Positions 1 through 64,000 of a stretch of 64,000 bases of DNA are shown in pieces. The notes below the pieces were generated by a model. It was not told the origin of the DNA and searched no databases. It worked only from the letters and a program-made list of their open reading frames with translations. The DNA is taken from contig NZ_VFPL01000001.1 of the NCBI RefSeq assembly GCF_006716645.1, positions 4,340,001 through 4,404,000 of the forward strand, written 5' to 3'. This stretch comes from Arcticibacter tournemirensis. Its GTDB lineage: Bacteria > Bacteroidota > Bacteroidia > Sphingobacteriales > Sphingobacteriaceae. The translations under genes and the position numbers were made by a program. How positions within the stretch are numbered: the stretch's first letter is position 1; each line of letters starts with the position of its first letter.

Positions 1-1532
1 CTCACCACCGGTGCAACCCACGAGTTCCTTGCTGTATACCTGGTACCGGGCCGGTTCCATACATGTTCTTGATTAGCAAAGGTATAATCAAAGTCTACTT
101 TCCAGTTACTGGTAATATTTAACGTTCCGCCAAGATTGAGATTTAGGTAATTATAAAGTAAACTCGCAGTATTTGCTGCAGCGGTTTCACTTGCAGGACT
201 GCGGATAGCATCACCATTTTCGTCATTCCCAAAAGGATAAATAGGAGCCCACCGGTATAAATATAACCATGGATCGGCAGTAGTAGAATTAGTTACATAA
301 GGATATTCTTTATTCCTCCTGGAGTACATGGCACCCGCTCTTGCTGTAAAATACTTATTAATCTCGCTATTTACCCGCACGGAAGCATTGTACCGACTAA
401 ACTCATCCTTTTTGGCGGGCTTCATCATTCCGGATTGATTCAACAAACCTAGACCAATATCATAGGATGTTTTATTGGCGGTTCCTCCAATTGAGAGGTT
501 ATGTTGTTGTGTTGGAGCCCACTCTTTCACCATATAATCATACGGATTATAAGTCCTTACACCCATTTTACCAACACCAGGCTGAAAATACCAGTCCCGC
601 CCATACACAGTGGGATCATCTGGGCCAATTGTACTACCATATTTTTCTTTCCATGCAACTGCTCTCTCATAGCTCTCCCTATTCACATAATAAAAAGCAC
701 CAGCGAATGTACTTCCAACCCTTTCAACAGCATCCATTGTATATTTCAGAGAATTAACATCTCCCATTTTTAATTCCTTCCATGGATTCTGAAAAGAAAA
801 GTTATTAGTATATGAAATCTGGGGCCTCCCCGTTCCAGTTCCCTTTTTTGTTGTTATCAAAACCACGCCGAAGGCCGCTTTTGCCCCATAAATAGAAGCA
901 GATGCAGCATCTTTCAACACTGAGATTGAAGCAATGTCAGAAGGATTTACGAGCTGAATACTCGGAATTTCCACGTTGTCTACCAGTATCAAAGGAGATG
1001 AACCTCCTATTATAGAGCCAATCTGCCCTCTGATTTTAATGACAGGATCTGACCCTACTTCACCACTCGGAATTACCACACTCAAACCCGGTGTTGATCC
1101 CTGAATCGCCCTGCCAACATCAGAAATCGGTCTTCCATCTAAAGCCTTTTTAACATCAATGCTCGAAACAGAACCGGTTAAATTACTCTTTTTCTGCGTA
1201 CCATAACCTACAACCACGACCTCATTTAACGCTTTAGAATCTGAAGTTAGTTTAATATTAATGACACTCTCCTCTCCTACTGTTCTTTCTTGAGGGGTTG
1301 AGCCCACAAAAGAAAAAACAAGCACCTGTCCCGGTGACACTTTAATGGAAAAAGTTCCTTTGGAATCTGTACTCACTCCGGCGCTAGTTCCCCGGACCTT
1401 TACAGATACTCCTGGCAAAGGACTTCCGTCATCGGCAGAAGTAACCCTGCCTGTTACCGTCTTTTGTTGTGCCATGACTTGCACAATCATAAAGACCATA
1501 CTCATAAAGAGTGTAAGTAGTCTTCTTTTCAT
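1..1532 (-). CDS. SusC/RagA-family TonB-dependent outer-membrane receptor (C-terminus outside window)
   Basis: About 510 N-terminal residues are visible, and the reading frame is still open at base 1. The protein starts MKRRLLTLF with a signal peptide ending near VMAQQ. A carboxypeptidase-regulatory-like domain follows (GRVTSADDGSPLPGVSVKV), then the SusC hallmark NEVVVVGYGTQKK and a plug domain with VLKDAASASIYGAKAAFGVVLITTKKG. Unlike the two other SusC proteins here it has no N-terminal STN domain, so it is probably not controlled by a sigma/FecR pair. The ATG at 1532 is the first in frame before the signal peptide. Family members import glycans or peptides across the outer membrane with a SusD partner, which would lie outside the window. 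The gene follows NamZ- and NAGPA-like genes on the same strand across a 267-base gap, so uptake of cell-wall amino sugars is plausible but is inference. Confidence 0.93.
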   Translation of the reverse strand, partial: MKRRLLTLFMSMVFMIVQVMAQQKTVTGRVTSADDGSPLPGVSVKVRGTSAGVSTDSKGTFSIKVSPGQVLVFSFVGSTPQERTVGEESVINIKLTSDSKALNEVVVVGYGTQKKSNLTGSVSSIDVKKALDGRPISDVGRAIQGSTPGLSVVIPSGEVGSDPVIKIRGQIGSIIGGSSPLILVDNVEIPSIQLVNPSDIASISVLKDAASASIYGAKAAFGVVLITTKKGTGTGRPQISYTNNFSFQNPWKELKMGDVNSLKYTMDAVERVGSTFAGAFYYVNRESYERAVAWKEKYGSTIGPDDPTVYGRDWYFQPGVGKMGVRTYNPYDYMVKEWAPTQQHNLSIGGTANKTSYDIGLGLLNQSGMMKPAKKDEFSRYNASVRVNSEINKYFTARAGAMYSRRNKEYPYVTNSTTADPWLYLYRWAPIYPFGNDENGDAIRSPASETAAANTASLLYNYLNLNLGGTLNITSNWKVDFDYTFANQEHVWNRPGTRYTARNSWVAPVV

Positions 1533-1719
1533 ATTGATATATTTAATTATTGAATGGATAAATAAATTCAATCAGAACATTGCACGTTTATACGCATTGC
1601 ATTTTTATTTCGCAGAAATAGGCATTTGATAAAACACAAAGAAACCTCTATTTCACTAAGCGAATATATAATTATTAGTTTAGAAATTGAATGTTTTAGC
1701 GATTTTTACTTAAAAAAAA

Positions 1720-1735
1720 GCATAAACAAGCAAAA
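1720..1735 (+). promoter_or_regulatory. Copy 1 of GCAnAAACAAGCAAA motif upstream of SusC
   Basis: The motif reads GCATAAACAAGCAAAA and lies about 190 bases upstream of the SusC start. The same 15-mer, with one free position, recurs at 3916 and 4124. It can be read as a direct GCA-A-rich repeat spaced 10 bases. A role as an operator is inference. Confidence 0.35.
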
Positions 1736-1799
1736 AAGAGTAACTAAATCGTTTAAATGGTTAATTTTTATGTATAATCATGCAGTATTTATCGTCTTT

Positions 1800-3011
1800 T
1801 TATAAATACAGCAAATATCTCTTTCTTATTTCCTTGAATTTTTCAAGCTTCGGCTCCCAGGTCTTCCTAATTTCCACCTCTGTCAAACCTGCAACAATCT
1901 GCTTTTTCAAAAGAGCGGTACCGGCGAGTTTATCGAAGTTCCCCATCTCTTTACTCTGTTTATAATCGAAAAATTTTTCCTTGTCCGGGTAAGCAGCATA
2001 AAGCTCGATAAGCCACTTAAGATTTATCTTTTTACTCTTTACAAGCTTATTAACATCATATTTACGCAAATCCAAGCCATAACATGCCTTATTCATATGC
2101 AATGGCGTTTCGCTCATCCCTTTAATACTAACCGGAGTAAAAGAAAAAGAATACTTACCTTTTAAGTCCGGATTCCCAAGGACAGTAAAAGGAAAATGAG
2201 TACCTCTTCCCTGACTAATAATTGTTCCCTCAAACAAGCAAACAGAAGGATACAGCATGATAGATTGCTGCGTATTCAGGTTTGGCGAAGGATTTACAGG
2301 AAGCGTATATAGCATGTCGTGCCGGTAATTCGCAACTGGAATAATCTTGATTTTACACTTTACTCCATTAGCAAGCCACCCCTCCCCGTTAATCATCTGG
2401 GCAAACTCCCCTACCGTCATTCCATGAGCGATTGGAACCGGATGCATTCCAATCCCTGACTTTAACTGCATGTCAAGCACCGGACCATCTACAAAATAAC
2501 CATTGGGATTAGGCCGGTCAAGTATCAGCATTTCTTTGCCGTTCTCCGCACAAGCTTCCATTACCCTGTGCATAGTTGCTATATATGTATAAAAACGAGC
2601 ACCCACATCCTGAATGTCAAAGACCATCACGTCAACATCTGCCAGACTCTCCTTTGAAGGCTTATGATTTTTTCCATATAATGAAATAACAGGGATACCC
2701 GTTTTAGAATCTTTACTATCTTCTACACTCACACCAGCACTTGCGTCTCCCCGAAAACCATGTTCCGGTCCAAATACTTTTACGATATTTATACCTAATG
2801 AAAGCAGACTATCTACACTTGCCTTAGTGCCAATAATGGACGTGGGATTAACAACCATCCCTACACGCTTACCTTTTAAATAAGGAACATACTTCTCCGT
2901 CTGATCTGCACCAGTTAGGATTTCTTTATTTCCTTTCTTATAAGAAGCTGAAAACGCACTGCCAGAAACTGCAAATACAAAGAACAACAAAGCACTTAAA
3001 TTCCTTATCAT
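1800..3011 (-). CDS. namZ: DUF1343 / NamZ-like exo-beta-N-acetylmuramidase, exported
   Basis: This 403-residue protein has an N-terminal signal peptide (cleavage near AFSAS) and the DUF1343 signature motifs in order: NPTS (55-58), FGPEHGFRG (80-88), DIQDVGARFYTY, LDRPNPNG, VDGP and AHGMTVGEF. The founding member, Bacillus subtilis NamZ, releases terminal MurNAc from the non-reducing end of peptidoglycan fragments; the conserved Glu of the GPEHG block (E83 here) is the likely catalytic residue. The gene starts one base after the stop of the NAGPA-like gene at 3013, so the two are surely co-transcribed. Function follows from family membership; substrate has not been tested for this protein. The symbol is by homology. 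Confidence 0.88.
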   Translation of the reverse strand: MIRNLSALLFFVFAVSGSAFSASYKKGNKEILTGADQTEKYVPYLKGKRVGMVVNPTSIIGTKASVDSLLSLGINIVKVFGPEHGFRGDASAGVSVEDSKDSKTGIPVISLYGKNHKPSKESLADVDVMVFDIQDVGARFYTYIATMHRVMEACAENGKEMLILDRPNPNGYFVDGPVLDMQLKSGIGMHPVPIAHGMTVGEFAQMINGEGWLANGVKCKIKIIPVANYRHDMLYTLPVNPSPNLNTQQSIMLYPSVCLFEGTIISQGRGTHFPFTVLGNPDLKGKYSFSFTPVSIKGMSETPLHMNKACYGLDLRKYDVNKLVKSKKINLKWLIELYAAYPDKEKFFDYKQSKEMGNFDKLAGTALLKKQIVAGLTEVEIRKTWEPKLEKFKEIRKRYLLYL

Positions 3012-3012
3012 A

Positions 3013-3870
3013 TCATTTCCTTTTTAAAAGAACAACATTTGCCACTTTCCTTTGACCTTCGTGATCCCATTTTTTATTATCGGATGGATAGTTAACTACT
3101 CCACTTCCTGACTGGCCTCTTACCCACAAAGTGGTAGATCCTCCTCCGTCGAGATTGATAGCATCTTTACATTTCAACCATCTTACTATTTTGCTAATTT
3201 CAGAAAGGCTCATCCCTGCCGAATTTTCATGACGGCCATCTACAGTAATAAACCAAACACGATTTCTTCCATCGACTGCAATTACCGAGCGCGGATGTCT
3301 ATTTCTGCTAAACGCTGAAGTGTCAGCAAGAACATCAGCAAAATCGTCAAGAATCATGGGACCCGACAACATCACATCCTCACCTTTCAATAGCTTTTCC
3401 CAGTCACTTGAGCCATTCCATTGACTTATTGAAAGCTTACCCTTATCAATCACAACCGCGGCTTTCTGGTGAATAGCACGTGTATTAGCCGCCAATGTGC
3501 GATTCTCATTGATAACGCAATCATTTAATCTTATATAATCAACAGATCCTCCGTTCGCAACATCAAAGAAAGTTCCATTAATGGCAGCTATCGCATTATT
3601 CTCAGCGCCAAACTCGCTGGTTGTCTTTTTAAGCCTCGCTTCTGCCGCCAGGTCAAACTCCAGTTTGCGCTTTTGTTTTACCTCAAGAATAGTAATATTC
3701 TGATTAGAATTAAACAGAGTATTGCCGGTAAAACTGTAGTGTTTTAACGATATTCCCCGGGCAATGCTTTTCGTTTCCCACCTGGCGTTTACCACAGCGA
3801 TTGAATCCTGCTGTGCATACAGACCAGCAGAGAATAACTGAAAAAGAATAAAACAAGCGGAAATTCTCAT
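3013..3870 (-). CDS. NAGPA-type phosphodiester glycosidase family protein, exported
   Basis: This 285-residue protein has a signal peptide (MRISACFILFQLFSAGLYAQQ) and the phosphodiester glycosidase (NAGPA, formerly DUF2233) domain. Visible motifs are AAINGTFFD, RHPRSVIAV, DGRHENSAGMSLSE and the glycine-rich INLDGGGSTT. The human relative removes GlcNAc that is alpha-linked to phosphate on mannose-6-phosphate glycans. Bacterial members act on sugar-phosphodiester linkages or on exopolysaccharide and cell-wall amino sugars, but most are uncharacterised. It is the first gene of a two-gene unit with namZ, which suggests periplasmic trimming of cell-wall or teichoic-type glycans. The exact substrate cannot be read from sequence. 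Confidence 0.85.
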   Translation of the reverse strand: MRISACFILFQLFSAGLYAQQDSIAVVNARWETKSIARGISLKHYSFTGNTLFNSNQNITILEVKQKRKLEFDLAAEARLKKTTSEFGAENNAIAAINGTFFDVANGGSVDYIRLNDCVINENRTLAANTRAIHQKAAVVIDKGKLSISQWNGSSDWEKLLKGEDVMLSGPMILDDFADVLADTSAFSRNRHPRSVIAVDGRNRVWFITVDGRHENSAGMSLSEISKIVRWLKCKDAINLDGGGSTTLWVRGQSGSGVVNYPSDNKKWDHEGQRKVANVVLLKRK

Positions 3871-3915
3871 ATAAGGGTTAAAGCTATAATTTACTATTTA
3901 CTATCTATAAGAAAC

Positions 3916-3930
3916 GCAAAAACAAGCAAA
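3916..3930 (+). promoter_or_regulatory. Copy 2 of GCAnAAACAAGCAAA motif, NAGPA-namZ promoter side
   Basis: The motif reads GCAAAAACAAGCAAA and lies 46 bases upstream of the NAGPA-like start in the divergent intergenic region 3871-4141. No clear TAnnTTTG -7 element was found for either divergent gene. A related GCAAACAATTGCA lies near 3991. Confidence 0.35.
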
Positions 3931-4123
3931 TAACTATAATCTATAATTGGTTTGTTGAAAGGATAAATGTAATTCATATTTACCAAACATGCAAACAATT
4001 GCATTATTTTTTTAAACTTCCGCATTATAACGCAAGTGCAGAGAGCCCATTAACCTTAACAACCAACAAATAACATTTTTCTCATACATATGTTCTATTT
4101 TCTGCATATTTTTATAAACAAAT

Positions 4124-4139
4124 GCACAAACAAGCAAAA
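4124..4139 (+). promoter_or_regulatory. Copy 3 of GCAnAAACAAGCAAA motif, abutting nagX start
   Basis: The motif reads GCACAAACAAGCAAAA and ends three bases before the ATG at 4142, over the usual ribosome-binding position. It could be a repressor site or act on the mRNA; both are inference. Confidence 0.35.
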
Positions 4140-4141
4140 CA

Positions 4142-5263
4142 ATGACCACACTTAAGCCACGCCTGCTCTCTCTTGATGTATTCAGGGGCGCCACTGTTGC
4201 AGCAATGATCCTTGTAAATAACCCCGGCAGCTGGGGACATATTTATCCACCTCTGGAGCATGCCGAATGGAACGGATGCACGCCGACCGACCTGATCTTC
4301 CCTTTTTTCCTGTATATTGTGGGAGTGGCAATTGCATTTGCTTTCGATTCGAAAAAGGAAGATCAGGCACAACATAGCAAACTTATCCTGCGGGCTTTCA
4401 AAAGAGGCCTTATTCTTTTCTTCCTGGGTTTCTTCCTTGCCCTTTTTCCAGCCTTCGACTTTAGTACGGTAAGGATCTTCGGAGTTCTTCAGCGAATTGG
4501 TATCGTATTTTTTATATGCGCGGTATTATTTATTAAAACCAGTACAAAAACGCAATTACGCACATTACTGTTCGTCCTGATTCTGTACTGGGTACTGATG
4601 ACACTGGTTCCTGTACCGGGCGTCGGTTATCCTAATCTTGACAAGGAAACTAACCTGGCCGCATGGCTCGACAGGCTCATTATTACAGAACAACATACCT
4701 GGAAAGCTGCCCGCACCTGGGATCCCGAAGGTATATTAAGCACCCTGCCCGCTATTGGCACCGGAATTCTGGGGATGCTTGCCGGAACATGGCTGAGAAG
4801 AAAGGATAAAACAGAGAGCGAAAAGATAGCGTGGATGTTCTCTTTGGGATTTATATCAGCCCTCCTTGGTCAGATCTGGGGTCTTGCCTTTCCGATAAAT
4901 AAATCCTTGTGGACCAGCTCTTACGTATTATATGCCGGGGGACTTGCTACCATGATGCTGGCGCTTCTGTACTGGATGATCGACGTGCAGGGTTACAAAA
5001 GATACACGAAGCCCTTTGTTGCATATGGCGTTAACGCCATTACCGTGTTCTTCATGTCTGCGATTATTGTAAAGGTAATGAGCAGGATAAAAATAGATCT
5101 TGATGGCGAGCAGGTGGGACTGCAAACATGGCTCTATAAATCATTTTTCACGCCTTACCTTTCCGACCTCAATGCGTCCCTGGCATGGGCTGTAACTTTT
5201 GTGCTTTTCTGGCTGCTTATCCTTTGGCCGATGTATAAGAAGAACATTATCATTAAGGTATAA
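4142..5263 (+). CDS. nagX: NagX/DUF5009-type membrane N-acetyltransferase (HGSNAT-like)
   Basis: This 373-residue protein has about ten hydrophobic segments and no cleaved signal. It opens with RLLSLDVFRGATVAAMILVNN, a typical family start, followed by HAEWNGCTPTDLIFPFFLYIVG. The H-x-x-W-x-G block (H40) matches the region holding the active-site histidine of human heparan-alpha-glucosaminide N-acetyltransferase (HGSNAT), recalled from family knowledge. HGSNAT uses cytosolic acetyl-CoA to acetylate glucosamine on the other side of the membrane. The bacterial name NagX comes from GlcNAc-utilisation clusters. The gene is divergent from the NAGPA-namZ pair and shares their upstream motif, fitting a common amino-sugar regulon. 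A paralogue lies at 27256-28359. Bacterial enzymes of this group are poorly characterised, so the donor and acceptor are inference. Confidence 0.85.
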   Translation: MTTLKPRLLSLDVFRGATVAAMILVNNPGSWGHIYPPLEHAEWNGCTPTDLIFPFFLYIVGVAIAFAFDSKKEDQAQHSKLILRAFKRGLILFFLGFFLALFPAFDFSTVRIFGVLQRIGIVFFICAVLFIKTSTKTQLRTLLFVLILYWVLMTLVPVPGVGYPNLDKETNLAAWLDRLIITEQHTWKAARTWDPEGILSTLPAIGTGILGMLAGTWLRRKDKTESEKIAWMFSLGFISALLGQIWGLAFPINKSLWTSSYVLYAGGLATMMLALLYWMIDVQGYKRYTKPFVAYGVNAITVFFMSAIIVKVMSRIKIDLDGEQVGLQTWLYKSFFTPYLSDLNASLAWAVTFVLFWLLILWPMYKKNIIIKV

Positions 5264-5321
5264 GGGCATGATGAAACACATAATCGAATGGCTCAAAGTG
5301 GTTATTATCAGTAATAATATT

Positions 5322-5329
5322 TAAATTTG
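5322..5329 (+). promoter_or_regulatory. Putative -7 element of the toxin-antitoxin operon
   Basis: TAAATTTG matches the Bacteroidota -7 consensus TAnnTTTG and lies 24 bases before the antitoxin start. No clear TTG-type -33 element was seen. Confidence 0.4.
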
Positions 5330-5352
5330 CTCTATCCCACTAAAAAGAAGTC

Positions 5353-5559
5353 ATGAAACTATTGTTAGAGATAAAAGATGAAAAAGCTTCCTTTATTATA
5401 GAGGTTTTGAAAAACTTTAAAGATGTAAAAGTCCAGCCACTTTCTTCCTATAAGGCAGATGTGTTTGAGGGATTGAGGGAGGCTGTAAGGGAGGTTTCAC
5501 TTATAAAACAGGGGAAATTAAAGGGAATTCCAGCAGAGGATTTGCTTGATGAATTATGA
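5353..5559 (+). CDS. Small antitoxin-like protein of a RelE/ParE-type module
   Basis: This 68-residue, charged protein begins MKLLLEIKDEKASFIIEVLKNF and ends GIPAEDLLDEL. Its acidic C-terminus and position directly before a RelE/ParE-like reading frame are typical of Bacteroidota type II antitoxins of this small kind. The toxin start (ATG at 5549) overlaps its last 11 bases, which implies translational coupling. No DNA-binding domain is obvious. The partner toxin is frameshifted, so this may now be an orphan antitoxin. Assignment rests mainly on context. Confidence 0.7.
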   Translation: MKLLLEIKDEKASFIIEVLKNFKDVKVQPLSSYKADVFEGLREAVREVSLIKQGKLKGIPAEDLLDEL

Positions 5560-5859
5560 GATTATAGCGACCCCTCGTTTTAGAAGGGATATCAAAAAGC
5601 TTGTCAAAAATATGCTTCGTTAAAAAAGGAGTTTGCCGAACTTATAGAAGACCTAAAGAAAGACCCTAAACAAGGTACTGCTCTGGGAGACAATTGCTTT
5701 AAGATCCGCATTGCAATAGCATCTAAGGGTAAGGGAAAATCGGGCGGTGCAAGGGTTATTACTCATGTGCTGATTAAAGAAGAAACTGTATTTCTATTAT
5801 CGATTTACGATAAAGCAGAGCGAGAGGCTATTTCTGACAAGGATATTAAAGAACATTAG
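5549..5859 (+). pseudogene. RelE/ParE-family toxin, disrupted by a one-base deletion
   Basis: The frame starts MNYEIIATPRFRRDIKKLVK and then stops at TAA 5621-5623 after 24 codons. Adding one A to the five-A run at 5606-5610 restores a continuous frame of about 103 residues ending at TAG 5857-5859. The restored part includes KKEFAELIEDLKKDPKQGTALG, KIRIAIASKGKGKSGGARVI and VFLLSIYDKAER, which look like a RelE/ParE mRNA-interferase or gyrase-toxin fold. The loss of one base in a homopolymer could be a real inactivating mutation, phase variation or a sequencing error. Family assignment is from pattern memory of this toxin group. Confidence 0.8.
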
Positions 5860-5958
5860 ATCAACTTTAAAAAATTCCTGACCAGCTCTTTTATCCTCCC
5901 CTACGCTGTTTCAAACAGGTTAATAGCGAATAGAGTTTTCTTATAGCTTACATAACCA

Positions 5959-6342
5959 TTAAGACTTCAAACTTTCCTCTTCTTTTTTTGCCAGTAACCG
6001 TTCTTTCTTAAGATCTATCCGGATAAGATTGTAGAGACTCATATATACATTGGCAATCCAGACTAAAGAAAAGCCTGCAAGGAGGTATCCTCTCCAGTCC
6101 ATTAGCAACAGATGGAAATCAGTCAGTATCAAAATAAAGATAGTTACATAATGACTAAAGCAATATTCACATGTAAAAAGATAAAAGAATTTCCTTTTAA
6201 ATAGCGTTCTGCTTTCATTACTATATCGGACGCAGTACTCCCTTGGTTCTCTGAATACTTCCTCGTGTGTTACGGTCCAGGCGATGCAGGCGATCGGAAT
6301 TGCCAGCACAAAAAGCCATATCAATTGCTCGTTTAACGACAT
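5959..6342 (-). CDS. Small membrane protein with a CEYCFSHY motif, function unknown
   Basis: The 127-residue protein has a hydrophobic N-terminal segment (residues 8-25), a second near VTIFILILTDFHLLL and a third near YLLAGFSLVWIANVY, followed by a charged lysine/glutamate-rich tail. The CEYCFSHY motif before the second segment recalls small Bacteroidota and Firmicutes membrane proteins with CxxC near the membrane; I cannot name the family with confidence. It lies after the glycerate kinase gene on the same strand (69-base gap) and could be the last gene of that transcript. Function is not predicted. Confidence 0.7.
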   Translation of the reverse strand: MSLNEQLIWLFVLAIPIACIAWTVTHEEVFREPREYCVRYSNESRTLFKRKFFYLFTCEYCFSHYVTIFILILTDFHLLLMDWRGYLLAGFSLVWIANVYMSLYNLIRIDLKKERLLAKKEEESLKS

Positions 6343-6410
6343 GTAAAAGAATACATTCAGCCGTTCCGAATTGTTTGTTTAAAAGCTTCTTCCTGCTATG
6401 AACAGTGCCT

Positions 6411-7541
6411 TTACTTTATTGCCAGCAAATTGCCGATCTGTTCCGATGTCCTTATCAGGTTATCCTTAGTGCACATCATAGCACTTGCAACATCGGCTGG
6501 CTCATTACCAATAGACAGCAGTACGTCGAAATACGCCGAAAGCCCGACATGGCTCTCCAAAGGAATTTTACCCGCTACACCAATCACCGGTATACCGCTC
6601 TCTTTTGCACGCCTGGCCACACCAAATGGTCCTTTTCCATGCAGGGTTTGTTCGTCAATACTGCCTTCTCCTGTTACCACGAGATCTGCATTCTCTAAAG
6701 CCCTGTCGAAATCTGTAATCTGAAGAAAATAATCAATGCCGTTAACAAGCTTTGCGTTCAAAAAAGCGTAAAGACCAGCGGCGGCACCCCCAGCTGTCCC
6801 TCCGCTTACCACTTCAGCCATATCTTTTCCGGTTGTCATTAAAGCCACGTCCCTCAATCTCCCGAGCGATGCCTCAAGTAAAGGGACATCCTTTTCCGAT
6901 GCTCCCTTCTGCGGACCAAAGACTGTTGCTGATCCGCGATCACCGAGCAAGGTATTTTCCACGTCGCACAGCACTACGATTTCACAGTCCATAATTCGCC
7001 TGTCCAATCCCGAGAGGTCCGCTCTTTCAAGGGCTATCAGGCCTGCGGGAAGCTCTTTCAGATCAATCCCCTCCGCATCCAAAAAACGCACTCCCAGGGC
7101 TTTCAGAATACCCGTCGCTCCATCTACAGTAGCCGACCCTCCCATCGTAATTACCAATTTAGTTACCCCCTCGTCCAAAGCATGACTAATAAGTTCACCT
7201 GTACCAAAAGAAGAAGCATAAAGCGGATTAAGCTCTTCCTGTGATAATAACCGTATCCCAGATGCTTCTGCCATCTCAATAACAGCGGTCTTGCCGTTAT
7301 CGATGAGACCAAAGGACGACGGGATCTTCCGACCCAGGGGGTCGCTCACTTCAGCATTTACGATGACGCCCCGACATTTTTCAACGATCAGCTTTCCTGT
7401 TCCGTCACCTCCGTCGCCTATTGGAAAACGCTCACAACTGCAACTGAGCCGACTTTTCAGAAAACCATCCTCTATTGCATCCGCAGCAGCCGAAGCATCA
7501 AGGCTGTTCTTAAATGCATTAGGAGCTATAAGAATATGCAT
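6411..7541 (-). CDS. glxK: Glycerate kinase (GarK/GlxK family)
   Basis: A protein of about 376 residues starting MHILIAPNAFKNSLDA, the standard start of the family; an upstream in-frame TTG at 7550 is less likely. Motifs include IGDGGDGTG, the Gly-rich LVITMGGSATVDGATGILKALG, FGPQKGA and VVTGEGSIDEQTLHGKGP. The family phosphorylates D-glycerate to 2- or 3-phosphoglycerate in the cytoplasm, feeding lower glycolysis. The ATG is one base past the stop of the GntP permease gene, so the pair is translationally linked as a transport-plus-kinase module. It is the last enzyme gene of PUL1, an unusual place for glycerate metabolism. Confidence 0.93.
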   Translation of the reverse strand: MHILIAPNAFKNSLDASAAADAIEDGFLKSRLSCSCERFPIGDGGDGTGKLIVEKCRGVIVNAEVSDPLGRKIPSSFGLIDNGKTAVIEMAEASGIRLLSQEELNPLYASSFGTGELISHALDEGVTKLVITMGGSATVDGATGILKALGVRFLDAEGIDLKELPAGLIALERADLSGLDRRIMDCEIVVLCDVENTLLGDRGSATVFGPQKGASEKDVPLLEASLGRLRDVALMTTGKDMAEVVSGGTAGGAAAGLYAFLNAKLVNGIDYFLQITDFDRALENADLVVTGEGSIDEQTLHGKGPFGVARRAKESGIPVIGVAGKIPLESHVGLSAYFDVLLSIGNEPADVASAMMCTKDNLIRTSEQIGNLLAIK

Positions 7542-7542
7542 A

Positions 7543-8880
7543 TCAAACAAAAGATATAAGATAAATCATCGCTAAAGATACCAGTCCCATAAACAGGGTA
7601 GCAAGCGAATATACACGGAACATCGTCTTCATATCAAGTCCCGAGAACCTCGCTACCACCCAGAAGTAAGCATCATTGGCGTGCGAGATCATCATCGATC
7701 CTGCTCCCATCGCCAAAACCGCCAGCATCCTTCCATCCGGATCATTAAGCCCAACAGCAGGTAAAAGCGGAAGTACGATCGATGCCGCCGTAATAATAGC
7801 TACAGTTGATGAACCCTGTGCCGTCTTCAAAAGGGAGGTGAGCAAAAACGGAAACAATATTCCGAGACTGGTAAGAGGAAGTGAATCCTTAAAACTGTCG
7901 CCCACATGGGCTGCAGCCAGTACCGCTCCGAAAGCGCCTCCCCCTCCTATGATCACGAGGATAACACCAGCCTTGGTAACAGACTCTTCCAGCAAGTGGT
8001 TTATGGCCGACCTCTGACCCTTATTCATGTTAGACAGAGCCAGCAACACGCCCACGATCAAAGCCATTACAGGATTGCCAAGTATGATTAACAGATTTCT
8101 CCATATTTCCGCATCTTCGTTTTCTGTTGAGATAAAGGACCTTATGGAAATCAGCAAAACAGGAACCAGGACCGGAAGAAACGCCCTGAACACACCAGGA
8201 AGATCCTGCTGTTCTCTCACGACCGCCGCTGCCTCTTCATTCCCGGCTGCCGGAACATATCGCTTACCTGCATACATAGCCCAGAAATATCCGGTGAACA
8301 TAGCTGGTATAGCCACGATAATGCCTGTTGCTATTAACCTTCCCAGATCCACTCCGATAAGACCGGCAGCTGCCGAAGCCCCCGGATGGGGCGGAATCAG
8401 ACAATGAACGGCATATAAACCCGTGGCAAGGCAAACTGCCAGCGCTGCAATGGAAATTCCTGTACGCTTTGCCAGAGGTTTATTCAGTCCGCTTAATACG
8501 ATATAGCCGGAGTCGCAAAACAAGGGAAGCCCGGCAATCAAACCTGTCAGGCTCAGTGAAAGCGCGGCTCTCCTTTCTCCCACAATCCTCAGGATATAAG
8601 CAGCCATCACTGTAGTACTCCCGCTATGCTCAAGCAATATACCGAGAGTGGTACCCAGCAGTATAATCATGCCAAGCGATTTCATAATGTTCCCGAAACC
8701 TTCCTTGATCAGTTCAATGATCGCAGGTACAGGCATTTGCATTCCAAGGCCTACCACAAAGCAGGCCAGGATCAGCGCAAAAAAAGCGTGCAGTCTCAAC
8801 TTAACAGTCAGAACAACAATCGTTACGATTCCTGCCAGCAGGCAGATCATTAAATAGGTAAAGCCGAATGACTGCACCAT
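7543..8880 (-). CDS. GntP-family gluconate/glycerate permease
   Basis: This 445-residue, very hydrophobic protein has about 12 membrane segments and GntP-family motifs such as CDSGYIVLSGLNKPLAKRTG, LIPPHPGASAAAGLIGVDLG and LLKTAQGSSTVAIITAASI. GntP proteins are inner-membrane proton symporters for gluconate and related hydroxy acids, including glycerate in some members. The next gene is a glycerate kinase, so glycerate is the best guess for the substrate. The gene starts one base after the end of the GH97 gene and is part of the PUL1 run. Confidence 0.93.
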   Translation of the reverse strand: MVQSFGFTYLMICLLAGIVTIVVLTVKLRLHAFFALILACFVVGLGMQMPVPAIIELIKEGFGNIMKSLGMIILLGTTLGILLEHSGSTTVMAAYILRIVGERRAALSLSLTGLIAGLPLFCDSGYIVLSGLNKPLAKRTGISIAALAVCLATGLYAVHCLIPPHPGASAAAGLIGVDLGRLIATGIIVAIPAMFTGYFWAMYAGKRYVPAAGNEEAAAVVREQQDLPGVFRAFLPVLVPVLLISIRSFISTENEDAEIWRNLLIILGNPVMALIVGVLLALSNMNKGQRSAINHLLEESVTKAGVILVIIGGGGAFGAVLAAAHVGDSFKDSLPLTSLGILFPFLLTSLLKTAQGSSTVAIITAASIVLPLLPAVGLNDPDGRMLAVLAMGAGSMMISHANDAYFWVVARFSGLDMKTMFRVYSLATLFMGLVSLAMIYLISFV

Positions 8881-8881
8881 A

Positions 8882-10846
8882 TTAATCTGCCTTTTCTATA
8901 ATACCAGCCCAGCCTCCACCGGCCGCAAGGTTTAAAACAAGCTTACTTCCATTAGTGATCTTTTGAACTACCTTCTTATAGTCATTCCCATTACGCCCTG
9001 CATTAACACCGTCCTGCATCATCTCAATTTTATAATTCCCGGGGGGCAAGAAAGAGCAGTCAAGAGTCAGCGTTCTGGGCGTCCAGTCTGTCATTGCCCC
9101 GGCATACCACTTAGCACCTTTTCTACGAGCCACCAGAATATAATCAGAAACTTTCGCATCCAGCACTCTAGTTTCATCCCAGGTTACCGGCATCTTAGAA
9201 ATAAACTCTGTCGATTCGGGTTCTTTATAGTAGTGAGTCGGATTGTCTGCTAACATTTGAAGAGGACTTTCATAAACCACATACATCGCAAACTGATGAC
9301 AACGTGTCCCCATGCTCATTGGATTATCGAAAATATCCCTGAAGCTGACCTTATTGGCATTTATCATCGCGCCGGGAGTGTAATCCATAGCCCCGGCCAC
9401 CATCCTGATAAAAGGAAGTGTCAAATTATGATCAGGAGTGATCAGCTTACCCCATTTGTTGTTTTCTGCTCCTTTCAGACCTTCATAGCTCATCACATTG
9501 GGATAAGCACGGTGCAGTCCCGACGGCTTAAAAGCACCATGGAAATCAACCAGCAACTGACGTTTCGCACATTCACGGGCAACTCTTTCATAGTAATTGA
9601 CCATATACTGATCTGCGCGCTGCATGAAATCGACCTTGATTCCTTTGGCTCCCCATTTCACAAACTGATCGAGATGCTTCTCCATGTTCTGATCCAGCGG
9701 CTTCCACAACATCCAAAGGATCACACCAACTCCTTTGCTTTTACCATAGCTGATCAATTCCTCAAGGTTAATGTCAGGATTGGGAGCTGTCAGATCAGTG
9801 GTTGTTTTTGACCAGCCCTCATCTAAAATGATATATTCCAGGCCATATTTAGCCGCGAAATCGATATAATACTTATAGGTCGCTGTATTCAGCCCCGCTT
9901 CGAAATCAACACCATAGATGTTATTGGCATTCCACCAGTCCCATGCCACTTTTCCCGGCTTGATCCATTTTGTGTCATTGATAGCAACAGGTCTCGACAA
10001 TTTGAAAACCATATCGCTTTCTGCAAGTTTCCTGTCGTCATCTGTGATAGTAAACACCCTCCAGGGGAAGGTTCTTGTTCCGCTTGTTCTGGCGATATAA
10101 TCAGCTTCCTTTACGATCTTTTCATCCCTGTCAGGACGCTTTCCCGGGTCAGCCTGAAGCAATACCGGTGGAAATTTAGCAGCTAAGGAATTACCTGCTG
10201 TTGCCGAGAGAAACAAATTCGGGTAGTCGAACAGATCAGCTTCGGTAACCAGCACCCTTACGCCGCCCGAAGTCACGAGGACTGGCAATGAACAAAACCG
10301 TCCTAAAGATAACGAAGCAAGAGCAGTATCGATATACGATCTTTCGTAATGCGAGATGATGCTTTCCTCTTCAGGAAAAAACACCTGGCTGCCGGGGTTG
10401 AAGCTTAAATTGACATCCTCATTTTCAACAAGGACCTCATTCTTATATTTGGTTTCAAAGCGATAGGCTGCCCCTTCGTTATAAGCCCTGAATATAAGGG
10501 AATAATTATTTTTAAATTGAAGAAGCAACTCATTGCAAAGGTCCTGCTCCGTCTTATTCTTTCTAGGCACATCTACCGTGATCCTGTTATTGATCTGCCT
10601 TCTGCTCTGCGAAAGCAGAACCGGCTTTTTCCCTAAGATATCCTTGTTTACCGCCATAGAAACAGATCCCGGAAGTATCACAGGTTTCCCATCAAGGGAG
10701 GCCGACCATTTGATATCGTCGCCGACTTCAACTTTTACGGTAACTCTCCCGTCGGGGGAAGAGAGATTGAATTGCCGCTGCGCAAATGTTTCCATAGAAA
10801 ACAACAGAACAGCGACAACAAAAAATAGAATTTGCTTAATATTCAT
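8882..10846 (-). CDS. Glycoside hydrolase family 97, retaining (alpha-galactosidase-like) type
   Basis: This 654-residue exported protein (signal peptide to about METFAQ) has a GH97 N-terminal beta-sandwich, the TIM barrel (LEYIILDEGWS, KGVGVILWMLWKP) and a C-terminal beta domain. In the inverting SusB group the nucleophile position has no Asp. Here GIKVDFM offers D406, as in the retaining GH97 alpha-galactosidase group, with E455 (MSYEGLKGAE) as candidate acid/base. Residue roles are by family analogy. Its location in the periplasm or on the cell surface, after GH89 in the operon (43-base gap), suggests stepwise removal of alpha-linked sugars. Specificity could also be alpha-glucosidic. Confidence 0.9.
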   Translation of the reverse strand: MNIKQILFFVVAVLLFSMETFAQRQFNLSSPDGRVTVKVEVGDDIKWSASLDGKPVILPGSVSMAVNKDILGKKPVLLSQSRRQINNRITVDVPRKNKTEQDLCNELLLQFKNNYSLIFRAYNEGAAYRFETKYKNEVLVENEDVNLSFNPGSQVFFPEEESIISHYERSYIDTALASLSLGRFCSLPVLVTSGGVRVLVTEADLFDYPNLFLSATAGNSLAAKFPPVLLQADPGKRPDRDEKIVKEADYIARTSGTRTFPWRVFTITDDDRKLAESDMVFKLSRPVAINDTKWIKPGKVAWDWWNANNIYGVDFEAGLNTATYKYYIDFAAKYGLEYIILDEGWSKTTTDLTAPNPDINLEELISYGKSKGVGVILWMLWKPLDQNMEKHLDQFVKWGAKGIKVDFMQRADQYMVNYYERVARECAKRQLLVDFHGAFKPSGLHRAYPNVMSYEGLKGAENNKWGKLITPDHNLTLPFIRMVAGAMDYTPGAMINANKVSFRDIFDNPMSMGTRCHQFAMYVVYESPLQMLADNPTHYYKEPESTEFISKMPVTWDETRVLDAKVSDYILVARRKGAKWYAGAMTDWTPRTLTLDCSFLPPGNYKIEMMQDGVNAGRNGNDYKKVVQKITNGSKLVLNLAAGGGWAGIIEKAD

Positions 10847-10889
10847 TTTATAACTGGATTGGTTTATAACAAATTAAAATACCTGAACC

Positions 10890-13079
10890 TTAGGGTTCAC
10901 TGTATTGCCGTACAAGCTCCTTTGCTTTTGCAAGAGGATCAGCAAAAGGAGGCACTTTACTAACTCCTGCTTTCTTTATCCACGACTCTTCCCATTTTGC
11001 ACGGTTAAAGTTAACATCATAAAGGTGATTTTGTATCCGGGGGATATAATAATCTCTGATCAAACCGCTCCATAACCGTGCTGCATAGTCTTCCTGCTTC
11101 CCTCCCCAGGTAGTGATAAGCCGCTTAGCGTTCGACTCGTAATAGTCTTTCTGCTGCTCTGTCTTGCCGTATGCACGTGCCGATGCTACCCAGGGCTGCA
11201 GGCGGTCGGTCGGATGAGATTCAAGTAAGCGGTCAATCTGTTTCAAGATCGCTATCGCCTTGTCGCCTGCCGCCTTTTTCTCCGCTACTTTACCCTCCCC
11301 GGCAGCCTTTAATGCTTCCTTATAGTATTCATCAGCCCTTACTCCCAGATAAAGCATGGCAATTTCTATGGCATCGTTTCTGTAAAGGTTGCTCTGCTTC
11401 AGATCTTCCGAACAATCAAGGAAATTCTGCGCTGCCTGCATAAAAAGAGGGTCGGAATTGACGCTGCCTTTTCTCCGGGTATCGGGCTCCACGAGCTGCC
11501 AGAGAAAGCGCGGATAAGAACCAAACGTTCCATAAGCCGTTTTCTGAAGCTGCTCCCAGGCAAGCCTCATTTTATCAGGATAGCCACCGTAGCGCGACCT
11601 GCAATATTGAGCTAGCCAGCTATTCAGGTCAACGGCATCCCGGCTCCATCCCATATCGGCCAGCAGCTCATATACCACCTCATTATTCTCAATCCCCTCG
11701 GGGGCTGAACCGAAGCCCACCAGACTCTTGTTGTAAGCCGATTTCAAAGCCTCTGCCGAGCCCGACGCATACAGAGAAAGGACTCCTGTCCATGGCGTTT
11801 TACCTCCGAAGTTTGGAACGAAGCTGTATACCCACTGCTTGCCGTAAAACCCTTCGTGCGTTTTCCAAACCATGGGTATCTTCCATACATATTCAGGGTA
11901 TTCATTTGCCAGATCGAGGATCATCATCTTGTCGTCGGGCACCTTGGACAGCATCGCTTTAAGTGACTGCTGATCCCAGAATTTATGCTGATATCCGAAC
12001 GTCCAGCCTTGAGTTACCCACACGGCGTCCGGATTTCCGGCCTTAATAGAGTTGTAAATAGACTCCCCGTAGCCTGCCAGTAGCGGATATTTCTGTTCGG
12101 GATGATCTTTCGGCACAGGTACATCCATTTCGTTAAAGCTGTCGGAAAGATAAAAGGTGTTCCTGCCAAACTCCTTCTCCCACTCCTCAACAAACAGCTT
12201 ACCGATGTCTTCAAACCACTTAGAGCCCGGAGAGAGAACATAAGCATTGTACTCTCCAGGGAAACCGCCCCATTTCAAAGCGTTCACCTTCAGCTCAGGG
12301 TGTTTTTTCTTAAACCCTTCGGGCACAAATCCTGCGAAGGCAGGGGCAACCGGATGCATACCCAATGCTCTCATCCGGTCAAGGATCTTATGCTGAAGTG
12401 CCAGCTGATCTTTATGCCACGAGGCAGGGATCGGACCGTCCCACTTGTTCAGGTTTCCCATCCTGTGCCAGGGGAGATGTGCAGGACCTGTAAAAAACTC
12501 GTGTATCTCCCGATCGCTCAGGCCTAGTTTCTTCCATACACGAGCTGCAATTGCCTCACTCCCCACAACTGCCAGAGGCATATTCACACCGTGAAGGGCC
12601 ATCCAGTCCAGCTCCTTTTCCCAGCGTTGCCAGTCCCAGTAAGGCGTGGTATAACCAAAAGTGACTACGTTAAGGTAATACCGGTATTTATAGGGCGAAG
12701 TCGTCGTTGCAACAGTGTAATCAGGCCACCTTGCCGGAATATTCAGATAGGATCCGCTCCAGCTCACCATACTGTTGCAGGCCTTTTTGAGATATTCATA
12801 GAAGCCGTAACACAAGGCAGAAGCACTGCTTCCCCGCACCGTAAGTTTTCCATTGCGAGCCTCAGCGGCATACACGTCCAGTCCATTTGCGGCAGGAATA
12901 ATTTCCAGCTGAATCTGGTCTGCCCGGTTGCCAATGGTCCTTCTGATCACCTCGCGTGAAGAACTAAGTCCTGAACTACTCTGAGAGCTCAAGGTATGAT
13001 CTGCTATCTCAGCAAAACCAGTGAACGGACTACTCAGCAATGAGACTAAAATGATTAAATAGCTTATACGTCTGTACAT
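10890..13079 (-). CDS. GH89 alpha-N-acetylglucosaminidase (NAGLU-like), exported
   Basis: A 729-residue protein with a signal peptide (MYRRISYLIILVSLLSSPFTGFAE) and the three NAGLU domains: an N-terminal alpha/beta part, the TIM barrel and an all-helical C-terminus. Conserved blocks are TFGYTTPYWDWQRWEKELDWM, YLSDSFNEM (E317, candidate acid/base) and APEGIENNEVVYELLADMGW (from residue 460, holding the candidate nucleophile Glu). The family cleaves terminal alpha-GlcNAc, for example from heparan sulfate in human lysosomes or from mucin-type glycans by gut bacteria. It sits in the PUL1 operon between the NHL lipoprotein and GH97 genes. The HGSNAT-like genes at 4142 and 27256 make a GlcN-acetylation/GlcNAc-cleavage pathway plausible. 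Confidence 0.95.
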   Translation of the reverse strand: MYRRISYLIILVSLLSSPFTGFAEIADHTLSSQSSSGLSSSREVIRRTIGNRADQIQLEIIPAANGLDVYAAEARNGKLTVRGSSASALCYGFYEYLKKACNSMVSWSGSYLNIPARWPDYTVATTTSPYKYRYYLNVVTFGYTTPYWDWQRWEKELDWMALHGVNMPLAVVGSEAIAARVWKKLGLSDREIHEFFTGPAHLPWHRMGNLNKWDGPIPASWHKDQLALQHKILDRMRALGMHPVAPAFAGFVPEGFKKKHPELKVNALKWGGFPGEYNAYVLSPGSKWFEDIGKLFVEEWEKEFGRNTFYLSDSFNEMDVPVPKDHPEQKYPLLAGYGESIYNSIKAGNPDAVWVTQGWTFGYQHKFWDQQSLKAMLSKVPDDKMMILDLANEYPEYVWKIPMVWKTHEGFYGKQWVYSFVPNFGGKTPWTGVLSLYASGSAEALKSAYNKSLVGFGSAPEGIENNEVVYELLADMGWSRDAVDLNSWLAQYCRSRYGGYPDKMRLAWEQLQKTAYGTFGSYPRFLWQLVEPDTRRKGSVNSDPLFMQAAQNFLDCSEDLKQSNLYRNDAIEIAMLYLGVRADEYYKEALKAAGEGKVAEKKAAGDKAIAILKQIDRLLESHPTDRLQPWVASARAYGKTEQQKDYYESNAKRLITTWGGKQEDYAARLWSGLIRDYYIPRIQNHLYDVNFNRAKWEESWIKKAGVSKVPPFADPLAKAKELVRQYSEP

Positions 13080-13103
13080 GAATAAGAATTAAGAAATCAA
13101 TAA

Positions 13104-14423
13104 TTATTTCTGCTGAACCAGCCTGCGCACCCGGTGATTCGCAAGGTCTGCAACATACACTCTTCCCTGACTGTCGGTAACCACGTCGGTTGGGTTGGTA
13201 AACCTTACCGCAGAAGCAGTGGCTCCATCGGCAAACCCCGCTGTACCATTTCCTGCGATCGTAATCACCTCCCCGTACTTCGTAATCTTACGTATAGCAT
13301 GACCAGCAAGCTCGGCAACAAAGATTTCACCCGATTGAGCAATACAAAGACCGTATGGCTCGGAGAATGAGGCCGACAGCAGGTCGCCGTCAACCACTCC
13401 TTTAGTCCCGTTCCCTGCAACCGTAGTGACAACGCCCGCAGGAGTTATCTTTCTGATCATGTGGTTATTCCTGTCGGCAATAAGCAGATTGCCATCGTGA
13501 TCCAGCGCAACGCCGCAGGGAGCATTGAATTTAGCATCCGTCCCTGTTCCGTCGGCATATCCGACGGTACTTCCGGCTAGGGTAGTAACCATTCCATCTG
13601 TGGTGATCTTACGGATCAGGTTGTTAGTATAATCCACCACATAGATGATCCCGCTGGCATCCACTTCCACATCCTGCGGATAGTTAAAGCTGGCACTCGT
13701 GCCTTGTCCGTTGGCGCTTCCTCTTACGCCGCTTCCGGCTATAGTCGATACCATACCATCGGCAGTGATCTTACGGATCAGGTTGTTTGACCTGTCGGCA
13801 ACGATGATGTTATCATTCTTGTCCACCGCCACCTTCCATGGTCCATTAAATGTCGCTGTAGCTGCCGGCCCATTCACCTTTCCTGCAACACCCGTTCCGG
13901 CCAGTGTGGTGACCACCCCTTCCGGCGTTATTTTGCGAATGCGGTTATTGACACGGTCGGCAACGATGATATTCCCTCTTGAATCAACAGCAACACCTTC
14001 AGGGTTATTAAACTTAGCAGCTATACCTGCGCCATCAGCAAAGGCAGCGGTGCCATCGCCGGCGAAGGTCTCCGTGGTGTAAGGAATGATCGGATCCATA
14101 TATTCAAAGGAGGAGCCCTCAACAGATTTACCGGCAACGCTGATACTTACAGGCCCGGTTGTCCCTCCTTCAGGTACCTCAACATAGATATTCTCTTCAT
14201 TGAACGTAACGATCTTTGCCTCCACCCCATTAAACTTCACCGAATTCTCTTTCCTCAGCCGGCTGAAATTCTCACCGCTGATCGTTACTACCGTTCCAGC
14301 CCTTCCCCGCAGCGGAGAGACCGAGCTAACCACGGGGGCCGGTTTATCCCCTGAACCATCCTCTTTTTGACATGAAGCGTTTAACAATCCTATTGTTAAA
14401 AGCAGGAGCATAAGTCTTTTCAT
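13104..14423 (-). CDS. IPT/TIG plus six-NHL-repeat lipoprotein, likely surface glycan-binding
   Basis: This 439-residue lipoprotein has the lipobox LLNASCQKEDGSG; the acidic CQKED start resembles the Bacteroidota surface-export signal. An IPT/TIG beta-sandwich spans roughly residues 30-110 (VSSVSPLRGRAGTVVTISGENF). Six NHL repeats follow, each of the form VAVDxxGNIIVADxxNNxIRKIT, which would close a six-bladed beta-propeller. In many PULs the gene after SusD or the enzymes encodes a surface glycan-binding protein, and IPT/NHL lipoproteins often fill this role. Here it is separated from SusD by two phosphatase-fold genes. Binding specificity is unknown. Confidence 0.85.
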   Translation of the reverse strand: MKRLMLLLLTIGLLNASCQKEDGSGDKPAPVVSSVSPLRGRAGTVVTISGENFSRLRKENSVKFNGVEAKIVTFNEENIYVEVPEGGTTGPVSISVAGKSVEGSSFEYMDPIIPYTTETFAGDGTAAFADGAGIAAKFNNPEGVAVDSRGNIIVADRVNNRIRKITPEGVVTTLAGTGVAGKVNGPAATATFNGPWKVAVDKNDNIIVADRSNNLIRKITADGMVSTIAGSGVRGSANGQGTSASFNYPQDVEVDASGIIYVVDYTNNLIRKITTDGMVTTLAGSTVGYADGTGTDAKFNAPCGVALDHDGNLLIADRNNHMIRKITPAGVVTTVAGNGTKGVVDGDLLSASFSEPYGLCIAQSGEIFVAELAGHAIRKITKYGEVITIAGNGTAGFADGATASAVRFTNPTDVVTDSQGRVYVADLANHRVRRLVQQK

Positions 14424-14451
14424 TTATAAAATCTTTTAAATACCCTGATAA

Positions 14452-15273
14452 TTACTTTACTTTCAATTCGGCCAGAAGCGGCAAATGATCCGAAGCATAC
14501 GGCTCGCTGATCACCTTATGAGACAGCACTTCAAACTGCTCAGGCTTTTTGAACATGATATAGTCAATGGTGCGGTTAGGATTCACTTCAGGGATGGTAA
14601 AACCACAGTTTTCCCTGCATGTACGTGTAAATCCTTTATCAAGAATGGTGATGGCTTCACTTTCGGGAAGAGAATTAAAGTCGCCGGCCAGCACTACCGG
14701 CAAGCTCTGATCTTTAAATATCCTGTTCACTTCCTCCGCCTGAAGGGGCTTATTTGCTGCTTTCAGGTCGAAGTGCGTACTGGCAAAGACCACTTTCTTA
14801 CCGCCTTTCAGTTTCACTGTCACCACCGCCAGTCCTCTCGGCTCACCCCCGGCACCTTCCTGCATGGGAAGTTTGTATTTCGCCGAATCGACTATCGGAA
14901 ATTTAGAAAGAACAGCGATCCCATAGTCGCCACCCTGATGATCTATTGTTTTGACAAAAAAGAAATGCATTCCGCACCGCTTTGCCAGCTCCCTGGCCTG
15001 GTTCAGCCCTTTACCCGAGCGCTCGGTATTTACATCTACCTCCTGCAGGGCCACCAGGTCTGCGTGCGATCTTTTAATCACATTTGCAATGGCCTTAATA
15101 TCTATCAGCCCTTCCTTTGCTTTTGAAGGGGGGTTGCAGTGGTGTATATTATAACTAAGGACTTTTATTTTCACTCCTTTTCCTCCCTGGGCAAGCAAAT
15201 TGCCCGACAGGGAAAACGCCAGAAGAAGGAGACATAAGCTTTTTACAAGTTGTTCCTTAATGAAATCGTTCAT
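14452..15273 (-). CDS. Secreted endonuclease/exonuclease/phosphatase-fold protein 1
   Basis: A 273-residue protein with a signal peptide (LLLLAFSLSGNLLAQGG). EEP-superfamily metal and catalytic motifs are present: SYNIHHCNP, LVALQEVD, STHFDLK, VLAGDFNSLP and the terminal SDHLPL. The superfamily hydrolyses phosphodiesters or phosphomonoesters, including nucleic acids, inositol phosphates and sphingomyelin. The protein is very similar in layout to the next upstream gene product, so the pair arose by tandem duplication. As part of a glycan operon it more likely removes a phosphate-linked group than degrades DNA; that is inference. Confidence 0.87.
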   Translation of the reverse strand: MNDFIKEQLVKSLCLLLLAFSLSGNLLAQGGKGVKIKVLSYNIHHCNPPSKAKEGLIDIKAIANVIKRSHADLVALQEVDVNTERSGKGLNQARELAKRCGMHFFFVKTIDHQGGDYGIAVLSKFPIVDSAKYKLPMQEGAGGEPRGLAVVTVKLKGGKKVVFASTHFDLKAANKPLQAEEVNRIFKDQSLPVVLAGDFNSLPESEAITILDKGFTRTCRENCGFTIPEVNPNRTIDYIMFKKPEQFEVLSHKVISEPYASDHLPLLAELKVK

Positions 15274-15296
15274 TGATCAGAATATTTTGAAATGGT

Positions 15297-16157
15297 CTAT
15301 TTATATTTTAATTCGGCAATAACGGCGCGGTGATCGGAAGCCTGAGCCTCATTTGCTGTCCGATAGCTCAGTACGCTGAACGCAGCCGAAGCTTGCTGGT
15401 TAAGAAAGATATAATCGATAGTACGACTGGGACTGGCAGCCGGTGAGGTAAGAGGACAACCTGAACTGCAACCAGGATTAAAGCCTTGCTGGAGCGCGGT
15501 GATCGCTTCACTGGCCGGCTGGGCGTTGAAATCGCCCGCCAGCACCAGGGGTCCCTGTATCCCCGAATTGATGCGGAGAAGTTCCCTCACCTGCGCCATC
15601 CGGCTTGCCGCATCCGAGACTTCGAGGTGCGTAGAGGCAAAATAGAACTTTCCGCTTCCCCCTTCGGCGGCTACCGAGATCATCGCAACAGAGCGAAGTT
15701 CGCCGGTAGCCCCTTCCGCCAGCAGCAAAGGATAACGGGTACGATCTACTATAGCATATCTCGAAAGTACGGCGACCCCATACTCGCCCCCGTCATAATC
15801 GATAGACTTAGAGAAAAACACGCTCATCTTAGTCTTCGCAGCGAGGTCCTGCGCCTGGTTCAGGTTTACTCCCGACCTTCTGGTATTCTTATCTACCTCC
15901 TGAAGCGCCACAAAATCAGGCTTCTCGGCATTGATCACAGTCGCTATCGCATTTACATCTATCACCCCTGCCTGAGCGGGAGGGTTTGCATGATGGATGT
16001 TATAGGTCATTACCTTAATAGTCTGCCCCGACTTAATCGTCGTAAGGGTTTCCGTTACTGGCTTTTCGGGCTCCTCAGGCCCGTCTGACTTCGATTTTCC
16101 ACATCCTGCCACGATCGCTGCGGCAATCCCTGCCAGTACAAAGTTCCTTATCTTCAT
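15297..16157 (-). CDS. Secreted endonuclease/exonuclease/phosphatase-fold lipoprotein 2
   Basis: A protein of about 286 residues starting MKIRNFVLAGIAAAIVAGCGKSKSDGPEEPEKP, a lipoprotein signal with an acidic tail; a longer frame from 16190 would overlap SusD and hide this signal. It repeats the EEP motifs of its neighbour: TYNIHHANPP, FVALQEVD, STHLEVSD, VLAGDFNAQP and SDHRAV. It is therefore a membrane-anchored paralogue of the soluble 14452-15273 protein. Its gene follows SusD by 26 bases. Two phosphodiesterase-fold enzymes directly after SusC/SusD suggest that the imported glycan carries phosphate esters. Confidence 0.87.
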   Translation of the reverse strand: MKIRNFVLAGIAAAIVAGCGKSKSDGPEEPEKPVTETLTTIKSGQTIKVMTYNIHHANPPAQAGVIDVNAIATVINAEKPDFVALQEVDKNTRRSGVNLNQAQDLAAKTKMSVFFSKSIDYDGGEYGVAVLSRYAIVDRTRYPLLLAEGATGELRSVAMISVAAEGGSGKFYFASTHLEVSDAASRMAQVRELLRINSGIQGPLVLAGDFNAQPASEAITALQQGFNPGCSSGCPLTSPAASPSRTIDYIFLNQQASAAFSVLSYRTANEAQASDHRAVIAELKYK

Positions 16158-16183
16158 GCTTCTTATCTTTCTTATTTGTACAG

Positions 16184-17833
16184 TTACCATCCGGGGTTCT
16201 GACCGAGATTAGGATTGCGGTCGAGCTGAATCATCGGCACCGGCCACAAATAGTTCTTCGGATCTTCAAAACGACGGTCGTCATCCACAATAATATAGCC
16301 CTGAGCGTCTGCTCTGAGGTTTGCTACGTCTGCAGGTACCGCCGCCCAAGCTTTGTTCATCCCCTTAATAGGCTGAGCCAGCAGCGCTCCCTGTTTCCAG
16401 CGCTTGATGTCGAAATAACGCTGTCCCTCAAGGGCCAGTTCAACCCGGCGCTCCCTTCTTATCTCAGTGCGTACATCCATGCCGTTAGCCGCTAGTTCAG
16501 TAAGCATCATAGGGTGCATATTAACTCTCCCACGGAGCAGGTTGATCGTTTTGTCAAGATCTTCCTGTGTAAGAGTACCTTGTTCAAACCGCGCTTCTGC
16601 GTACGTTAAAAGAATTTCACCGTAGCGTAAAACATGGATATCATTCTGGTCAAAACCTACCTGGCTGACAGTAGCTATCTCAACATACTTGGTAAAATAA
16701 TAACCGGTAACCGTTACACTCCCTCTTCTGTCGGACACAAATTTAGGTGTGGTGAAAATCTCGGGACTGGTATTGACGGGTTTACCGTCATAGCGACCGC
16801 CCCATCTTGCACCCGGAGCAAGGATCGTTTGAGCCATACGCGGATCCCGGTTTTCAAACACCTGGTTATAGGTATTGTCCCGGTAGAGTGGCGACTTATC
16901 AATAGGCAAGCCGTCGGAACACAAATATGCGTCCACCAAAGATTTAGTAGGATTAAACCTCGAACTCTGATCAGGCACCTGAATTTCCCTGCTTAAGTTA
17001 TGCATACTTTCGTTGGTCAGGTTAAGCCGGGCGATGATGGTTTCCCTGTTATTTCCGTTTACGAGCTTTCCTGCCCAGGTAAAAAAGTTATTGTACGTTG
17101 TTGCCGGATCTCCTGTATTGTACAACTGGTAAACCCCGAGGTCCATCACGTCTTTTGCTGCCTTCTCAGCCACATCGTAACGCCCGAAATACAGCGCGTA
17201 CCGTGCTTTAAGTCCCAATGCAGCGCCTTTACGGATCCTCCCCTGATTGCTTTTATCCGGTAATTCTGATTTCAAATATACCGAAGCTTCCTGTAGTTCA
17301 TTCAGAACGAAATCTTGTACTTCCTGAGCCGGATTCCTCGGGCCATAAACATCCTCAATAGTGATAGGAGTAGTTATCAATGGGACATCTCCGAAAAACA
17401 GTGTCAGGTGAGCATATAAGTAAGCACGAATGACCCTTGCCTCTGCAGCAAGTTCTTCTCTGCGCTCCGGACTTACAGTTTCTGCCCTGTTGTAGTTGGA
17501 AAGAAACACATTACACTGACGGATAGCCTGATATAAATTCCTCCATTCGGTGTTTGCCGTTCCTATATCAATCCCATATCTCCCGGCGGCGATATTACGG
17601 TGGTCTGTACTGCTGGAGTTATAAGAATTATCCCCGATCTGGTCCAGATCTACCGTGTTCTTATTTTTAATAACCGCATACAGCCCGTTTGCCGCCAAAA
17701 CCAGCTGGCCTTCCGTCTCCCAGAACGTTTCATCTACAATCTGATCACGCGGAACACGGTCTAAGAAATCCTTCTTACAGGAAGAAAGGGCTAGTCCTGC
17801 TAATATTGCTATATATATAGTGATTCTCTTCAT
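16184..17833 (-). CDS. RagB/SusD-family outer-membrane glycan-binding lipoprotein (PUL1)
   Basis: A 549-residue lipoprotein (LALSSCKKDFLDRVPRD) with SusD features: an N-terminal TPR-like helical region with EARVIRAYLYAHLTLFFGDVPLIT, and the C-terminal RREVELA-like block RRERRVELALEGQRYFDIKRW, ending NPNLGQNPGW. SusD proteins form the lid over the SusC barrel and hold the glycan. The gene starts four bases after the SusC stop, the usual tight pairing. Confidence 0.95.
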   Translation of the reverse strand: MKRITIYIAILAGLALSSCKKDFLDRVPRDQIVDETFWETEGQLVLAANGLYAVIKNKNTVDLDQIGDNSYNSSSTDHRNIAAGRYGIDIGTANTEWRNLYQAIRQCNVFLSNYNRAETVSPERREELAAEARVIRAYLYAHLTLFFGDVPLITTPITIEDVYGPRNPAQEVQDFVLNELQEASVYLKSELPDKSNQGRIRKGAALGLKARYALYFGRYDVAEKAAKDVMDLGVYQLYNTGDPATTYNNFFTWAGKLVNGNNRETIIARLNLTNESMHNLSREIQVPDQSSRFNPTKSLVDAYLCSDGLPIDKSPLYRDNTYNQVFENRDPRMAQTILAPGARWGGRYDGKPVNTSPEIFTTPKFVSDRRGSVTVTGYYFTKYVEIATVSQVGFDQNDIHVLRYGEILLTYAEARFEQGTLTQEDLDKTINLLRGRVNMHPMMLTELAANGMDVRTEIRRERRVELALEGQRYFDIKRWKQGALLAQPIKGMNKAWAAVPADVANLRADAQGYIIVDDDRRFEDPKNYLWPVPMIQLDRNPNLGQNPGW

Positions 17834-17837
17834 GGCA

Positions 17838-20800
17838 TTATTTCAAATTGACGTTCAAACCAAAAACAAAAGTCTTCACCTGCGGATAGTATCCGCCAGA
17901 AGTAACCGGACTTTCCGGATCGTAGCCATAGTAATAATCTGACTTCGTAAAGAGGTTGTCGGCAGATGCATAAACACGCAGCCTGCTGATCCTAAACTTC
18001 TGAACAAGAGAGGATGGAAACGTATATCCTACCTGTATATTCTTTAGGCGGAGATACGATGCGTCTTCCAGCCAGTAGGTAGAAAGTCTCTGATTATACG
18101 ACTGGTTGTAAGTAAGACGGGGATAGCTGGCATCAGGATTATCGATGGTCCAGCGATCAAGATGTACACTTTGAGGCATGCTCCCCTCATTAATGAACGC
18201 GTGGCGGGCTGAACCCGTTATCAACCCCTCTGCTTTCCCTACTCCCTGAAGAAAGAACTGAAAATCAATCCCCTTCCAGTCGACATTTCCCCTGAAGCCA
18301 TACGTATATCTGGGTATAGCACTTCCGATCACCTTCCTGTCGTTGGCAGATGTTATCGCACCATCTCCATCCAGGTCCTTGAGGATTATATCGCCGGGCT
18401 TGGGCGGATACTGGGTGTCATAAGCAAATCTTGGAGTGTAGACCCTGGTTGCCGGATTGTAATCAAAATCCGCTTCCTGCGCCAAACGGTCAGCTACAAA
18501 TCCATAAAAGGCATCAATGGGATAGCCTACCATTTGTACCCTGTCGGCAGGAGAAGAATTGGAGCCTCCCATATCGGTAACTTCATTCCTCACATCCGAC
18601 AAGTTGACGCTAAGCCCGTAATTCACCTTCTTTATCCGGTCTTTCCATGACAAAAGCAGTTCCCATCCTTTATTTTCAACCTTACCGGCGTTCTGCGGAG
18701 GATAATTCTCACCAACCCCCAAAACGTCAGGCAGCCGTACAGGCAGAAGAATATCGTTAGTTTTATTGATGTAATAATCTGCGGTGATACCCAGGCGGCT
18801 TCGCAGCATGGTCAGATCTATACCGAAATCCTGCTTGGTGCTAGATTCCCAGCGCAGCAACTCGTTTGCCACTCCGTTTTGCCTGTATCCAATCTGAGGA
18901 ACGTTCCCAATAGGCATTGTCTGGAATGGAGAAATGGTAGCCAGATACCCAAAGTTTAAGGTTCCGCCCGAAGAACTGGTCACCCTGTCATTCCCCTGAC
19001 TACCATAAGACGCCCTGATCTTTCCAAAGTCGATCACCGACTTCAGAGGTTCAAAGAACCCCTCCTCTGAAAAGATCCATCCGAGAGAACCCGAGAAAAA
19101 CCAGTCCCAACGGAGATCTTTCCGAAAACGGGATGACCCGTCATACCGGAAGTTACCTTCCGCCAGATACTTCTTATTATATATATAATTCAGGCGACCA
19201 AAGATAGACTGAAGAGCCCACTGTGTTGAGCTTGCGCCATTTTCCTGTTGTAAAGTACCGATATTAAGACTGGGAACGTCCTGCGACGGTAAACTCAAGC
19301 GACTTGCATTGAAATTATCCGTAATTTCTTCTTCCCTTGAATACGCCACCATTAACTTAAGTTCATTCTTCTCAGCAAAGGTTCTTTCATATTCTGCAAG
19401 TCCTAAAAACGACTGATAGAAATTGGTGTAGTCGTTTGCAGTGATACTGTTTGTCGGACTTGTCTGATAGATGAGCGAGCCATCGTCGGGACTATAGTAA
19501 TTTATGGTCTTGTTGAAGACAGTACGTTTTGAATTAGATCTGATCAGGGCGTACTGACTACGCAGATTAAGCCCTTTTGTAATATTCAGTTTCGCCTGCA
19601 AATTTGCTGTTACCTCCTGGGATCCAAAGTCGTTTGAGCCCCCGTCTGTTGTGACAGCGACGGGGTTACGAGAGCCCCCTATATACCCCCATCCTCCTGT
19701 AGTAAATCTCACGGGAACCAGCGGAAGTATTTGCATTGCCGCATAAATAGGACCTGTTGCTGAGGTTACATCCTCGGAGGATCCTGCGTAGTTCCGGTCG
19801 ATATAGCCAATATTTGCATCGAGATCGAGCCGGTTGAACAAACTGGTATTAAATCTTGCCCTGATATTGTGGCGTTTGGATTGATATTTATCGCCTGTAA
19901 CAAGGCCGCCTTCTTTCAAAAAGCCGTAAGAAAGATAATAGTTAAGGTTTTTTGCGCCTCCATTAATGCTGAAGTTGTGGTTTTGCTGAGGTGCGCTTTT
20001 CTTCATGATCGCATCGATCCAATCGGTGTTGGCATAGTAATTAGGATCGGAGCCGTTCCTCGCAATTTCTATTTGTGCATCCGTATAAGTGGGATTTTGT
20101 CCCACATTCGACCTTGCTTCATTCAGCATAGTCATGTATTCTACAGAGCCTATCCTCTTCGGCAAAGCCGTCGGCGTTTGAAAACCAAAATAGTTGCTAT
20201 ACCCTATATTAGGCTGATCGCCAGCTCCTTTCTTGGTAGTGACCAGGATCACTCCATTACCGCCACGAACACCGTATATAGATGATGAAGCGGCGTCTTT
20301 GAGGACTGAAACACTTTCTATATCATCAGGGTTCAGAATATTCATATTTCCTCCGGGAACCCCGTCAATAACGACCAGCGGGTTGGCATCGTTCAACGTT
20401 CCTTCACCCCTTATGCGTATAGAAGTAGAGTTATTCCCCGGTACCGCGGTACTGCTGACGATTGTAACCCCGGCCATTTGTCCCTGTAAGGCAGAAGTAA
20501 CGTTTCTTACAGGCCGGTTCTGAATATCCTCTCCTTTTATCGAACTCACCGCTCCGGTTACGTTTACCTTCTTCTGAGTGCCATACCCTACTACCACAAC
20601 TTCGCTCAGGGCCTGGAGATCTTCTTTTAAGCTGATAGAAATCTCTGCCCTGCCATTTACGGATATCTCCTGCTGGGCAAAACCGGTATAGGTAATTACC
20701 AGAACAGCATTATCCTCAACATTTGCAATATTAAACACACCGTTAATATCTGAAACGGTTGCCTGGTTAGAGCCTTTTACCCGTATCGTTGCTCCGGGAA

Positions 20801-21236
20801 GAGGTTCTCCTTTATCGTCAGTTACCTTTCCCCTGACAGTAATCAAAGGGGTTATCTTAACCGGTTCCTTTTCATTCTTCTTCGTAACGATTATCGTCCT
20901 CTCTTCTATAACATACTTAAAAGGTTGACCCTTAAAACTCTGTTCCAAAGCCTGCGCTACCGAAACATTGTCGAGGTCAACAGTTACAGGTTTTGCGGAT
21001 TTAAGCTCGTTATACTTGTAAAAAAAGAAGTAACCGCTTTGCTTCTCAATCGCAGTAAGGACTTTTTCAAGCGGCAGGTTTTTGCCCGACAAGCTGATAC
21101 TCTGAGAGAAGCTGTTTGCACTTAGCTGAAGACAAGTGATCGTTAATAAAATGGCGGTGAGTTTCATTACCAGAAACAATTTGTATGGCAACAAACGCCC
21201 GAAACCAGGCATTTTACCATGAGAAGTTAATTGCAT
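17838..21236 (-). CDS. SusC/RagA TonB-dependent receptor with STN signalling domain (PUL1)
   Basis: This 1132-residue receptor has an N-terminal extension, signal peptide (MKLTAILLTITCLQLSANSFSQ), STN/secretin-type signalling domain (LPLEKVLTAIEKQSGYFFFYKYNEL), carboxypeptidase-like domain (GKVTDDKGEPLPGATIRVKG), VVVVGYGTQKK box, plug and a 22-strand barrel ending FVFGLNVNLK. The STN domain couples substrate binding to the anti-sigma FecR encoded just upstream, so expression is probably induced by the glycan. The true start may be the internal Met at 21167. Gene order sigma, FecR, SusC, SusD is intact. Confidence 0.95.
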   Translation of the reverse strand: MQLTSHGKMPGFGRLLPYKLFLVMKLTAILLTITCLQLSANSFSQSISLSGKNLPLEKVLTAIEKQSGYFFFYKYNELKSAKPVTVDLDNVSVAQALEQSFKGQPFKYVIEERTIIVTKKNEKEPVKITPLITVRGKVTDDKGEPLPGATIRVKGSNQATVSDINGVFNIANVEDNAVLVITYTGFAQQEISVNGRAEISISLKEDLQALSEVVVVGYGTQKKVNVTGAVSSIKGEDIQNRPVRNVTSALQGQMAGVTIVSSTAVPGNNSTSIRIRGEGTLNDANPLVVIDGVPGGNMNILNPDDIESVSVLKDAASSSIYGVRGGNGVILVTTKKGAGDQPNIGYSNYFGFQTPTALPKRIGSVEYMTMLNEARSNVGQNPTYTDAQIEIARNGSDPNYYANTDWIDAIMKKSAPQQNHNFSINGGAKNLNYYLSYGFLKEGGLVTGDKYQSKRHNIRARFNTSLFNRLDLDANIGYIDRNYAGSSEDVTSATGPIYAAMQILPLVPVRFTTGGWGYIGGSRNPVAVTTDGGSNDFGSQEVTANLQAKLNITKGLNLRSQYALIRSNSKRTVFNKTINYYSPDDGSLIYQTSPTNSITANDYTNFYQSFLGLAEYERTFAEKNELKLMVAYSREEEITDNFNASRLSLPSQDVPSLNIGTLQQENGASSTQWALQSIFGRLNYIYNKKYLAEGNFRYDGSSRFRKDLRWDWFFSGSLGWIFSEEGFFEPLKSVIDFGKIRASYGSQGNDRVTSSSGGTLNFGYLATISPFQTMPIGNVPQIGYRQNGVANELLRWESSTKQDFGIDLTMLRSRLGITADYYINKTNDILLPVRLPDVLGVGENYPPQNAGKVENKGWELLLSWKDRIKKVNYGLSVNLSDVRNEVTDMGGSNSSPADRVQMVGYPIDAFYGFVADRLAQEADFDYNPATRVYTPRFAYDTQYPPKPGDIILKDLDGDGAITSANDRKVIGSAIPRYTYGFRGNVDWKGIDFQFFLQGVGKAEGLITGSARHAFINEGSMPQSVHLDRWTIDNPDASYPRLTYNQSYNQRLSTYWLEDASYLRLKNIQVGYTFPSSLVQKFRISRLRVYASADNLFTKSDYYYGYDPESPVTSGGYYPQVKTFVFGLNVNLK

Positions 21237-21320
21237 ACTTTTGTACAGTTTGGGTTAAAGGATAGATTCCGTCAAGAATTTTATTTTTAGTCCCGGACAA
21301 CCTATTCTATAGGTCCATTA

Positions 21321-21344
21321 CCGGAAGTGTTGCAGCACTTCCGG
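21321..21344 (-). promoter_or_regulatory. Hairpin between fecR and susC of PUL1
   Basis: CCGGAAGTG and CACTTCCGG form a perfect 9-bp stem with a six-base loop in the 180-base gap after FecR. On the minus strand there is no U-tract, so it is not a classical terminator. It may be a processing or partial-termination site that sets SusC levels relative to the sigma/FecR genes. A similar GC-rich stem lies at 34244-34264 in PUL2. Confidence 0.45.
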
Positions 21345-21416
21345 CTTTTAGAGACTTAATTTGATTAAGTAACTATGTCTTCATCATGCTTATCTTAATA
21401 GTTAAACCTTATTGAA

Positions 21417-22631
21417 TTAATTCCCTATAATTATCTTTCTGCCCTCTACCCGGCATTTTACGTTACTGAGCTCGAGTATGCGCAGTACTCCTGATACATA
21501 AGCCGTGCGCTTAATCTTTCCTACAAACTCGTCCGAAGGGATCTCTCCCCGGTATTCTACATCTACATCGTACCAGCGGGACACCTGGCGCATTAAAGAC
21601 TGAATGTCTTCTCTGTCAAATTTGAAATATCCGTTCTTCCAGGCAACCGCCTTTTCTATATCAGCCTGACGAACACTCGTTGCATGATCGCCAGAACGAA
21701 CAATGGATTCCTGTCCCGGCACGAGAAGCTTCGAAGCAGTAACTGAATTCCGGCCGGGTGTTACCCTTACAGAGCCTTCAAGCAGCGTGGTCTTTGTTTC
21801 ACCTTCGTCCGCATAAGCATTGATGTTGAAATGCGTTCCCAGTACCTCAACTTCCTGCTCAGCCGTCATTACGATAAAAGGAACTCTTTCTGAATGCTGT
21901 TCTTTAAACTCTGAACCCTCAACTTTAAACTTCTTCGCTACTTCAAAATACACTTCGCCTGTTATCTCTACTTTCCTCTCATCACCATTGAACACCGTCG
22001 GGAAGCGGATAGACGATGCCGAATTAAGCCATACTTTCGAGCCGTCAGGCAGCGTAAGCTGATATTGTCCTCCCCGCGGAGTAGCTACCATATTATACGT
22101 AACCACTCGCTTCGCCTGCCCCGCACCTGCTTCATAGACAATTTCTCCGTCTTTCGTCTTGTTGATTGCGGCCCCTCCCTCCTTAGCAAGAACGCCATTT
22201 ACTGCGTCGTCAAGCATTATTGTCGAGCCATCGCCTAATGTCAGAATGGCCTTGTTGGTTCCGGGAGCAATATCTTGTTTATGGATCGTTACAGATTGAA
22301 CGGGACTCTTAGCACTTTCCTCTGTCTGGTTTACCCAAAACCAGATACCTGACGAAACAAGTATTAAAACAGCTGCCGCAGCAGACCAGCGCATATAAAA
22401 GCGGTCCTTCCTGGTTGTCCCCTCTGTTCCGGTATCGATCCGCGCCTTTAATTCAGCACGGATACTCTTCTTCAGTTCGTTCTTTTCAGATTCGCCCAAT
22501 GACTTAAGCGGGTCCTCTTTAAGGTCGAACATATTATAATAAGCATGAAGGAAATCCTCCTCCTCCGCAGAAGCCTGACCGTTCCTGTACTTTTCCAGGA
22601 TCCGTAGAAACTCCTTATTGTCAATATTCAT
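21417..22631 (-). CDS. FecR-family anti-sigma factor (PUL1)
   Basis: A 404-residue inner-membrane protein. A cytoplasmic N-terminal part (KYRNGQASAEEEDFLHAYYNMF) binds the sigma factor, one membrane segment lies near AAAVLILVSSGIWFW, and the periplasmic FecR domain includes VATPRGGQYQLTLPDGSKVWLNSAS, VEVLGTHFNINAY and TLLEGSVRV. A C-terminal DUF4974-type part ends CRVEGRKIIIGN. It would receive the signal from the STN domain of the SusC protein encoded downstream and release the sigma factor at 22852. Confidence 0.95.
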   Translation of the reverse strand: MNIDNKEFLRILEKYRNGQASAEEEDFLHAYYNMFDLKEDPLKSLGESEKNELKKSIRAELKARIDTGTEGTTRKDRFYMRWSAAAAVLILVSSGIWFWVNQTEESAKSPVQSVTIHKQDIAPGTNKAILTLGDGSTIMLDDAVNGVLAKEGGAAINKTKDGEIVYEAGAGQAKRVVTYNMVATPRGGQYQLTLPDGSKVWLNSASSIRFPTVFNGDERKVEITGEVYFEVAKKFKVEGSEFKEQHSERVPFIVMTAEQEVEVLGTHFNINAYADEGETKTTLLEGSVRVTPGRNSVTASKLLVPGQESIVRSGDHATSVRQADIEKAVAWKNGYFKFDREDIQSLMRQVSRWYDVDVEYRGEIPSDEFVGKIKRTAYVSGVLRILELSNVKCRVEGRKIIIGN

Positions 22632-22784
22632 TTAACGGCATTTCTACTAAGACCGTCATACACGGAAAAGTCCCACGCCAATATCAAATTTTTTGAAAAA
22701 AATTTCAAGGCAGAGGATAGGCAGAATGAAAAGGCAAAGCCATTGCCCGGAAGGCAAAAGATTTAAGCAAACATTTAAAAATCA

Positions 22785-22868
22785 ATACTTAGAACTTACA
22801 ACCTGGAACTTACAACTTAATACCTTCAACTTAGAACTTACAACCTGCAACTCACAACCTGCAACATA
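22785..22868 (-). repeat. Heptamer array at the 3' end of the PUL1 sigma gene (12 units)
   Basis: Twelve consecutive 7-bp units in perfect register, on the plus strand mainly GAACTTA, CAACCTG and CAACTCA. Read in the sense of the sigma gene they are TAAGTTC, CAGGTTG and TGAGTTG. The sigma gene's last codons and its TGA stop (22854-22852) lie inside the array. Confidence 0.85.
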
Positions 22869-23421
22869 ATGCTAAAGATAAAAGGCATATCAGCATAAAG
22901 GACTCACGCAGTAGCGCGATACTCCTGCCTAATTGGTTTTGAACGGTTTTACGTGAGACATTTAACCGTTCTGCGATTTCGTCTGTAGGAAGATCCTGGT
23001 GAAAGCGCATTTGAAAAATAACCTGTTGCGAAGATGTCAGGGTGCCGAGAAGTGCTTCATAAGCTCTGAGAAACTCTTTGTGAAGTACCACTGCGTCGGC
23101 ATTGTCTTTCGACATTTCAAACTGAAGCAAAAGATCGGGAATGGAAGTATATTTGCCTTCCCTTTCCATCCATTTGTACACGTTATTACGTACAGCGGTA
23201 AAGAGGTAGGCAGGTAGGTTGTCAATTACAAGCTCTTTTCTCCTCGACCACAACTGCAAAAAAATATCCTGGGTGATATCCTTTGCATAACCGGGATCGT
23301 TAAGTCTTTTAAATGCAGCGGCGTAAACCTTCTCCCAATACTTTTCATATAACGCATCAAAAGCTTCGGAACTGTCTTCCTGCATCCTTAACAATAAAAA
23401 CTTATCAGTTTCCTTATGCAT
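22852..23421 (-). CDS. ECF RNA polymerase sigma factor (PUL1)
   Basis: A 189-residue sigma-70 ECF protein with region 2 (FDALYEKYWEKVYAAAFKRL, YAKDITQDIFLQLWSRR) and region 4 (LTSSQQVIFQMRFHQDLPTDEIAERLNVSRKTVQNQLG). It heads PUL1 and should be held by the FecR protein encoded 220 bases downstream. The last residues (CCRL) and the stop codon are encoded by the heptamer array, so the original C-terminus may have been altered by repeat growth; the conserved regions end well before this. Confidence 0.94.
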   Translation of the reverse strand: MHKETDKFLLLRMQEDSSEAFDALYEKYWEKVYAAAFKRLNDPGYAKDITQDIFLQLWSRRKELVIDNLPAYLFTAVRNNVYKWMEREGKYTSIPDLLLQFEMSKDNADAVVLHKEFLRAYEALLGTLTSSQQVIFQMRFHQDLPTDEIAERLNVSRKTVQNQLGRSIALLRESFMLICLLSLALCCRL

Positions 23422-23452
23422 AAACTACCAGCATTGACAATCCGCGTAATAT

Positions 23453-23460
23453 CAAATTTA
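23453..23460 (-). promoter_or_regulatory. Putative -7 element of PUL1 sigma gene
   Basis: On the minus strand TAAATTTG matches TAnnTTTG, about 32 bases before the start at 23421 and just after the PUL2 terminator. No convincing -33 element. Confidence 0.45.
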
Positions 23461-23498
23461 GGAATTATTCTGATTAAAAATCTAAAATAATTAAGGCT

Positions 23499-23546
23499 AA
23501 ACACCTTCCTGAATCAGTTCCCGGACCGGCTCAAAGGAAGGTGTTT
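23499..23546 (-). terminator. Terminator at the end of PUL2
   Basis: AAACACCTTCCT and AGGAAGGTGTTT form a perfect 12-bp stem around a 24-base loop that itself holds a CCGG/CCGG mini-stem. It lies 50 bases after the stop of the GH-D-like gene and before the PUL1 sigma promoter, marking the boundary between the two loci. Confidence 0.7.
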
Positions 23547-23595
23547 GGTATTAACTGGATATTAATTGCTGATTAAAGAAACATTAGCCGTTATC

Positions 23596-25605
23596 TCAGT
23601 CCGCCATGGCATTCATTACTTTCACTTCAAAGGGCTTCAATTTAATCACGGCCGTTCTTCCTGAGAATAATTTATCCCCACCGGGCAACCTGGCGTCATA
23701 AAAACTATAACTGTCACCTAATCCCCCGGGTATTTCAAACAGCTGCCTCACATTAACGGTAAAGCTTTTCTCAACAGGAGAAGGATTTCTTAAGGTTAAC
23801 ACCCCCTTTTGATCACGCCAGGCTGCAAAGCCGTACACTTCTTCCTTGTCAGGGTCGCCTCCAGCCCAGTGAACATCAGCCAGGACCTGCTCATTTGCTT
23901 TCGCCCAGCTGGCCGCATCGCGAAGACAGTCCCAGGCTTTGCTGTCTAGTTTATGTGGGTTTATATAAAGTTCCTGGAGACTGGTACCGGTTCCAAAAAA
24001 CGACCAGATCTCATCTTCGACATTCTGATTGTCCGTTTCCAGTCCACCGGGGAGTCCGTTGTCGGCAATACATATCCCGTGGTTCATGAGGGAGTTTAGA
24101 GGATAAAGGGGAGCTCTTTTTACTACGTTCTTATAGGTTTGTGCATCCCGGTAATTGATCCACTGCTGGCGTTTCGTCCCCCTGCCACTCAAACCGGTAT
24201 CTTCACCGGCACGCCATATAGCGTCGCCGTAATTCAGCCAGTATACCGAGGGCCAGGTACCTACTGTCAGACTAAAGTACAGGTCGGGTTTTGTTTTCCG
24301 CATCCCGCTGATCAAATTTAGGAACGACTCGATATCCTTCTGATAGGTAATACTCGCCCCGCTGGCGCCGTTTCCTGCCCCTACCCCGTCAAACTTGAAC
24401 ATGGAAACATTGTACTCTTTTATAAAGTTACTGGTGACTGCATTGAAACGCTTGTTGTAAACAGGGCCCGACAATGAAAATCCGTTTGCATTGGTCTCAA
24501 AAGGCGGGTTTTGCTGTTTCCCATAATTCAGGCGCTGCTCCTTTGCCTCGTCATATCCGCCCCAGGGTGAAATCCATACTCCGATTCCTGCCTGATAGCT
24601 TGCAGCCGCTTTCTTTAGTTCTGTAAAGCCCTTGGGGAAACCGGGATTAAACTGCCACAAGCTCTTATTATCATCCCAGCCGTCGTCAAATAAAAAGGCT
24701 TTTAAGTGCACATTGCGCTTTTGAACAAGGCTATCGCCAAACGTCTTTATACGGTCGAGACAAACTGCTTCGTTCAGCTTCCTGTCACCCCAGGAAATAT
24801 CATACCATGAATTATAGTGCAGCATCTGCCGGTAAGGCATGGCGCGCTCCTTTTCAACGTAACATAAAAAGCCGCGGCGCAGTTGTCCTTTCGGGGTCAC
24901 TCCCCATACGGCTGAAGTAGTAAACGAACTACCGGGAGTTAAAGGTTCGAGCCTTGGCAGATCGGAGCTGATGTATCCCTTTTCCTCTCTTACCCGACTC
25001 ATGGGGTGCTCGGAAGCAAAAAACATCGTTTTATGAACAAGGGGTGAACCGTCGACAGTGCCAACTGCTTTAACACCAATATTCCCGGGTAACTTAATCA
25101 TACTGATATTAACCAGCTTTACCGTCTTGTTTACAGCGAAGGTGATCACCTCTCGTATATAATTTGCGTCTTCTGTTAATATTGCTTCCCAGTGGATATT
25201 GATACCGGTTTTGGGATCTTCAAGTTCGGATTGATACTTTCTTCCTCCCGCTTTGCCAGGGCGTCCCGACCCTGAATCATAAGAAGGTATATTAACCAGC
25301 GCAGGTTTCTTCTTCAAAACAAAAGCGTCTGACGAAACAACTTTCCCGTCTGCGAAAGTGAGCTCAAATACAGGAAGATTCAAAGATAGCTTTGCTCCTG
25401 TACTCTTATCCGTAAAAGCGGCAACCCTTAACTTGCCGCCCACTGTACTAAATGTCATCTTCAGAATGTTATTTTCTAAACTGAGCTGATCTTTAGCGGA
25501 GGTCGTCTGCACCTCGCCCGGACTCTTTCCGGGATAAGGGATTTGAGCATATACTGTATTGATTGCGCTTAAAGCAATCAATACAAACAGAAGCCTCCAT
25601 TTCAT
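23596..25605 (-). CDS. Clan GH-D (GH27/GH36-like) alpha-glycosidase-like protein, exported
   Basis: About 669 residues starting MKWRLLFVLIALSAINTVYAQ; an upstream Met at 25629 would add eight residues before the signal peptide. The N-terminal half is a beta-sandwich. The central TIM barrel has FLFDDGWDD (304-312), GVWISPWGGYDE, MFKFDGVG (D406, candidate nucleophile) and WRAGEDTG (D469, candidate acid/base), echoing the KFDG and RxxxD positions of alpha-galactosidases. The C-terminal beta domain ends FEVKVMNAMAD. I do not place it in a numbered family with certainty; it could be a divergent GH36 or an unclassified GH-D member. It is the last gene of PUL2. Confidence 0.75.
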   Translation of the reverse strand: MKWRLLFVLIALSAINTVYAQIPYPGKSPGEVQTTSAKDQLSLENNILKMTFSTVGGKLRVAAFTDKSTGAKLSLNLPVFELTFADGKVVSSDAFVLKKKPALVNIPSYDSGSGRPGKAGGRKYQSELEDPKTGINIHWEAILTEDANYIREVITFAVNKTVKLVNISMIKLPGNIGVKAVGTVDGSPLVHKTMFFASEHPMSRVREEKGYISSDLPRLEPLTPGSSFTTSAVWGVTPKGQLRRGFLCYVEKERAMPYRQMLHYNSWYDISWGDRKLNEAVCLDRIKTFGDSLVQKRNVHLKAFLFDDGWDDNKSLWQFNPGFPKGFTELKKAAASYQAGIGVWISPWGGYDEAKEQRLNYGKQQNPPFETNANGFSLSGPVYNKRFNAVTSNFIKEYNVSMFKFDGVGAGNGASGASITYQKDIESFLNLISGMRKTKPDLYFSLTVGTWPSVYWLNYGDAIWRAGEDTGLSGRGTKRQQWINYRDAQTYKNVVKRAPLYPLNSLMNHGICIADNGLPGGLETDNQNVEDEIWSFFGTGTSLQELYINPHKLDSKAWDCLRDAASWAKANEQVLADVHWAGGDPDKEEVYGFAAWRDQKGVLTLRNPSPVEKSFTVNVRQLFEIPGGLGDSYSFYDARLPGGDKLFSGRTAVIKLKPFEVKVMNAMAD

Positions 25606-25664
25606 ATAATCGATTTTCAAATGAATCATTGTAGTCCTTTATTTCAAATACGCCAGAATCGTTG

Positions 25665-27221
25665 TTACTTCACTTGCACAACATGATTCAGCTTATTATA
25701 TCCGGTAGTCTCTTCCCATACATCCTTATTTGCCAGGCGGATGCTGTATTCGGGTTTGCCCGCCAGGCTCGAATAGGCGTCGGGAAGGTTTAAAAGCAAT
25801 TCGTAGTCACCGGGAGTTATATCTCCTGTGATTCTCAACTTGCCCTGCAGCATTATCGCTCCAGAATACCATCTCCTGATATCCGTATCAAAAGGCAGTG
25901 TTATAACCTCCCCCGAGCTCTTACTGCGAAGAAGGACTTGCACCGGCCTTGGGTTATACGGAGCGGCATACCCTTTATTGCGGATATTGAGGGTGATATT
26001 CATTTCCGTTTTTCTTACCGCATTATCCGGTAAGACCGCACTTTCCAGCACCAGCCGGTAGCCTAGGTTTCTCTTAATATTATCCATGCATCCGCCGTCC
26101 TGCCAATCGTTGTTCACTGTATTATTATAATGAGCATTGATATAGCTGTAATGCATCGCCGCAAATTCTTCCTGGGCTTTTCCCGCTGGTTCACAATCAT
26201 TCTGCGGACTGTATCCGTCACTGCATGTTTCTCCTCCCACCACCACAAACCGGCTATCGTTCATCATATAATCTCTTAATGTATTTACAACGGCAGCATC
26301 AGAGCTTCTGGGAGACAAGTTATTGCCATAGTCTTCAAAGGTCCCCACGTCGTTTGAACCCGACAGGAAACAATCGTTATGATATCCTATCCTCGATTTA
26401 TCGGTCGCCGTAAATGCCTCCTGCTCGCTGAGCGCTGCCGAACTGATCAATGAATGAACTCCATAAGCAAACCGCTGCTTAAACTGCGGATACCTTACCT
26501 GCACCATCCTGTCGGCAGGTACAGCGCCAAGCAAAGCTTTTAAAACATCGATCCGGTCCTGCCAGTTCTGATCGCTAAGCACGTTCTGCTGATTCCCGTT
26601 TGGAGAAGGATCCCCAAAATAGTCAGAGTAATAGTTCTCCCCCCATATCCCTATAAAGCCAAACTGAACGCAGGTAATTACGTCCGCATTTTCCTGCAAC
26701 AAGGGCTTTAGCTGCGCAATATGGTTCAGCACTACCGCTTTTGAAGCATCACCGTAAGGAGGGCAGATCCCTCCTTCAGCACAGTTTCCCGCATTGCTGG
26801 TCACGGTGTACACAAACCTCGGGATCACTTTCAGTCCGGCCGTCCTTATGGCTTGCATATCTGTCTTGATGCCGTTTAGTATAGCAACAGGGATGGCTGC
26901 GTTCTTTAGATTATCAAGAATATAATACCTGAACAGCAAGGTACTCAGTACCTGGTAATTTGCATTTTCAATGCTTTGAAGATTTCGGTAGCCCTTAATA
27001 GAAGAAGCATCGAGGGGCACGAAATTGCTGGCTGAAGTTTCTGAATAACGATAAAATCCCCGCTCGGGATTTGGAAAATCCTCTTCGCTTTCTGTATAGG
27101 TAACATTCACCTTGCTTATATCAACCAAACTATCTTCCTTCTCACGGCAGCCATAACAAAAAGACGTCAGGACAAACCCAACAGAGGCTACGGTAACGTA
27201 TATACGTTTAACTACTTTCAT
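25665..27221 (-). CDS. DUF4874/DUF4832 lipoprotein, probable TIM-barrel carbohydrate-related protein
   Basis: About 518 residues from MKVVKRIYVTVASVGFVLTSFCYGCREKED, a lipoprotein signal; an upstream in-frame start at 27314 would overlap the preceding gene and bury the signal. The N-terminal DUF4874 region has PNPERGFYRYSET and LLFRYYILDN. The central part has VIPRFVYT, VTCVQFGFIGIWGENYYSD and MVQVRYPQFKQRF, and the C-terminal DUF4832 region has an Ig-like stretch (MNITLNIRNKGYAAPYNPRPV). The layout resembles GH-like TIM barrels with an accessory beta domain. No function is established for the family to my knowledge. It sits between an acetyltransferase and an alpha-glycosidase gene in PUL2. 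Confidence 0.83.
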   Translation of the reverse strand: MKVVKRIYVTVASVGFVLTSFCYGCREKEDSLVDISKVNVTYTESEEDFPNPERGFYRYSETSASNFVPLDASSIKGYRNLQSIENANYQVLSTLLFRYYILDNLKNAAIPVAILNGIKTDMQAIRTAGLKVIPRFVYTVTSNAGNCAEGGICPPYGDASKAVVLNHIAQLKPLLQENADVITCVQFGFIGIWGENYYSDYFGDPSPNGNQQNVLSDQNWQDRIDVLKALLGAVPADRMVQVRYPQFKQRFAYGVHSLISSAALSEQEAFTATDKSRIGYHNDCFLSGSNDVGTFEDYGNNLSPRSSDAAVVNTLRDYMMNDSRFVVVGGETCSDGYSPQNDCEPAGKAQEEFAAMHYSYINAHYNNTVNNDWQDGGCMDNIKRNLGYRLVLESAVLPDNAVRKTEMNITLNIRNKGYAAPYNPRPVQVLLRSKSSGEVITLPFDTDIRRWYSGAIMLQGKLRITGDITPGDYELLLNLPDAYSSLAGKPEYSIRLANKDVWEETTGYNKLNHVVQVK

Positions 27222-27255
27222 TTTAATATTTTTATTCGTGAAATAATCCTCGGAA

Positions 27256-28359
27256 CTAAATCTTAAAAAAGATCTTTCTCTTATACAGCCAGAAACAGAG
27301 ATACCACTCTGCAAAAAGAGTGACCAGCGACGAGATGATAGCGCTTATCTTTTCGGGTGTGCCGGCAAAGCCGAGAAATCCCTTGATAAATATGCCAACG
27401 AAGCCGTTGAACCACTGCATTCCCACGGTCTCAAAGAACAGGTAAATAAACAGTGCATTCATCCCAACCACCGTAAACAACCAGGCACACTTATTCCAGT
27501 CTTTGATATCATTAAGCCAATACAAAAAGGCCATCATAAGTAATACCCATCCGCCTGAAGCCAATACAAAAGAACTGGTACTTATCCGTTTGATGATAGG
27601 TGTAACAGATGAAAGATCGAGTGCGTAACCCGCTACTAAACATACGCTACCTGCAATAAACAGATAGCTTATTTTCTTCTCAGCAGAAATCCCCGAAGCC
27701 AGTAACTTCCCCGCAAGAACACCCCAGATGGTGTGAGCCGCCGTAGGAATAAAGTTAATGGCCACCCATCCGTCTCCGTTGATCTTGCCCATCAGCAGGG
27801 TGTCCATGTAAGCGCCAAAGTTGTGATGCTCAGTAAAAGGCTGATCAAATCCCGGCATCAGTATCATCCGGTATAACAGGTCGGTCAATACCAGCAGAAC
27901 GGCCGAGAATACCATTTGCCAGGCAAACGGCTTCCTGATGATCATATAAGCGACCAATGTGGTCACAGACAACTGCGTCAGCACATTCCAGAGTTCCCAA
28001 ACAAGTTTCCCCGCGTACACACAATGCAGTGCCGTACCAAAGATGAACAGACGGAGGCATCTTATAAGGATATGCTTCAGGTTTCCCTTCCAGGTAATTC
28101 CTCTGACCGATTTACCCGACCACGACATATAGAGCGCTGCCCCTGCCATAAACATGAAAGCCGGCTGTACAAGGTCCCAAAAACGCAGGCCATGCCAGGG
28201 ATGATGAAAAAACTGATCCACAAGGACCCCGCCGATGCCAGCAGGCTCAAGCTGCTGCAAAGAGGTGTATACCATACAACTCTCTGCAGCTAGCAGGACC
28301 ATAATCAGGCCTCTCATCACATCAAGTGAGAGAAGCCTCTTTCCCGAATAATGTGCCAT
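27256..28359 (-). CDS. DUF5009 / HGSNAT-like membrane acyltransferase (PUL2)
   Basis: This 367-residue membrane protein with about ten hydrophobic segments starts KRLLSLDVMRGLIMVLLAAES. The block HHPWHGLRFWDLVQPAFMFMAG keeps the H-x-x-W-x-G pattern (H52) of the paralogue at 4142 and of human HGSNAT. It ends in a basic WLYKRKIFFKI tail. It probably transfers an acetyl group across the inner membrane to a sugar released by the PUL2 enzymes. It begins nine bases after the PKD lipoprotein gene. Substrate is inference. Confidence 0.85.
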   Translation of the reverse strand: MAHYSGKRLLSLDVMRGLIMVLLAAESCMVYTSLQQLEPAGIGGVLVDQFFHHPWHGLRFWDLVQPAFMFMAGAALYMSWSGKSVRGITWKGNLKHILIRCLRLFIFGTALHCVYAGKLVWELWNVLTQLSVTTLVAYMIIRKPFAWQMVFSAVLLVLTDLLYRMILMPGFDQPFTEHHNFGAYMDTLLMGKINGDGWVAINFIPTAAHTIWGVLAGKLLASGISAEKKISYLFIAGSVCLVAGYALDLSSVTPIIKRISTSSFVLASGGWVLLMMAFLYWLNDIKDWNKCAWLFTVVGMNALFIYLFFETVGMQWFNGFVGIFIKGFLGFAGTPEKISAIISSLVTLFAEWYLCFWLYKRKIFFKI

Positions 28360-28368
28360 CTGATCTTC

Positions 28369-29235
28369 TTATTCGTCCATATTCAAAAAATAACCGGCAG
28401 ACCCTTCATCCGGTGCGCTGCCAATTGAAGCCGACCAGTCGCTCTTGACTGCGGCAATAGCAATCCGCAAACCTGTACCGGTCAGAAACTTTAGTTTGCT
28501 TCTTTGCAAACTGCATTCAAACTTCAGAAGACCATTCTCTTCAACCACTGTCCCAACCGCATAGGCTTCCGAAATTGATTGAGGGTCAAAATTAAAAGCC
28601 GTCTGCGGATCATAATGATAAAACACATCAAACGCGCCTTCAAGGATTTGTCCTTCCATCAGGATATCGTAGCCTCCCTCCGGATAGGTGCCCGTAAGAT
28701 ATCCGGTCCCGGCATTATTATCCGAATCAATATAGAAGTCGAAGACCGGAGTGTCGCTTCTATTTCCTGATACCTCTATGTATACATAAACCGCATTGCC
28801 ATCGTAATCCAGCTTCACTTTTTTGATCCCGTTACCTGCTGCGGTTGGCGTAATGACATTAGCCGTAATGTTGTCCCAGTCTGAAAGGGTATTATCCTTC
28901 AGCTTCACAGGTGTTGATTTTGAAATCCTGATCACAGTAGAACCCTCAACAGTTTGGCCCGAAGCGGTGGTAGCATACAGCGTAGCCACATACTTGCCCT
29001 TTCCGGGATAGGTATGAACCGGACTTTCCTCCTCCGAGTTTGTACCATCGCCAAATTCCCATTTATAAGCACTTACCCCCTTTGTTTCATTTTTAAATGC
29101 CACCTGATTGCCCTCGACATCCAGCGTATAGATCACATCAACGACCGGTTCATTATCTTCATCCTTGCAGCCATTCAGTACCCAGGCCAGCAATACCAGG
29201 GGCAGGATGTATCGCATTAATTTAAAAGTCTTCAT
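28369..29235 (-). CDS. PKD-domain lipoprotein, likely surface glycan-binding protein (PUL2)
   Basis: A 288-residue lipoprotein (LLAWVLNGCKDEDNEPVVD) with an acidic surface-export-like start. A PKD domain spans roughly residues 35-105 with the classic YKWEFGDGTNSEEESPVHTYPGKG. The second half (FDFYIDSDNNAGTGYL, GYDILMEGQI) resembles beta-sandwich carbohydrate-binding modules of secreted glycosidases. Its place directly after SusD matches the surface glycan-binding protein position of PULs. Ligand unknown. Confidence 0.85.
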   Translation of the reverse strand: MKTFKLMRYILPLVLLAWVLNGCKDEDNEPVVDVIYTLDVEGNQVAFKNETKGVSAYKWEFGDGTNSEEESPVHTYPGKGKYVATLYATTASGQTVEGSTVIRISKSTPVKLKDNTLSDWDNITANVITPTAAGNGIKKVKLDYDGNAVYVYIEVSGNRSDTPVFDFYIDSDNNAGTGYLTGTYPEGGYDILMEGQILEGAFDVFYHYDPQTAFNFDPQSISEAYAVGTVVEENGLLKFECSLQRSKLKFLTGTGLRIAIAAVKSDWSASIGSAPDEGSAGYFLNMDE

Positions 29236-29266
29236 ATTCTGAACATTAAATCATTAATAAAAGGAT

Positions 29267-30781
29267 TTATGGATTCTGCTGAACCTCAGTATTCGTAAGC
29301 ACCTCATCAATAGGAATGTAATAGACCACCCTGGGACTATTCCAGCTTACCGTAATATTGGAATAACCGGAAGGCGCCTTTGATAGATCCACATCGGTTT
29401 CCTTCAGGCCGGGCAGATGATATCCCCAGTATGCCCTTTGCAGATCTTTTTTATTCCTGTAAACATCATACATCCGGTGACCTTCAAAAGCGAGCTCAAT
29501 GCGGCGCTCATTCAATACTACATCCAGAAGGGTCGAACCCGATGGAACCTGCCCATTATACAATGAACCCTGAAGTCCCCGGTTCTTGCGGATCATATCC
29601 ACATCTTCCAAAGCTTTGGCGGCCTGCGCCAGCTTGGCCTCTGCTTCCGCACGGTTCAGGTACATTTCCGAAAGACGGAACATCACAGGCGAACTCAGAT
29701 TAGGGCTTCCACCCTGTCCTGAAAACTTTTTGATGTAGTAAACCTCTATGCCGTTCTTTTTCTGAACCGCCCCGTTATCATCTTTCAAAGGCACAATATA
29801 GCTCCATCGCACATCTTCAGGATGCTGCTCCATTAGGCTCCTTAACGACTGGGAAGCAAACTCCTCTCCCCATCCCGAGTTCCCATCCGAATAGACCATA
29901 GAAGCAATAGAACCGAACTTACCATAGTCTTCTGCCGTTGTAAAAGCAATGCAAAAGATCGTTTCGGATGAAGTGGTGGCATTGGCAAACAAAGAAGGAT
30001 ACGTAGAGGCCGTTGTCAGTTGAAACCGGTTCGAATTAATTACATTAGTGGCGTATTCTATAGCCTTTGCATTATCCTCTTTATACAAATTCACCCTTGA
30101 TAGCAAGGCCCAGGCCGCCTCTCTGGATGCATATTGCACGCCCCTGGGCTGGTTCATCAGTGAGGCCGCTTTTTCTGCGTCTGCTATAACGGACGCATAT
30201 ACTTCCGCTACCGACGACCTTGGTTTTTTTGCAGGATCGGAAAGCGATGTCCGCAATATGATTCCCGGAGCCTCAGGACTCTGGCTGTAGGGCCTGGCAA
30301 ACAAACGTACAAGATTGAAGTGGCAGAATGCACGGAGGAAATAGCATTCTCCTAAGAGCTGCTGTATGGATGCACTGGGGTTTTCTATCTTCTCCGCAGC
30401 CTCAATCACTGTATTCACACCGCTGATGATCTTGTAGGATACATACCAATAGTACCGGGTATTAGCCTGCGTAGGGGTATGGTCCTGTGTAAAACTATTG
30501 AACAAAGGGTCTTCTGTTATTTGTCCGCACACGATATCGTCACTCGCAAAATCAGAAAGCTGAAAGAACTGCCGGAGATACATATTGTTATTATCCGTTG
30601 TTCCGTTAAACTGAATATGGTCCTTAAACAGCGCGTAAGATCCATTCAGTGCATTGGTTAGCCCATCTGAGGTACTAATAAGATTCTCTGTTGTAATGGC
30701 GTTACTTGGTTCTACATCTAAGTCGCAACTTGTCGCGGCCGTTAGCACAAAAGCTATCAGAATTAATAATTTCGTTTTCAT
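29267..30781 (-). CDS. RagB/SusD-family lipoprotein (PUL2)
   Basis: A 504-residue lipoprotein (LTAATSCDLDVEPSNAI) with LLGECYFLRAFCHFNLVRLFARPYSQ and the C-terminal LNERRIELAFEGHRMYDVYRNKKDL block, ending IPIDEVLTNTEVQQNP. It pairs with the SusC gene ten bases upstream and would bind the PUL2 glycan at the cell surface. It is clearly diverged from the PUL1 SusD, so the two loci probably target different glycans. Confidence 0.95.
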   Translation of the reverse strand: MKTKLLILIAFVLTAATSCDLDVEPSNAITTENLISTSDGLTNALNGSYALFKDHIQFNGTTDNNNMYLRQFFQLSDFASDDIVCGQITEDPLFNSFTQDHTPTQANTRYYWYVSYKIISGVNTVIEAAEKIENPSASIQQLLGECYFLRAFCHFNLVRLFARPYSQSPEAPGIILRTSLSDPAKKPRSSVAEVYASVIADAEKAASLMNQPRGVQYASREAAWALLSRVNLYKEDNAKAIEYATNVINSNRFQLTTASTYPSLFANATTSSETIFCIAFTTAEDYGKFGSIASMVYSDGNSGWGEEFASQSLRSLMEQHPEDVRWSYIVPLKDDNGAVQKKNGIEVYYIKKFSGQGGSPNLSSPVMFRLSEMYLNRAEAEAKLAQAAKALEDVDMIRKNRGLQGSLYNGQVPSGSTLLDVVLNERRIELAFEGHRMYDVYRNKKDLQRAYWGYHLPGLKETDVDLSKAPSGYSNITVSWNSPRVVYYIPIDEVLTNTEVQQNP

Positions 30782-30791
30782 ATCGATCTGT

Positions 30792-33700
30792 TTAGAACCT
30801 GCAGTTTATATTAATTAGATATTGCCTGTTATTAGGATATTTAAAGTCCGACACACCCGGCGTTACATTCTCTCCGGGAGTTACAGTTGTCTGAGGATCC
30901 TGTCCCAGGAAATTACTGAATGTATACACGTTATCAGCAGTCAAAGAGATCGTCACTCCCTCAAATTTCAGCTTGCCGACCACCGACTTTGGCAGTTCAT
31001 AAGAAAGCGCGACATTCCGGATCGTAAAATAACTGCCGTCTTTAAGATATCGCGTCGATGTTTCTGTAGAGTTCGCTGAATTTTGGGGGCTCGGCTCCGT
31101 GGCGACATGCCCCGGATGGGTCCATACAACAGCGTCGTCGGGCAAGCTTATCTGGTTATAATAAGGCTCATGCCCGTCATTCATTACAAAGCGAAGGTTA
31201 TTACTAAATACCTTGTTGCCGTAGTTAAAATACGTATTTACCCGCAGTCCGAAATTCTTATACCTGAAACTGTTATTAAATCCTCCCTGGTATTTTGGCA
31301 GGGCCGATCCAACTTCCTGTAACGTAGCCTGCGAATACTCCGTAGTGGTCTCGCGCGCTACCACCATTCCGTCTTCATCTTTAATCAGCTTTTCCCATAA
31401 TGGCGCACCCGTCTCCGCGTCTACTCCCCTCCACTTTGGCATATAGAACTCATACAGGTTCCCTTCATTCCGGTAGATCTGGGAAATGCTCCATGCACCG
31501 GTCCTGATAATTTCACCTGGCAGTTCTTTTAACTTATTGCTGTTAAAATTTACCGAAAGATCCGAGTTCCATTCGAAATTGCGCGACTTGATAACAGCAG
31601 CATTGATCCCCAGCTCAACACCGTCGTTGATCACCTGGCCCGAATTCTCCCAGCGCTGTTCAAAGCCGATGGAGAGAGGCTGCGATACCTGCAGCAGCAA
31701 GTCTTTGGTAACGTTATGATAGGCATCAAACGTTAAAGCAAGACGTTTAAACAAGCCTATATCAACACCTGCATTATACTGGTGCTTACTTTCCCAGGTA
31801 AGCAAGGGATTAGGCAACTGGTATGGCGTTGCTCCCGGCAGCAAATTATATTGAGTAGTCAGAGAAAACAATCCAAGGAATCGGGATGCTCCGATGTCTT
31901 GTGTACCGGTAACCCCGTAGCTCAAACGAAGTTTAAGGTTATCCACCACATCGTTGTCTTTCAGAAAATCTTCGTTGCTTACCAGCCAGGCTGCAGAAAC
32001 AGCGGGAAAGCCGGCAGTCTGGTTTCCCTTTGGAAATGCGGAAGATCCGTCAAGCCGGTACGAGCCGGTAAACATATACTTATTCTTATAACTGTAGTTC
32101 AGTTGCGAGATGAACGACTGGATAATGGCTCTGTTATTTGACCCGTTTACCAGCTGATTACTTGAAATGACGTCCAGAACCTTAAGTCCTTCAGGTAAAC
32201 CGCGCCCCGATGCGCCGGAAAGCTCTGTTTTACTATTCTCAAACGCAACGCCGGCCAAACCATTAATGCTATGGTCGCCCAGCTCGAAGTTAAACTTGAG
32301 CAGATTATTGGATATTAGTCCGTAATTGATCGTATTCAGCTCATCGAGGTAACCGGTGTTATGATAAGTTCCCGCAGCAAGAGGCGAAACATAATTCACT
32401 CCCTTGTTAAAGCCGGCCGCAAAACGATTAGAGCTGGAGAAGATCAGCCATTTGTTAATCGTATAGTTCGCTGCAAAGTCATAATTCAGATCAAAACCCT
32501 TTGTTGAGTGATCAGAATTATTCACTGTATGAACCGGGTTCACCTTATCCCTCGACCACCATTTGAAAGCGGAGTTTCCGTCAACATAAACTGAGTTTCC
32601 ATTTGTGTCATAGGGGTTATCCCAGGGCATATTCAGAAAGGAATAATAAACATCCATATAATCATAGCTCTTGCCTATTGAACCGCTCAGGTTAACGTTG
32701 TTTGTCACATTCAGCTTCTTCGAAAAGTGGTAAGTTGAGTTCGCCCTCAGATTCAGGCGCTGGAAACCAGTGTTCATAAAAGTTCCTTCCTCTTTGTAAT
32801 AGGAAGCCCCCGCATAATAATCGTTCTTCTCTGTTTTTCCTCTCGCAGAAAAATAGAAATTATACATTGGCGCAGGCTTGAACGACTCGTCCACCCAATT
32901 ATAATTCTGACTGCGTAGTTCAAGCGGCCTTTCGCTGTAGAACTTTACTATGTCTAACTTGTAAGAGTTATCAGTGGCTCCAACGATATAGTCGCGGTAA
33001 AACTCCTTCTGGTGCTCATAAAGCTCACTGCCGCTCATCATATCCATTTTACCGAAATCAGCAGTACGGTATCCGGTAGTTATCTTAGCCTCAAAATGAG
33101 TCTTATCAGACTTAGCGCTCTTCGTGGTGATGATAATGACTCCTGCATTTGCCTGCGAGCCATACATCGCCGTTGCACCCGCATCTTTTAGTACTGTAAT
33201 GTTTTCCACATCATTCGGGTCGTAGTTGCCCCCGATAATCCCGTCAACAACGGTAAGAGGCTTCTGAGTAGCATTAACAGACGAAACACCGCGTAGCCTG
33301 ATCTCAGGCGCTGCCCCGGGTGCTCCCGAGCTGTTGATTACCTGCAGACCGGCAACCTTACCCTGAAGCATAGAACCCACGTTGTTGGATGTCACGTCAT
33401 GCAGCTCTTCAGAGGAGACAGTGCTTACCGCACTGGTTAATTCACTTCTCCTCCGGTTACTGTATCCCACAACCACTACCTCACTCAGATCCTGCAGATC
33501 TTCCTTTAATGCGATCATCAACTCGATCCGTCCGTTTAATGGAACCTCCACAGTAAGAAAGCCCGTATAAGAAACGACGAGCACCGCATTGTCATTGACG
33601 TTTCTGAGAGTAAAGATCCCGTTAACATCTGCTGCGACCGCCTGGTTTACCCCCTTTACCTTGACAGTAGCGCCAGGCAGAGGCTCGCCCTTCTCATCCG

Positions 33701-34142
33701 TAATCCTGCCCCTGACCTGCGCAGGAGCGGTGCTGTTCACCGGCTTTTCTTTGACCACTGCAGGTTTAATAATGATGATCTTGTCGACAATTTCCCAGGT
33801 AAAGGGCTGTCCTGAAAAGGCTTTCTCAAGAGCCTGTTCTACCGAAACCTTCTTTACATCAATACTCACAGGGTTTGCTTTTTTCAGGTATTCAGAGTCG
33901 TAGAAAAAGGCATAGCCACTTTGCTTTCTTATCTCCTTTATTACTTTTTCCAGCGGCGCCTTCCTTACAGCAAGGCTAACCTGCTGCGAAAAAACCGCAG
34001 CCTGTATCTGGAAGCAGGTGAGCACCGTTAAAATAATTGAAAGCTTCATGGTCAACAGAATTTTCGACTGAGAAGAACGGCAGCGGCAACTAACTAAAAT
34101 ATGCCGGCAGCACATTCCCTTGCCGTGAATGTAAGAATTCAT
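30792..34142 (-). CDS. SusC/RagA TonB-dependent receptor with STN domain (PUL2)
   Basis: This 1116-residue receptor has a pre-signal extension, signal peptide (MKLSIILTVLTCFQIQAAVFSQ), STN domain (APLEKVIKEIRKQSGYAFFYDSEYL), carboxypeptidase-like domain (GRITDEKGEPLPGATVKVKG), a variant SusC box EVVVVGYSNRRRSELTSAVS, plug domain and barrel. The usual GYG is GYS here. The internal Met about 30 residues in may be the true start. Upstream FecR and sigma genes indicate ligand-dependent transenvelope signalling. Confidence 0.95.
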   Translation of the reverse strand: MNSYIHGKGMCCRHILVSCRCRSSQSKILLTMKLSIILTVLTCFQIQAAVFSQQVSLAVRKAPLEKVIKEIRKQSGYAFFYDSEYLKKANPVSIDVKKVSVEQALEKAFSGQPFTWEIVDKIIIIKPAVVKEKPVNSTAPAQVRGRITDEKGEPLPGATVKVKGVNQAVAADVNGIFTLRNVNDNAVLVVSYTGFLTVEVPLNGRIELMIALKEDLQDLSEVVVVGYSNRRRSELTSAVSTVSSEELHDVTSNNVGSMLQGKVAGLQVINSSGAPGAAPEIRLRGVSSVNATQKPLTVVDGIIGGNYDPNDVENITVLKDAGATAMYGSQANAGVIIITTKSAKSDKTHFEAKITTGYRTADFGKMDMMSGSELYEHQKEFYRDYIVGATDNSYKLDIVKFYSERPLELRSQNYNWVDESFKPAPMYNFYFSARGKTEKNDYYAGASYYKEEGTFMNTGFQRLNLRANSTYHFSKKLNVTNNVNLSGSIGKSYDYMDVYYSFLNMPWDNPYDTNGNSVYVDGNSAFKWWSRDKVNPVHTVNNSDHSTKGFDLNYDFAANYTINKWLIFSSSNRFAAGFNKGVNYVSPLAAGTYHNTGYLDELNTINYGLISNNLLKFNFELGDHSINGLAGVAFENSKTELSGASGRGLPEGLKVLDVISSNQLVNGSNNRAIIQSFISQLNYSYKNKYMFTGSYRLDGSSAFPKGNQTAGFPAVSAAWLVSNEDFLKDNDVVDNLKLRLSYGVTGTQDIGASRFLGLFSLTTQYNLLPGATPYQLPNPLLTWESKHQYNAGVDIGLFKRLALTFDAYHNVTKDLLLQVSQPLSIGFEQRWENSGQVINDGVELGINAAVIKSRNFEWNSDLSVNFNSNKLKELPGEIIRTGAWSISQIYRNEGNLYEFYMPKWRGVDAETGAPLWEKLIKDEDGMVVARETTTEYSQATLQEVGSALPKYQGGFNNSFRYKNFGLRVNTYFNYGNKVFSNNLRFVMNDGHEPYYNQISLPDDAVVWTHPGHVATEPSPQNSANSTETSTRYLKDGSYFTIRNVALSYELPKSVVGKLKFEGVTISLTADNVYTFSNFLGQDPQTTVTPGENVTPGVSDFKYPNNRQYLININCRF

Positions 34143-34311
34143 ACATTTGTAATGTTTAAGGTGAAAAATCGCATTAATTACTTTCGCCAGTGTTAATTGC
34201 AGAGAGACCTTAATGCCCGGGGTGTTCCACCACCTCAGGACAGCCCCGTCTTTTACAGATGGGGTTTTTGGCTTCTGCTGTCGCCCTCCGGCGGGAGAGC
34301 TATGAGGTAAG

Positions 34312-35517
34312 TCATTGCAGCATAGAAACCCTCCTTCCTTCTATTTTAAATTTCAAACCACTTGTCTTCTCCATCATGTCAAGTACCTGAGAGAGTTTAA
34401 CATTCCGCGGGATAATGCCGTTAAATCTCTTCTCGGGCATACCTTTCGTATCTACCTCTATATCATACCACCTCTCAAGCTCATTCATAATGCTTCTGAG
34501 GTCGCTGTCGCTGAACTGAAACATACCGTTTTTCCAGGCAATGGCTTCCTCTGTATCGACTTCATTTACAATAATCTCTCGCTGTACCGAAGACAATTCT
34601 GATTGCTGGCCGGGCTTAAGCAACTTTGAATCTTTAGGAGATTGTTTACTGCCTGCAGTAACACGTACTTTCCCTTCAAGAAGAGTAGTCTTTATAGAAG
34701 CTTCATCGTTATAAGCACTAATATTAAAGTGTGTGCCCAATACTTCAACTATTTGCCCGCCGCTTCTCACCACAAATGGCACTCTTTCACCTTTTTGCTT
34801 TCCCCTTTCTGCTTTCACCTTATATGCCACTTCGAAATAGGCCTCTCCTTTCAGCTCTACCAGTCGCTCGTCTTTATCAAAGGAAACCGGAAACTTCAGG
34901 GAGGATGAAGCGTTTAACCATACCTCCGTTCCGTCAGGCAGGGTAAGCCGATAGCTTCCTCCACGTGGAACAGTAATGACATTATAAGCCATGGATGCCG
35001 CACTATTTGAATCTCCCGCTTTTGCGGTCCGGTATACTATTTTTCCGTTTCCTGTTTTATTGATGGCCATATTTCCCTGAGTGGCCAGGCGGCCATTTTC
35101 CGATTCATCAAGCATAATCGATGATCCGTCAGCTAAGGTCAGCACAGCTTTATTTCCTCCGGGATTAACATCGTTCTTATACTGCACTTCAGTCTTTTCC
35201 GCAAGCATAGCGCCCTTCCGATCCTGCTTTATAATATACAGCAGGCCTGCAGAAACAATTAACAACGCAACGGCCGCGGCAACTTTAACATAAGCAAAAG
35301 TGAAAGATCTTACAGGCTTTTCTTCCTGAGCTTTAATGGCTTCATCGATTTTAGCGCGGATCTCCTCCCCAATACTTTCCCCCTCTGCCAGAGTTTCCCA
35401 TACCTGTTCGTCTTCCTGAAAATGATTGTAGTAGGAATTAAACAGTACCACTTCCTCTTCAGTCGCTACACCCTTACTTATTTTATCTGCTATCTGCAGG
35501 AACGCTTTCTTGTCCAT
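34312..35517 (-). CDS. FecR-family anti-sigma factor (PUL2)
   Basis: A 401-residue protein with a sigma-binding N-terminus, one membrane segment (VKVAAAVALLIVSAGLLYII), the FecR domain (VPRGGSYRLTLPDGTEVWLNASSSL, VEVLGTHFNISAY, LLEGKVRV) and a C-terminal part ending KIEGRRVSMLQ. It has the same architecture as the PUL1 FecR. The 169-base gap to SusC holds a GC-rich stem (CCCCGTCT/AGATGGGG, 34244-34264), which on the plus strand is followed by TTTTT. Confidence 0.95.
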   Translation of the reverse strand: MDKKAFLQIADKISKGVATEEEVVLFNSYYNHFQEDEQVWETLAEGESIGEEIRAKIDEAIKAQEEKPVRSFTFAYVKVAAAVALLIVSAGLLYIIKQDRKGAMLAEKTEVQYKNDVNPGGNKAVLTLADGSSIMLDESENGRLATQGNMAINKTGNGKIVYRTAKAGDSNSAASMAYNVITVPRGGSYRLTLPDGTEVWLNASSSLKFPVSFDKDERLVELKGEAYFEVAYKVKAERGKQKGERVPFVVRSGGQIVEVLGTHFNISAYNDEASIKTTLLEGKVRVTAGSKQSPKDSKLLKPGQQSELSSVQREIIVNEVDTEEAIAWKNGMFQFSDSDLRSIMNELERWYDIEVDTKGMPEKRFNGIIPRNVKLSQVLDMMEKTSGLKFKIEGRRVSMLQ

Positions 35518-35692
35518 TGTATACCTTCTATATTAGAAGGCACATTAAAAGCGTTCAGCCCCTACGAAAAGTAAAAAAAAGTCAAAATTAATCATAAAAG
35601 CGGCTCAATTGCTGTCGAAAAAGCGACAAATCTATTAAACAACGTGCCAAAAGAGACGTCTAATCAAGGTTTCATGCCATTGAACAAGCTAA

Positions 35693-36265
35693 TTACAGAA
35701 AAAACAATATGAAAGAGGATAAACGCACGAGGGAAGAACGCAGCTTTTTGAGCGCGGTGGTGATTTGATTCTCGACAGTCTTCACGGAGATCCCGAGGCG
35801 CACTGCTATTTCTTTATTACTAAGGTGCTCATTCCTGCTTAACATGAACACTTCACGGCACTTCTCAGGAAGTTCACTGGTAAAACGCGCTATAACAACA
35901 AGCAAATCCTTTACTTCTACACTCTCCTCTACAGAAACAGAAGGTTCGCCAAGCTTACGGACATCGTCAAAAAAGGATTCCCGGATCTTTCCATACCGGA
36001 TATAATTGGCAACTTTGAATTTAACAGCAGCAAACAGGTAGCCCTTTAATGTGGTAACTCTCATGCTGTCGTGATGCGACCAGATCCAGATAAAAAGTTC
36101 CTGTATAATGTCCATGCAGGCATCCCTGTCTCTCACTACATTGTAGGCAGACCGGAACATAGGGTTCCAATAGCGTCTGTAAATCTCATCAAAGGCTTTC
36201 TTTTCCCCCTGATTAAGCAAACAGATGAGCTCTTCGTCCGAATAATTCGTGTATTCCGTCCCCAA
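35693..36265 (-). CDS. ECF RNA polymerase sigma factor (PUL2)
   Basis: A 190-residue ECF sigma factor with region 2 (FDEIYRRYWNPMFRSAYNVV, ACMDIIQELFIWIWSHHD) and region 4 (LPEKCREVFMLSRNEHLSNKEIAVRLGISVKTVENQI). It is the first gene of PUL2 and is expected to drive SusC/SusD transcription once released by FecR. Confidence 0.94.
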   Translation of the reverse strand: MGTEYTNYSDEELICLLNQGEKKAFDEIYRRYWNPMFRSAYNVVRDRDACMDIIQELFIWIWSHHDSMRVTTLKGYLFAAVKFKVANYIRYGKIRESFFDDVRKLGEPSVSVEESVEVKDLLVVIARFTSELPEKCREVFMLSRNEHLSNKEIAVRLGISVKTVENQITTALKKLRSSLVRLSSFILFFL

Positions 36266-36281
36266 TGTTGCGATGTTTACT

Positions 36282-36289
36282 CAAACTTA
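36282..36289 (-). promoter_or_regulatory. Putative -7 element of PUL2 sigma gene
   Basis: On the minus strand TAAGTTTG fits TAnnTTTG, 17 bases upstream of the ATG at 36265. The -33 region is unclear. Confidence 0.45.
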
Positions 36290-36400
36290 GTAAACTTTAA
36301 CAAAAAATTAACATGTTTTTTTCAAGGAAGTAACACCTGAACATAAATAATTCACATCCCGGTATACAAAAAGCACATTAATAACAGACGACGAGTTAAG

Positions 36401-36426
36401 CCCCTGAAAGCAATAACTTTCAGGGG
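36401..36426 (-). terminator. Hairpin downstream of purL
   Basis: CCCCTGAAAG and CTTTCAGGGG form a perfect 10-bp stem with a six-base loop, about 180 bases after the purL stop and 110 before the sigma -7 element. It has no U-tract on the minus strand, so termination is probable rather than certain. The rest of the 340-base gap holds the heptamer array and the sigma promoter. Confidence 0.5.
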
Positions 36427-36503
36427 AATGAAAATCGTAAAAAACGTAGCTTACTTAATAGATTTACAATGCCGGTAAAGCAGCGGCAAGCCAATGCAAA
36501 GCT

Positions 36504-36608
36504 TAACTCTTAACTCTCAACCTATAACACACAACCTGCAACTCACAACCTGCAACTCACAACCTGCAACTCACAACCTGCAACTCACAACTTACAACTC
36601 ACAACATC
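36504..36608 (-). repeat. Heptamer array at the purL stop codon (15 units)
   Basis: Fifteen 7-bp units in unbroken register; on the plus strand CAACCTG and CAACTCA alternate four times, flanked by diverged units. In purL sense they read GATGTTG, TGAGTTG, TAAGTTG, CAGGTTG and so on. The first sense unit contains part of the purL TGA stop (36609-36607). Confidence 0.9.
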
Positions 36609-39600
36609 AATGTCCTTCCAGCCATACTCTGGCGTTTACGAAAGCTTCAAACCACGGCGACACCTCATCCTTACGTCCTGCAGGGTAATTAGCCCACTGC
36701 CACTGAAGAAGCGAACGTTCTATGTGCGGCATTGTCACGAGGTGTCTTCCGGTCCTGTCGCAAAGGATTCCTGTATTATAGCCCGATCCGTTCGGATTAG
36801 CCGGATAACCTTCATATCCATACTTGGCAACAATCTGATATTTGTCTTCTGTATAAGGGAGCTCAAACTTGCCTTCTCCGTGTGAGATCCATACACCGAG
36901 AGTTGATCCGGCGAGGCTCGACAGCATCACCGATTTATTCTCCTGAATAGTCAGCGAGGTAAAGCCCGATTCGTGTTTGCCGCTATCATTATGCAGCATC
37001 TTTGGTTTATTATCATGATCATCGTTGATCAGTCCCAGCTCCACAAACAGCTGGCAGCCATTACAAATGCCAATGGAAAGAGTATCCTCACGTTTGAAGA
37101 AATTCTCCAGTGCGATCCTTGCTTTCTCATTATATAGGAAAGCTCCTGCCCATCCTTTAGCTGAACCGAGCACATCGGAATTGGAAAAGCCTCCAACTGC
37201 GCCTATAAAACGAATATCTTCCAAAGTTTCCCTTCCGGAGATCAAATCCGTCATGTGAACATCTTTCACATCAAAGCCGGCGAGATACATGGCATTGGCC
37301 AGCTCTCTTTCAGAGTTGCTGCCCTTCTCGCGAAGGATCGCCGCCTTAATCCTTGGCTTTGCAGGATCCAAAACCGGTTTCTTCCCGTTGAAATCCGGCG
37401 GGAACTTATATTTCAGAACCTGGAACTTATAGTTATCAAAACGCTCCTTTGCCTTTACCGGTCCGCTTTGCTTCTGATCAAGAAGATACGAGGTTTTGAA
37501 CCACACATCGCGTAACTGGTCAATGTCAAAATTCCATTCACCTGTACCGTTCTTCACTTTCAGCAAGGACTCGGAACTAACCTCCCCGATCTTATAGTAG
37601 GTAATCCCCTTTGATTCGAGAATGGATTCTACTGCCTGATCAGCCTGGAATACCAATGCAATATTTTCTGAAAAAAGAGTCTCAATGATGTCCTGATCTC
37701 CAAGAGGCGACAAGTCGATACTGGCTCCCAGACCACGATCAGCAAAGCAAAGCTCCAGCAAGGTAGTGATCAATCCACCGCTTCCGATGTCATGCCCTGC
37801 CTGAATATGGCCGGCTTTGATTAAACCTTGTACGGTGTCGAACACATTTTTAAATTCAGCTGCGTTCCTGATATCGGGAGTTTCCGAGCCAATTTTATTC
37901 AGGATTTGAGCGAAAGAAGATCCGCCAAGCTTAAAGCGATCGCCAGAAAGACTAATATAATAAATAGAACCGCCATCTTTGCGAAGGACAGGCTCAACGG
38001 TAGCTGTTATATCGTCGCAATGACCAGCAGCAGAAATAATTACAGTTCCTGGTGCGATCACCTCCTTGTCTTTGTACTTCTGCTTCATCGACAGGGAGTC
38101 TTTACCAGTAGGAATGTTGATACCCAGTTCGATTGCAAAGTCGGAACAAGCCTTCACCGCTTTATACAAGCGGGCGTCCTCGCCCTCATTTTTGCATGCC
38201 CACATCCAGTTAGCTGAGAGCGATACACTCGTCAGGCCGTCTTTCAAAGGAGCCCAGACTATATTCGAAAGAGCTTCAGCGATAGCATTCCGGCTACCTG
38301 CCGCCGGATCAATAAGAGCAGAAAGGGGAGCATGACCTATAGAGGTCGCAATCCCATCCTTTCCCTGGAAATCCAGCGCCATTACCCCGCAGTTGTTTAA
38401 AGGCAGCTGAAGGGGACCAGCACATTGTTGTGTAGCAACCCGGCCGCCAACGCAACGGTCGACTTTATTCACAAGCCAGTCTTTACAAGCTACCGCTTCC
38501 AGTTGCAGTACCTGCTCAAGGTAAGTTTCAAGCTTACTCACATCGTATACAACCGGCTCATATTTTGTTTCGACGGTTTTATCCTGCATCACCGTTTTCG
38601 GGGAACTTCCAAACATATCCTCCATCTTCAGGTCCATCGGCTTAGCTCCGCTCACCTGAGATTCAAAACTGAAACGATGGTCGCCTGTTACCGTACCCAC
38701 AGTATACATTGGAGCACGCTCCCTGTCAGCGATCTTCTGCAGGGTGTCCAGGTTCTCCTCTCCGATCACCAGGCCCATACGTTCCTGCGATTCGTTACCG
38801 ATAATTTCCTTGGCAGAAAGCGTTGGATCTCCTACCGGCAACTTATCAAGATCTATTTTACCGCCGGTTTCTTCTACCAGCTCCGAAAGGCAATTCAGAT
38901 GGCCACCTGCACCGTGGTCATGTATGGATACGATCGCGTTGTTGTCGCTTTCAACCATGCCCCGAACGGCGTTGGCAACCCGTTTTTGCATCTCCGGATT
39001 CGAGCGCTGCACCGCATTGAGCTCAATTCCCGATTCGAAGGCGCCGGTATCAGCCGAAGATACAGCCGCCCCGCCCATACCGATACGGTAATTATCACCA
39101 CCGAGGACTACGATCTTGTCGTTTTGCTTCGGTGTATATTTTTTTGCCTGGTCGGCTTTCCCATACCCTATCCCTCCTGCCTGCATGATCACCTTATCGT
39201 ACCCGAGGATCCTCGAGTTTTCCTCATGTTCAAACGTTAGGACGGAACCTGCGATCAGCGGCTGGCCAAACTTATTTCCGAAATCGGACGCACCGTTCGA
39301 TGCTTTAATCAGGATATCAACCGGTGTTTGGTACAACCATTCCCTTTCCTGTACTGCGTTTTCCCAGGGCCTGTCTTTTGTAAGACGTGAAAGAGCAGTC
39401 ATATATACTGCCGTTCCCGCGAGAGGAACAGCGCCTTGTCCGCCTGCCAGACGGTCCCTGATCTCCCCTCCGGAGCCGGTTGCCGCACCGTTAAAGGGTT
39501 CTACTGTTGTAGGGAAATTATGTGTTTCGGCTTTCACCGAAATAACCGATTCAAAATCCTTTATTTCATAATATGCAGGAACATCAGGCCTTTGGGGAGC

Positions 39601-40266
39601 AAACTGCTGCACCACCGGTCCTTTCAGGAAGGCTACATTATCTTTATAAGCAGAAACGATCCCGTTGGGATGAGCTTCAGACGTTTTACGGATAAGTTTA
39701 AATAACGATACCGGCTGTTCCTGTCCGTCTATAACAAATGTTCCGTTGAAGATTTTATGACGGCAGTGTTCTGAATTTACCTGAGAGAAGCCGAATACTT
39801 CGGAGTCGGTGAGCTTACGCCCCAGTTTGTTAGCAAGACCATTCAGATATTCAATTTCCTCTTCGCTCAGCGAAAGCCCTTCCTGCTGATTGTAAGCAGC
39901 GATATCGTCAATTTCAAGAATTGGCTCAGGCTTGATATGGATGGTAAAAATATCCTGGTCCAGTTCCTTATACTTCTGCGAAAGCATCGGGTCGAAATCC
40001 TTAAAATCAGCTGTTACTCTTGTATACTCCTCTATCCTCAATATTCCATGGATATCCATATTTTGAGTGATCTCAACAGCGTTCGTACTCCAGGGAGTAA
40101 CCATTGCTGCACGGGGTCCTACAAAATAGTCCTGGATTTTTGAGTCCTGTACTAACTGAGCGCTACCAAAAAGCCAGCTTAATTTAGAAATATCTGAAGA
40201 ATCAAGGGTTTCTGGTTTTTGTACTGCGTAGACTGTATTCGCCTTATTGGAAAAAAAGTATATCAT
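36607..40266 (-). CDS. purL: Phosphoribosylformylglycinamidine synthase, single-chain
   Basis: A 1219-residue enzyme of the large type that fuses the PurL synthetase and PurQ glutaminase parts. It converts FGAR, glutamine and ATP to FGAM in purine synthesis. N-terminal PurS-like and linker regions lead to ETHNFPTTVEPFNGAATGSGGEIRD and a second AIRS-type half (GKDSLSMKQKY). The class-I glutaminase has its Cys in ICNGCQLFVELGL (C1071) with His/Glu in SHGEGKFELP and a late PHIERS. Both parts look intact. It is an isolated housekeeping gene between PUL2 and the GH31 gene. Confidence 0.97.
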   Translation of the reverse strand: MIYFFSNKANTVYAVQKPETLDSSDISKLSWLFGSAQLVQDSKIQDYFVGPRAAMVTPWSTNAVEITQNMDIHGILRIEEYTRVTADFKDFDPMLSQKYKELDQDIFTIHIKPEPILEIDDIAAYNQQEGLSLSEEEIEYLNGLANKLGRKLTDSEVFGFSQVNSEHCRHKIFNGTFVIDGQEQPVSLFKLIRKTSEAHPNGIVSAYKDNVAFLKGPVVQQFAPQRPDVPAYYEIKDFESVISVKAETHNFPTTVEPFNGAATGSGGEIRDRLAGGQGAVPLAGTAVYMTALSRLTKDRPWENAVQEREWLYQTPVDILIKASNGASDFGNKFGQPLIAGSVLTFEHEENSRILGYDKVIMQAGGIGYGKADQAKKYTPKQNDKIVVLGGDNYRIGMGGAAVSSADTGAFESGIELNAVQRSNPEMQKRVANAVRGMVESDNNAIVSIHDHGAGGHLNCLSELVEETGGKIDLDKLPVGDPTLSAKEIIGNESQERMGLVIGEENLDTLQKIADRERAPMYTVGTVTGDHRFSFESQVSGAKPMDLKMEDMFGSSPKTVMQDKTVETKYEPVVYDVSKLETYLEQVLQLEAVACKDWLVNKVDRCVGGRVATQQCAGPLQLPLNNCGVMALDFQGKDGIATSIGHAPLSALIDPAAGSRNAIAEALSNIVWAPLKDGLTSVSLSANWMWACKNEGEDARLYKAVKACSDFAIELGINIPTGKDSLSMKQKYKDKEVIAPGTVIISAAGHCDDITATVEPVLRKDGGSIYYISLSGDRFKLGGSSFAQILNKIGSETPDIRNAAEFKNVFDTVQGLIKAGHIQAGHDIGSGGLITTLLELCFADRGLGASIDLSPLGDQDIIETLFSENIALVFQADQAVESILESKGITYYKIGEVSSESLLKVKNGTGEWNFDIDQLRDVWFKTSYLLDQKQSGPVKAKERFDNYKFQVLKYKFPPDFNGKKPVLDPAKPRIKAAILREKGSNSERELANAMYLAGFDVKDVHMTDLISGRETLEDIRFIGAVGGFSNSDVLGSAKGWAGAFLYNEKARIALENFFKREDTLSIGICNGCQLFVELGLINDDHDNKPKMLHNDSGKHESGFTSLTIQENKSVMLSSLAGSTLGVWISHGEGKFELPYTEDKYQIVAKYGYEGYPANPNGSGYNTGILCDRTGRHLVTMPHIERSLLQWQWANYPAGRKDEVSPWFEAFVNARVWLEGH

Positions 40267-40282
40267 GGTCTTACCTAAGCCA

Positions 40283-40290
40283 CAAAGTTA
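40283..40290 (-). promoter_or_regulatory. Putative -7 element of purL
   Basis: TAACTTTG on the minus strand fits TAnnTTTG, 17 bases before the purL ATG, implying a very short leader. Confidence 0.45.
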
Positions 40291-40348
40291 TAAGATTCTT
40301 GCCTATGTGGGAAATCAGCCCGCCAGATTTTCGGGGTAAACGTCTATT

Positions 40349-42964
40349 TTAACCGCCGAGACCCAAATAACCCAGATACCATGACTCAGTTTCCTTCTTT
40401 AAGCCAAGAGGTTTAATAATTTCGGGCATTTTATTATAATTTTCATTAAACGTTCTGATAAGCTCCTCAAACTTTTCGGGTGAATACTCTAGCTGACGGT
40501 TTGTTTCCTCCGTTTTTCCGAGCATGTTCGGTAAAACCAGGCTACGCCCTTCTTTAAACTTAAGTTCAGTTGTTGCTTTAGTTAAACGCTTGAATCTTTC
40601 CTTAATGCCGTTGTTAATGTCAGTATGTGTGCCGCCAGGATAGCGTACCAGCACCTCCGCCTGTTCTGTACATGACGACTGCGGCAAAACTATACTGACG
40701 CTTAACTCCCTTCCGTTGTAATTCCAGCCTTCGCTATTAAGATCATCCGCTTTATAACTCAGCGGCTTTCCGTTTACCATCACATCTGCAGGCATCCTCG
40801 ATCCGTAAAGAGTTAACTCATACACCCTGCTATCTTTCATCTCCTTGTACTTCCCTTCTCTTGGCGAGATGCTTACCTTCAAAGATCCGTCCTGCTGCAG
40901 TCCGGTTTTAAAAGCAGTATAAGCGTACTCCTTAGAATAATTCTTATCATTGCCGTTATCTTCGTACATCCTCGACGCGCTGCTGCCTCCCGGAAAAATG
41001 CCCAGTTTGATCCTGTCAGGATTATCACTCAGGTTTTTCACATCGTTGCCAAACATCGGTAAAATAGCGCCTGCCTTCACATATACAGGATACTCATCAA
41101 TAGAGAATTCTCTCTCAAGTGTCTGGCCTCCCTTTAAAAGGGTACCCGTATGCCATTCATACCAATCGTTTCCTGCCGGCAGCCACACTTTTACTTTAGC
41201 AAAACCGTTCACCAAAGGCGTAGCCAGAGGGGCAACAAGAATATCATCCCCAAACTGATACTGCCGGCTGAAATCGTAAGCTTCCTGTTTTTCAGGATTA
41301 TCGTAATACATAGGCCTGCAAAGTGAAATACCTGTATCATAAGTCTTTCTTGCCATGGTATAGATATACGGAACAAGAGAATAACGCAGCCTGATGGCAT
41401 CGTACTGCGCATTGAAATAGTCACCCCTGAAATTCCAGATCTCCTTATTTAAAACGGAGCTCTTTGTAGAATGGGTTCTGAATACAGGACTTAGAGCACC
41501 ATACTGCATCCAACGGGTGTACAATTCTGGCTCAAGTGTTCCCCCGTCCCGGTCTTTGAACATATGCCCCCCGATATCATGGCTCCAGTAGCCATACAGC
41601 ACGTTTGACGCCGCATTCGTAAAGTAGGGCTGAAACTCGAGCGATTTCCAGGATATTATTGCATCGCCTGAAAAACCGATCTGATACCGGTGGTTTCCAA
41701 GTCCGCCCCAGCGGTGATAAAGCATCGGCCGGGTATCCCTGTTCCGTTCCATATCACTAAAGAACAAATAGTTAAGCCACCAGGTATTCTGCAGTCCCTT
41801 AATCTGCTTATCTTCCAGCCATTGCTGCCAGTCGAGCCACCAGAAATCCACGCCCTGCTTTTCCATCGGCCTGAGCACAACATCAAACAGGTTTTGTACA
41901 AACTTCTTATTCGAACCTTCATATGGAATATTCCTGCGGCTCGTCGTATCAAAATTCATTTTCCTTGCAAACTCTCCGTACTGCTTTTCAAAAGGAGCTA
42001 TCCCCGAAGCCGGGTGAAGGTTCAAGGTTGTCTTTAGATTTTTGGAGTCGGTCCATTTCAAAAACCGCTCAGGATTAGAGAAAAGTCCGCTGTCCCAGGT
42101 CCAGCCGGTCCACCACTTACGCTGGCCAAATTCGTCCGGTTTCGCGTTAATGCTATCGGTAGAGTGCCAGTCCATATCAATTACCAAAACATCGAGAGGC
42201 ACATTAAACTTTTCAAAGTTACTCACCAGGTCCCGAAGTTCATTATCAGAGTAGCTCCAGTATCTCGACCACCAGTAGCCAAAAGCATAACGCGGAGGCA
42301 GCGGAACTTTTCCCGCTATCTTCGTATAATCAGCAAGGGCCGCCTTGTAGTTGTGCCCGTAACCCATAAAGTACCAGTCCTGGACATTGCCTGCGTGCCG
42401 CTGAGTTACCCAGGGCCAGTCGCTTTTATCAAACAGAAATGATTGTGAGTCGTCCAGCAGATGCCACCCATCTCTTGAAAGCAGTCCATCCTCCAGCTTC
42501 ATTTTCTTACCCTTTTTGTCCGTGTCGCCATCAAACCCGTCGAGAGTACGGTATGTTCCTTTTAAGTTGGCCTTCTCAACCTGCCCGGGCCGCCAGGTAA
42601 AACCATCTTTCTTTTGTTTCAGATACTTTACAGAAAGATTCTCAGCAGTAAACTTACCCGTGTTTACACGATATTTCAGCTCAAGCTCTTCCGTTCGTAT
42701 CGTTAGCCAGTCGCCTTTTCTTACACTACTGAATTTCGGAACCGGAAGATTGCGGTTCACAACAACAAAAGAGGCATTATTGGTAAAAGAGGCGGTGCTG
42801 TCCCACTCCATCCGGATCACACGGGGAGTCAACACGGTAAATCGTACATCTTTGCCCGCTTTAACGATAGCGCTGTCTTTGGCCAGCGGATTGTTTTGAG
42901 CAAATGAAGGAATAGAAAAAGTAAGGGTAATAAGAGTGATTATACCCGTGGAAATTTTAGACAT
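40349..42964 (-). CDS. GH31 alpha-glycosidase (alpha-glucosidase/alpha-xylosidase group), exported
   Basis: About 871 residues from MSKISTGIITLITLTFSIPSFAQ; an in-frame Met seven codons earlier (42985) is possible. The N-terminal GH31 beta-sandwich is followed by the TIM barrel: PLDVLVIDMDWH, DFWWLDWQQW (nucleophile D378), GFSGDAIISW (acid/base D434) and YWSHDIGGHM, then RTHSTK and the proximal and distal C-terminal beta domains (DUF5110-like). The last 80 residues are a charged helical tail. Substrate is an alpha-glucoside, alpha-xyloside or alpha-galactoside; sequence alone does not settle it. It lies alone between purL and the GH109-like gene, with its own -7 element. Confidence 0.92.
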   Translation of the reverse strand: MSKISTGIITLITLTFSIPSFAQNNPLAKDSAIVKAGKDVRFTVLTPRVIRMEWDSTASFTNNASFVVVNRNLPVPKFSSVRKGDWLTIRTEELELKYRVNTGKFTAENLSVKYLKQKKDGFTWRPGQVEKANLKGTYRTLDGFDGDTDKKGKKMKLEDGLLSRDGWHLLDDSQSFLFDKSDWPWVTQRHAGNVQDWYFMGYGHNYKAALADYTKIAGKVPLPPRYAFGYWWSRYWSYSDNELRDLVSNFEKFNVPLDVLVIDMDWHSTDSINAKPDEFGQRKWWTGWTWDSGLFSNPERFLKWTDSKNLKTTLNLHPASGIAPFEKQYGEFARKMNFDTTSRRNIPYEGSNKKFVQNLFDVVLRPMEKQGVDFWWLDWQQWLEDKQIKGLQNTWWLNYLFFSDMERNRDTRPMLYHRWGGLGNHRYQIGFSGDAIISWKSLEFQPYFTNAASNVLYGYWSHDIGGHMFKDRDGGTLEPELYTRWMQYGALSPVFRTHSTKSSVLNKEIWNFRGDYFNAQYDAIRLRYSLVPYIYTMARKTYDTGISLCRPMYYDNPEKQEAYDFSRQYQFGDDILVAPLATPLVNGFAKVKVWLPAGNDWYEWHTGTLLKGGQTLEREFSIDEYPVYVKAGAILPMFGNDVKNLSDNPDRIKLGIFPGGSSASRMYEDNGNDKNYSKEYAYTAFKTGLQQDGSLKVSISPREGKYKEMKDSRVYELTLYGSRMPADVMVNGKPLSYKADDLNSEGWNYNGRELSVSIVLPQSSCTEQAEVLVRYPGGTHTDINNGIKERFKRLTKATTELKFKEGRSLVLPNMLGKTEETNRQLEYSPEKFEELIRTFNENYNKMPEIIKPLGLKKETESWYLGYLGLGG

Positions 42965-43038
42965 TACTTTAAGGAATATAAACATTGGTCAAAACCATTG
43001 CGGGGAATGATTTGAGAAAATACCCCGAATGGACAGAA

Positions 43039-43046
43039 CAAATATA
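43039..43046 (-). promoter_or_regulatory. Putative -7 element of the GH31 gene
   Basis: TATATTTG on the minus strand fits TAnnTTTG, about 75 bases upstream of the chosen start. Confidence 0.4.
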
Positions 43047-43079
43047 GATACCTTAATTAAATATCAAAACCACTTCCTC

Positions 43080-44432
43080 TTAAAACCCTGAGTCATCCAG
43101 AGCGAAGGTATTTTTCCGGCTTTTCCACTTCCCTTTAGTAAAATCAGGAAACTCCTGAGGCTGGTTACCTTCTGATATCGACTTTTGAGAAAGAGGAAGA
43201 ATTACGCTCATAGTTACAGAATCATACACATCAATAGGAGTCTGCTTTTTCTGTTTTACAGATTGAACGAAGGCATTAAACACATACCAGTCCATGCCCC
43301 CATGACCGGCGCCTTCAGCCTTTGCTGCATATTTTTTCCAAAGCGGGTGATCATATTTTTCCAGCCATTCTTTTGCCGGATCCCATTTATCATAGTTTTT
43401 TGATTTCCCCTCAATATAAATTGAATCAGCTACATCCATCCACAAGCCTTCCGTTCCCTGAACCCGGAATCCTAAGGAATAAGGTCGTGGCAAATGGGTG
43501 TCGTGACTTAGTATCACAGTCTCGCCGTTAGCGCAATTAATTGTTGTAGTGACCACATCGCCATTCTTATAATCGAGCTTTGCATTTTTATGGCCGGGCG
43601 ACATTTTTTCAACATACGAACTCAAGCCTCTGGCTTTAGAAGCGAAGGAAACCATATTAGTAAATCTGTTTCCGCTATTAATGTCAATATAGTGCATCAA
43701 GGGACCGATTCCATGGGTGGGATAGATATCGGCATTCAGATCAATGTTATACTGAGTTCGCCATTGCGCCTCTCCAATCGATGCCTCCTGTCCAAACTCT
43801 ACTCCCTTTCCATAAAAATGCTTGCCATCGTTAAATAATACAGGTCTCAAATCATGCTGATACCCCCCTTCCAGATGTACCAGTTCGCCAAACAAGCCAT
43901 TCCGAACCATATTCAAAACAGCCATTACGTCACGACGGTAACATACGTTTTCCAGCGTCATGTAAGGAACGCCGGTTTTCTCCGAGGTGTTTACGATATC
44001 CCAATGGTCGTCAACGGTTAATCCGGCTATTACCTCACATCCCACGTACTTACCTGCATTCATCGCATCTACCGCCTGGTCTTTATGGAAGGCCCATGGC
44101 GTAGAAATAATAACACCGTCGATATCTTTCCTTTCAAGTAGCTTTTTATAAGCGTCAACGCCTCCCGTGTACTCTTTCGGAAGCACTTTGCCGGCCTTTA
44201 CAAACTGTTCCCTGCACAATTTCAACGAGCTTTCCTGCGTATCACAGATAGCTACAATCTCAACATCGTCCCTTAATAACCCTTCATTTATATGATTTCT
44301 TCCCCGAAGGCCCACTCCGATATAGCCCAGTCTTACAACACCCCGGTCCTTTGCAAATAAAACCCCCGAGGGAAGAATAGTTAATCCAGCTGCCGCGATG
44401 GCACTCTGGGCAATGAAATCTCTACGGTTCAT
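43080..44432 (-). CDS. GH109-like, NAD-dependent alpha-N-acetylgalactosaminidase/oxidoreductase-fold protein, exported
   Basis: A 450-residue protein with a twin-arginine-like start (MNRRDFIAQSAIAAAGLTILPSG), which suits export of a folded, cofactor-loaded enzyme. The Rossmann motif GYIGVGLRG (36-44) and CDTQES mark the Gfo/Idh/MocA fold. GH109-type blocks are present: GCEVIAGLTVDDHWDIV, ENVCYRRDVMAVLNMVRNGLFGE, DIYPTHGIGP (Y237, H240) and GHGGMDWYVF. GH109 enzymes cleave alpha-GalNAc (blood-group A type) or related sugars through NAD-dependent oxidation-elimination. A plain oxidoreductase role cannot be excluded, since many relatives are untested. Confidence 0.85.
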   Translation of the reverse strand: MNRRDFIAQSAIAAAGLTILPSGVLFAKDRGVVRLGYIGVGLRGRNHINEGLLRDDVEIVAICDTQESSLKLCREQFVKAGKVLPKEYTGGVDAYKKLLERKDIDGVIISTPWAFHKDQAVDAMNAGKYVGCEVIAGLTVDDHWDIVNTSEKTGVPYMTLENVCYRRDVMAVLNMVRNGLFGELVHLEGGYQHDLRPVLFNDGKHFYGKGVEFGQEASIGEAQWRTQYNIDLNADIYPTHGIGPLMHYIDINSGNRFTNMVSFASKARGLSSYVEKMSPGHKNAKLDYKNGDVVTTTINCANGETVILSHDTHLPRPYSLGFRVQGTEGLWMDVADSIYIEGKSKNYDKWDPAKEWLEKYDHPLWKKYAAKAEGAGHGGMDWYVFNAFVQSVKQKKQTPIDVYDSVTMSVILPLSQKSISEGNQPQEFPDFTKGKWKSRKNTFALDDSGF

Positions 44433-44517
44433 AGTTCTTTTTATCCTGTTATTGAAGGACTAAATATATTAATTAATGAGATTTTATTTTAAGTTTTCAA
44501 CTTCTTTTGGCCGCAAG

Positions 44518-44871
44518 TCACTTTACCTGCCATAAGTTACCACCTTCTTTAGACTCCAGTTCTTCCGAAGAACGGATGATAAACTCGTAAGACAGAGATC
44601 CTGACAATTGCACTTTAAGGGTTTTTCCTGAAACAGAATAGGTTCCGGAAGAAATGATATCACCCATATGCAGCATGCTTACTTTATTTCCGGGAAGAAG
44701 GGTTAGCATACCACAGCCTGTTTCGCCATAACGCATAGCATTTGTAAGACAGATCTCAGTATAGGTTTTACTTTCGAGGTCGCCTAACGGATCTTCAACC
44801 TTGTTCTTCTTGCAGGAATAAACGAAAAACAACAATATGACGAACAGAGGAGCACACTTTAAAAGCTTCAT
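44518..44871 (-). CDS. Small lipoprotein, META/lipocalin-like size, function unknown
   Basis: About 117 residues from MKLLKCAPLFVILLFFVYSCKKNKVEDP, a clear lipoprotein signal; a longer frame from 44907 would hide it. The mature part (GNKVSMLHMGDIISSGTYSVSGKTLKVQL) reads like a small beta-barrel or beta-sandwich with alternating strands, as in lipocalin-like Bacteroidota lipoproteins. It lies between the GH109-like and alkaline-phosphatase-superfamily genes on the same strand. No function is assigned. Confidence 0.75.
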   Translation of the reverse strand: MKLLKCAPLFVILLFFVYSCKKNKVEDPLGDLESKTYTEICLTNAMRYGETGCGMLTLLPGNKVSMLHMGDIISSGTYSVSGKTLKVQLSGSLSYEFIIRSSEELESKEGGNLWQVK

Positions 44872-44936
44872 AAAATAGGTTTTTGTTATTACGGGAGAGT
44901 ATAACAAATCGCTACAGTGAAGCTTCCGTTCCGGAA

Positions 44937-46220
44937 CTACCGCGGTTCCTTTTTGAGCACTGACTTCAGTACCTTCAGGCGCCCGTCAATCGTTTCCTGA
45001 AGATTTAATCCTAATATTTCAGCGACCAGAGGATATACATGAACATTTTCGAAAGCAGGAATCTGCATGTTGGATCGAAAGGCAGGTCCCCACGCGATAA
45101 AAGTCGCATGCATGTCTTTCACATTGTAAGGATCGTAACCATGTTGTCCCGGGTTAAATTGCCGGTTCGAAAAATATCCCGGCCAATCTGCTGCTAACAA
45201 AACATCAGCAATACGACCCGCAGAGTCATCTTTCGCCGAATAATGCCAGTGAGAGGGAGTATTAAATTTCGTATAAACCTTATAGCCCTTCTCATTCTTT
45301 TTAAGTTTGGTATAAACCGTGTGAATGTCTTCCTTATTCTTAACAAAAACATCCAGCATTGTTCCGCTGCCCGAAATCGTATATTGGGCAGTGTCCGCCG
45401 GAATGTCCGAGATCAGCAGTGGACGCTCATTGTTCGCCTTAGTCATTCCATGATCAGATACAAAAATGAAATTCACGGGGAGACCTGTCTTTTTAACCTC
45501 TTCCGTTAACTTTCGTACGGCGGAATCAACAAACAGCACCGCGTTCCTGGTTTCTAGGGCGTCAGGACCATGCTGGTGGGCTTCATGGTCCACTTCGGGC
45601 ATATAGAATGTTATTAAATGCGGACGTTCACTTTCCGGAAGCTTTAACCAGTTTACGGTAGCCTGAATTCTGCTATCGATGTCAATTCTCTCGTTATATG
45701 GATACCAGTACGTCGGCCTTGTGTTTTTAATTGCAGCCTCCGAGCCTACCCAGTAAAAGCTAGCGCTTAACATCTGCTGTTGCTCGGCAAGCACCCAAAG
45801 AGGAGTTCCGCCATACCAACTTCCATCCTTTACTGCCTTTTTATCCGACGAAGAGTACGACTTTTCACGCTGCGGATCATAAAAACTATTATCTATTAAG
45901 CCATGATGAGAAGGATACATCCCGGTAACCAATGTATAGTGATTAGGAAATGTTGAGGAAGGAAACGAAGGGATCATGGACGCCGCATGAACACCGTGCT
46001 TTCTCATCGACAGGAGAAAACTTGCTCCGTACTTCTTATCAAAGTCATGCCTGAAGCCGTCTGCCGATATTAAAATCACATACGGCTTCTTCTGCTGTGC
46101 CAAACTGTTTTTCCGATTGGGAACTACTTTCTGAGAGGTGTCAGTTTGAGCCTTTGATGACTGTAAAAAGGATATCAGGAAAAAAAGAAAAAACAAACTA
46201 ACCCGCAGAAGATGTAACAT
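44937..46220 (-). CDS. Alkaline-phosphatase-superfamily nucleotide pyrophosphatase/phosphodiesterase (NPP-like), exported
   Basis: About 427 residues from MLHLLRVSLFFLFFLISFLQSSKAQ; seven more residues are possible from 46241. NPP hallmarks are present: VILISADGFRHDFD (first metal site), MIPSFPSSTFPNHYTLVTGMYPSHHG with the nucleophile Thr/Ser in STFPN, PEVDHEAHQHGP, FVSDHGM and an HGYDP near the end. The superfamily hydrolyses phosphodiesters or pyrophosphates of nucleotides, lipids or sugars in the periplasm. Its substrate is not readable from sequence. A promoter-like -7 element lies just upstream. Confidence 0.92.
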   Translation of the reverse strand: MLHLLRVSLFFLFFLISFLQSSKAQTDTSQKVVPNRKNSLAQQKKPYVILISADGFRHDFDKKYGASFLLSMRKHGVHAASMIPSFPSSTFPNHYTLVTGMYPSHHGLIDNSFYDPQREKSYSSSDKKAVKDGSWYGGTPLWVLAEQQQMLSASFYWVGSEAAIKNTRPTYWYPYNERIDIDSRIQATVNWLKLPESERPHLITFYMPEVDHEAHQHGPDALETRNAVLFVDSAVRKLTEEVKKTGLPVNFIFVSDHGMTKANNERPLLISDIPADTAQYTISGSGTMLDVFVKNKEDIHTVYTKLKKNEKGYKVYTKFNTPSHWHYSAKDDSAGRIADVLLAADWPGYFSNRQFNPGQHGYDPYNVKDMHATFIAWGPAFRSNMQIPAFENVHVYPLVAEILGLNLQETIDGRLKVLKSVLKKEPR

Positions 46221-46266
46221 AATATGATTCTCAAACTTCACAATGCACTAGCCGTGATAAGACACA

Positions 46267-46274
46267 CAAATGTA
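46267..46274 (-). promoter_or_regulatory. Putative -7 element of the NPP-like gene
   Basis: TACATTTG on the minus strand fits TAnnTTTG, about 47 bases before the chosen start. Confidence 0.45.
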
Positions 46275-46342
46275 CTAAATAAACGCTTTTGACGGCCTTA
46301 TTTGAGATTCCGGTTTGTTTCCTGACGTGAGAATGACGACGC

Positions 46343-47287
46343 CTACATCTTCGTCCAGCCATCCTTATCCTTTGTCTTCTCCTTCGCCACTGTTGGGCTC
46401 TTCCCCTTTGCCTGTTTCAGCCTTTGCCTTTGCAGCTTGTTATAGGCCTTGCTGTTTAACCCGACCTTTCGCCAGCCTGAATCCGGTGCCCATGATTCGT
46501 ATTTGGATACCCGGATGATCTGCGGTGGTTCCTCATACGGCGTTTCCCGATCAGCACGGATAAAGCTCCCGATGATCTCTGTTGAACTGTGTTTTGAACG
46601 GTCCTGTACGATCTCCAGGATCCCGTTATTGTTCCGGTAGTATTTCAGAGAGAACCCCACCAGAAGTAAACATCCTTCCGGTACGTCCGACTCAAATGTC
46701 CATTCGGTGGCCTCCTGACGCCCGGTAATCAGTTTCACTTCCAGCTTCTCTTCTCCAAGGCTCTTGTACCGGCTGTTCTTAAAGTCGAAGGCGATCACCT
46801 GGGCCTTGATGATGCAATAGCTGCAGCTGGAGGATGGCGTCAGGTCTTTTAGATACACGAACGACGGAAAGCTCACCCGGATCGTTCCCTTTTCATCCAT
46901 CCCGACCTCCGGTGTCAGCCTCCACTGGTTGCGCAGAGGGGCCGCCGCATTGAACTCGAAGCCCTTCAGCCTGCTGATATCTCCGCCGGTGATCTCCCTT
47001 TGTCCCCGAGGCCTGTCGTCCTTGCCGATCACTTCGGTAAGTGTTCTGACCATCCTGTTCATCATCCTGCCATCATACTCATACCCGTACAGGTTCCCAA
47101 AGGCATACCGAAGCATCTTGCCTGCTGTACTGGCCAGCCCGAACTCGGCGCTGCTCTCCCGCGTGGCCTCCGTTTGACGGACCGTGCCCCGGCCTGGCTT
47201 AGATTGTATAATGTTGCGGTTGCCGACCTTGCGGAATGCGTAATTCCCCACGCTTCCCCTTAAATATTTGCCTTGTATGATTGCCAT
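46343..47287 (-). CDS. DUF6266-family protein
   Basis: A 314-residue protein that begins MAIIQGKYLRGSVGNYAFRKVGNRNIIQSKPG, the conserved start of the DUF6266 family. No signal peptide or membrane segment is seen. The centre looks beta-rich (GTIRVSFPSFVYLKDL, FDFKNSRYKSLGEEKLEVKLI), and the tail is basic and low in complexity (RLKQAKGKSPTVAKEKTKDKDG). The opening resembles phage-tail or secreted beta-sandwich proteins, but the role of the family is unknown to me. It appears to be a single-gene unit with a 640-base upstream gap and no clear TAnnTTTG element. Confidence 0.85.
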   Translation of the reverse strand: MAIIQGKYLRGSVGNYAFRKVGNRNIIQSKPGRGTVRQTEATRESSAEFGLASTAGKMLRYAFGNLYGYEYDGRMMNRMVRTLTEVIGKDDRPRGQREITGGDISRLKGFEFNAAAPLRNQWRLTPEVGMDEKGTIRVSFPSFVYLKDLTPSSSCSYCIIKAQVIAFDFKNSRYKSLGEEKLEVKLITGRQEATEWTFESDVPEGCLLLVGFSLKYYRNNNGILEIVQDRSKHSSTEIIGSFIRADRETPYEEPPQIIRVSKYESWAPDSGWRKVGLNSKAYNKLQRQRLKQAKGKSPTVAKEKTKDKDGWTKM

Positions 47288-47526
47288 GCCCGTTTTGGTT
47301 TAGATGAACATCGGTTTGGTTTATGAAGCTAATTTAGGAATCCTGAAAATTAAAAACATAAAAAATTTGAAATCTTTTTTCTTTAAAGATTAAACCACTT
47401 TCTCCTGAAAGAGAGCGGATTAGCTCTGCAGGTGCAGCAAGGCGATCTGAAAACGGGCTGTATAAGGGTATAAACAACGTTTGGACTGCATTTCAGCCTT
47501 TGCGGTCAAACAATATAAAAACTATG

Positions 47527-47566
47527 TTAAAAGTCCGTGTTTTAATGCCAAAACACGGACTTTTAA
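47527..47566. terminator. Perfect 17-bp inverted repeat with 6-base loop
   Basis: TTAAAAGTCCGTGTTTT and AAAACACGGACTTTTAA pair completely. A-rich on one side and T-rich on the other, it could end transcription from either direction. It is the middle-left of three hairpins in the 47288-47929 gap. Just to its right CTCATCAC (47571-47578) and GTGATGAG (47599-47606) form a weaker stem. Confidence 0.6.
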
Positions 47567-47696
47567 CGCACTCATCACGTAATATGGACGCTAACGTAGT
47601 GATGAGGTTTAAAATAAGTTGCAGGCTGGGTACAGGTTGGGGAGGTAAAACCGGAGATAGGTAGGGTATAAAAAGTATAAGTGTCGTTAAAATAAA

Positions 47697-47722
47697 AAAG
47701 GCCGGAATCACTCCCGGCCTTT
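47697..47722. terminator. Terminator-like hairpin
   Basis: AAAGGCCGG and CCGGCCTTT form a perfect 9-bp GC-rich stem with an eight-base loop, flanked by an A-run on the left and T's on the right, typical of a bidirectional intrinsic terminator. Confidence 0.65.
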
Positions 47723-47869
47723 CACATTATCAATTATACTAACTTACTTTATTGTTATTAAGTTGTCTATTTTCAGCTGATAAGTAGTATATAGACAACT
47801 AATTTCTTGGGGCGGATATGGCCCTAGGCTATTAACAGTGGCTTAACGACACATTATCTCATTTAGCAT

Positions 47870-47915
47870 AAATACAAAAGCCGTTCTGGATTATACCAGA
47901 ACGGCTTTTGTATTT
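47870..47915 (-). terminator. Strong terminator of the Oar-like receptor gene
   Basis: AAATACAAAAGCCGTTCTGG and its exact reverse complement form a 20-bp stem with the loop ATTATA, beginning 15 bases after the receptor stop at 47930. The stem includes A/U-rich ends that serve as the U-tract. Confidence 0.8.
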
Positions 47916-47929
47916 TAAACGTTCAGTTC

Positions 47930-50900
47930 TTAATTAAAGATATATCTGAAACCAAACTGCATATAATAAGTTGAGTTAATGGTTTGATTATCTCTAAATG
48001 TGGTAGAAACAGGAAGGTTTCTATCTGTCGCCAATCGATATAGGGGCTTAGTCGTTCCTCCAGGCGTAATACTATTAATATTAGACACAGAAACCAATGA
48101 GCCACTATTCGGGTTTAAGGTCCTTTTAGCACCCCAATTTTTGTTAAGTAGATTACCTAGATTAAACACATCCCAACTGAATTGAAGTGTATTTCTTTTT
48201 CCTCCTACATTAACAAAAACATCTTGAAGAAATTTCATATCTACCTGATTTCTCCATGGATACAATGCTCCATTACGTTCTGCATATTCACCTTTATGAG
48301 AACTTAAATATTTATCTTGCTCTATATAACGGAAGAACATGGCTTTTTGCTGTTCGGGAGTATAAGAAACTCCGTTTATAGTCGTTGCTGCAAAATCTAT
48401 TTCTGACTCGTCTTTAGGAATGTACATCAGTGAATTATTAGACCCATCGCGAGTTAGGTTAGTTGTTACATAAGAGAACCGCCCATCATTTGATCCTTCA
48501 TAAAATAACGATATTGTAGTACCTAAATTCTTCAGGTACTCTTTCCTATAGGATACCGAAGCTATTACTCTATGGGGAACAACATAACTTGCATAACTCA
48601 AGTCGGGGTTGTTAGCCCCGTTAATAGTGGGTGTTAAATTCCAGGCACTTCCAGCCTGATCGCCGCTTCCATCAAACAAATTCTTAGCTTCGCTTCCAAC
48701 ATATGCGACAGAAGCTGCTAACCCTCGGGTAATTTGTTTCTCCAATTTCGCGGTAATCGAAAAATAATATCCCTTGTAAACATTTTCTAACTGGAAGGCA
48801 TTAAACGAACCATTCAATTTTGCTGTTGGATAGACCAATCTATTATCAGGGTAATCAGCAATATTTGTTGCCGTTGGTGCTGAGAGATTGACATTCCTCC
48901 ACATCGCAGCAATTAAATCCCTGTTATAGATTCCCTCTAATGTTCCTACTATTCCCCATGGAAGCCTTGCATCTAACGCTAAACTACTTTTCCACGTTTG
49001 AGGCATTTTAAAATCATCATCTATAGCAGCTATAGATGACGGAATAGATGTTCCCGCCAAAGGAGGTGTTGATGGCAAATAAGCTGCTGGATCTGGGTTA
49101 AATGGACCGGGAACAGGAGTCGCATTAGCCCCCGTTGTTGGATAAGCACTTGTAAACTGAAGCATTCCCGAATCCCCTGCTTGTGCAACAACCCAAACAA
49201 AAGGAACGGAACCCGTAAAGATTCCCGAACCTCCTCTTAATTGGAGGGTACGATCTCCTTTTATGTCCCAGTTGAATCCTATTCTAGGAGAAAACATAAG
49301 AGTTGATCCTGGCAATTTACCTGTGTTTATTTTCTCTCCATTTTCAAACGTCAGCGGAGTAACTAAAGGATGTTCAGCTAATGAACCGGGGTAAGTTGGC
49401 AATTCTATACGAAGTCCAGGGGTTATTTTCAATCGTTCAGTAAGCGCTATCTGATCCTGTGCATATAACGAATAATTAGCAAATTTAAATGTTGGATAAG
49501 CTTGTTTGTAACCTGGGGTTAGGGAATAAGTAACAGCAAAATCTGTTGGGTTCGCGCCATTTACAAAATCATTCCATGATGCAAACCTATAATAGCTACT
49601 GCCAAAACGCATAAAACCATTCTTAGTTTTGCTGAAATCGGCTTGGGCGCCGACTGTCCAATTGTGCTTACCCGATGTCCAGGTCAAGTTATCTCTGAAT
49701 GAATAGGTTTCTACGTCTCTAAGATTTCCGAATGTAAAAAGTTCTGTACCAAAGGAAGTATAAAACTTGCCGTCTTCCATGATGTCGACAAAAGGAAATA
49801 CGCCTCCATCACTGCTGCGCGGATCATTTTGATGCGTATAAGAAGCCCTAAGAGTATTTGAAAATTTACCACCGAAGGTTGAATTTAATTCAGCAGCTAC
49901 TGAATAATAATTTGCCTCCTGATAATAATTCGCACTCTTAAATGCTAAAGCGTTGTTATCCAGCCTAGTAGTTCCCGAAGGATTGCCTGAGATGGTTCCA
50001 GAGCTAGAAGTGCTTGGAAAAGATGGCGTTTTACTTTCTAGCTGACTATAACGAACATTTAAACGATGATTCCGATTAATATTCCAGTCAACACGAGCTA
50101 AAAATTTGTCACTATTCGATTCAAAATCATATCCATCATATGGTCCCACATCATATCCATAATTATCCAGCATATATGTTCTGATAGCATTCAACCTTTC
50201 TGCTGTAGGTCTGGCAACATTATTGTCAGGCCCCCCAAAGGGATTATCGGCAGTCGATGCTTTCTTTAACTGGCCGGGAGTGATATTCTTATCTGTTTCA
50301 GCATTTAAAAAGAAAAAAAGCTTGTCCTTAATAATAGGTCCTCCAAAACGGAATCCATACTGATTATATTGGAGATTTTCCTGAGTAATTTTATAAGATC
50401 CAACGCGACTTCCCTGCCCCTTTTCACTTCTAAAATAAGTATATACAGATCCGGAGAATTCATTTGTCCCGGAACGTGTTACTGCGTTTATTGAACTTCC
50501 TACAAATCCTGAGTTTTGAACATCATAAGGAGTTACATTAACCGAAATCTCTTCAATGGCATCTAGCGAAATAGGCTGAGAAGAATATCGTCCTGAACTA
50601 ACTCCTGGAAGATTGCTTCCTATACCAAAACTATTGTTAAAGCTGGAGCCATCGACTGTTATATTATTCTGTCTATAATTTCCACCTCCAATAGCATTAC
50701 CGTTTGCTTGTGGTGTTAAACGAGTTAGATCATTTATACTTCTGCTGATAGTCGGTAAAGTTTGAATCTCCCGCGTACTGATATTAGTCGTCGAACCACT
50801 TCTGTCTGCATTTAATACAGATCTTGGATCTGTTGCTGTTACAGAAACTTCTGTCAACTCTGTTCCAGCCTGACTTACATTAACATTCAGGACATAAGGT

Positions 50901-51196
50901 TCTCCTAACTTAAGTAAGACATTATCGATACGTCTTGATTGATAGCCTATATAGCTAACTTCCACACGGTACGGACCGCCACTCCTCATATTTGGAATTG
51001 AAAAATGACCTTCGCTATTAGTTGAAGCGCCATAAACAGTTCCTGTTGGCTGATGCGTGGCTTTCACCGTAGCTCCAATCAAAGGCTCTCCTTTTGAATC
51101 TCTAACAGATCCGGTAATACTACTTGTTGTCACCTGGGCGTACGAAGTCGCCACTCCCAGTAAGGCAAGAAGTGTAAAAAGTAAAAACTTCCTCAT
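47930..51196 (-). CDS. Oar-like TonB-dependent receptor with carboxypeptidase-regulatory domain
   Basis: A 1088-residue outer-membrane receptor with a signal peptide (MRKFLLFTLLALLGVATSYAQ), a carboxypeptidase-like domain (GSVRDSKGEPLIGATVKAT), a plug with DLTRLTPQANGNAIGGGNYRQNNITVDG and EISVNVTPYDVQNSGFVGSSINAVTRSGTN, and a long barrel ending MQFGFRYIFN. It lacks the SusC GYG box and has no SusD neighbour, so it belongs to the Oar/OmpA-related receptors rather than the glycan SusC type. Ligand unknown. It has its own promoter and a strong terminator, so it is a single-gene unit. Confidence 0.93.
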   Translation of the reverse strand: MRKFLLFTLLALLGVATSYAQVTTSSITGSVRDSKGEPLIGATVKATHQPTGTVYGASTNSEGHFSIPNMRSGGPYRVEVSYIGYQSRRIDNVLLKLGEPYVLNVNVSQAGTELTEVSVTATDPRSVLNADRSGSTTNISTREIQTLPTISRSINDLTRLTPQANGNAIGGGNYRQNNITVDGSSFNNSFGIGSNLPGVSSGRYSSQPISLDAIEEISVNVTPYDVQNSGFVGSSINAVTRSGTNEFSGSVYTYFRSEKGQGSRVGSYKITQENLQYNQYGFRFGGPIIKDKLFFFLNAETDKNITPGQLKKASTADNPFGGPDNNVARPTAERLNAIRTYMLDNYGYDVGPYDGYDFESNSDKFLARVDWNINRNHRLNVRYSQLESKTPSFPSTSSSGTISGNPSGTTRLDNNALAFKSANYYQEANYYSVAAELNSTFGGKFSNTLRASYTHQNDPRSSDGGVFPFVDIMEDGKFYTSFGTELFTFGNLRDVETYSFRDNLTWTSGKHNWTVGAQADFSKTKNGFMRFGSSYYRFASWNDFVNGANPTDFAVTYSLTPGYKQAYPTFKFANYSLYAQDQIALTERLKITPGLRIELPTYPGSLAEHPLVTPLTFENGEKINTGKLPGSTLMFSPRIGFNWDIKGDRTLQLRGGSGIFTGSVPFVWVVAQAGDSGMLQFTSAYPTTGANATPVPGPFNPDPAAYLPSTPPLAGTSIPSSIAAIDDDFKMPQTWKSSLALDARLPWGIVGTLEGIYNRDLIAAMWRNVNLSAPTATNIADYPDNRLVYPTAKLNGSFNAFQLENVYKGYYFSITAKLEKQITRGLAASVAYVGSEAKNLFDGSGDQAGSAWNLTPTINGANNPDLSYASYVVPHRVIASVSYRKEYLKNLGTTISLFYEGSNDGRFSYVTTNLTRDGSNNSLMYIPKDESEIDFAATTINGVSYTPEQQKAMFFRYIEQDKYLSSHKGEYAERNGALYPWRNQVDMKFLQDVFVNVGGKRNTLQFSWDVFNLGNLLNKNWGAKRTLNPNSGSLVSVSNINSITPGGTTKPLYRLATDRNLPVSTTFRDNQTINSTYYMQFGFRYIFN

Positions 51197-51246
51197 AAAA
51201 ATTTGCTGTTTGATTAAAAATGAAAATTATATTTTGATTTTCGTCG

Positions 51247-51254
51247 CAAAGATA
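51247..51254 (-). promoter_or_regulatory. -7 element of the Oar-like receptor gene
   Basis: TATCTTTG on the minus strand is a textbook Bacteroidota -7 box, 50 bases before the start at 51196. Confidence 0.55.
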
Positions 51255-51681
51255 ACCACGTTTTTTTAAAAATTTGCAGGGTTCTGCGTTAAATTAATAT
51301 TAATAAACGGTTAAATCATCTAAGGATTTATCAGAAACGAAATTTTTCAGCCTTTAATTATCATTATACTACTAAGAGTTATAAAACATAAAAAAAATGT
51401 GGAAAACTTTTATGGAAATTGTTAATAAGTTATATCACACCAGATTATGCGCTCTTATTCATGTATTGCTGTATAAAACTGAATATTCGGGTATCTTTCT
51501 TTGAAGATACGGTTAAAAACGTTCAGCTTTATTGTTTCGCAAAAAGGTCAACAATAATATCAAGCAAAGAGTGTCTTCTTTCCAAAATCAACAGGCTTCG
51601 TTTTAGTAATTTACCTAACGACAAACACTTTAAATTTCATTATATGTTATTGCTGTGAAAATCGGAATGCAAAATTTTGCG

Positions 51682-51689
51682 TAAGTTTG
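51682..51689 (+). promoter_or_regulatory. -7 element of lpdA
   Basis: TAAGTTTG fits TAnnTTTG, 30 bases before the ATG, directly after the GCAAAATTTTGC palindrome. Confidence 0.5.
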
Positions 51690-51719
51690 GCGCGTTCAAA
51701 AATATAAATAGAAATTCTT

Positions 51720-53108
51720 ATGAATTACGACTTAATAGTTATCGGAAGCGGCCCCGGCGGCTATGTTGCTGCGATTCGCGCTTCACAGCTGGGCTTAAAG
51801 ACAGCGATCATTGAACGCGAATCTTTAGGTGGTATTTGCCTTAACTGGGGATGTATTCCAACAAAAGCGTTATTGAAAAGCGCGCAGGTTTTTGAATATA
51901 TCAAACATGCTTCTGATTACGGTATCCAGGTTCAGGGTGGCGAGGCCGACTTCGGCGCTGTCATCAAACGCAGCCGTGGTGTGGCTGAAGGCATGAGTAA
52001 GGGTATCCAGTTCCTGATGAAGAAGAACAAGATCGATGTGATCATGGGTGTTGCCAAAATCAAAAAAGGCGGCAAAGTGGAGGTAAAAGCTGCAGATGGT
52101 TCTGCTAAGGAATACACTGCAAAGCATACGATCCTGGCTACCGGCGCGCGCTCACGCGAATTGCCTAACCTGAAGCAGGATGGCAAGAAGATCATTGGCT
52201 ACCGTCAGGCGATGAACCTTCCTGAACAGCCAAAGAGCATGATCGTAGTTGGATCAGGAGCTATCGGTATTGAATTTGCTTATTTCTATAGCGCATTAGG
52301 CACTAAAGTTACTGTGGTTGAATTTATGGACCGCATTGTTCCGGTAGAAGATGAGGAAATCTCTAAACAACTGGAAAGAAGTCTTAAGAAAGCCGGCATT
52401 AATATTCTTACCAGCTCTACTGTTGAAGCAGTGGATACATCAGGTGAGGGTTGTAAGGCACAGGTAAAATCGGCTAAGGGAACTGAAACCTTAGAGGCTG
52501 AGATTGTTCTTTCCGCAGTCGGCATCACTCCTAATATTGAGAATATCGGTCTTGAGGAGGTGGGTGTTAAGACAGATCGCGGACGAGTGATCGTTGACGA
52601 CTTCTATAAAACCAATATTGAAGGTGTATACGCAATCGGCGATATTGTAAAGGGACAGGCACTTGCGCACGTTGCATCTGCTGAAGGTATTATCTGCGTT
52701 GAAAAGATCGCAGGTCACCATCCGGAACCTTTAGATTATAATAACATCCCGGGTTGTACTTATTGTACTCCTGAAATTGCTTCTGTTGGTTATACTGAAA
52801 AAGGAGCTAAAGAAGCAGGATACGAAATTAAAGTGGGTAAATTCCCCTTCTCTGCATCGGGTAAAGCGAGCGCTGCCGGCACGAAAGATGGCTTTGTAAA
52901 GGTGATCTTTGATGCAAAATATGGTGAGTTCCTCGGAGCTCACATGATTGGCGCCGGTGTTACTGAAATGATTGCCGAAGTTGTAGTTGCACGTAAACTT
53001 GAAACAACCGGCATGGATATCATTAAGTCTGTTCACCCCCACCCTACCATGAGCGAAGCGGTTATGGAAGCTGCTGCTGATGCGTACGGCGAGGTGATAC
53101 ACCTATAA
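51720..53108 (+). CDS. lpdA: Dihydrolipoyl dehydrogenase (E3)
   Basis: This 462-residue flavoprotein reoxidises dihydrolipoamide of the 2-oxo-acid dehydrogenase or glycine-cleavage complexes with NAD. It shows the FAD Rossmann motif VIGSGPGGYVAA (7-18), the redox disulfide GGICLNWGCIPTK (C40/C45), the NAD-binding VVGSGAIGIEFAYFY, a second FAD motif VYAIGDI and the dimer-interface catalytic HPHPTMSEA near the C-terminus. Length is normal. A terminator follows the gene. No E1/E2 genes are nearby. Confidence 0.97.
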   Translation: MNYDLIVIGSGPGGYVAAIRASQLGLKTAIIERESLGGICLNWGCIPTKALLKSAQVFEYIKHASDYGIQVQGGEADFGAVIKRSRGVAEGMSKGIQFLMKKNKIDVIMGVAKIKKGGKVEVKAADGSAKEYTAKHTILATGARSRELPNLKQDGKKIIGYRQAMNLPEQPKSMIVVGSGAIGIEFAYFYSALGTKVTVVEFMDRIVPVEDEEISKQLERSLKKAGINILTSSTVEAVDTSGEGCKAQVKSAKGTETLEAEIVLSAVGITPNIENIGLEEVGVKTDRGRVIVDDFYKTNIEGVYAIGDIVKGQALAHVASAEGIICVEKIAGHHPEPLDYNNIPGCTYCTPEIASVGYTEKGAKEAGYEIKVGKFPFSASGKASAAGTKDGFVKVIFDAKYGEFLGAHMIGAGVTEMIAEVVVARKLETTGMDIIKSVHPHPTMSEAVMEAAADAYGEVIHL

Positions 53109-53109
53109 T

Positions 53110-53144
53110 TGAGTTGCAGGTTGAGAGTTGTGGGTTGAAGGATA
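53110..53144 (+). repeat. Heptamer array after lpdA (about 5 units)
   Basis: Starting one base after the TAA stop, TGAGTTG, CAGGTTG, AGAGTTG and TGGGTTG follow in register, then a diverged unit. Same sense orientation as the other arrays. Confidence 0.7.
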
Positions 53145-53175
53145 TGTATAGCGCATTAAAAGCGGGATAAATTAC

Positions 53176-53214
53176 AAAAGGGCAATAGATAGATTGTATT
53201 TATTGCTCTTTTTT
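53176..53214 (+). terminator. lpdA terminator
   Basis: AAAAGGGCAATAGAT and ATTTATTGCTCTTTT pair with two imperfect positions around a short loop, followed by a T-run. It lies about 70 bases after the lpdA stop. Confidence 0.75.
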
Positions 53215-53261
53215 GTACATTATTTATCGTCTGTCCTAACCTTCTTTGCTGAAGGTTCTCC

Positions 53262-53296
53262 CTACTCACAACACGCAACTTACAACATACAACACA
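53262..53296 (-). repeat. Heptamer array directly before the MBL start codon (5 units, opposite orientation)
   Basis: CTACTCA, CAACACG, CAACTTA, CAACATA and CAACACA run in register up to one base before the ATG at 53298. The orientation is reversed relative to the lpdA array, so the mRNA leader of the MBL gene is a CAA-rich, probably unstructured stretch. Confidence 0.75.
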
Positions 53297-53297
53297 T

Positions 53298-54146
53298 ATG
53301 AACCTCTACTCCATCAACACTGGTCTTTTTAAATTGGACGGCGGCGCCATGTTCGGGGTAGTTCCTAAAACCATATGGAGCAAGACGAATCCGGCGGACG
53401 AAAACAATCTGTGCACTCTTGCTATGCGTTGCCTTCTTGTGGAGGAAGGGAATCGCCTTATCCTCATTGATACGGGCATTGGCGACAAGCAAAGCGAAAA
53501 GTTCTTCAGGTATTATTATCTGCATGGAGAGGATACACTGGAAAAATCGTTAAAGCAACATGGATTTCATCGCGATGATATTACTGATGTGTTCCTCACG
53601 CATCTTCACCTGGACCATGTGGGCGGCGCCGTGGTAAGGGATGGGCAAGATCTTGTTCCTGCTTTTAAAAATGCGGTTTATTGGACTAGTAAACGACATT
53701 GGGACTGGGCAGCAAATCCAAATGAGCGGGAAAAGGCTTCTTTTCTTGCCGAAAACATCAATCCTCTTCAGGAAAGTGGTAAACTGAACTTCATAAACGA
53801 AAGCAACCCGACTTCCCTTACACCTGATTTTGGTATTCGTTTCACTTACGGGCACACGGATTCGATGATGCTGCCAACTTTGCAATATAAAGACCGTACA
53901 GTTGTCTTTGTGGCAGATTTACTGCCAACTACCGGGCACATTCCCGTTCCTTATGTTGCCGGTTATGATGTTTTCCCATTGCAGTCTATGGCAGAAAAAA
54001 GAGCGTTTCTGGATGAGGCACAGCAGAATAACTATATTTTATTCTTTGAGCACGACGCGGTTCATGAATGCTGCACGCTGCAACAAACCGAAAAGGGCAT
54101 AAGACTTGCTGATACTTTTTCGCTGAGAGGGATAGCTGGGAGGTGA
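53298..54146 (+). CDS. MBL-fold metallohydrolase
   Basis: This 282-residue protein has no signal peptide. The metal-binding signature THLHLDHVGG is clear, with further ligands at YGHTDSMMLPT, FVADLLPT and EHDAV near the C-terminus. It resembles lactonase/quorum-quenching-like cytosolic MBL proteins (AttM/AiiA or N-acyl-type), but substrate specificity within this fold cannot be read from sequence. The gene starts within a CAA-rich repeat leader and ends at another heptamer array. Confidence 0.92.
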   Translation: MNLYSINTGLFKLDGGAMFGVVPKTIWSKTNPADENNLCTLAMRCLLVEEGNRLILIDTGIGDKQSEKFFRYYYLHGEDTLEKSLKQHGFHRDDITDVFLTHLHLDHVGGAVVRDGQDLVPAFKNAVYWTSKRHWDWAANPNEREKASFLAENINPLQESGKLNFINESNPTSLTPDFGIRFTYGHTDSMMLPTLQYKDRTVVFVADLLPTTGHIPVPYVAGYDVFPLQSMAEKRAFLDEAQQNNYILFFEHDAVHECCTLQQTEKGIRLADTFSLRGIAGR

Positions 54147-54187
54147 GGGTTGAAAGTGGAGAGTTGAAGGTTGAAGGTTTTGAGTTG
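54146..54187 (+). repeat. Heptamer array at the MBL stop codon (6 units)
   Basis: AGGGTTG, AAAGTGG, AGAGTTG, AAGGTTG, AAGGTTT and TGAGTTG run in register from the last base of the TGA stop. Further right, CTCTAAAATAA occurs twice near 54290-54316, just before the GroES-like gene. Confidence 0.75.
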
Positions 54188-54318
54188 TAACAGAAAGCTG
54201 AAAAGCGGAAAGTCCAAAGAGACAAGTTAATAGTCTGTTACTAAAGTTAAAGCTTAATGACGAAAGTAAAAGCCAACTGCCAATACCTCTAAAATAAGCT
54301 GATAAGCTCTAAAATAAC

Positions 54319-54693
54319 ATGCAAATTACACCTGATAACAAAATAAAAAAGCTGATTGTTGTGGGCGACAGGCTCCTGATTAAGCCTCTGAAACCGGAGG
54401 AAAAGACGGCTTCGGGATTGTTTTTACCTCCGGGAGTTCAGGAGAAAGAAAAGGTAAGACAGGGATATGTTATAAAGGCAGGTCCGGGCTACCCGATTCC
54501 GCAGGTTGCGGATGATGATGATGTGTGGAAAGGACGCGACGATCAGGTTAAATATATCCCCTTACAGGCGAAAGAAGGCGACCTAGCCATCTTTCTTCAG
54601 AACTCGTCAACAGAAATAGTTTATCAGGGAGAGAAGTACTTTATCGTGTCCCAGGGAGCAGTTTTAATGCTTGAACGAGAAGATGAATTGTAA
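54319..54693 (+). CDS. GroES-family co-chaperone-like protein
   Basis: This 124-residue protein has the GroES beta-barrel pattern VVGDRLLIKPLKPEEKTASGLFLPPGVQEKEK, VIKAGPG and EGDLAIFLQNSSTEIVYQGEKYFIVSQGAVLMLE. Canonical GroES is about 95 residues; here an insert of roughly 25 residues (YPIPQVADDDDVWKGRDDQ) sits where the chain would pass after the mobile loop. No groEL is adjacent. It is probably a stand-alone GroES-like protein rather than the main co-chaperonin. Confidence 0.88.
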   Translation: MQITPDNKIKKLIVVGDRLLIKPLKPEEKTASGLFLPPGVQEKEKVRQGYVIKAGPGYPIPQVADDDDVWKGRDDQVKYIPLQAKEGDLAIFLQNSSTEIVYQGEKYFIVSQGAVLMLEREDEL

Positions 54694-54937
54694 TTAAAGT
54701 TCTCTTTTGTCTGTTAAGTGTAATTTTGAAATATATTAAAACCTTCGCTCCGTAATAAGGGTTTACAGAATAGAACTAAACACTTTAAAAGAACTTTATA
54801 AAAAGGTAGTGTCTTTGCGGGGGCAGGACTTCCATGGAATGATTTTTGCTAACTATTGTCGCAATTCAAATTTAATATTAAAAACAATTAGTTTAGCAAC
54901 TTTTTCGTTAAAGCATCGTTTAAGAAACAAAAGTTCT

Positions 54938-54945
54938 TAACTTTG
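54938..54945 (+). promoter_or_regulatory. -7 element of rpoD
   Basis: TAACTTTG fits TAnnTTTG, 36 bases before the rpoD ATG. The rest of the 54694-54980 gap is AT-rich with nothing else recognised. Confidence 0.5.
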
Positions 54946-54980
54946 CACACGCTTTTTAGAAAGGGGTATCATAACTTTAA

Positions 54981-55841
54981 ATGAGACAACTCAAAATAAC
55001 ACAATCGATTACCAATCGCGAGTCGCAATCACTCGACAAGTACCTTCACGAGATTGGTAAAGTAGATTTGATTACTGCTGAAGAAGAAGTAATTCTGGCT
55101 CAAAAGATTCGGGAAGGCGACCAGGCTGCTCTCGAACGCTTAACCAAAACTAACTTGCGGTTCGTAGTATCGGTAGCAAAACAATATCAGAATCAGGGGC
55201 TTACTTTGGGCGACCTGATCAATGAAGGAAATCTGGGGCTGATTAAAGCGGCTAAACGCTTTGACGAGACCAAAGGGTTTAAGTTCATTTCATACGCAGT
55301 ATGGTGGATACGCCAGTCAATCCTTCAGGCGATTGCAGAACAGTCGCGTATTGTACGTTTACCTTTGAACCAGGTAGGATCGTTAAGCAAGATCAGTAAG
55401 GCATTTTCAAGGCTTGAGCAGGAATACGAACGTGAACCGTCTCCCGAAGAACTCGCAGATATTTTAGAAACAACGGTAGATAAGATCTCTGATACTTTAA
55501 GTAATTCAGGACGTCATGTATCAATGGATGCTCCGTTTGTTCAGGGAGAAGAAAATACCCTGCTGGATGTGCTCGAAAATGATGATCCGAATACAGATAG
55601 TAACCTGATCAATGAATCGCTTTCTGAAGAGATTAAGCGGTCGTTACAAACGCTTACAGAACGCGAGCGCGAGATCATCGTATTGTTTTTCGGACTGGGG
55701 ACCAATCATCCGCTGTCACTGGAAGAAATTGGTGAGAAGTTTAATCTTACCCGTGAAAGGGTCAGACAGATTAAAGATAAGGCCTTACAGCGTTTACGTC
55801 ATACATCACGCAGTAAAATCCTTAAATCCTACTTAGGTTAA
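54981..55841 (+). CDS. rpoD: Primary RNA polymerase sigma factor, short Bacteroidota type
   Basis: A 286-residue sigma-70 protein. Region 1.2 ([20 protein letters not shown]), region 2 ([57 protein letters not shown]), region 3 ([18 protein letters not shown]) and region 4 ([46 protein letters not shown]) are all present. Region 1.1 is absent, as is normal for the primary sigma factor of this phylum. A clear terminator follows. It is expected to recognise the TTTG/TAnnTTTG promoters marked in this window. Confidence 0.97.
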
Positions 55842-55867
55842 TAAAACAGTTTTATTAAAAATACTTG

Positions 55868-55898
55868 AAAGGCTTCCCTGAAAAGGAAGCCTTTTTTT
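55868..55898 (+). terminator. rpoD terminator
   Basis: AAAGGCTTCC and GGAAGCCTTT form a 10-bp stem with a seven-base loop followed by a T-run; a textbook intrinsic terminator 26 bases after the stop. Confidence 0.88.
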
Positions 55899-55934
55899 AT
55901 TTGATTAATAGTTTTAAACTTCTAAATTGTCGGT

Positions 55935-56228
55935 GTGAAGAAGTACCTTCAATTCTATAGGCTGTACTATGTCTGGTTTGCCCTGGCAAACTTCATCGGC
56001 TTCTGGATTTTCTTTTTTGAACCCGTTCCCCTGCCTATTCTGTTTATTATTAAGGCGTCTTTCTTCCCTGCGATTTATCAGCTTGCCAAACCATCCGTAA
56101 AAAAATACTTTTGTTACTTCCAGAATTTAGGTTATCCTGCCAATAAGCTTTTTATAAGTGTCGCGTGTTTTGACTTTGCGGCTTTTATTCTAATTATTTT
56201 AATCATTAATTCTTTTAAAGATGCTTGA
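55935..56228 (+). CDS. Small membrane protein paired with ABC ATPase, function unknown
   Basis: A 97-residue protein with a GTG start (MKKYLQFYRLYYVWFALANF). It has three hydrophobic segments, near residues 14-30, 33-48 and 76-92. Its last codons overlap the start of the ABC ATPase gene by eight bases (GATGCTTGA), so the two are translationally coupled. It may be a minimal membrane partner for that ATPase, though it is far smaller than a normal ABC permease. No family recognised. Confidence 0.75.
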   Translation: MKKYLQFYRLYYVWFALANFIGFWIFFFEPVPLPILFIIKASFFPAIYQLAKPSVKKYFCYFQNLGYPANKLFISVACFDFAAFILIILIINSFKDA

Positions 56229-56871
56229 AATAGATAGTGTATCGCTTTGCTTTGGCAGAAAACAAGTATTGTCGGGCTGTTATATTTGCTGCAAACCCGG
56301 CGAGATCGTCGGTCTTCTGGGAAGGAATGGCTGCGGCAAATCAAGCTTGCTGAAGATCATCTTTGGTACCCTAAAGGCTGATTTCATGCATCTGAAGGTC
56401 GGCAGCAAGATTACGAAAAAAACTTTTCCGGGAAAAGATGTGGCGTATCTTCCTCAGCATAACTTCATTCCACCTTTCCTGACCGTTAGAAAGGTACTCG
56501 AAGATTGTGACCCGTCTGTGGCTACAGAAGAGGCTGTTGTGAGCCTTAACGAACTAAAAGACAGCCGTATAAACAGCTTATCCGGAGGCGAACGGCGATT
56601 TTTGGAATGCCTGTGGCTGCTGTCACGCCCGGCAACGTACCTCTTGCTGGATGAACCTTTTTCCGAAATTGCTCCTTTCCAGATTGAAATCCTTCAGGAT
56701 ATCATCCGGACAAAAGGGAAAACCAAAGGTATTATCCTTACAGATCATTTTTATCTCCCTTTAATGGAAGTGAGCACCAGGATTGTTCTGATGCACAATA
56801 ACGCCATCTATAATATTCGCGACGAGTCTGACCTTATTCTGTATAATTATATCCCGGACTTTAGCAGTTGA
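56221..56871 (+). CDS. ABC transporter ATP-binding protein (small, stand-alone)
   Basis: A 216-residue ATPase with Walker A GRNGCGKSSLL, Q-loop YLPQHNFIPPFLT, signature SLSGGERRFLE, Walker B YLLLDEPFSEI and switch His in ILTDH. All catalytic motifs are intact. The protein is compact and the only neighbour is the 97-residue membrane protein, so the transported substrate and the permease are unknown. Its TGA stop lies inside the first unit of the longest heptamer array of the window. Confidence 0.92.
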   Translation: MLEIDSVSLCFGRKQVLSGCYICCKPGEIVGLLGRNGCGKSSLLKIIFGTLKADFMHLKVGSKITKKTFPGKDVAYLPQHNFIPPFLTVRKVLEDCDPSVATEEAVVSLNELKDSRINSLSGGERRFLECLWLLSRPATYLLLDEPFSEIAPFQIEILQDIIRTKGKTKGIILTDHFYLPLMEVSTRIVLMHNNAIYNIRDESDLILYNYIPDFSS

Positions 56872-57007
56872 CGGGAGAGAATGGACAGTTGACAATGGAC
56901 AATTGACAGTTGACAATCGACAATTGATAATGGACAGGGGACAATGGACAATTGATAAGGGACAATGGACAAGGGACGATTGATAATGGACAAGGGGCTG
57001 TTGACAA
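56868..57007 (+). repeat. Heptamer array at the ABC ATPase stop codon (20 units)
   Basis: Twenty 7-bp units in unbroken register, mostly TTGACAA, TGGACAA, TTGATAA and GGGACAA. The first unit, TTGACGG, contains the TGA stop of the ABC gene. The unit differs from the GTTG-type arrays but aligns with them when read as ACAGTTG/ACAATGG. Confidence 0.92.
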
Positions 57008-57044
57008 ACAAGTGATTTAGTGTGCGGCTAAACCACTTGTTTGT
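57004..57044. terminator. Bidirectional terminator between ABC and aldo/keto reductase genes
   Basis: ACAAACAAGTGATTTAG and CTAAACCACTTGTTTGT form a 17-bp stem with one mismatch and a seven-base loop. It lies between converging genes and its left arm overlaps the last heptamer unit. Confidence 0.75.
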
Positions 57045-57063
57045 TATGGCTGACTAATATCAA

Positions 57064-58047
57064 TTAATGAGCGGGGATTACGGGTTTGTTCTGGAGCACC
57101 TGCTCGATCTTTTCCATTATCTCTCCGGTTATCAGCGGGAGAACGTCGAGTGCGGTGAGATTTTCGGACAGCTGCGCGGTTTTTGATGCTCCAAGGATTA
57201 CCGTACTTACATTTGGGTTCTTCAGGCACCATGCCAGTGCGAGTTTAGGCATGCTGACGCCCATTTCATCTGCTATTACCTTAATCTTGCGCGCTTTCTC
57301 CAGGCTCTCGTCTATAAGCGTACTATTCTTTAACCAGTCGAGCCCCGGTATGTGCAAACGTGTGTCGGTAGGGTCTGAATCATTATACTTTCCCGACAAT
57401 AAACCTGACGCCAAAGGTGACCAGATAGTGGTACCAATGCCGTGATCACGAAACAACAGATGATATTCCTTCTCAAGCTTATTTCGCTCAAGCATATTAT
57501 ACTGTGGCTGCTCCATTGTAGGCCCGATGAGGTGATTCTCCCTGGCAACCCGGATTGCTTCAGCGATCTCTACAGCGCTCCACTCCGAAGTCCCCCAGTA
57601 CAGGATCTTCCCCTGCTGAAGCAAGGTGTTCATCGCCCATACTGTTTCCTCTATCGGCGTATTGATATCTGGCCTGTGACAAAAATAAAGATCGAGGTAA
57701 TCAACCTGCAAACGTTTTAATGCTCCATGACAGCCTTCTATCACATGCTTACGGGACAAACCGATGCGATTAGGACCTTTCTTCTCCGCTCCAAAAAACA
57801 CCTTGCTTGAAACTAAATAGGATTCACGGTCCCAGTCTTTACTTTTCAGTATCTTACCCATTACCTCTTCCGATTTACCACCAGCATAACCTTCTGCATT
57901 GTCAAAGAAGTTCACACCGTTATCGTAAGCGATGCTCATGAGTTCGTCGGCAACATCGTCCGAAATTTGTTTTCCGAAAGTCAACCAGCTGCCCAGTGAT
58001 AAAACGCTCACCTGAAGCCCGGACTTTCCTAATCTTCTATATTCCAT
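57064..58047 (-). CDS. Aldo/keto reductase, potassium-channel beta-subunit-like
   Basis: A 327-residue NADPH-dependent reductase of the AKR superfamily. It shows MEYRRLGKSGLQVSVLSLGSW, NFFDNAEGYAGGKSEEVMG (catalytic Asp/Tyr), LVSSKVFFG (Lys), DLYFCHRPD (His) and the cofactor region WSPLASGLLSGKY and VILGASKTAQL. The subfamily matches Kv-beta/YghZ-type AKRs that reduce small aldehydes such as methylglyoxal. A -7 element lies 24 bases upstream. Physiological substrate unknown. Confidence 0.94.
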   Translation of the reverse strand: MEYRRLGKSGLQVSVLSLGSWLTFGKQISDDVADELMSIAYDNGVNFFDNAEGYAGGKSEEVMGKILKSKDWDRESYLVSSKVFFGAEKKGPNRIGLSRKHVIEGCHGALKRLQVDYLDLYFCHRPDINTPIEETVWAMNTLLQQGKILYWGTSEWSAVEIAEAIRVARENHLIGPTMEQPQYNMLERNKLEKEYHLLFRDHGIGTTIWSPLASGLLSGKYNDSDPTDTRLHIPGLDWLKNSTLIDESLEKARKIKVIADEMGVSMPKLALAWCLKNPNVSTVILGASKTAQLSENLTALDVLPLITGEIMEKIEQVLQNKPVIPAH

Positions 58048-58070
58048 ATTCGTAAAATCAATGTGTTATA

Positions 58071-58078
58071 CAAAACTA
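58071..58078 (-). promoter_or_regulatory. Putative -7 element of the aldo/keto reductase gene
   Basis: TAGTTTTG on the minus strand fits TAnnTTTG, 24 bases before the start. Confidence 0.4.
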
Positions 58079-58290
58079 AAGAGGGTTTTAGATTAAAGAT
58101 ACATTTCATTGTCAAATAAGGAACGACAATCCGCATCCTTAAGGCGAAAGTATAGTACTGTTGAGTTATACATAGGTTTAAGTACGAGTCAGCTGAAGCC
58201 TTCGTTTTATAAAAACCAAGGAGTCGTCTTGCTTTAACGCATTCGTTCAGCACGGTTACCGCTGGGGTGGCTTGTGCTTGTTACAATGCT

Positions 58291-58860
58291 TCAATATTCA
58301 GGCCGGTTGAGGATGGCTTGCTGTATTATCGCCTGCCGCATGTCAAACTCGAAATAAACATCCTGATCCTCATGAGTGAGAGGATTCATTCCATGCTTGT
58401 GAGGAGCGTGAATGTTCCTGTTTTTTACAGTCTCATCAGATATATCTTCAAAATGAGTTAATTCTACGCGCGTTGGGGTGACAGTCTTTTCCAGTCCACT
58501 CCTTTTGGGCAAAACCGGCTTCTCATATACCGGTTCGCTGTAATCTCTTGTATATACAGGTTCATAAGGACGCTGCGGATTAGTGGCTTCCCTTACTAAA
58601 ACGGGTTCAGGCTTAGCCTGAGGTTTTGGAGCAGGTATCGAAGGACTTTGAGGCCAGGAGACAACCGGTCTGTGTGGTGGCATAGAAGGACGCGGCTCGG
58701 ATACTTGCTTTTTCTGAGGATTAGAAGTCTCATCAGCTTCGCTCTGTTTTGTTGGAAGAGAAGGATTTCGCTTACGCGCTTTCTCCTGTTCCTCTTGAAA
58801 ATTGCTGTAAAGCTTATATGCAGCAATGATTATACCAATAACGAAAGGCAAATACTCCAT
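58291..58860 (-). CDS. Membrane-anchored proline-rich protein, function unknown
   Basis: A 189-residue protein with one N-terminal membrane segment (MEYLPFVIGIIIAAYKLYSNF), a charged stretch, a long proline-rich linker (about residues 55-110) and a C-terminal conserved-looking piece (FDMRQAIIQQAILNRPEY). The layout suggests a tether that presents a short peptide to a partner in the cytoplasm. No named domain is recognised. It is divergent from smc. Confidence 0.75.
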   Translation of the reverse strand: MEYLPFVIGIIIAAYKLYSNFQEEQEKARKRNPSLPTKQSEADETSNPQKKQVSEPRPSMPPHRPVVSWPQSPSIPAPKPQAKPEPVLVREATNPQRPYEPVYTRDYSEPVYEKPVLPKRSGLEKTVTPTRVELTHFEDISDETVKNRNIHAPHKHGMNPLTHEDQDVYFEFDMRQAIIQQAILNRPEY

Positions 58861-59024
58861 CTGTTAAAGTTAGTGGTTTCTATTGATAGATGAAAGAAGT
58901 TATTTTTTGTTGGGGAGATTGGTTGAAGACTATATGGTCAGATACTGTCTTACGTTTTGTACTCATAATAAACCGGCCTTAATCCTATTTTTATTCGTGC
59001 GTGTGTAGCATCAAAAACTTCATG

Positions 59025-59032
59025 TACATTTG
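59025..59032 (+). promoter_or_regulatory. -7 element of smc
   Basis: TACATTTG fits TAnnTTTG, 60 bases before the ATG at 59092. Confidence 0.45.
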
Positions 59033-59091
59033 CCTGGTTATTTTGACAACCAATAGGTTATAATAAAAGGGGAAAGAGAACAAAACTAAGG

Positions 59092-62000
59092 ATGCAATTA
59101 ACGAAGCTGGAGATTAAGGGCTTTAAGAGCTTTGGCGACAAAATCACTATAAATTTTAATGAAGGGATTACGGCTATTGCCGGACCTAATGGCTGCGGAA
59201 AATCTAATGTGGTAGATGCTATCCGCTGGGTGCTTGGCGAACAGAGCACGAAGGCGCTGCGTTCCGAAAAAATGGAGAACATCATTTTTAACGGCACCAA
59301 AACGCGCAAGCCATCACAGCTTGCAGAGGTTTCGTTAACCTTCGACAATACAAAGAACATCCTCCCTACCGAGTTCGCGCATGTTACCATTACCCGTAAG
59401 TTATACCGCAGCGGAGAAAGCGAGTACCGGCTGAATGATGTTCATTGCCGGCTTAAAGACATTACAGATCTCTTTCTCGACACTGGTATCGGATCTGACT
59501 CCTACTCTATTATTGAGTTGAAAATGATCGACGAGATCATTGCGAACAAAGAAGGTTCAAGGCGAGCTTTATTTGAGGAGTCGTCGGGAATTTCGAAATA
59601 TAAGCTTCGGAAAAAGCAGACGTTTAATAAGCTGAAAGATACGGAGGCTGACCTGAGCCGGGTTGAAGACCTGCTGTTTGAAATAGAGAAGAATCTCAAA
59701 ACACTCGAAAACCAGGCTAAAAAAGCAGAACGGTATTACAAGCTTAAAGAACAGTACCAGTCCCTCAGCGTGACACTTGCTTCGTTCCGGATTACGGGCT
59801 TCAGGGAATCATTGGAGAAGCTTGATGAGCAGGAGGAGCGTCACAACGTCGAAAAAAGCGGTATCATTGCAGAAATCGATAAGCTAGAAGCGGCCCTTCA
59901 GCAATTTAAGACCGAAAATATCACAAAAGAGAAAAACTTGTCGGCCCAGCAGAAGGCGGCTAATGAGTTTACTTCAAAAATACGTGCTTACGAGAGCGAA
60001 AAAAAGATTAAGAATGAACAGCTGCGTTTTTTGCAGGATAAGGAAAAACGTCTGAGTGAGGAACTCGACAAGGATAAAAATCAGCTGAATCATGTTATCT
60101 ACAACATTAAGCGGCTGAATGAAGAACATCTTCAGGAGAGCGAAAAGCTAAACGCCATCAGCTCCGGCCTTTCAGAAAAGAAAGCCGAGCTGGATGAAAT
60201 GCGCTTGCAGCAACAATCCTCCAAAACGGCTCTTGACAGTTTTGTAAAGCAAAACAATGAACTGCAGAACGAGGTCTATAAGGTCGAAAAGGACCTGACG
60301 GTCTTGAATATTCAGAAGGATGCTCTTTTGCAGGAAAGCAGGCGCAATATCGCAGATACAGAATCGAAAGAAACGGAGCTGAACGAGTTCAATAAAGCGA
60401 TATCCGAACTCGACAACAAGCTGAAGATCAAAAAGGAAGAGCTTGAGGCAGCTCAGATGTACGAGGATGATCTGGAACTGCAGATCAAGTCGACCGACGA
60501 ACAGCTAAACAGACATAAGGAACAACTGTCGGCAGAAAGCCGAAAGCTTGACGCCAAACAGAATGAATATAACCTGACAAAATCGCTTGTAGACAACCTT
60601 GAAGGATTCCCTGAATCAATACGGTTTCTGAAGAAGAACACGGGATGGGCAAAACAGGCTCCTCTCCTGTCGGATGTTCTTTTCTGTAAGGAAGAGTACC
60701 GTATCGCGATTGAGAACTACCTGGAGCCTGTGATGAACCACTATGTGGTGGAGACTCATGCGGAGGCCGTTCAGGCCATACGGCTGCTCAGCGACTCATC
60801 CAAGGGCAGGGCAAACTTCTTTATTCTTGCAGCCCTGGACGCAGGGCCTGAGCCTTCGGCGCTTGATATGGTGGGAAGCAACCTTATTCCTGCCCTCAGC
60901 ATCATAGATGTTGAAGAAAAATACAGCAGGCTTTGCCGTCAGCTCCTCAGAAATGTATTTATTCTGACTACCGGCGATGAGGAAGAGCTAGGCAGCATTC
61001 TTCCTGATAAAAACGTCGTTATCCTCAGTGGCAGCGGTAAGTTTATTAAAAGCCGTATTACCATGGCTGGCGGCTCTGTGGGACTCTTTGAAGGCAAGCG
61101 TATCGGCCGGGCGAAGAATCTTGAGAACCTTGCCAAAGAGATCAGGGCTCTTGAAAATAAGATCAGTGTGCTCAAAACTTCAATCGAGCAAGAGGTTCAG
61201 AAGTCGGGCACCTTGCGATCGAGTTCAAAAAAGGAAGAAATACGGTTATTACAGCAGGATACAAACCGGCTGAATAACGAACTTATATCCCTGCAAACGC
61301 GACAGGAGCAGTATACTACATTTATTCAGAACAGCCAAAACCGTAAGCAGGATATTGAACAAAAGATCCGGTCGCTGAACGAAGAGCTTGAGAAAGCCGG
61401 TCCTGAGCTAAACCGGCTAAAAGATAAAAAGCAGGAAATGAGCAACATGCTTGCTGAAAAACAGCAGGCTTATCACGAACTTGCGGAGCTGGTAACAGAA
61501 CGGGCAACAGCCTGGAACCAGGAGAACATCCGCTTCCATCAGCAGCAAAATAAAGTTTCAGGAATAGAGAAAGACCTGGACTACCGCGACAGCCAGCAGC
61601 AGGGACTCGATACCAGAATCGCCACCAACGGCACAGAACTCGAAAAAACCCGGTCGGAGATCAACGAAACACTGCAGCATGTGGATCATTCGGATGAAGA
61701 TCTGATAGCCATGTATGTTCAGAAAGAAGAGTTTGAAAAGGGCGTACGTGAAGCTGAACAGGAGTATTATCAATCGAGAGGTGTGATAACAGAAACGGAA
61801 AATGCTGTTTCTGCATTGCGGCGTAAAAAGGAACAGTCGGAACTGATCGGAAACGAGCTGAAGGAGAAAAAGACGAGTCTGCGGCTGGAACTGAACGCGT
61901 TGAAAGAAAGACTGTCGATAGAGTTTTCGATTGATATTGCCGACCTTCTTGACGCGGAGATCCCTGAAGGAGAGAATGAAACCGACCTTAAGGAAAGAAC

Positions 62001-62646
62001 TGATAAGCTTAAACGCCAGCTGGATGACTTCGGCGCTATCAACTCGATGGCTATGGAGGCTTATAAGGAAATGAACGAGCGCTATTCCTTTATTCAGGGG
62101 CAGAAAAAGGACCTGCTGGAGGCAAAGGCTTCGCTGATGGAGACAATCAGGGAGATAGACGACAGCGCGAAGAGCAAATTCATGGATGCCTTTTTGCAGG
62201 TCCGGGATCACTTCATCCGCGTGTTCCGTTCGCTCTTCAACGAAGAGGACAGCTGTGACCTGATACTCTCTGATCCCGAGAATCCTCTCGAGTCGGACAT
62301 CGATATCATTGCACGCCCCAAGGGGAAACGCCCTCTGTCTATAAATCAGCTCTCGGGAGGAGAAAAGACATTAACGGCAACAGCCCTGCTCTTTTCGCTA
62401 TACCTGCTAAAACCGGCTCCTTTCTGTATTTTCGATGAGGTAGATGCACCGCTGGATGATACGAACATCGACAAGTTCAATAATATTATCCGTAAATTCT
62501 CCTCTGAATCGCAGTTTATAGTGGTGTCGCATAACAAACGTACTATAGCGAGTACAGACATCGTTTATGGTGTAACTATGGTTGAGCAGGGTATCTCGCG
62601 GGTTGTGGCGGTGGATTTGAGGGAATATCCGGCAGAGGTGAGTTGA
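59092..62646 (+). CDS. smc: Chromosome segregation ATPase SMC
   Basis: An 1184-residue SMC protein with full family length. Walker A is GPNGCGKSN (31-39). Long coiled coils flank a hinge near residues 500-660 (PESIRFLKKNTGWAKQAPLLSD and GGSVGLFEGKRIGR). The C-terminal head carries the signature LSGGEKTLTATALLFSLY and Walker B FCIFDEVDAPLDDTN. It acts with ScpA/ScpB as the condensin that organises and separates chromosomes; those partners are not in the window. The stop codon lies within a repeat array. Confidence 0.97.
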   Translation: MQLTKLEIKGFKSFGDKITINFNEGITAIAGPNGCGKSNVVDAIRWVLGEQSTKALRSEKMENIIFNGTKTRKPSQLAEVSLTFDNTKNILPTEFAHVTITRKLYRSGESEYRLNDVHCRLKDITDLFLDTGIGSDSYSIIELKMIDEIIANKEGSRRALFEESSGISKYKLRKKQTFNKLKDTEADLSRVEDLLFEIEKNLKTLENQAKKAERYYKLKEQYQSLSVTLASFRITGFRESLEKLDEQEERHNVEKSGIIAEIDKLEAALQQFKTENITKEKNLSAQQKAANEFTSKIRAYESEKKIKNEQLRFLQDKEKRLSEELDKDKNQLNHVIYNIKRLNEEHLQESEKLNAISSGLSEKKAELDEMRLQQQSSKTALDSFVKQNNELQNEVYKVEKDLTVLNIQKDALLQESRRNIADTESKETELNEFNKAISELDNKLKIKKEELEAAQMYEDDLELQIKSTDEQLNRHKEQLSAESRKLDAKQNEYNLTKSLVDNLEGFPESIRFLKKNTGWAKQAPLLSDVLFCKEEYRIAIENYLEPVMNHYVVETHAEAVQAIRLLSDSSKGRANFFILAALDAGPEPSALDMVGSNLIPALSIIDVEEKYSRLCRQLLRNVFILTTGDEEELGSILPDKNVVILSGSGKFIKSRITMAGGSVGLFEGKRIGRAKNLENLAKEIRALENKISVLKTSIEQEVQKSGTLRSSSKKEEIRLLQQDTNRLNNELISLQTRQEQYTTFIQNSQNRKQDIEQKIRSLNEELEKAGPELNRLKDKKQEMSNMLAEKQQAYHELAELVTERATAWNQENIRFHQQQNKVSGIEKDLDYRDSQQQGLDTRIATNGTELEKTRSEINETLQHVDHSDEDLIAMYVQKEEFEKGVREAEQEYYQSRGVITETENAVSALRRKKEQSELIGNELKEKKTSLRLELNALKERLSIEFSIDIADLLDAEIPEGENETDLKERTDKLKRQLDDFGAINSMAMEAYKEMNERYSFIQGQKKDLLEAKASLMETIREIDDSAKSKFMDAFLQVRDHFIRVFRSLFNEEDSCDLILSDPENPLESDIDIIARPKGKRPLSINQLSGGEKTLTATALLFSLYLLKPAPFCIFDEVDAPLDDTNIDKFNNIIRKFSSESQFIVVSHNKRTIASTDIVYGVTMVEQGISRVVAVDLREYPAEVS

Positions 62647-62706
62647 GAGTTTAAAGTGGAGTTGAGAGTTTAAAGTGAAGAGTGGAAAGTTATAGGTTAT
62701 AAGTCT
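62639..62706 (+). repeat. Heptamer array at the smc stop codon, with a 19-bp perfect duplication
   Basis: TGAGTTG, AGAGTTT and AAAGTGG units run from seven bases before the stop. The 19-mer at 62640-62658 is repeated exactly at 62659-62677, and the TGA stop (62644-62646) lies in the first copy. The array continues as AGAGTGG, AAAGTTA, TAGGTTA and TAAGTCT. Confidence 0.8.
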
Positions 62707-62724
62707 GTTAAAAGTATTGATTGT

Positions 62725-63633
62725 ATGATCAGGAGTCTGGTTATTCTGGGTATTCTTCTTTCTGCTTGTTTTGCGGGCAGATGCCAGTCTTTATTAAATG
62801 ATGTTAAAGAGCTGTCCTCTGATAAATATCAGGGCAGAAAAACGGCGACTGAGGGTAACCGGATGGCTGCAGAATATATCGTCAAGCGTTTTAAAGCTAT
62901 TGGGTTAAAAAGCTATAATAGTAGTTTTAAGCATTCATTCAGTTTCAGGAACCAGGAGAAAACGATCAAGGGAACGAATCTCATAGGGTATATTCAGGGA
63001 AAGAAGAAGGATGTAATAGTAATATCCGCGCATTACGACCATTTAGGAGTAATAAACGGAAAGATCTACAATGGTGCGGATGACGATGCCTCCGGAATCG
63101 GCGGCCTTCTTGCAATAGCTGAACATTTCAGTCGCAACAAACCGGAACATACGCTTGTGTTCGCAGCCTTTGATGCCGAAGAAATGGGATTACAAGGAGC
63201 CAAAGCTTTTGTTGCCAGGCCGCCGGTTGCATTGAGCTTAGTAAAGCTGAATATAAACCTGGATATGATCAGCCACAATGACAAAGGGGAACTCTATGTG
63301 GCAGGGACATACCACTATCCTGAGTTAAAGGGCTATCTGTTTGTCACTAAGGCGAATATCAAATTACTTACGGGGCACGATAATCCACAGCAGACATCCG
63401 CAGATGACTGGACAAACCAGGGAGATCATGGCGCCTTTCACGCTAAAAAGATCCCTTTCCTTTACTTCGGTGTGGAAGATCATAAGGACTACCACCAACC
63501 TTCTGATGATTTTGAGAATATCAATAAGGAATTTTACAAGAATGCTGTAAGCAGTATCCTTGAGGTGGTGAAGAACTACGATCAGGGTAAAACTATCCAG
63601 AAGGTATTCAGGAATAAAAAGATAATGAGGTAA
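62725..63633 (+). CDS. M28-family zinc aminopeptidase, exported
   Basis: A 302-residue protein with a signal peptide (MIRSLVILGILLSACFAGRCQ); a cysteine near the end could also make it a lipoprotein. The M28 metal ligands are visible in SAHYDHLG, GADDDASGIGGLLAIAE, AFDAEEMGLQGAKAF, NLDMISHN and the late HKDYHQPSDD. It should release N-terminal amino acids from peptides in the periplasm. Likely a stand-alone gene after smc. Confidence 0.93.
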   Translation: MIRSLVILGILLSACFAGRCQSLLNDVKELSSDKYQGRKTATEGNRMAAEYIVKRFKAIGLKSYNSSFKHSFSFRNQEKTIKGTNLIGYIQGKKKDVIVISAHYDHLGVINGKIYNGADDDASGIGGLLAIAEHFSRNKPEHTLVFAAFDAEEMGLQGAKAFVARPPVALSLVKLNINLDMISHNDKGELYVAGTYHYPELKGYLFVTKANIKLLTGHDNPQQTSADDWTNQGDHGAFHAKKIPFLYFGVEDHKDYHQPSDDFENINKEFYKNAVSSILEVVKNYDQGKTIQKVFRNKKIMR

Positions 63634-63642
63634 GGCGAAGAG

Positions 63643-64000
63643 TTACTTTCTCTTTTTCCTGTCTTCAATCATCCCCTTAAACTCTTCACAGGCAGGCGAA
63701 AATGATTCCATTTTGGTCCCTGATATGCTGTTGCCCGACGATGATTTAACAGATGATTTCTTAACAACACCGGTATACGTTCCGTTTATCAGGTAGCTAT
63801 ACGCACTTGCGAGTAATTTTTCCGAAAGATCTCCGAAATCATATTTATTATCATTCGCTCCTGATATTTCCTTTAAGGTATAATTGGGTTCCATACCACT
63901 AAAATACTCTCCCTGCCCCTCTGAATTTTTCGACTCAAACATGCTAAAGTACACCTCGTATTTATCAATTGTGATAGGAAAGAAACCAACAGGCTTGCCA
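63643..64000 (-). CDS. C-terminal end of an S41-type peptidase-like protein (partial)
   Basis: The visible 118 residues begin GKPVGFFPITIDKYEVYFSMFESKN and end MIEDRKKRK; the frame is open at the window edge. The GKPVGF turn followed by GYFDG/GEYFSG-type and DFGD blocks resembles the C-terminus of Bacteroidota S41-family (C-terminal-processing-like) lipoproteins. The apparent GTG start at 63954 is internal. The call is moderate because the catalytic part is missing. Confidence 0.6.
   Translation of the reverse strand, partial: GKPVGFFPITIDKYEVYFSMFESKNSEGQGEYFSGMEPNYTLKEISGANDNKYDFGDLSEKLLASAYSYLINGTYTGVVKKSSVKSSSGNSISGTKMESFSPACEEFKGMIEDRKKRK

Follow-up and report, generated by a model that had tools for sequence, protein, structure and literature searches.

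Degenerate tandem arrays of a 7-nt unit occur across the genome of Arcticibacter tournemirensis, and they read away from whichever gene edge they abut; the same-sense rule that is apparent at stop codons is part of this wider rule. The window (the whole stretch of 64,000 nucleotides analysed, G000:C1:4340001-4404000) holds six arrays that an earlier note had placed at the ends of genes, and all six are real, having been recovered at about the same places and in the sense of the gene (Table 1). The explanation that we favour, albeit with slightly less than even confidence, is that these are slippage-grown heptamer satellites bounded by coding edges, in which sense units would re-supply stop codons and inverted arms would be made by template switching. 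It takes up a suggestion of the earlier note, slippage-grown 3' ends, which our results support.

Arrays in the window

Pfam agrees with the gene names used in the earlier note (sigma-70 regions 2 and 4, PurL domains, MBL fold, ABC ATPase and SMC) and gives a pyridine nucleotide-disulphide oxidoreductase (lpdA-like) for lpdA. With a criterion of at least 28 matches in a 42-bp sliding frame, the window yields 98 positions at lag 7 and 216 at lag 14, and none at lags 2-6 and 8-13. Period 14 is dominant in the purL array because GTTGTGA and GTTGCAG alternate there. The lpdA array falls under the threshold of the spacer scan described below; its inverted partner, the antisense array ahead of the MBL-fold gene, had been overlooked.

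Table 1. Heptamer arrays and other repeats, in window positions unless the contig G000:C1 is named
Feature	Coordinates	Strand	Remarks
ECF-like sigma factor gene array	22770..22865	-	Gene 22852-23421 (-); last 14 nt of ORF covered, stop included
purL array	36502..36605	-	Gene 36607-40266 (-); one base separates stop from array
lpdA array	about 53110..53144	+	Gene 51720-53108; left arm of inverted pair; TRF and by eye
Antisense heptamer array	53258..53294	-	Ends 3 bp ahead of MBL-fold gene (53298-54146); right arm of inverted pair
MBL-fold gene array	54134..54179	+	Stop TGA 54144-54146 inside array
ABC ATPase gene array	56868/56870..56996	+	Gene 56221-56871; stop TGA inside array; AATTGAC/AATGGAC dialect
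Hairpin after ABC array	57006..57045	+	AACAAGTG.TTTAG...CTAAACCACTTGTT
smc array	62640..62704	+	Gene 59092-62646; stop TGA inside array
11-bp family copy L038	G000:C1 365106-365274		
11-bp family copy L046	G000:C1 584108-584298		
11-bp family copy L048	G000:C1 690576-690747		
11-bp family copy L051	G000:C1 753417-753588		
11-bp family copy L077	G000:C1 1650514-1650689		
11-bp family copy L009	G000:C1 4197421-4197591		
11-bp family copy L021	G000:C1 4491894-4492050		

Period 7 is the dominant tandem period

The scan covered 2.864 of the 5.656 Mb of the parent genome (51%, window included; 5,655,817 bp in two contigs), with genes called by a custom script without curated annotation and with thresholds of our own choosing. 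Merging of runs at lags 7 and 14 gave 148 arrays in these 2.864 Mb, against 5, 5, 9, 10, 5 and 5 arrays for the control pairs 5/10, 8/16, 6/12, 9/18, 10/20 and 13/26, so the strict period of 7 described for the six arrays is borne out. Self-match runs with a score of at least 14 tell the same story, with 156, 121, 88 and 46 runs at lags 7, 14, 21 and 28 against 1-10 at each remaining lag from 4 to 23, except lags 11 (22 runs) and 22 (15 runs); the enrichment of the multiples 14, 21 and 28 counts for slippage. The pair 11/22 gave 23 arrays in the same sample, an excess that comes from a second dispersed intergenic family, about 170 bp long, with 11-bp repeats in inverted arms (CTGAC.../...GTCAG) and a conserved centre, CATGTCAGACTCTCGTCAGACTTTAGTC. 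Seven copies of this 11-bp family were aligned in the scanned half of the genome.

All but six of the 148 arrays are intergenic (142; five lie in called genes and one at a block end), and with a period-7 excess that is mostly intergenic they belong to the general class of heptameric simple sequence repeats. One of the five in called genes is an internal heptamer-like repeat of a FecR-like gene (window 34784-34821; CTTTCAC, period 7/14). Array density is uneven along the genome: there are 13 and 15 arrays per 100 kb at G000:C1 1320001-1420000 and 1815001-1915000 and none in three other blocks, with an index of dispersion of 2.7 over 29 blocks.

A scan of 1524 spacers used a lower threshold than the 148-array set, at which some chance matches are expected, and found lag 7 in 144-178 spacers and control lags in 5-30; about 11% of the scanned spacers (170/1524) are array-bearing. 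Chance matches at control lags, together with analyst-set thresholds and script-called genes, are what could be said for the pattern being accidental or a detection artefact, a reading to which we attach next to no weight given the large excess over every control lag and over shifted positions, and given that 12 of 12 well-oriented arrays in loci of other species obey the rule described below.

The unit itself is degenerate, about RGTWDNN, and several dialects exist in the genome. Aligned in phase it reads A/G, G, T, T/A, G/A/T, A/T/C, A/G, with at most 0.96 bits per position. The commonest unit per array is AGTATCA in 32 of 207 arrays, followed by AGTTGAA (15), AGTTGTA (11), AGTTAAA (9), AGTTATG (8) and many rarer ones, AATTGAC/AATGGAC of the ABC array being a minor dialect. 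The shared AGTTG/GGTTG-like core noticed in the window is supported. That a core, RGTW, recurs across loci counts against our favoured explanation, since it is unexpected from independent slippage of random sequence.

Arrays read away from gene edges

Array direction was set from the arrays' own 4-mers, blind to genes, and the eight best of 31 starts reached an identical solution. On this basis 101 of 132 arrays point away from whichever gene edge is closer (p = 8e-10; 16 of the 148 were dropped, five in called genes, one at a block end and ten near-equidistant). Within 20 bp of a gene, the outward orientation is found in 59 of 70 arrays at 3' ends and 24 of 30 at 5' ends.

The two boundaries of an array behave very differently. 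Among 233 oriented arrays with a margin of at least 10, the 5' boundary (on the G-richer strand) overlaps a gene edge or lies no more than 10 bp from it in 124, and the 3' boundary in 10. Random placement, under a null of our own design, gives 45 +/- 5.7 edge-bound boundaries with a maximum of 64 in 2000; the scan extended 20 bp inside genes, which truncates distances at -20. Stop-facing arrays have their 5' end within 10 bp of the stop or overlapping it in 101 of 147 cases, against 5 of 120 for the 3' end, and the median distance to stops is 2 bp; for start-facing arrays the 5' boundary is at the edge in 23 of 86 and the 3' boundary in 5 of 113. When ORFs of at least 200 aa serve as the sole landmarks, 55 array 5' boundaries fall at -25 to +10 of a stop codon, as opposed to 11 3' boundaries, and 300 shifts of the arrays give an average of 1.5 for the former and never more than 6.

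The genome-wide lag-7 scan that the earlier note proposed therefore upholds its observation, placement at stops being far above that of shifted positions, and both the start of arrays at stop codons and the sense bias there are supported. What does not survive is a rule tied to stops and to one sense, because arrays are also found next to start codons, there in antisense, and in inverted pairs. "Always in the same sense" fails even in the window, where the antisense array precedes the MBL-fold gene, and genome-wide 11 of the 70 arrays within 20 bp of 3' gene ends are opposite. Replication strand was rejected as a cause of orientation, with 70 arrays leading and 78 lagging (replichores inferred from GC skew).

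Within arrays, units of the 5' half are more alike than those of the 3' half (lag-7 identity 0.695 versus 0.651; 118 arrays, p = 0.003), as expected if the 5' side is younger. The difference is present after trimming (81 arrays, p = 0.013) and is not significant in the 60 arrays at stops alone (p = 0.09). The gene-side (5') half is also G-richer (0.300 versus 0.258, p = 1e-4). Longer arrays lie nearer to the stop (rho -0.35, 147 arrays), a trend compatible with nucleation at stops as well as with creeping towards them, given that a long array takes up more of its spacer in any case. Array identity shows no relation to this distance (p = 0.13). In all four gene arrangements, spacers with arrays exceed those without in length; once array length is subtracted, they are the shorter ones in three of four.

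These features fit a process in which replication slippage or unequal duplication would lengthen the arrays and keep renewing them, one or a few 7-bp units at a time, while selection on coding sequence would confine them to spacers. Growth would be polar, the end lying 5' on the G-richer strand being the putative active front, which may come to rest at gene edges and sometimes a few codons inside. No dedicated function would be necessary, and a mild effect on transcript 3' ends is possible. The modest size of the 5'/3' difference, its lack of significance at stops alone and the missing relation between array identity and distance from the stop speak against this explanation.

Stop codons and reading frames

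The whole stop codon lies inside the array in 37 arrays, together with a median of 9 coding nt. In the 50 genes whose stop is overlapped by an array, TGA (21) and TAG (15) accompany 14 TAA, while stops in general are TAA in 1194, TAG in 458 and TGA in 455 of 2107 genes (chi-square p = 8e-5). The enclosed stops and the shift in usage to TGA and TAG together indicate that arrays extend into the last codons of a gene and then furnish its stop. Compared with their counterparts in the metagenome-assembled genome L001, the MBL protein is three residues longer and SMC one longer, both ending inside the array (by eye). For annotation, this means that arrays shift stop codons by a few residues. Arrays do supply stop codons; stop supply as their function is a proposal only.

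The earlier note went further and saw the arrays as all-frame translation stops in which three units would always suffice. A tendency of this kind exists, as all three frames are closed within 28 nt in 64 of 207 arrays read in sense against 18 of 207 in antisense and 109 of 1300 ordinary 28-nt spacer windows (which include array-bearing spacers), but there is no rule of three units. Under the slippage explanation, the sense orientation may survive at stops since TGA, TAA and TAG in several frames would at once replace a lost stop. The antisense orientation may survive before starts by virtue of few start-like codons: start-like triplets number 0.073 per nt on the G strand as against 0.032 on its complement and 0.042 in spacers. 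Arrays that start just past an intact stop (0 to +9) are also biased, with about 50 in sense and 3 in antisense, although a re-supplied stop gives selection no hold on orientation there. This counts against the explanation: re-supply of stops by itself is insufficient, and polarity would have to come from growth itself, for which the evidence is indirect.

Inverted pairs and their origin

Where a spacer holds two arrays (n = 54), they converge (-> <-) in 40 cases, diverge (<- ->) in 3 and run in parallel in the rest (3 >> and 8 <<). In 14 of the 40 inverted pairs the arms are one continuous run split by orientation, and in the other 26 an unrelated stretch, sometimes a terminator, lies between them. 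The arms of one spacer resemble each other: ranked against arms of other spacers, the same-spacer arm has a mean rank of 0.82 and falls in the top tenth in 20 of 40 pairs; native arms pair better than swapped ones, with lower duplex energy in 33 of 40; and the 3-mer cosine of two arms in one spacer is 0.63 (27 pairs) versus 0.45. Regional sharing of dialects was not found, as the cosine is about equal for neighbouring spacers within 10 kb (0.448) and for distant ones (0.452). Template switching is reported to yield reverse-complement repeats near hairpins (PMC8794818). We suggest that the inverted partner may arise when replication switches template from one side of the spacer to the other, in many cases at a terminator hairpin, with the dialect copied in the process.

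Array-bearing spacers with a single array are the majority (105/170), which again counts against our favoured explanation. A hidden inverted partner with a score of at least 14 was detected for 7 of the 77 single arrays that had enough sequence (swapped about 2%, direct 0), and the overall comparison fell short of significance both against direct (p = 0.07) and against swapped (p = 0.10). Placement at the edge is therefore independent of pairing.

Convergent pairs with one dialect per junction are also what would be predicted if both 3' ends at a spacer break had G-richer heptamers added to them, as at a telomere, and were then rejoined into -> <- junctions, the excess of convergent over divergent pairs (40 versus 3) being as expected. 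Such extension predicts younger units on the 3' side, the opposite of what is seen, and it sits poorly with the unrelated stretch between the arms and with the preponderance of single edge-bound arrays. Ku, which all six genomes in the genus possess, is a point in its favour, but it does not separate array-rich from array-free congeners. We judge this origin highly improbable.

The dispersed inverted pairs with like arms could instead stem from a REP- or MITE-like hairpin element that moves into spacers, each array being one of its arms. Against this, no 12-mer is common to any two of 25 loops (0/300 pairs), there is no constant palindromic core and unit sequences vary by site. The transposase evidence, which cuts both ways, is given in the next section; overall we regard a mobile element as improbable.

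Pairing of the arms also bears on the idea that the arrays act in transcripts, where a G/U-rich 3' UTR or the stem of an inverted pair might protect or process mRNA ends or bind an RNA-binding protein, and an A/C-rich antisense array before a start might keep the leader unstructured. The position in the mRNA is consistent, with the G strand in the 3' UTR and the C strand in the 5' leader; the arms of the lpdA-MBL spacer pair around a terminator-like hairpin, this spacer (RNA fold of 53100-53300, z = -4.76) and the ABC spacer (z = -4.12) fold better than shuffles, and the genome has four matches to RRM proteins. We still consider a role in transcripts unlikely. Only about 11% of spacers carry arrays, the same genes in congeners come with few arrays or none, RRM count is weakly related to array count across 81 genomes, and a search of the window against Rfam gave no match. 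A role in termination finds no support: intrinsic terminators are equally common with and without arrays (15/58 versus 39/122, 6/33 versus 42/277 and 2/40 versus 26/184; no p < 0.18), so that arrays neither replace nor need them.

Distribution among relatives

The nearest named relatives of the ABC protein are in the Sphingobacteriales MAG L001 (77%) and then in Arcticibacter pallidicorallinus L002 (63%); L002 and the congener G003 agree in their lpdA and MBL identities as well as in the lpdA-MBL spacer, which makes Arcticibacter the probable genus of these genomes. Among 35 loci from relatives (229 kb) all 12 well-oriented arrays point away from the nearer edge; of 16 stretches, a run of N, one in an ORF and two weakly oriented (one against and one for the rule) were dropped. 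The 3' side of smc carries arrays both here and in L001, and their dialects differ, which is turnover of units at one site; L001 also carries an inverted array there. No array follows the MBL and ABC genes in L001, and no clear array was found in the lpdA spacers of L002 and seven loci of relatives. The lpdA-MBL spacer is 189 bp here, 83-93 bp in three array-free copies (two seemingly from one genome) and 99, 139, 191 and 414 bp in other relatives, and the MBL-g124 spacer is 172 bp with an array here versus about 187 bp without one in L001. Orthologous spacer lengths thus fit either insertion or replacement of spacer sequence, an ambiguity that is a further point against slippage.

Array load is very uneven among congeners. 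Four units of RGTTGNN match 123 times here and 826 times in congener G002, and not at all in G001, G003, G004 and G005; a wider pattern gives 387 matches here, 1081 in G002, 1 in G001, 36 in G004 and none in G003 and G005. The wider pattern matches at least once in 65 of 81 genomes of the family, counts that are rough since they are overlapping matches of a degenerate pattern (reversed control 94 versus 387 here) and since in G008, G064 and G075 reversed-control matches exceed pattern matches. The gene-family correlations that follow use these rough counts.

None of four tested gene families explains array load. Y1 (RAYT) transposase (PF01797) is the candidate that a mobile element would favour, and it is found in 19 of 31 array-rich versus 1 of 25 array-poor genomes among the 81 of the family (rho 0.41), yet none of the genus's six genomes, not even the array-rich ones, has a match. 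Genome size correlates with array count as well (rho 0.42), and gene-family correlations are therefore confounded. Ku (PF02735; rho 0.34) occurs in the genus in array-rich and array-free genomes alike. RRM (PF00076) gives rho 0.21 (p = 0.07) and reverse transcriptase (PF00078) rho 0.15, each over 81 genomes, the latter with 0 matches in G002, the most array-rich. In the scanned genome itself there are four reverse transcriptase matches (G000:C1 1508330, 3296407, 3427854 and 4944935) with identical scores (5.5e-46) and an open frame of 454 aa, which are probably copies of one group II intron-like element. A genus that has array-rich species (our own and G002) and array-free ones (G003 and G005) with syntenic spacers offers a direct route to the cause.

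Comparison with known heptamer repeats

The earlier note knew of no named repeat family that fits. This stands for the unit, which is unmatched, but the same geometry has been published for heptamers with other units. As described by Rehm et al. 2015 (PMC4692102), intergenic G-quadruplex (G4) heptamers, GGGAATC or GGGGA(C/T)T, with a preference for four units, occur in Xanthomonas and Nostoc with the G strand in sense within 50 bp past stops (overlaps included) and in antisense before starts; there are convergent opposite-strand pairs, 70 in Xcc and 75 in Xac, sites are common to relatives while length and sequence vary, and no function is assigned there. Our arrays share with these the 7-nt unit, the intergenic location, the strand rule (59/70 and 24/30), the convergent pairs (40/54) and the variability of length and sequence at sites common to relatives. 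They differ from the G4 heptamers in being degenerate and A/T-rich, with several dialects in one genome, and in a much sharper position (median 2 bp at stops). Runs of at least two copies of GGGAATC or GGGGA(C/T)T number 0 in 2.864 Mb, and G4 capacity is rare: of 207 arrays, 3 have a 3-tetrad motif and 13 a 2-tetrad motif. With the same placement and strand rule and almost no G4 capacity, G4 formation cannot be the cause of the rule in this genome.

A second comparison is with the TAACTGA direct repeats of MacGregor 2015 (PMC4679880), which are intergenic and patchy in Beggiatoaceae, Cyanobacteria and a few Bacteroidetes. In the Maribeggiatoa genome they lie mostly just upstream of starts, the other strand (AGTTATC) pointing away from the gene; indels in 7-nt steps are described in Cyanothece, other heptamers are mixed in, and longer mixed heptamer arrays occur in some Bacteroidetes and Cyanobacteria. 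The 7-nt unit, the intergenic and patchy occurrence and the outward direction are shared. The main site here differs, being the stop codon rather than the start (101 arrays at stops versus 23 at starts within 10 bp), and the unit is not fixed; runs of at least two TAACTGA number 0 in 2.864 Mb. The heptanucleotide elements of Geobacter metallireducens, tandem GGACCGG (four copies) and MTYCTGA (five copies), are likewise dispersed, but they are read as regulator sites (PMC2700814), also lie inside genes and have a fixed copy number, unlike our arrays. In the open-licence literature, no degenerate heptamers of Bacteroidota with this unit or stop-codon rule were found beyond PMC4679880 and PMC4692102.

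REP and MITE elements are similar in being intergenic inverted repeats; the arrays differ in having no constant core, and the genus has no REP-kind transposase. The short tandemly repeated repetitive (STRR) heptamers of heterocystous cyanobacteria, which range from degenerate to fixed and occupy many loci, are alike by description.

We file the arrays as a variant of heptameric repeats which, by unit, is a member of neither the G4 nor the TAACTGA family. What this genome adds is sharp boundaries at stop codons, dialects that are degenerate, a likeness of arms that holds inside a spacer and not from one spacer to the next, perhaps an age gradient, strong differences among congeners and an instance in which the published G4 explanation is untenable. 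Heptamer arrays are reported to be over-represented among bacterial repeats, with the preference for 7 unexplained (PMC4692102, PMC4679880), the G-quadruplex being so far the only explanation linked to placement. We raise, as a speculation in which we have little confidence, that Bacteroidota, Cyanobacteria, Xanthomonas and Beggiatoaceae might have in common one unrecognised polar process, acting in 7-nt steps and depending neither on G4 nor on a fixed unit, by which heptamers are added at coding edges with the G-richer strand pointing outward. If so, the shared placement would reflect a polymerase or end-processing enzyme that is present or active in some species of a genus, and the arrays would be the mark of one enzyme rather than many unrelated repeat families with separate functions.
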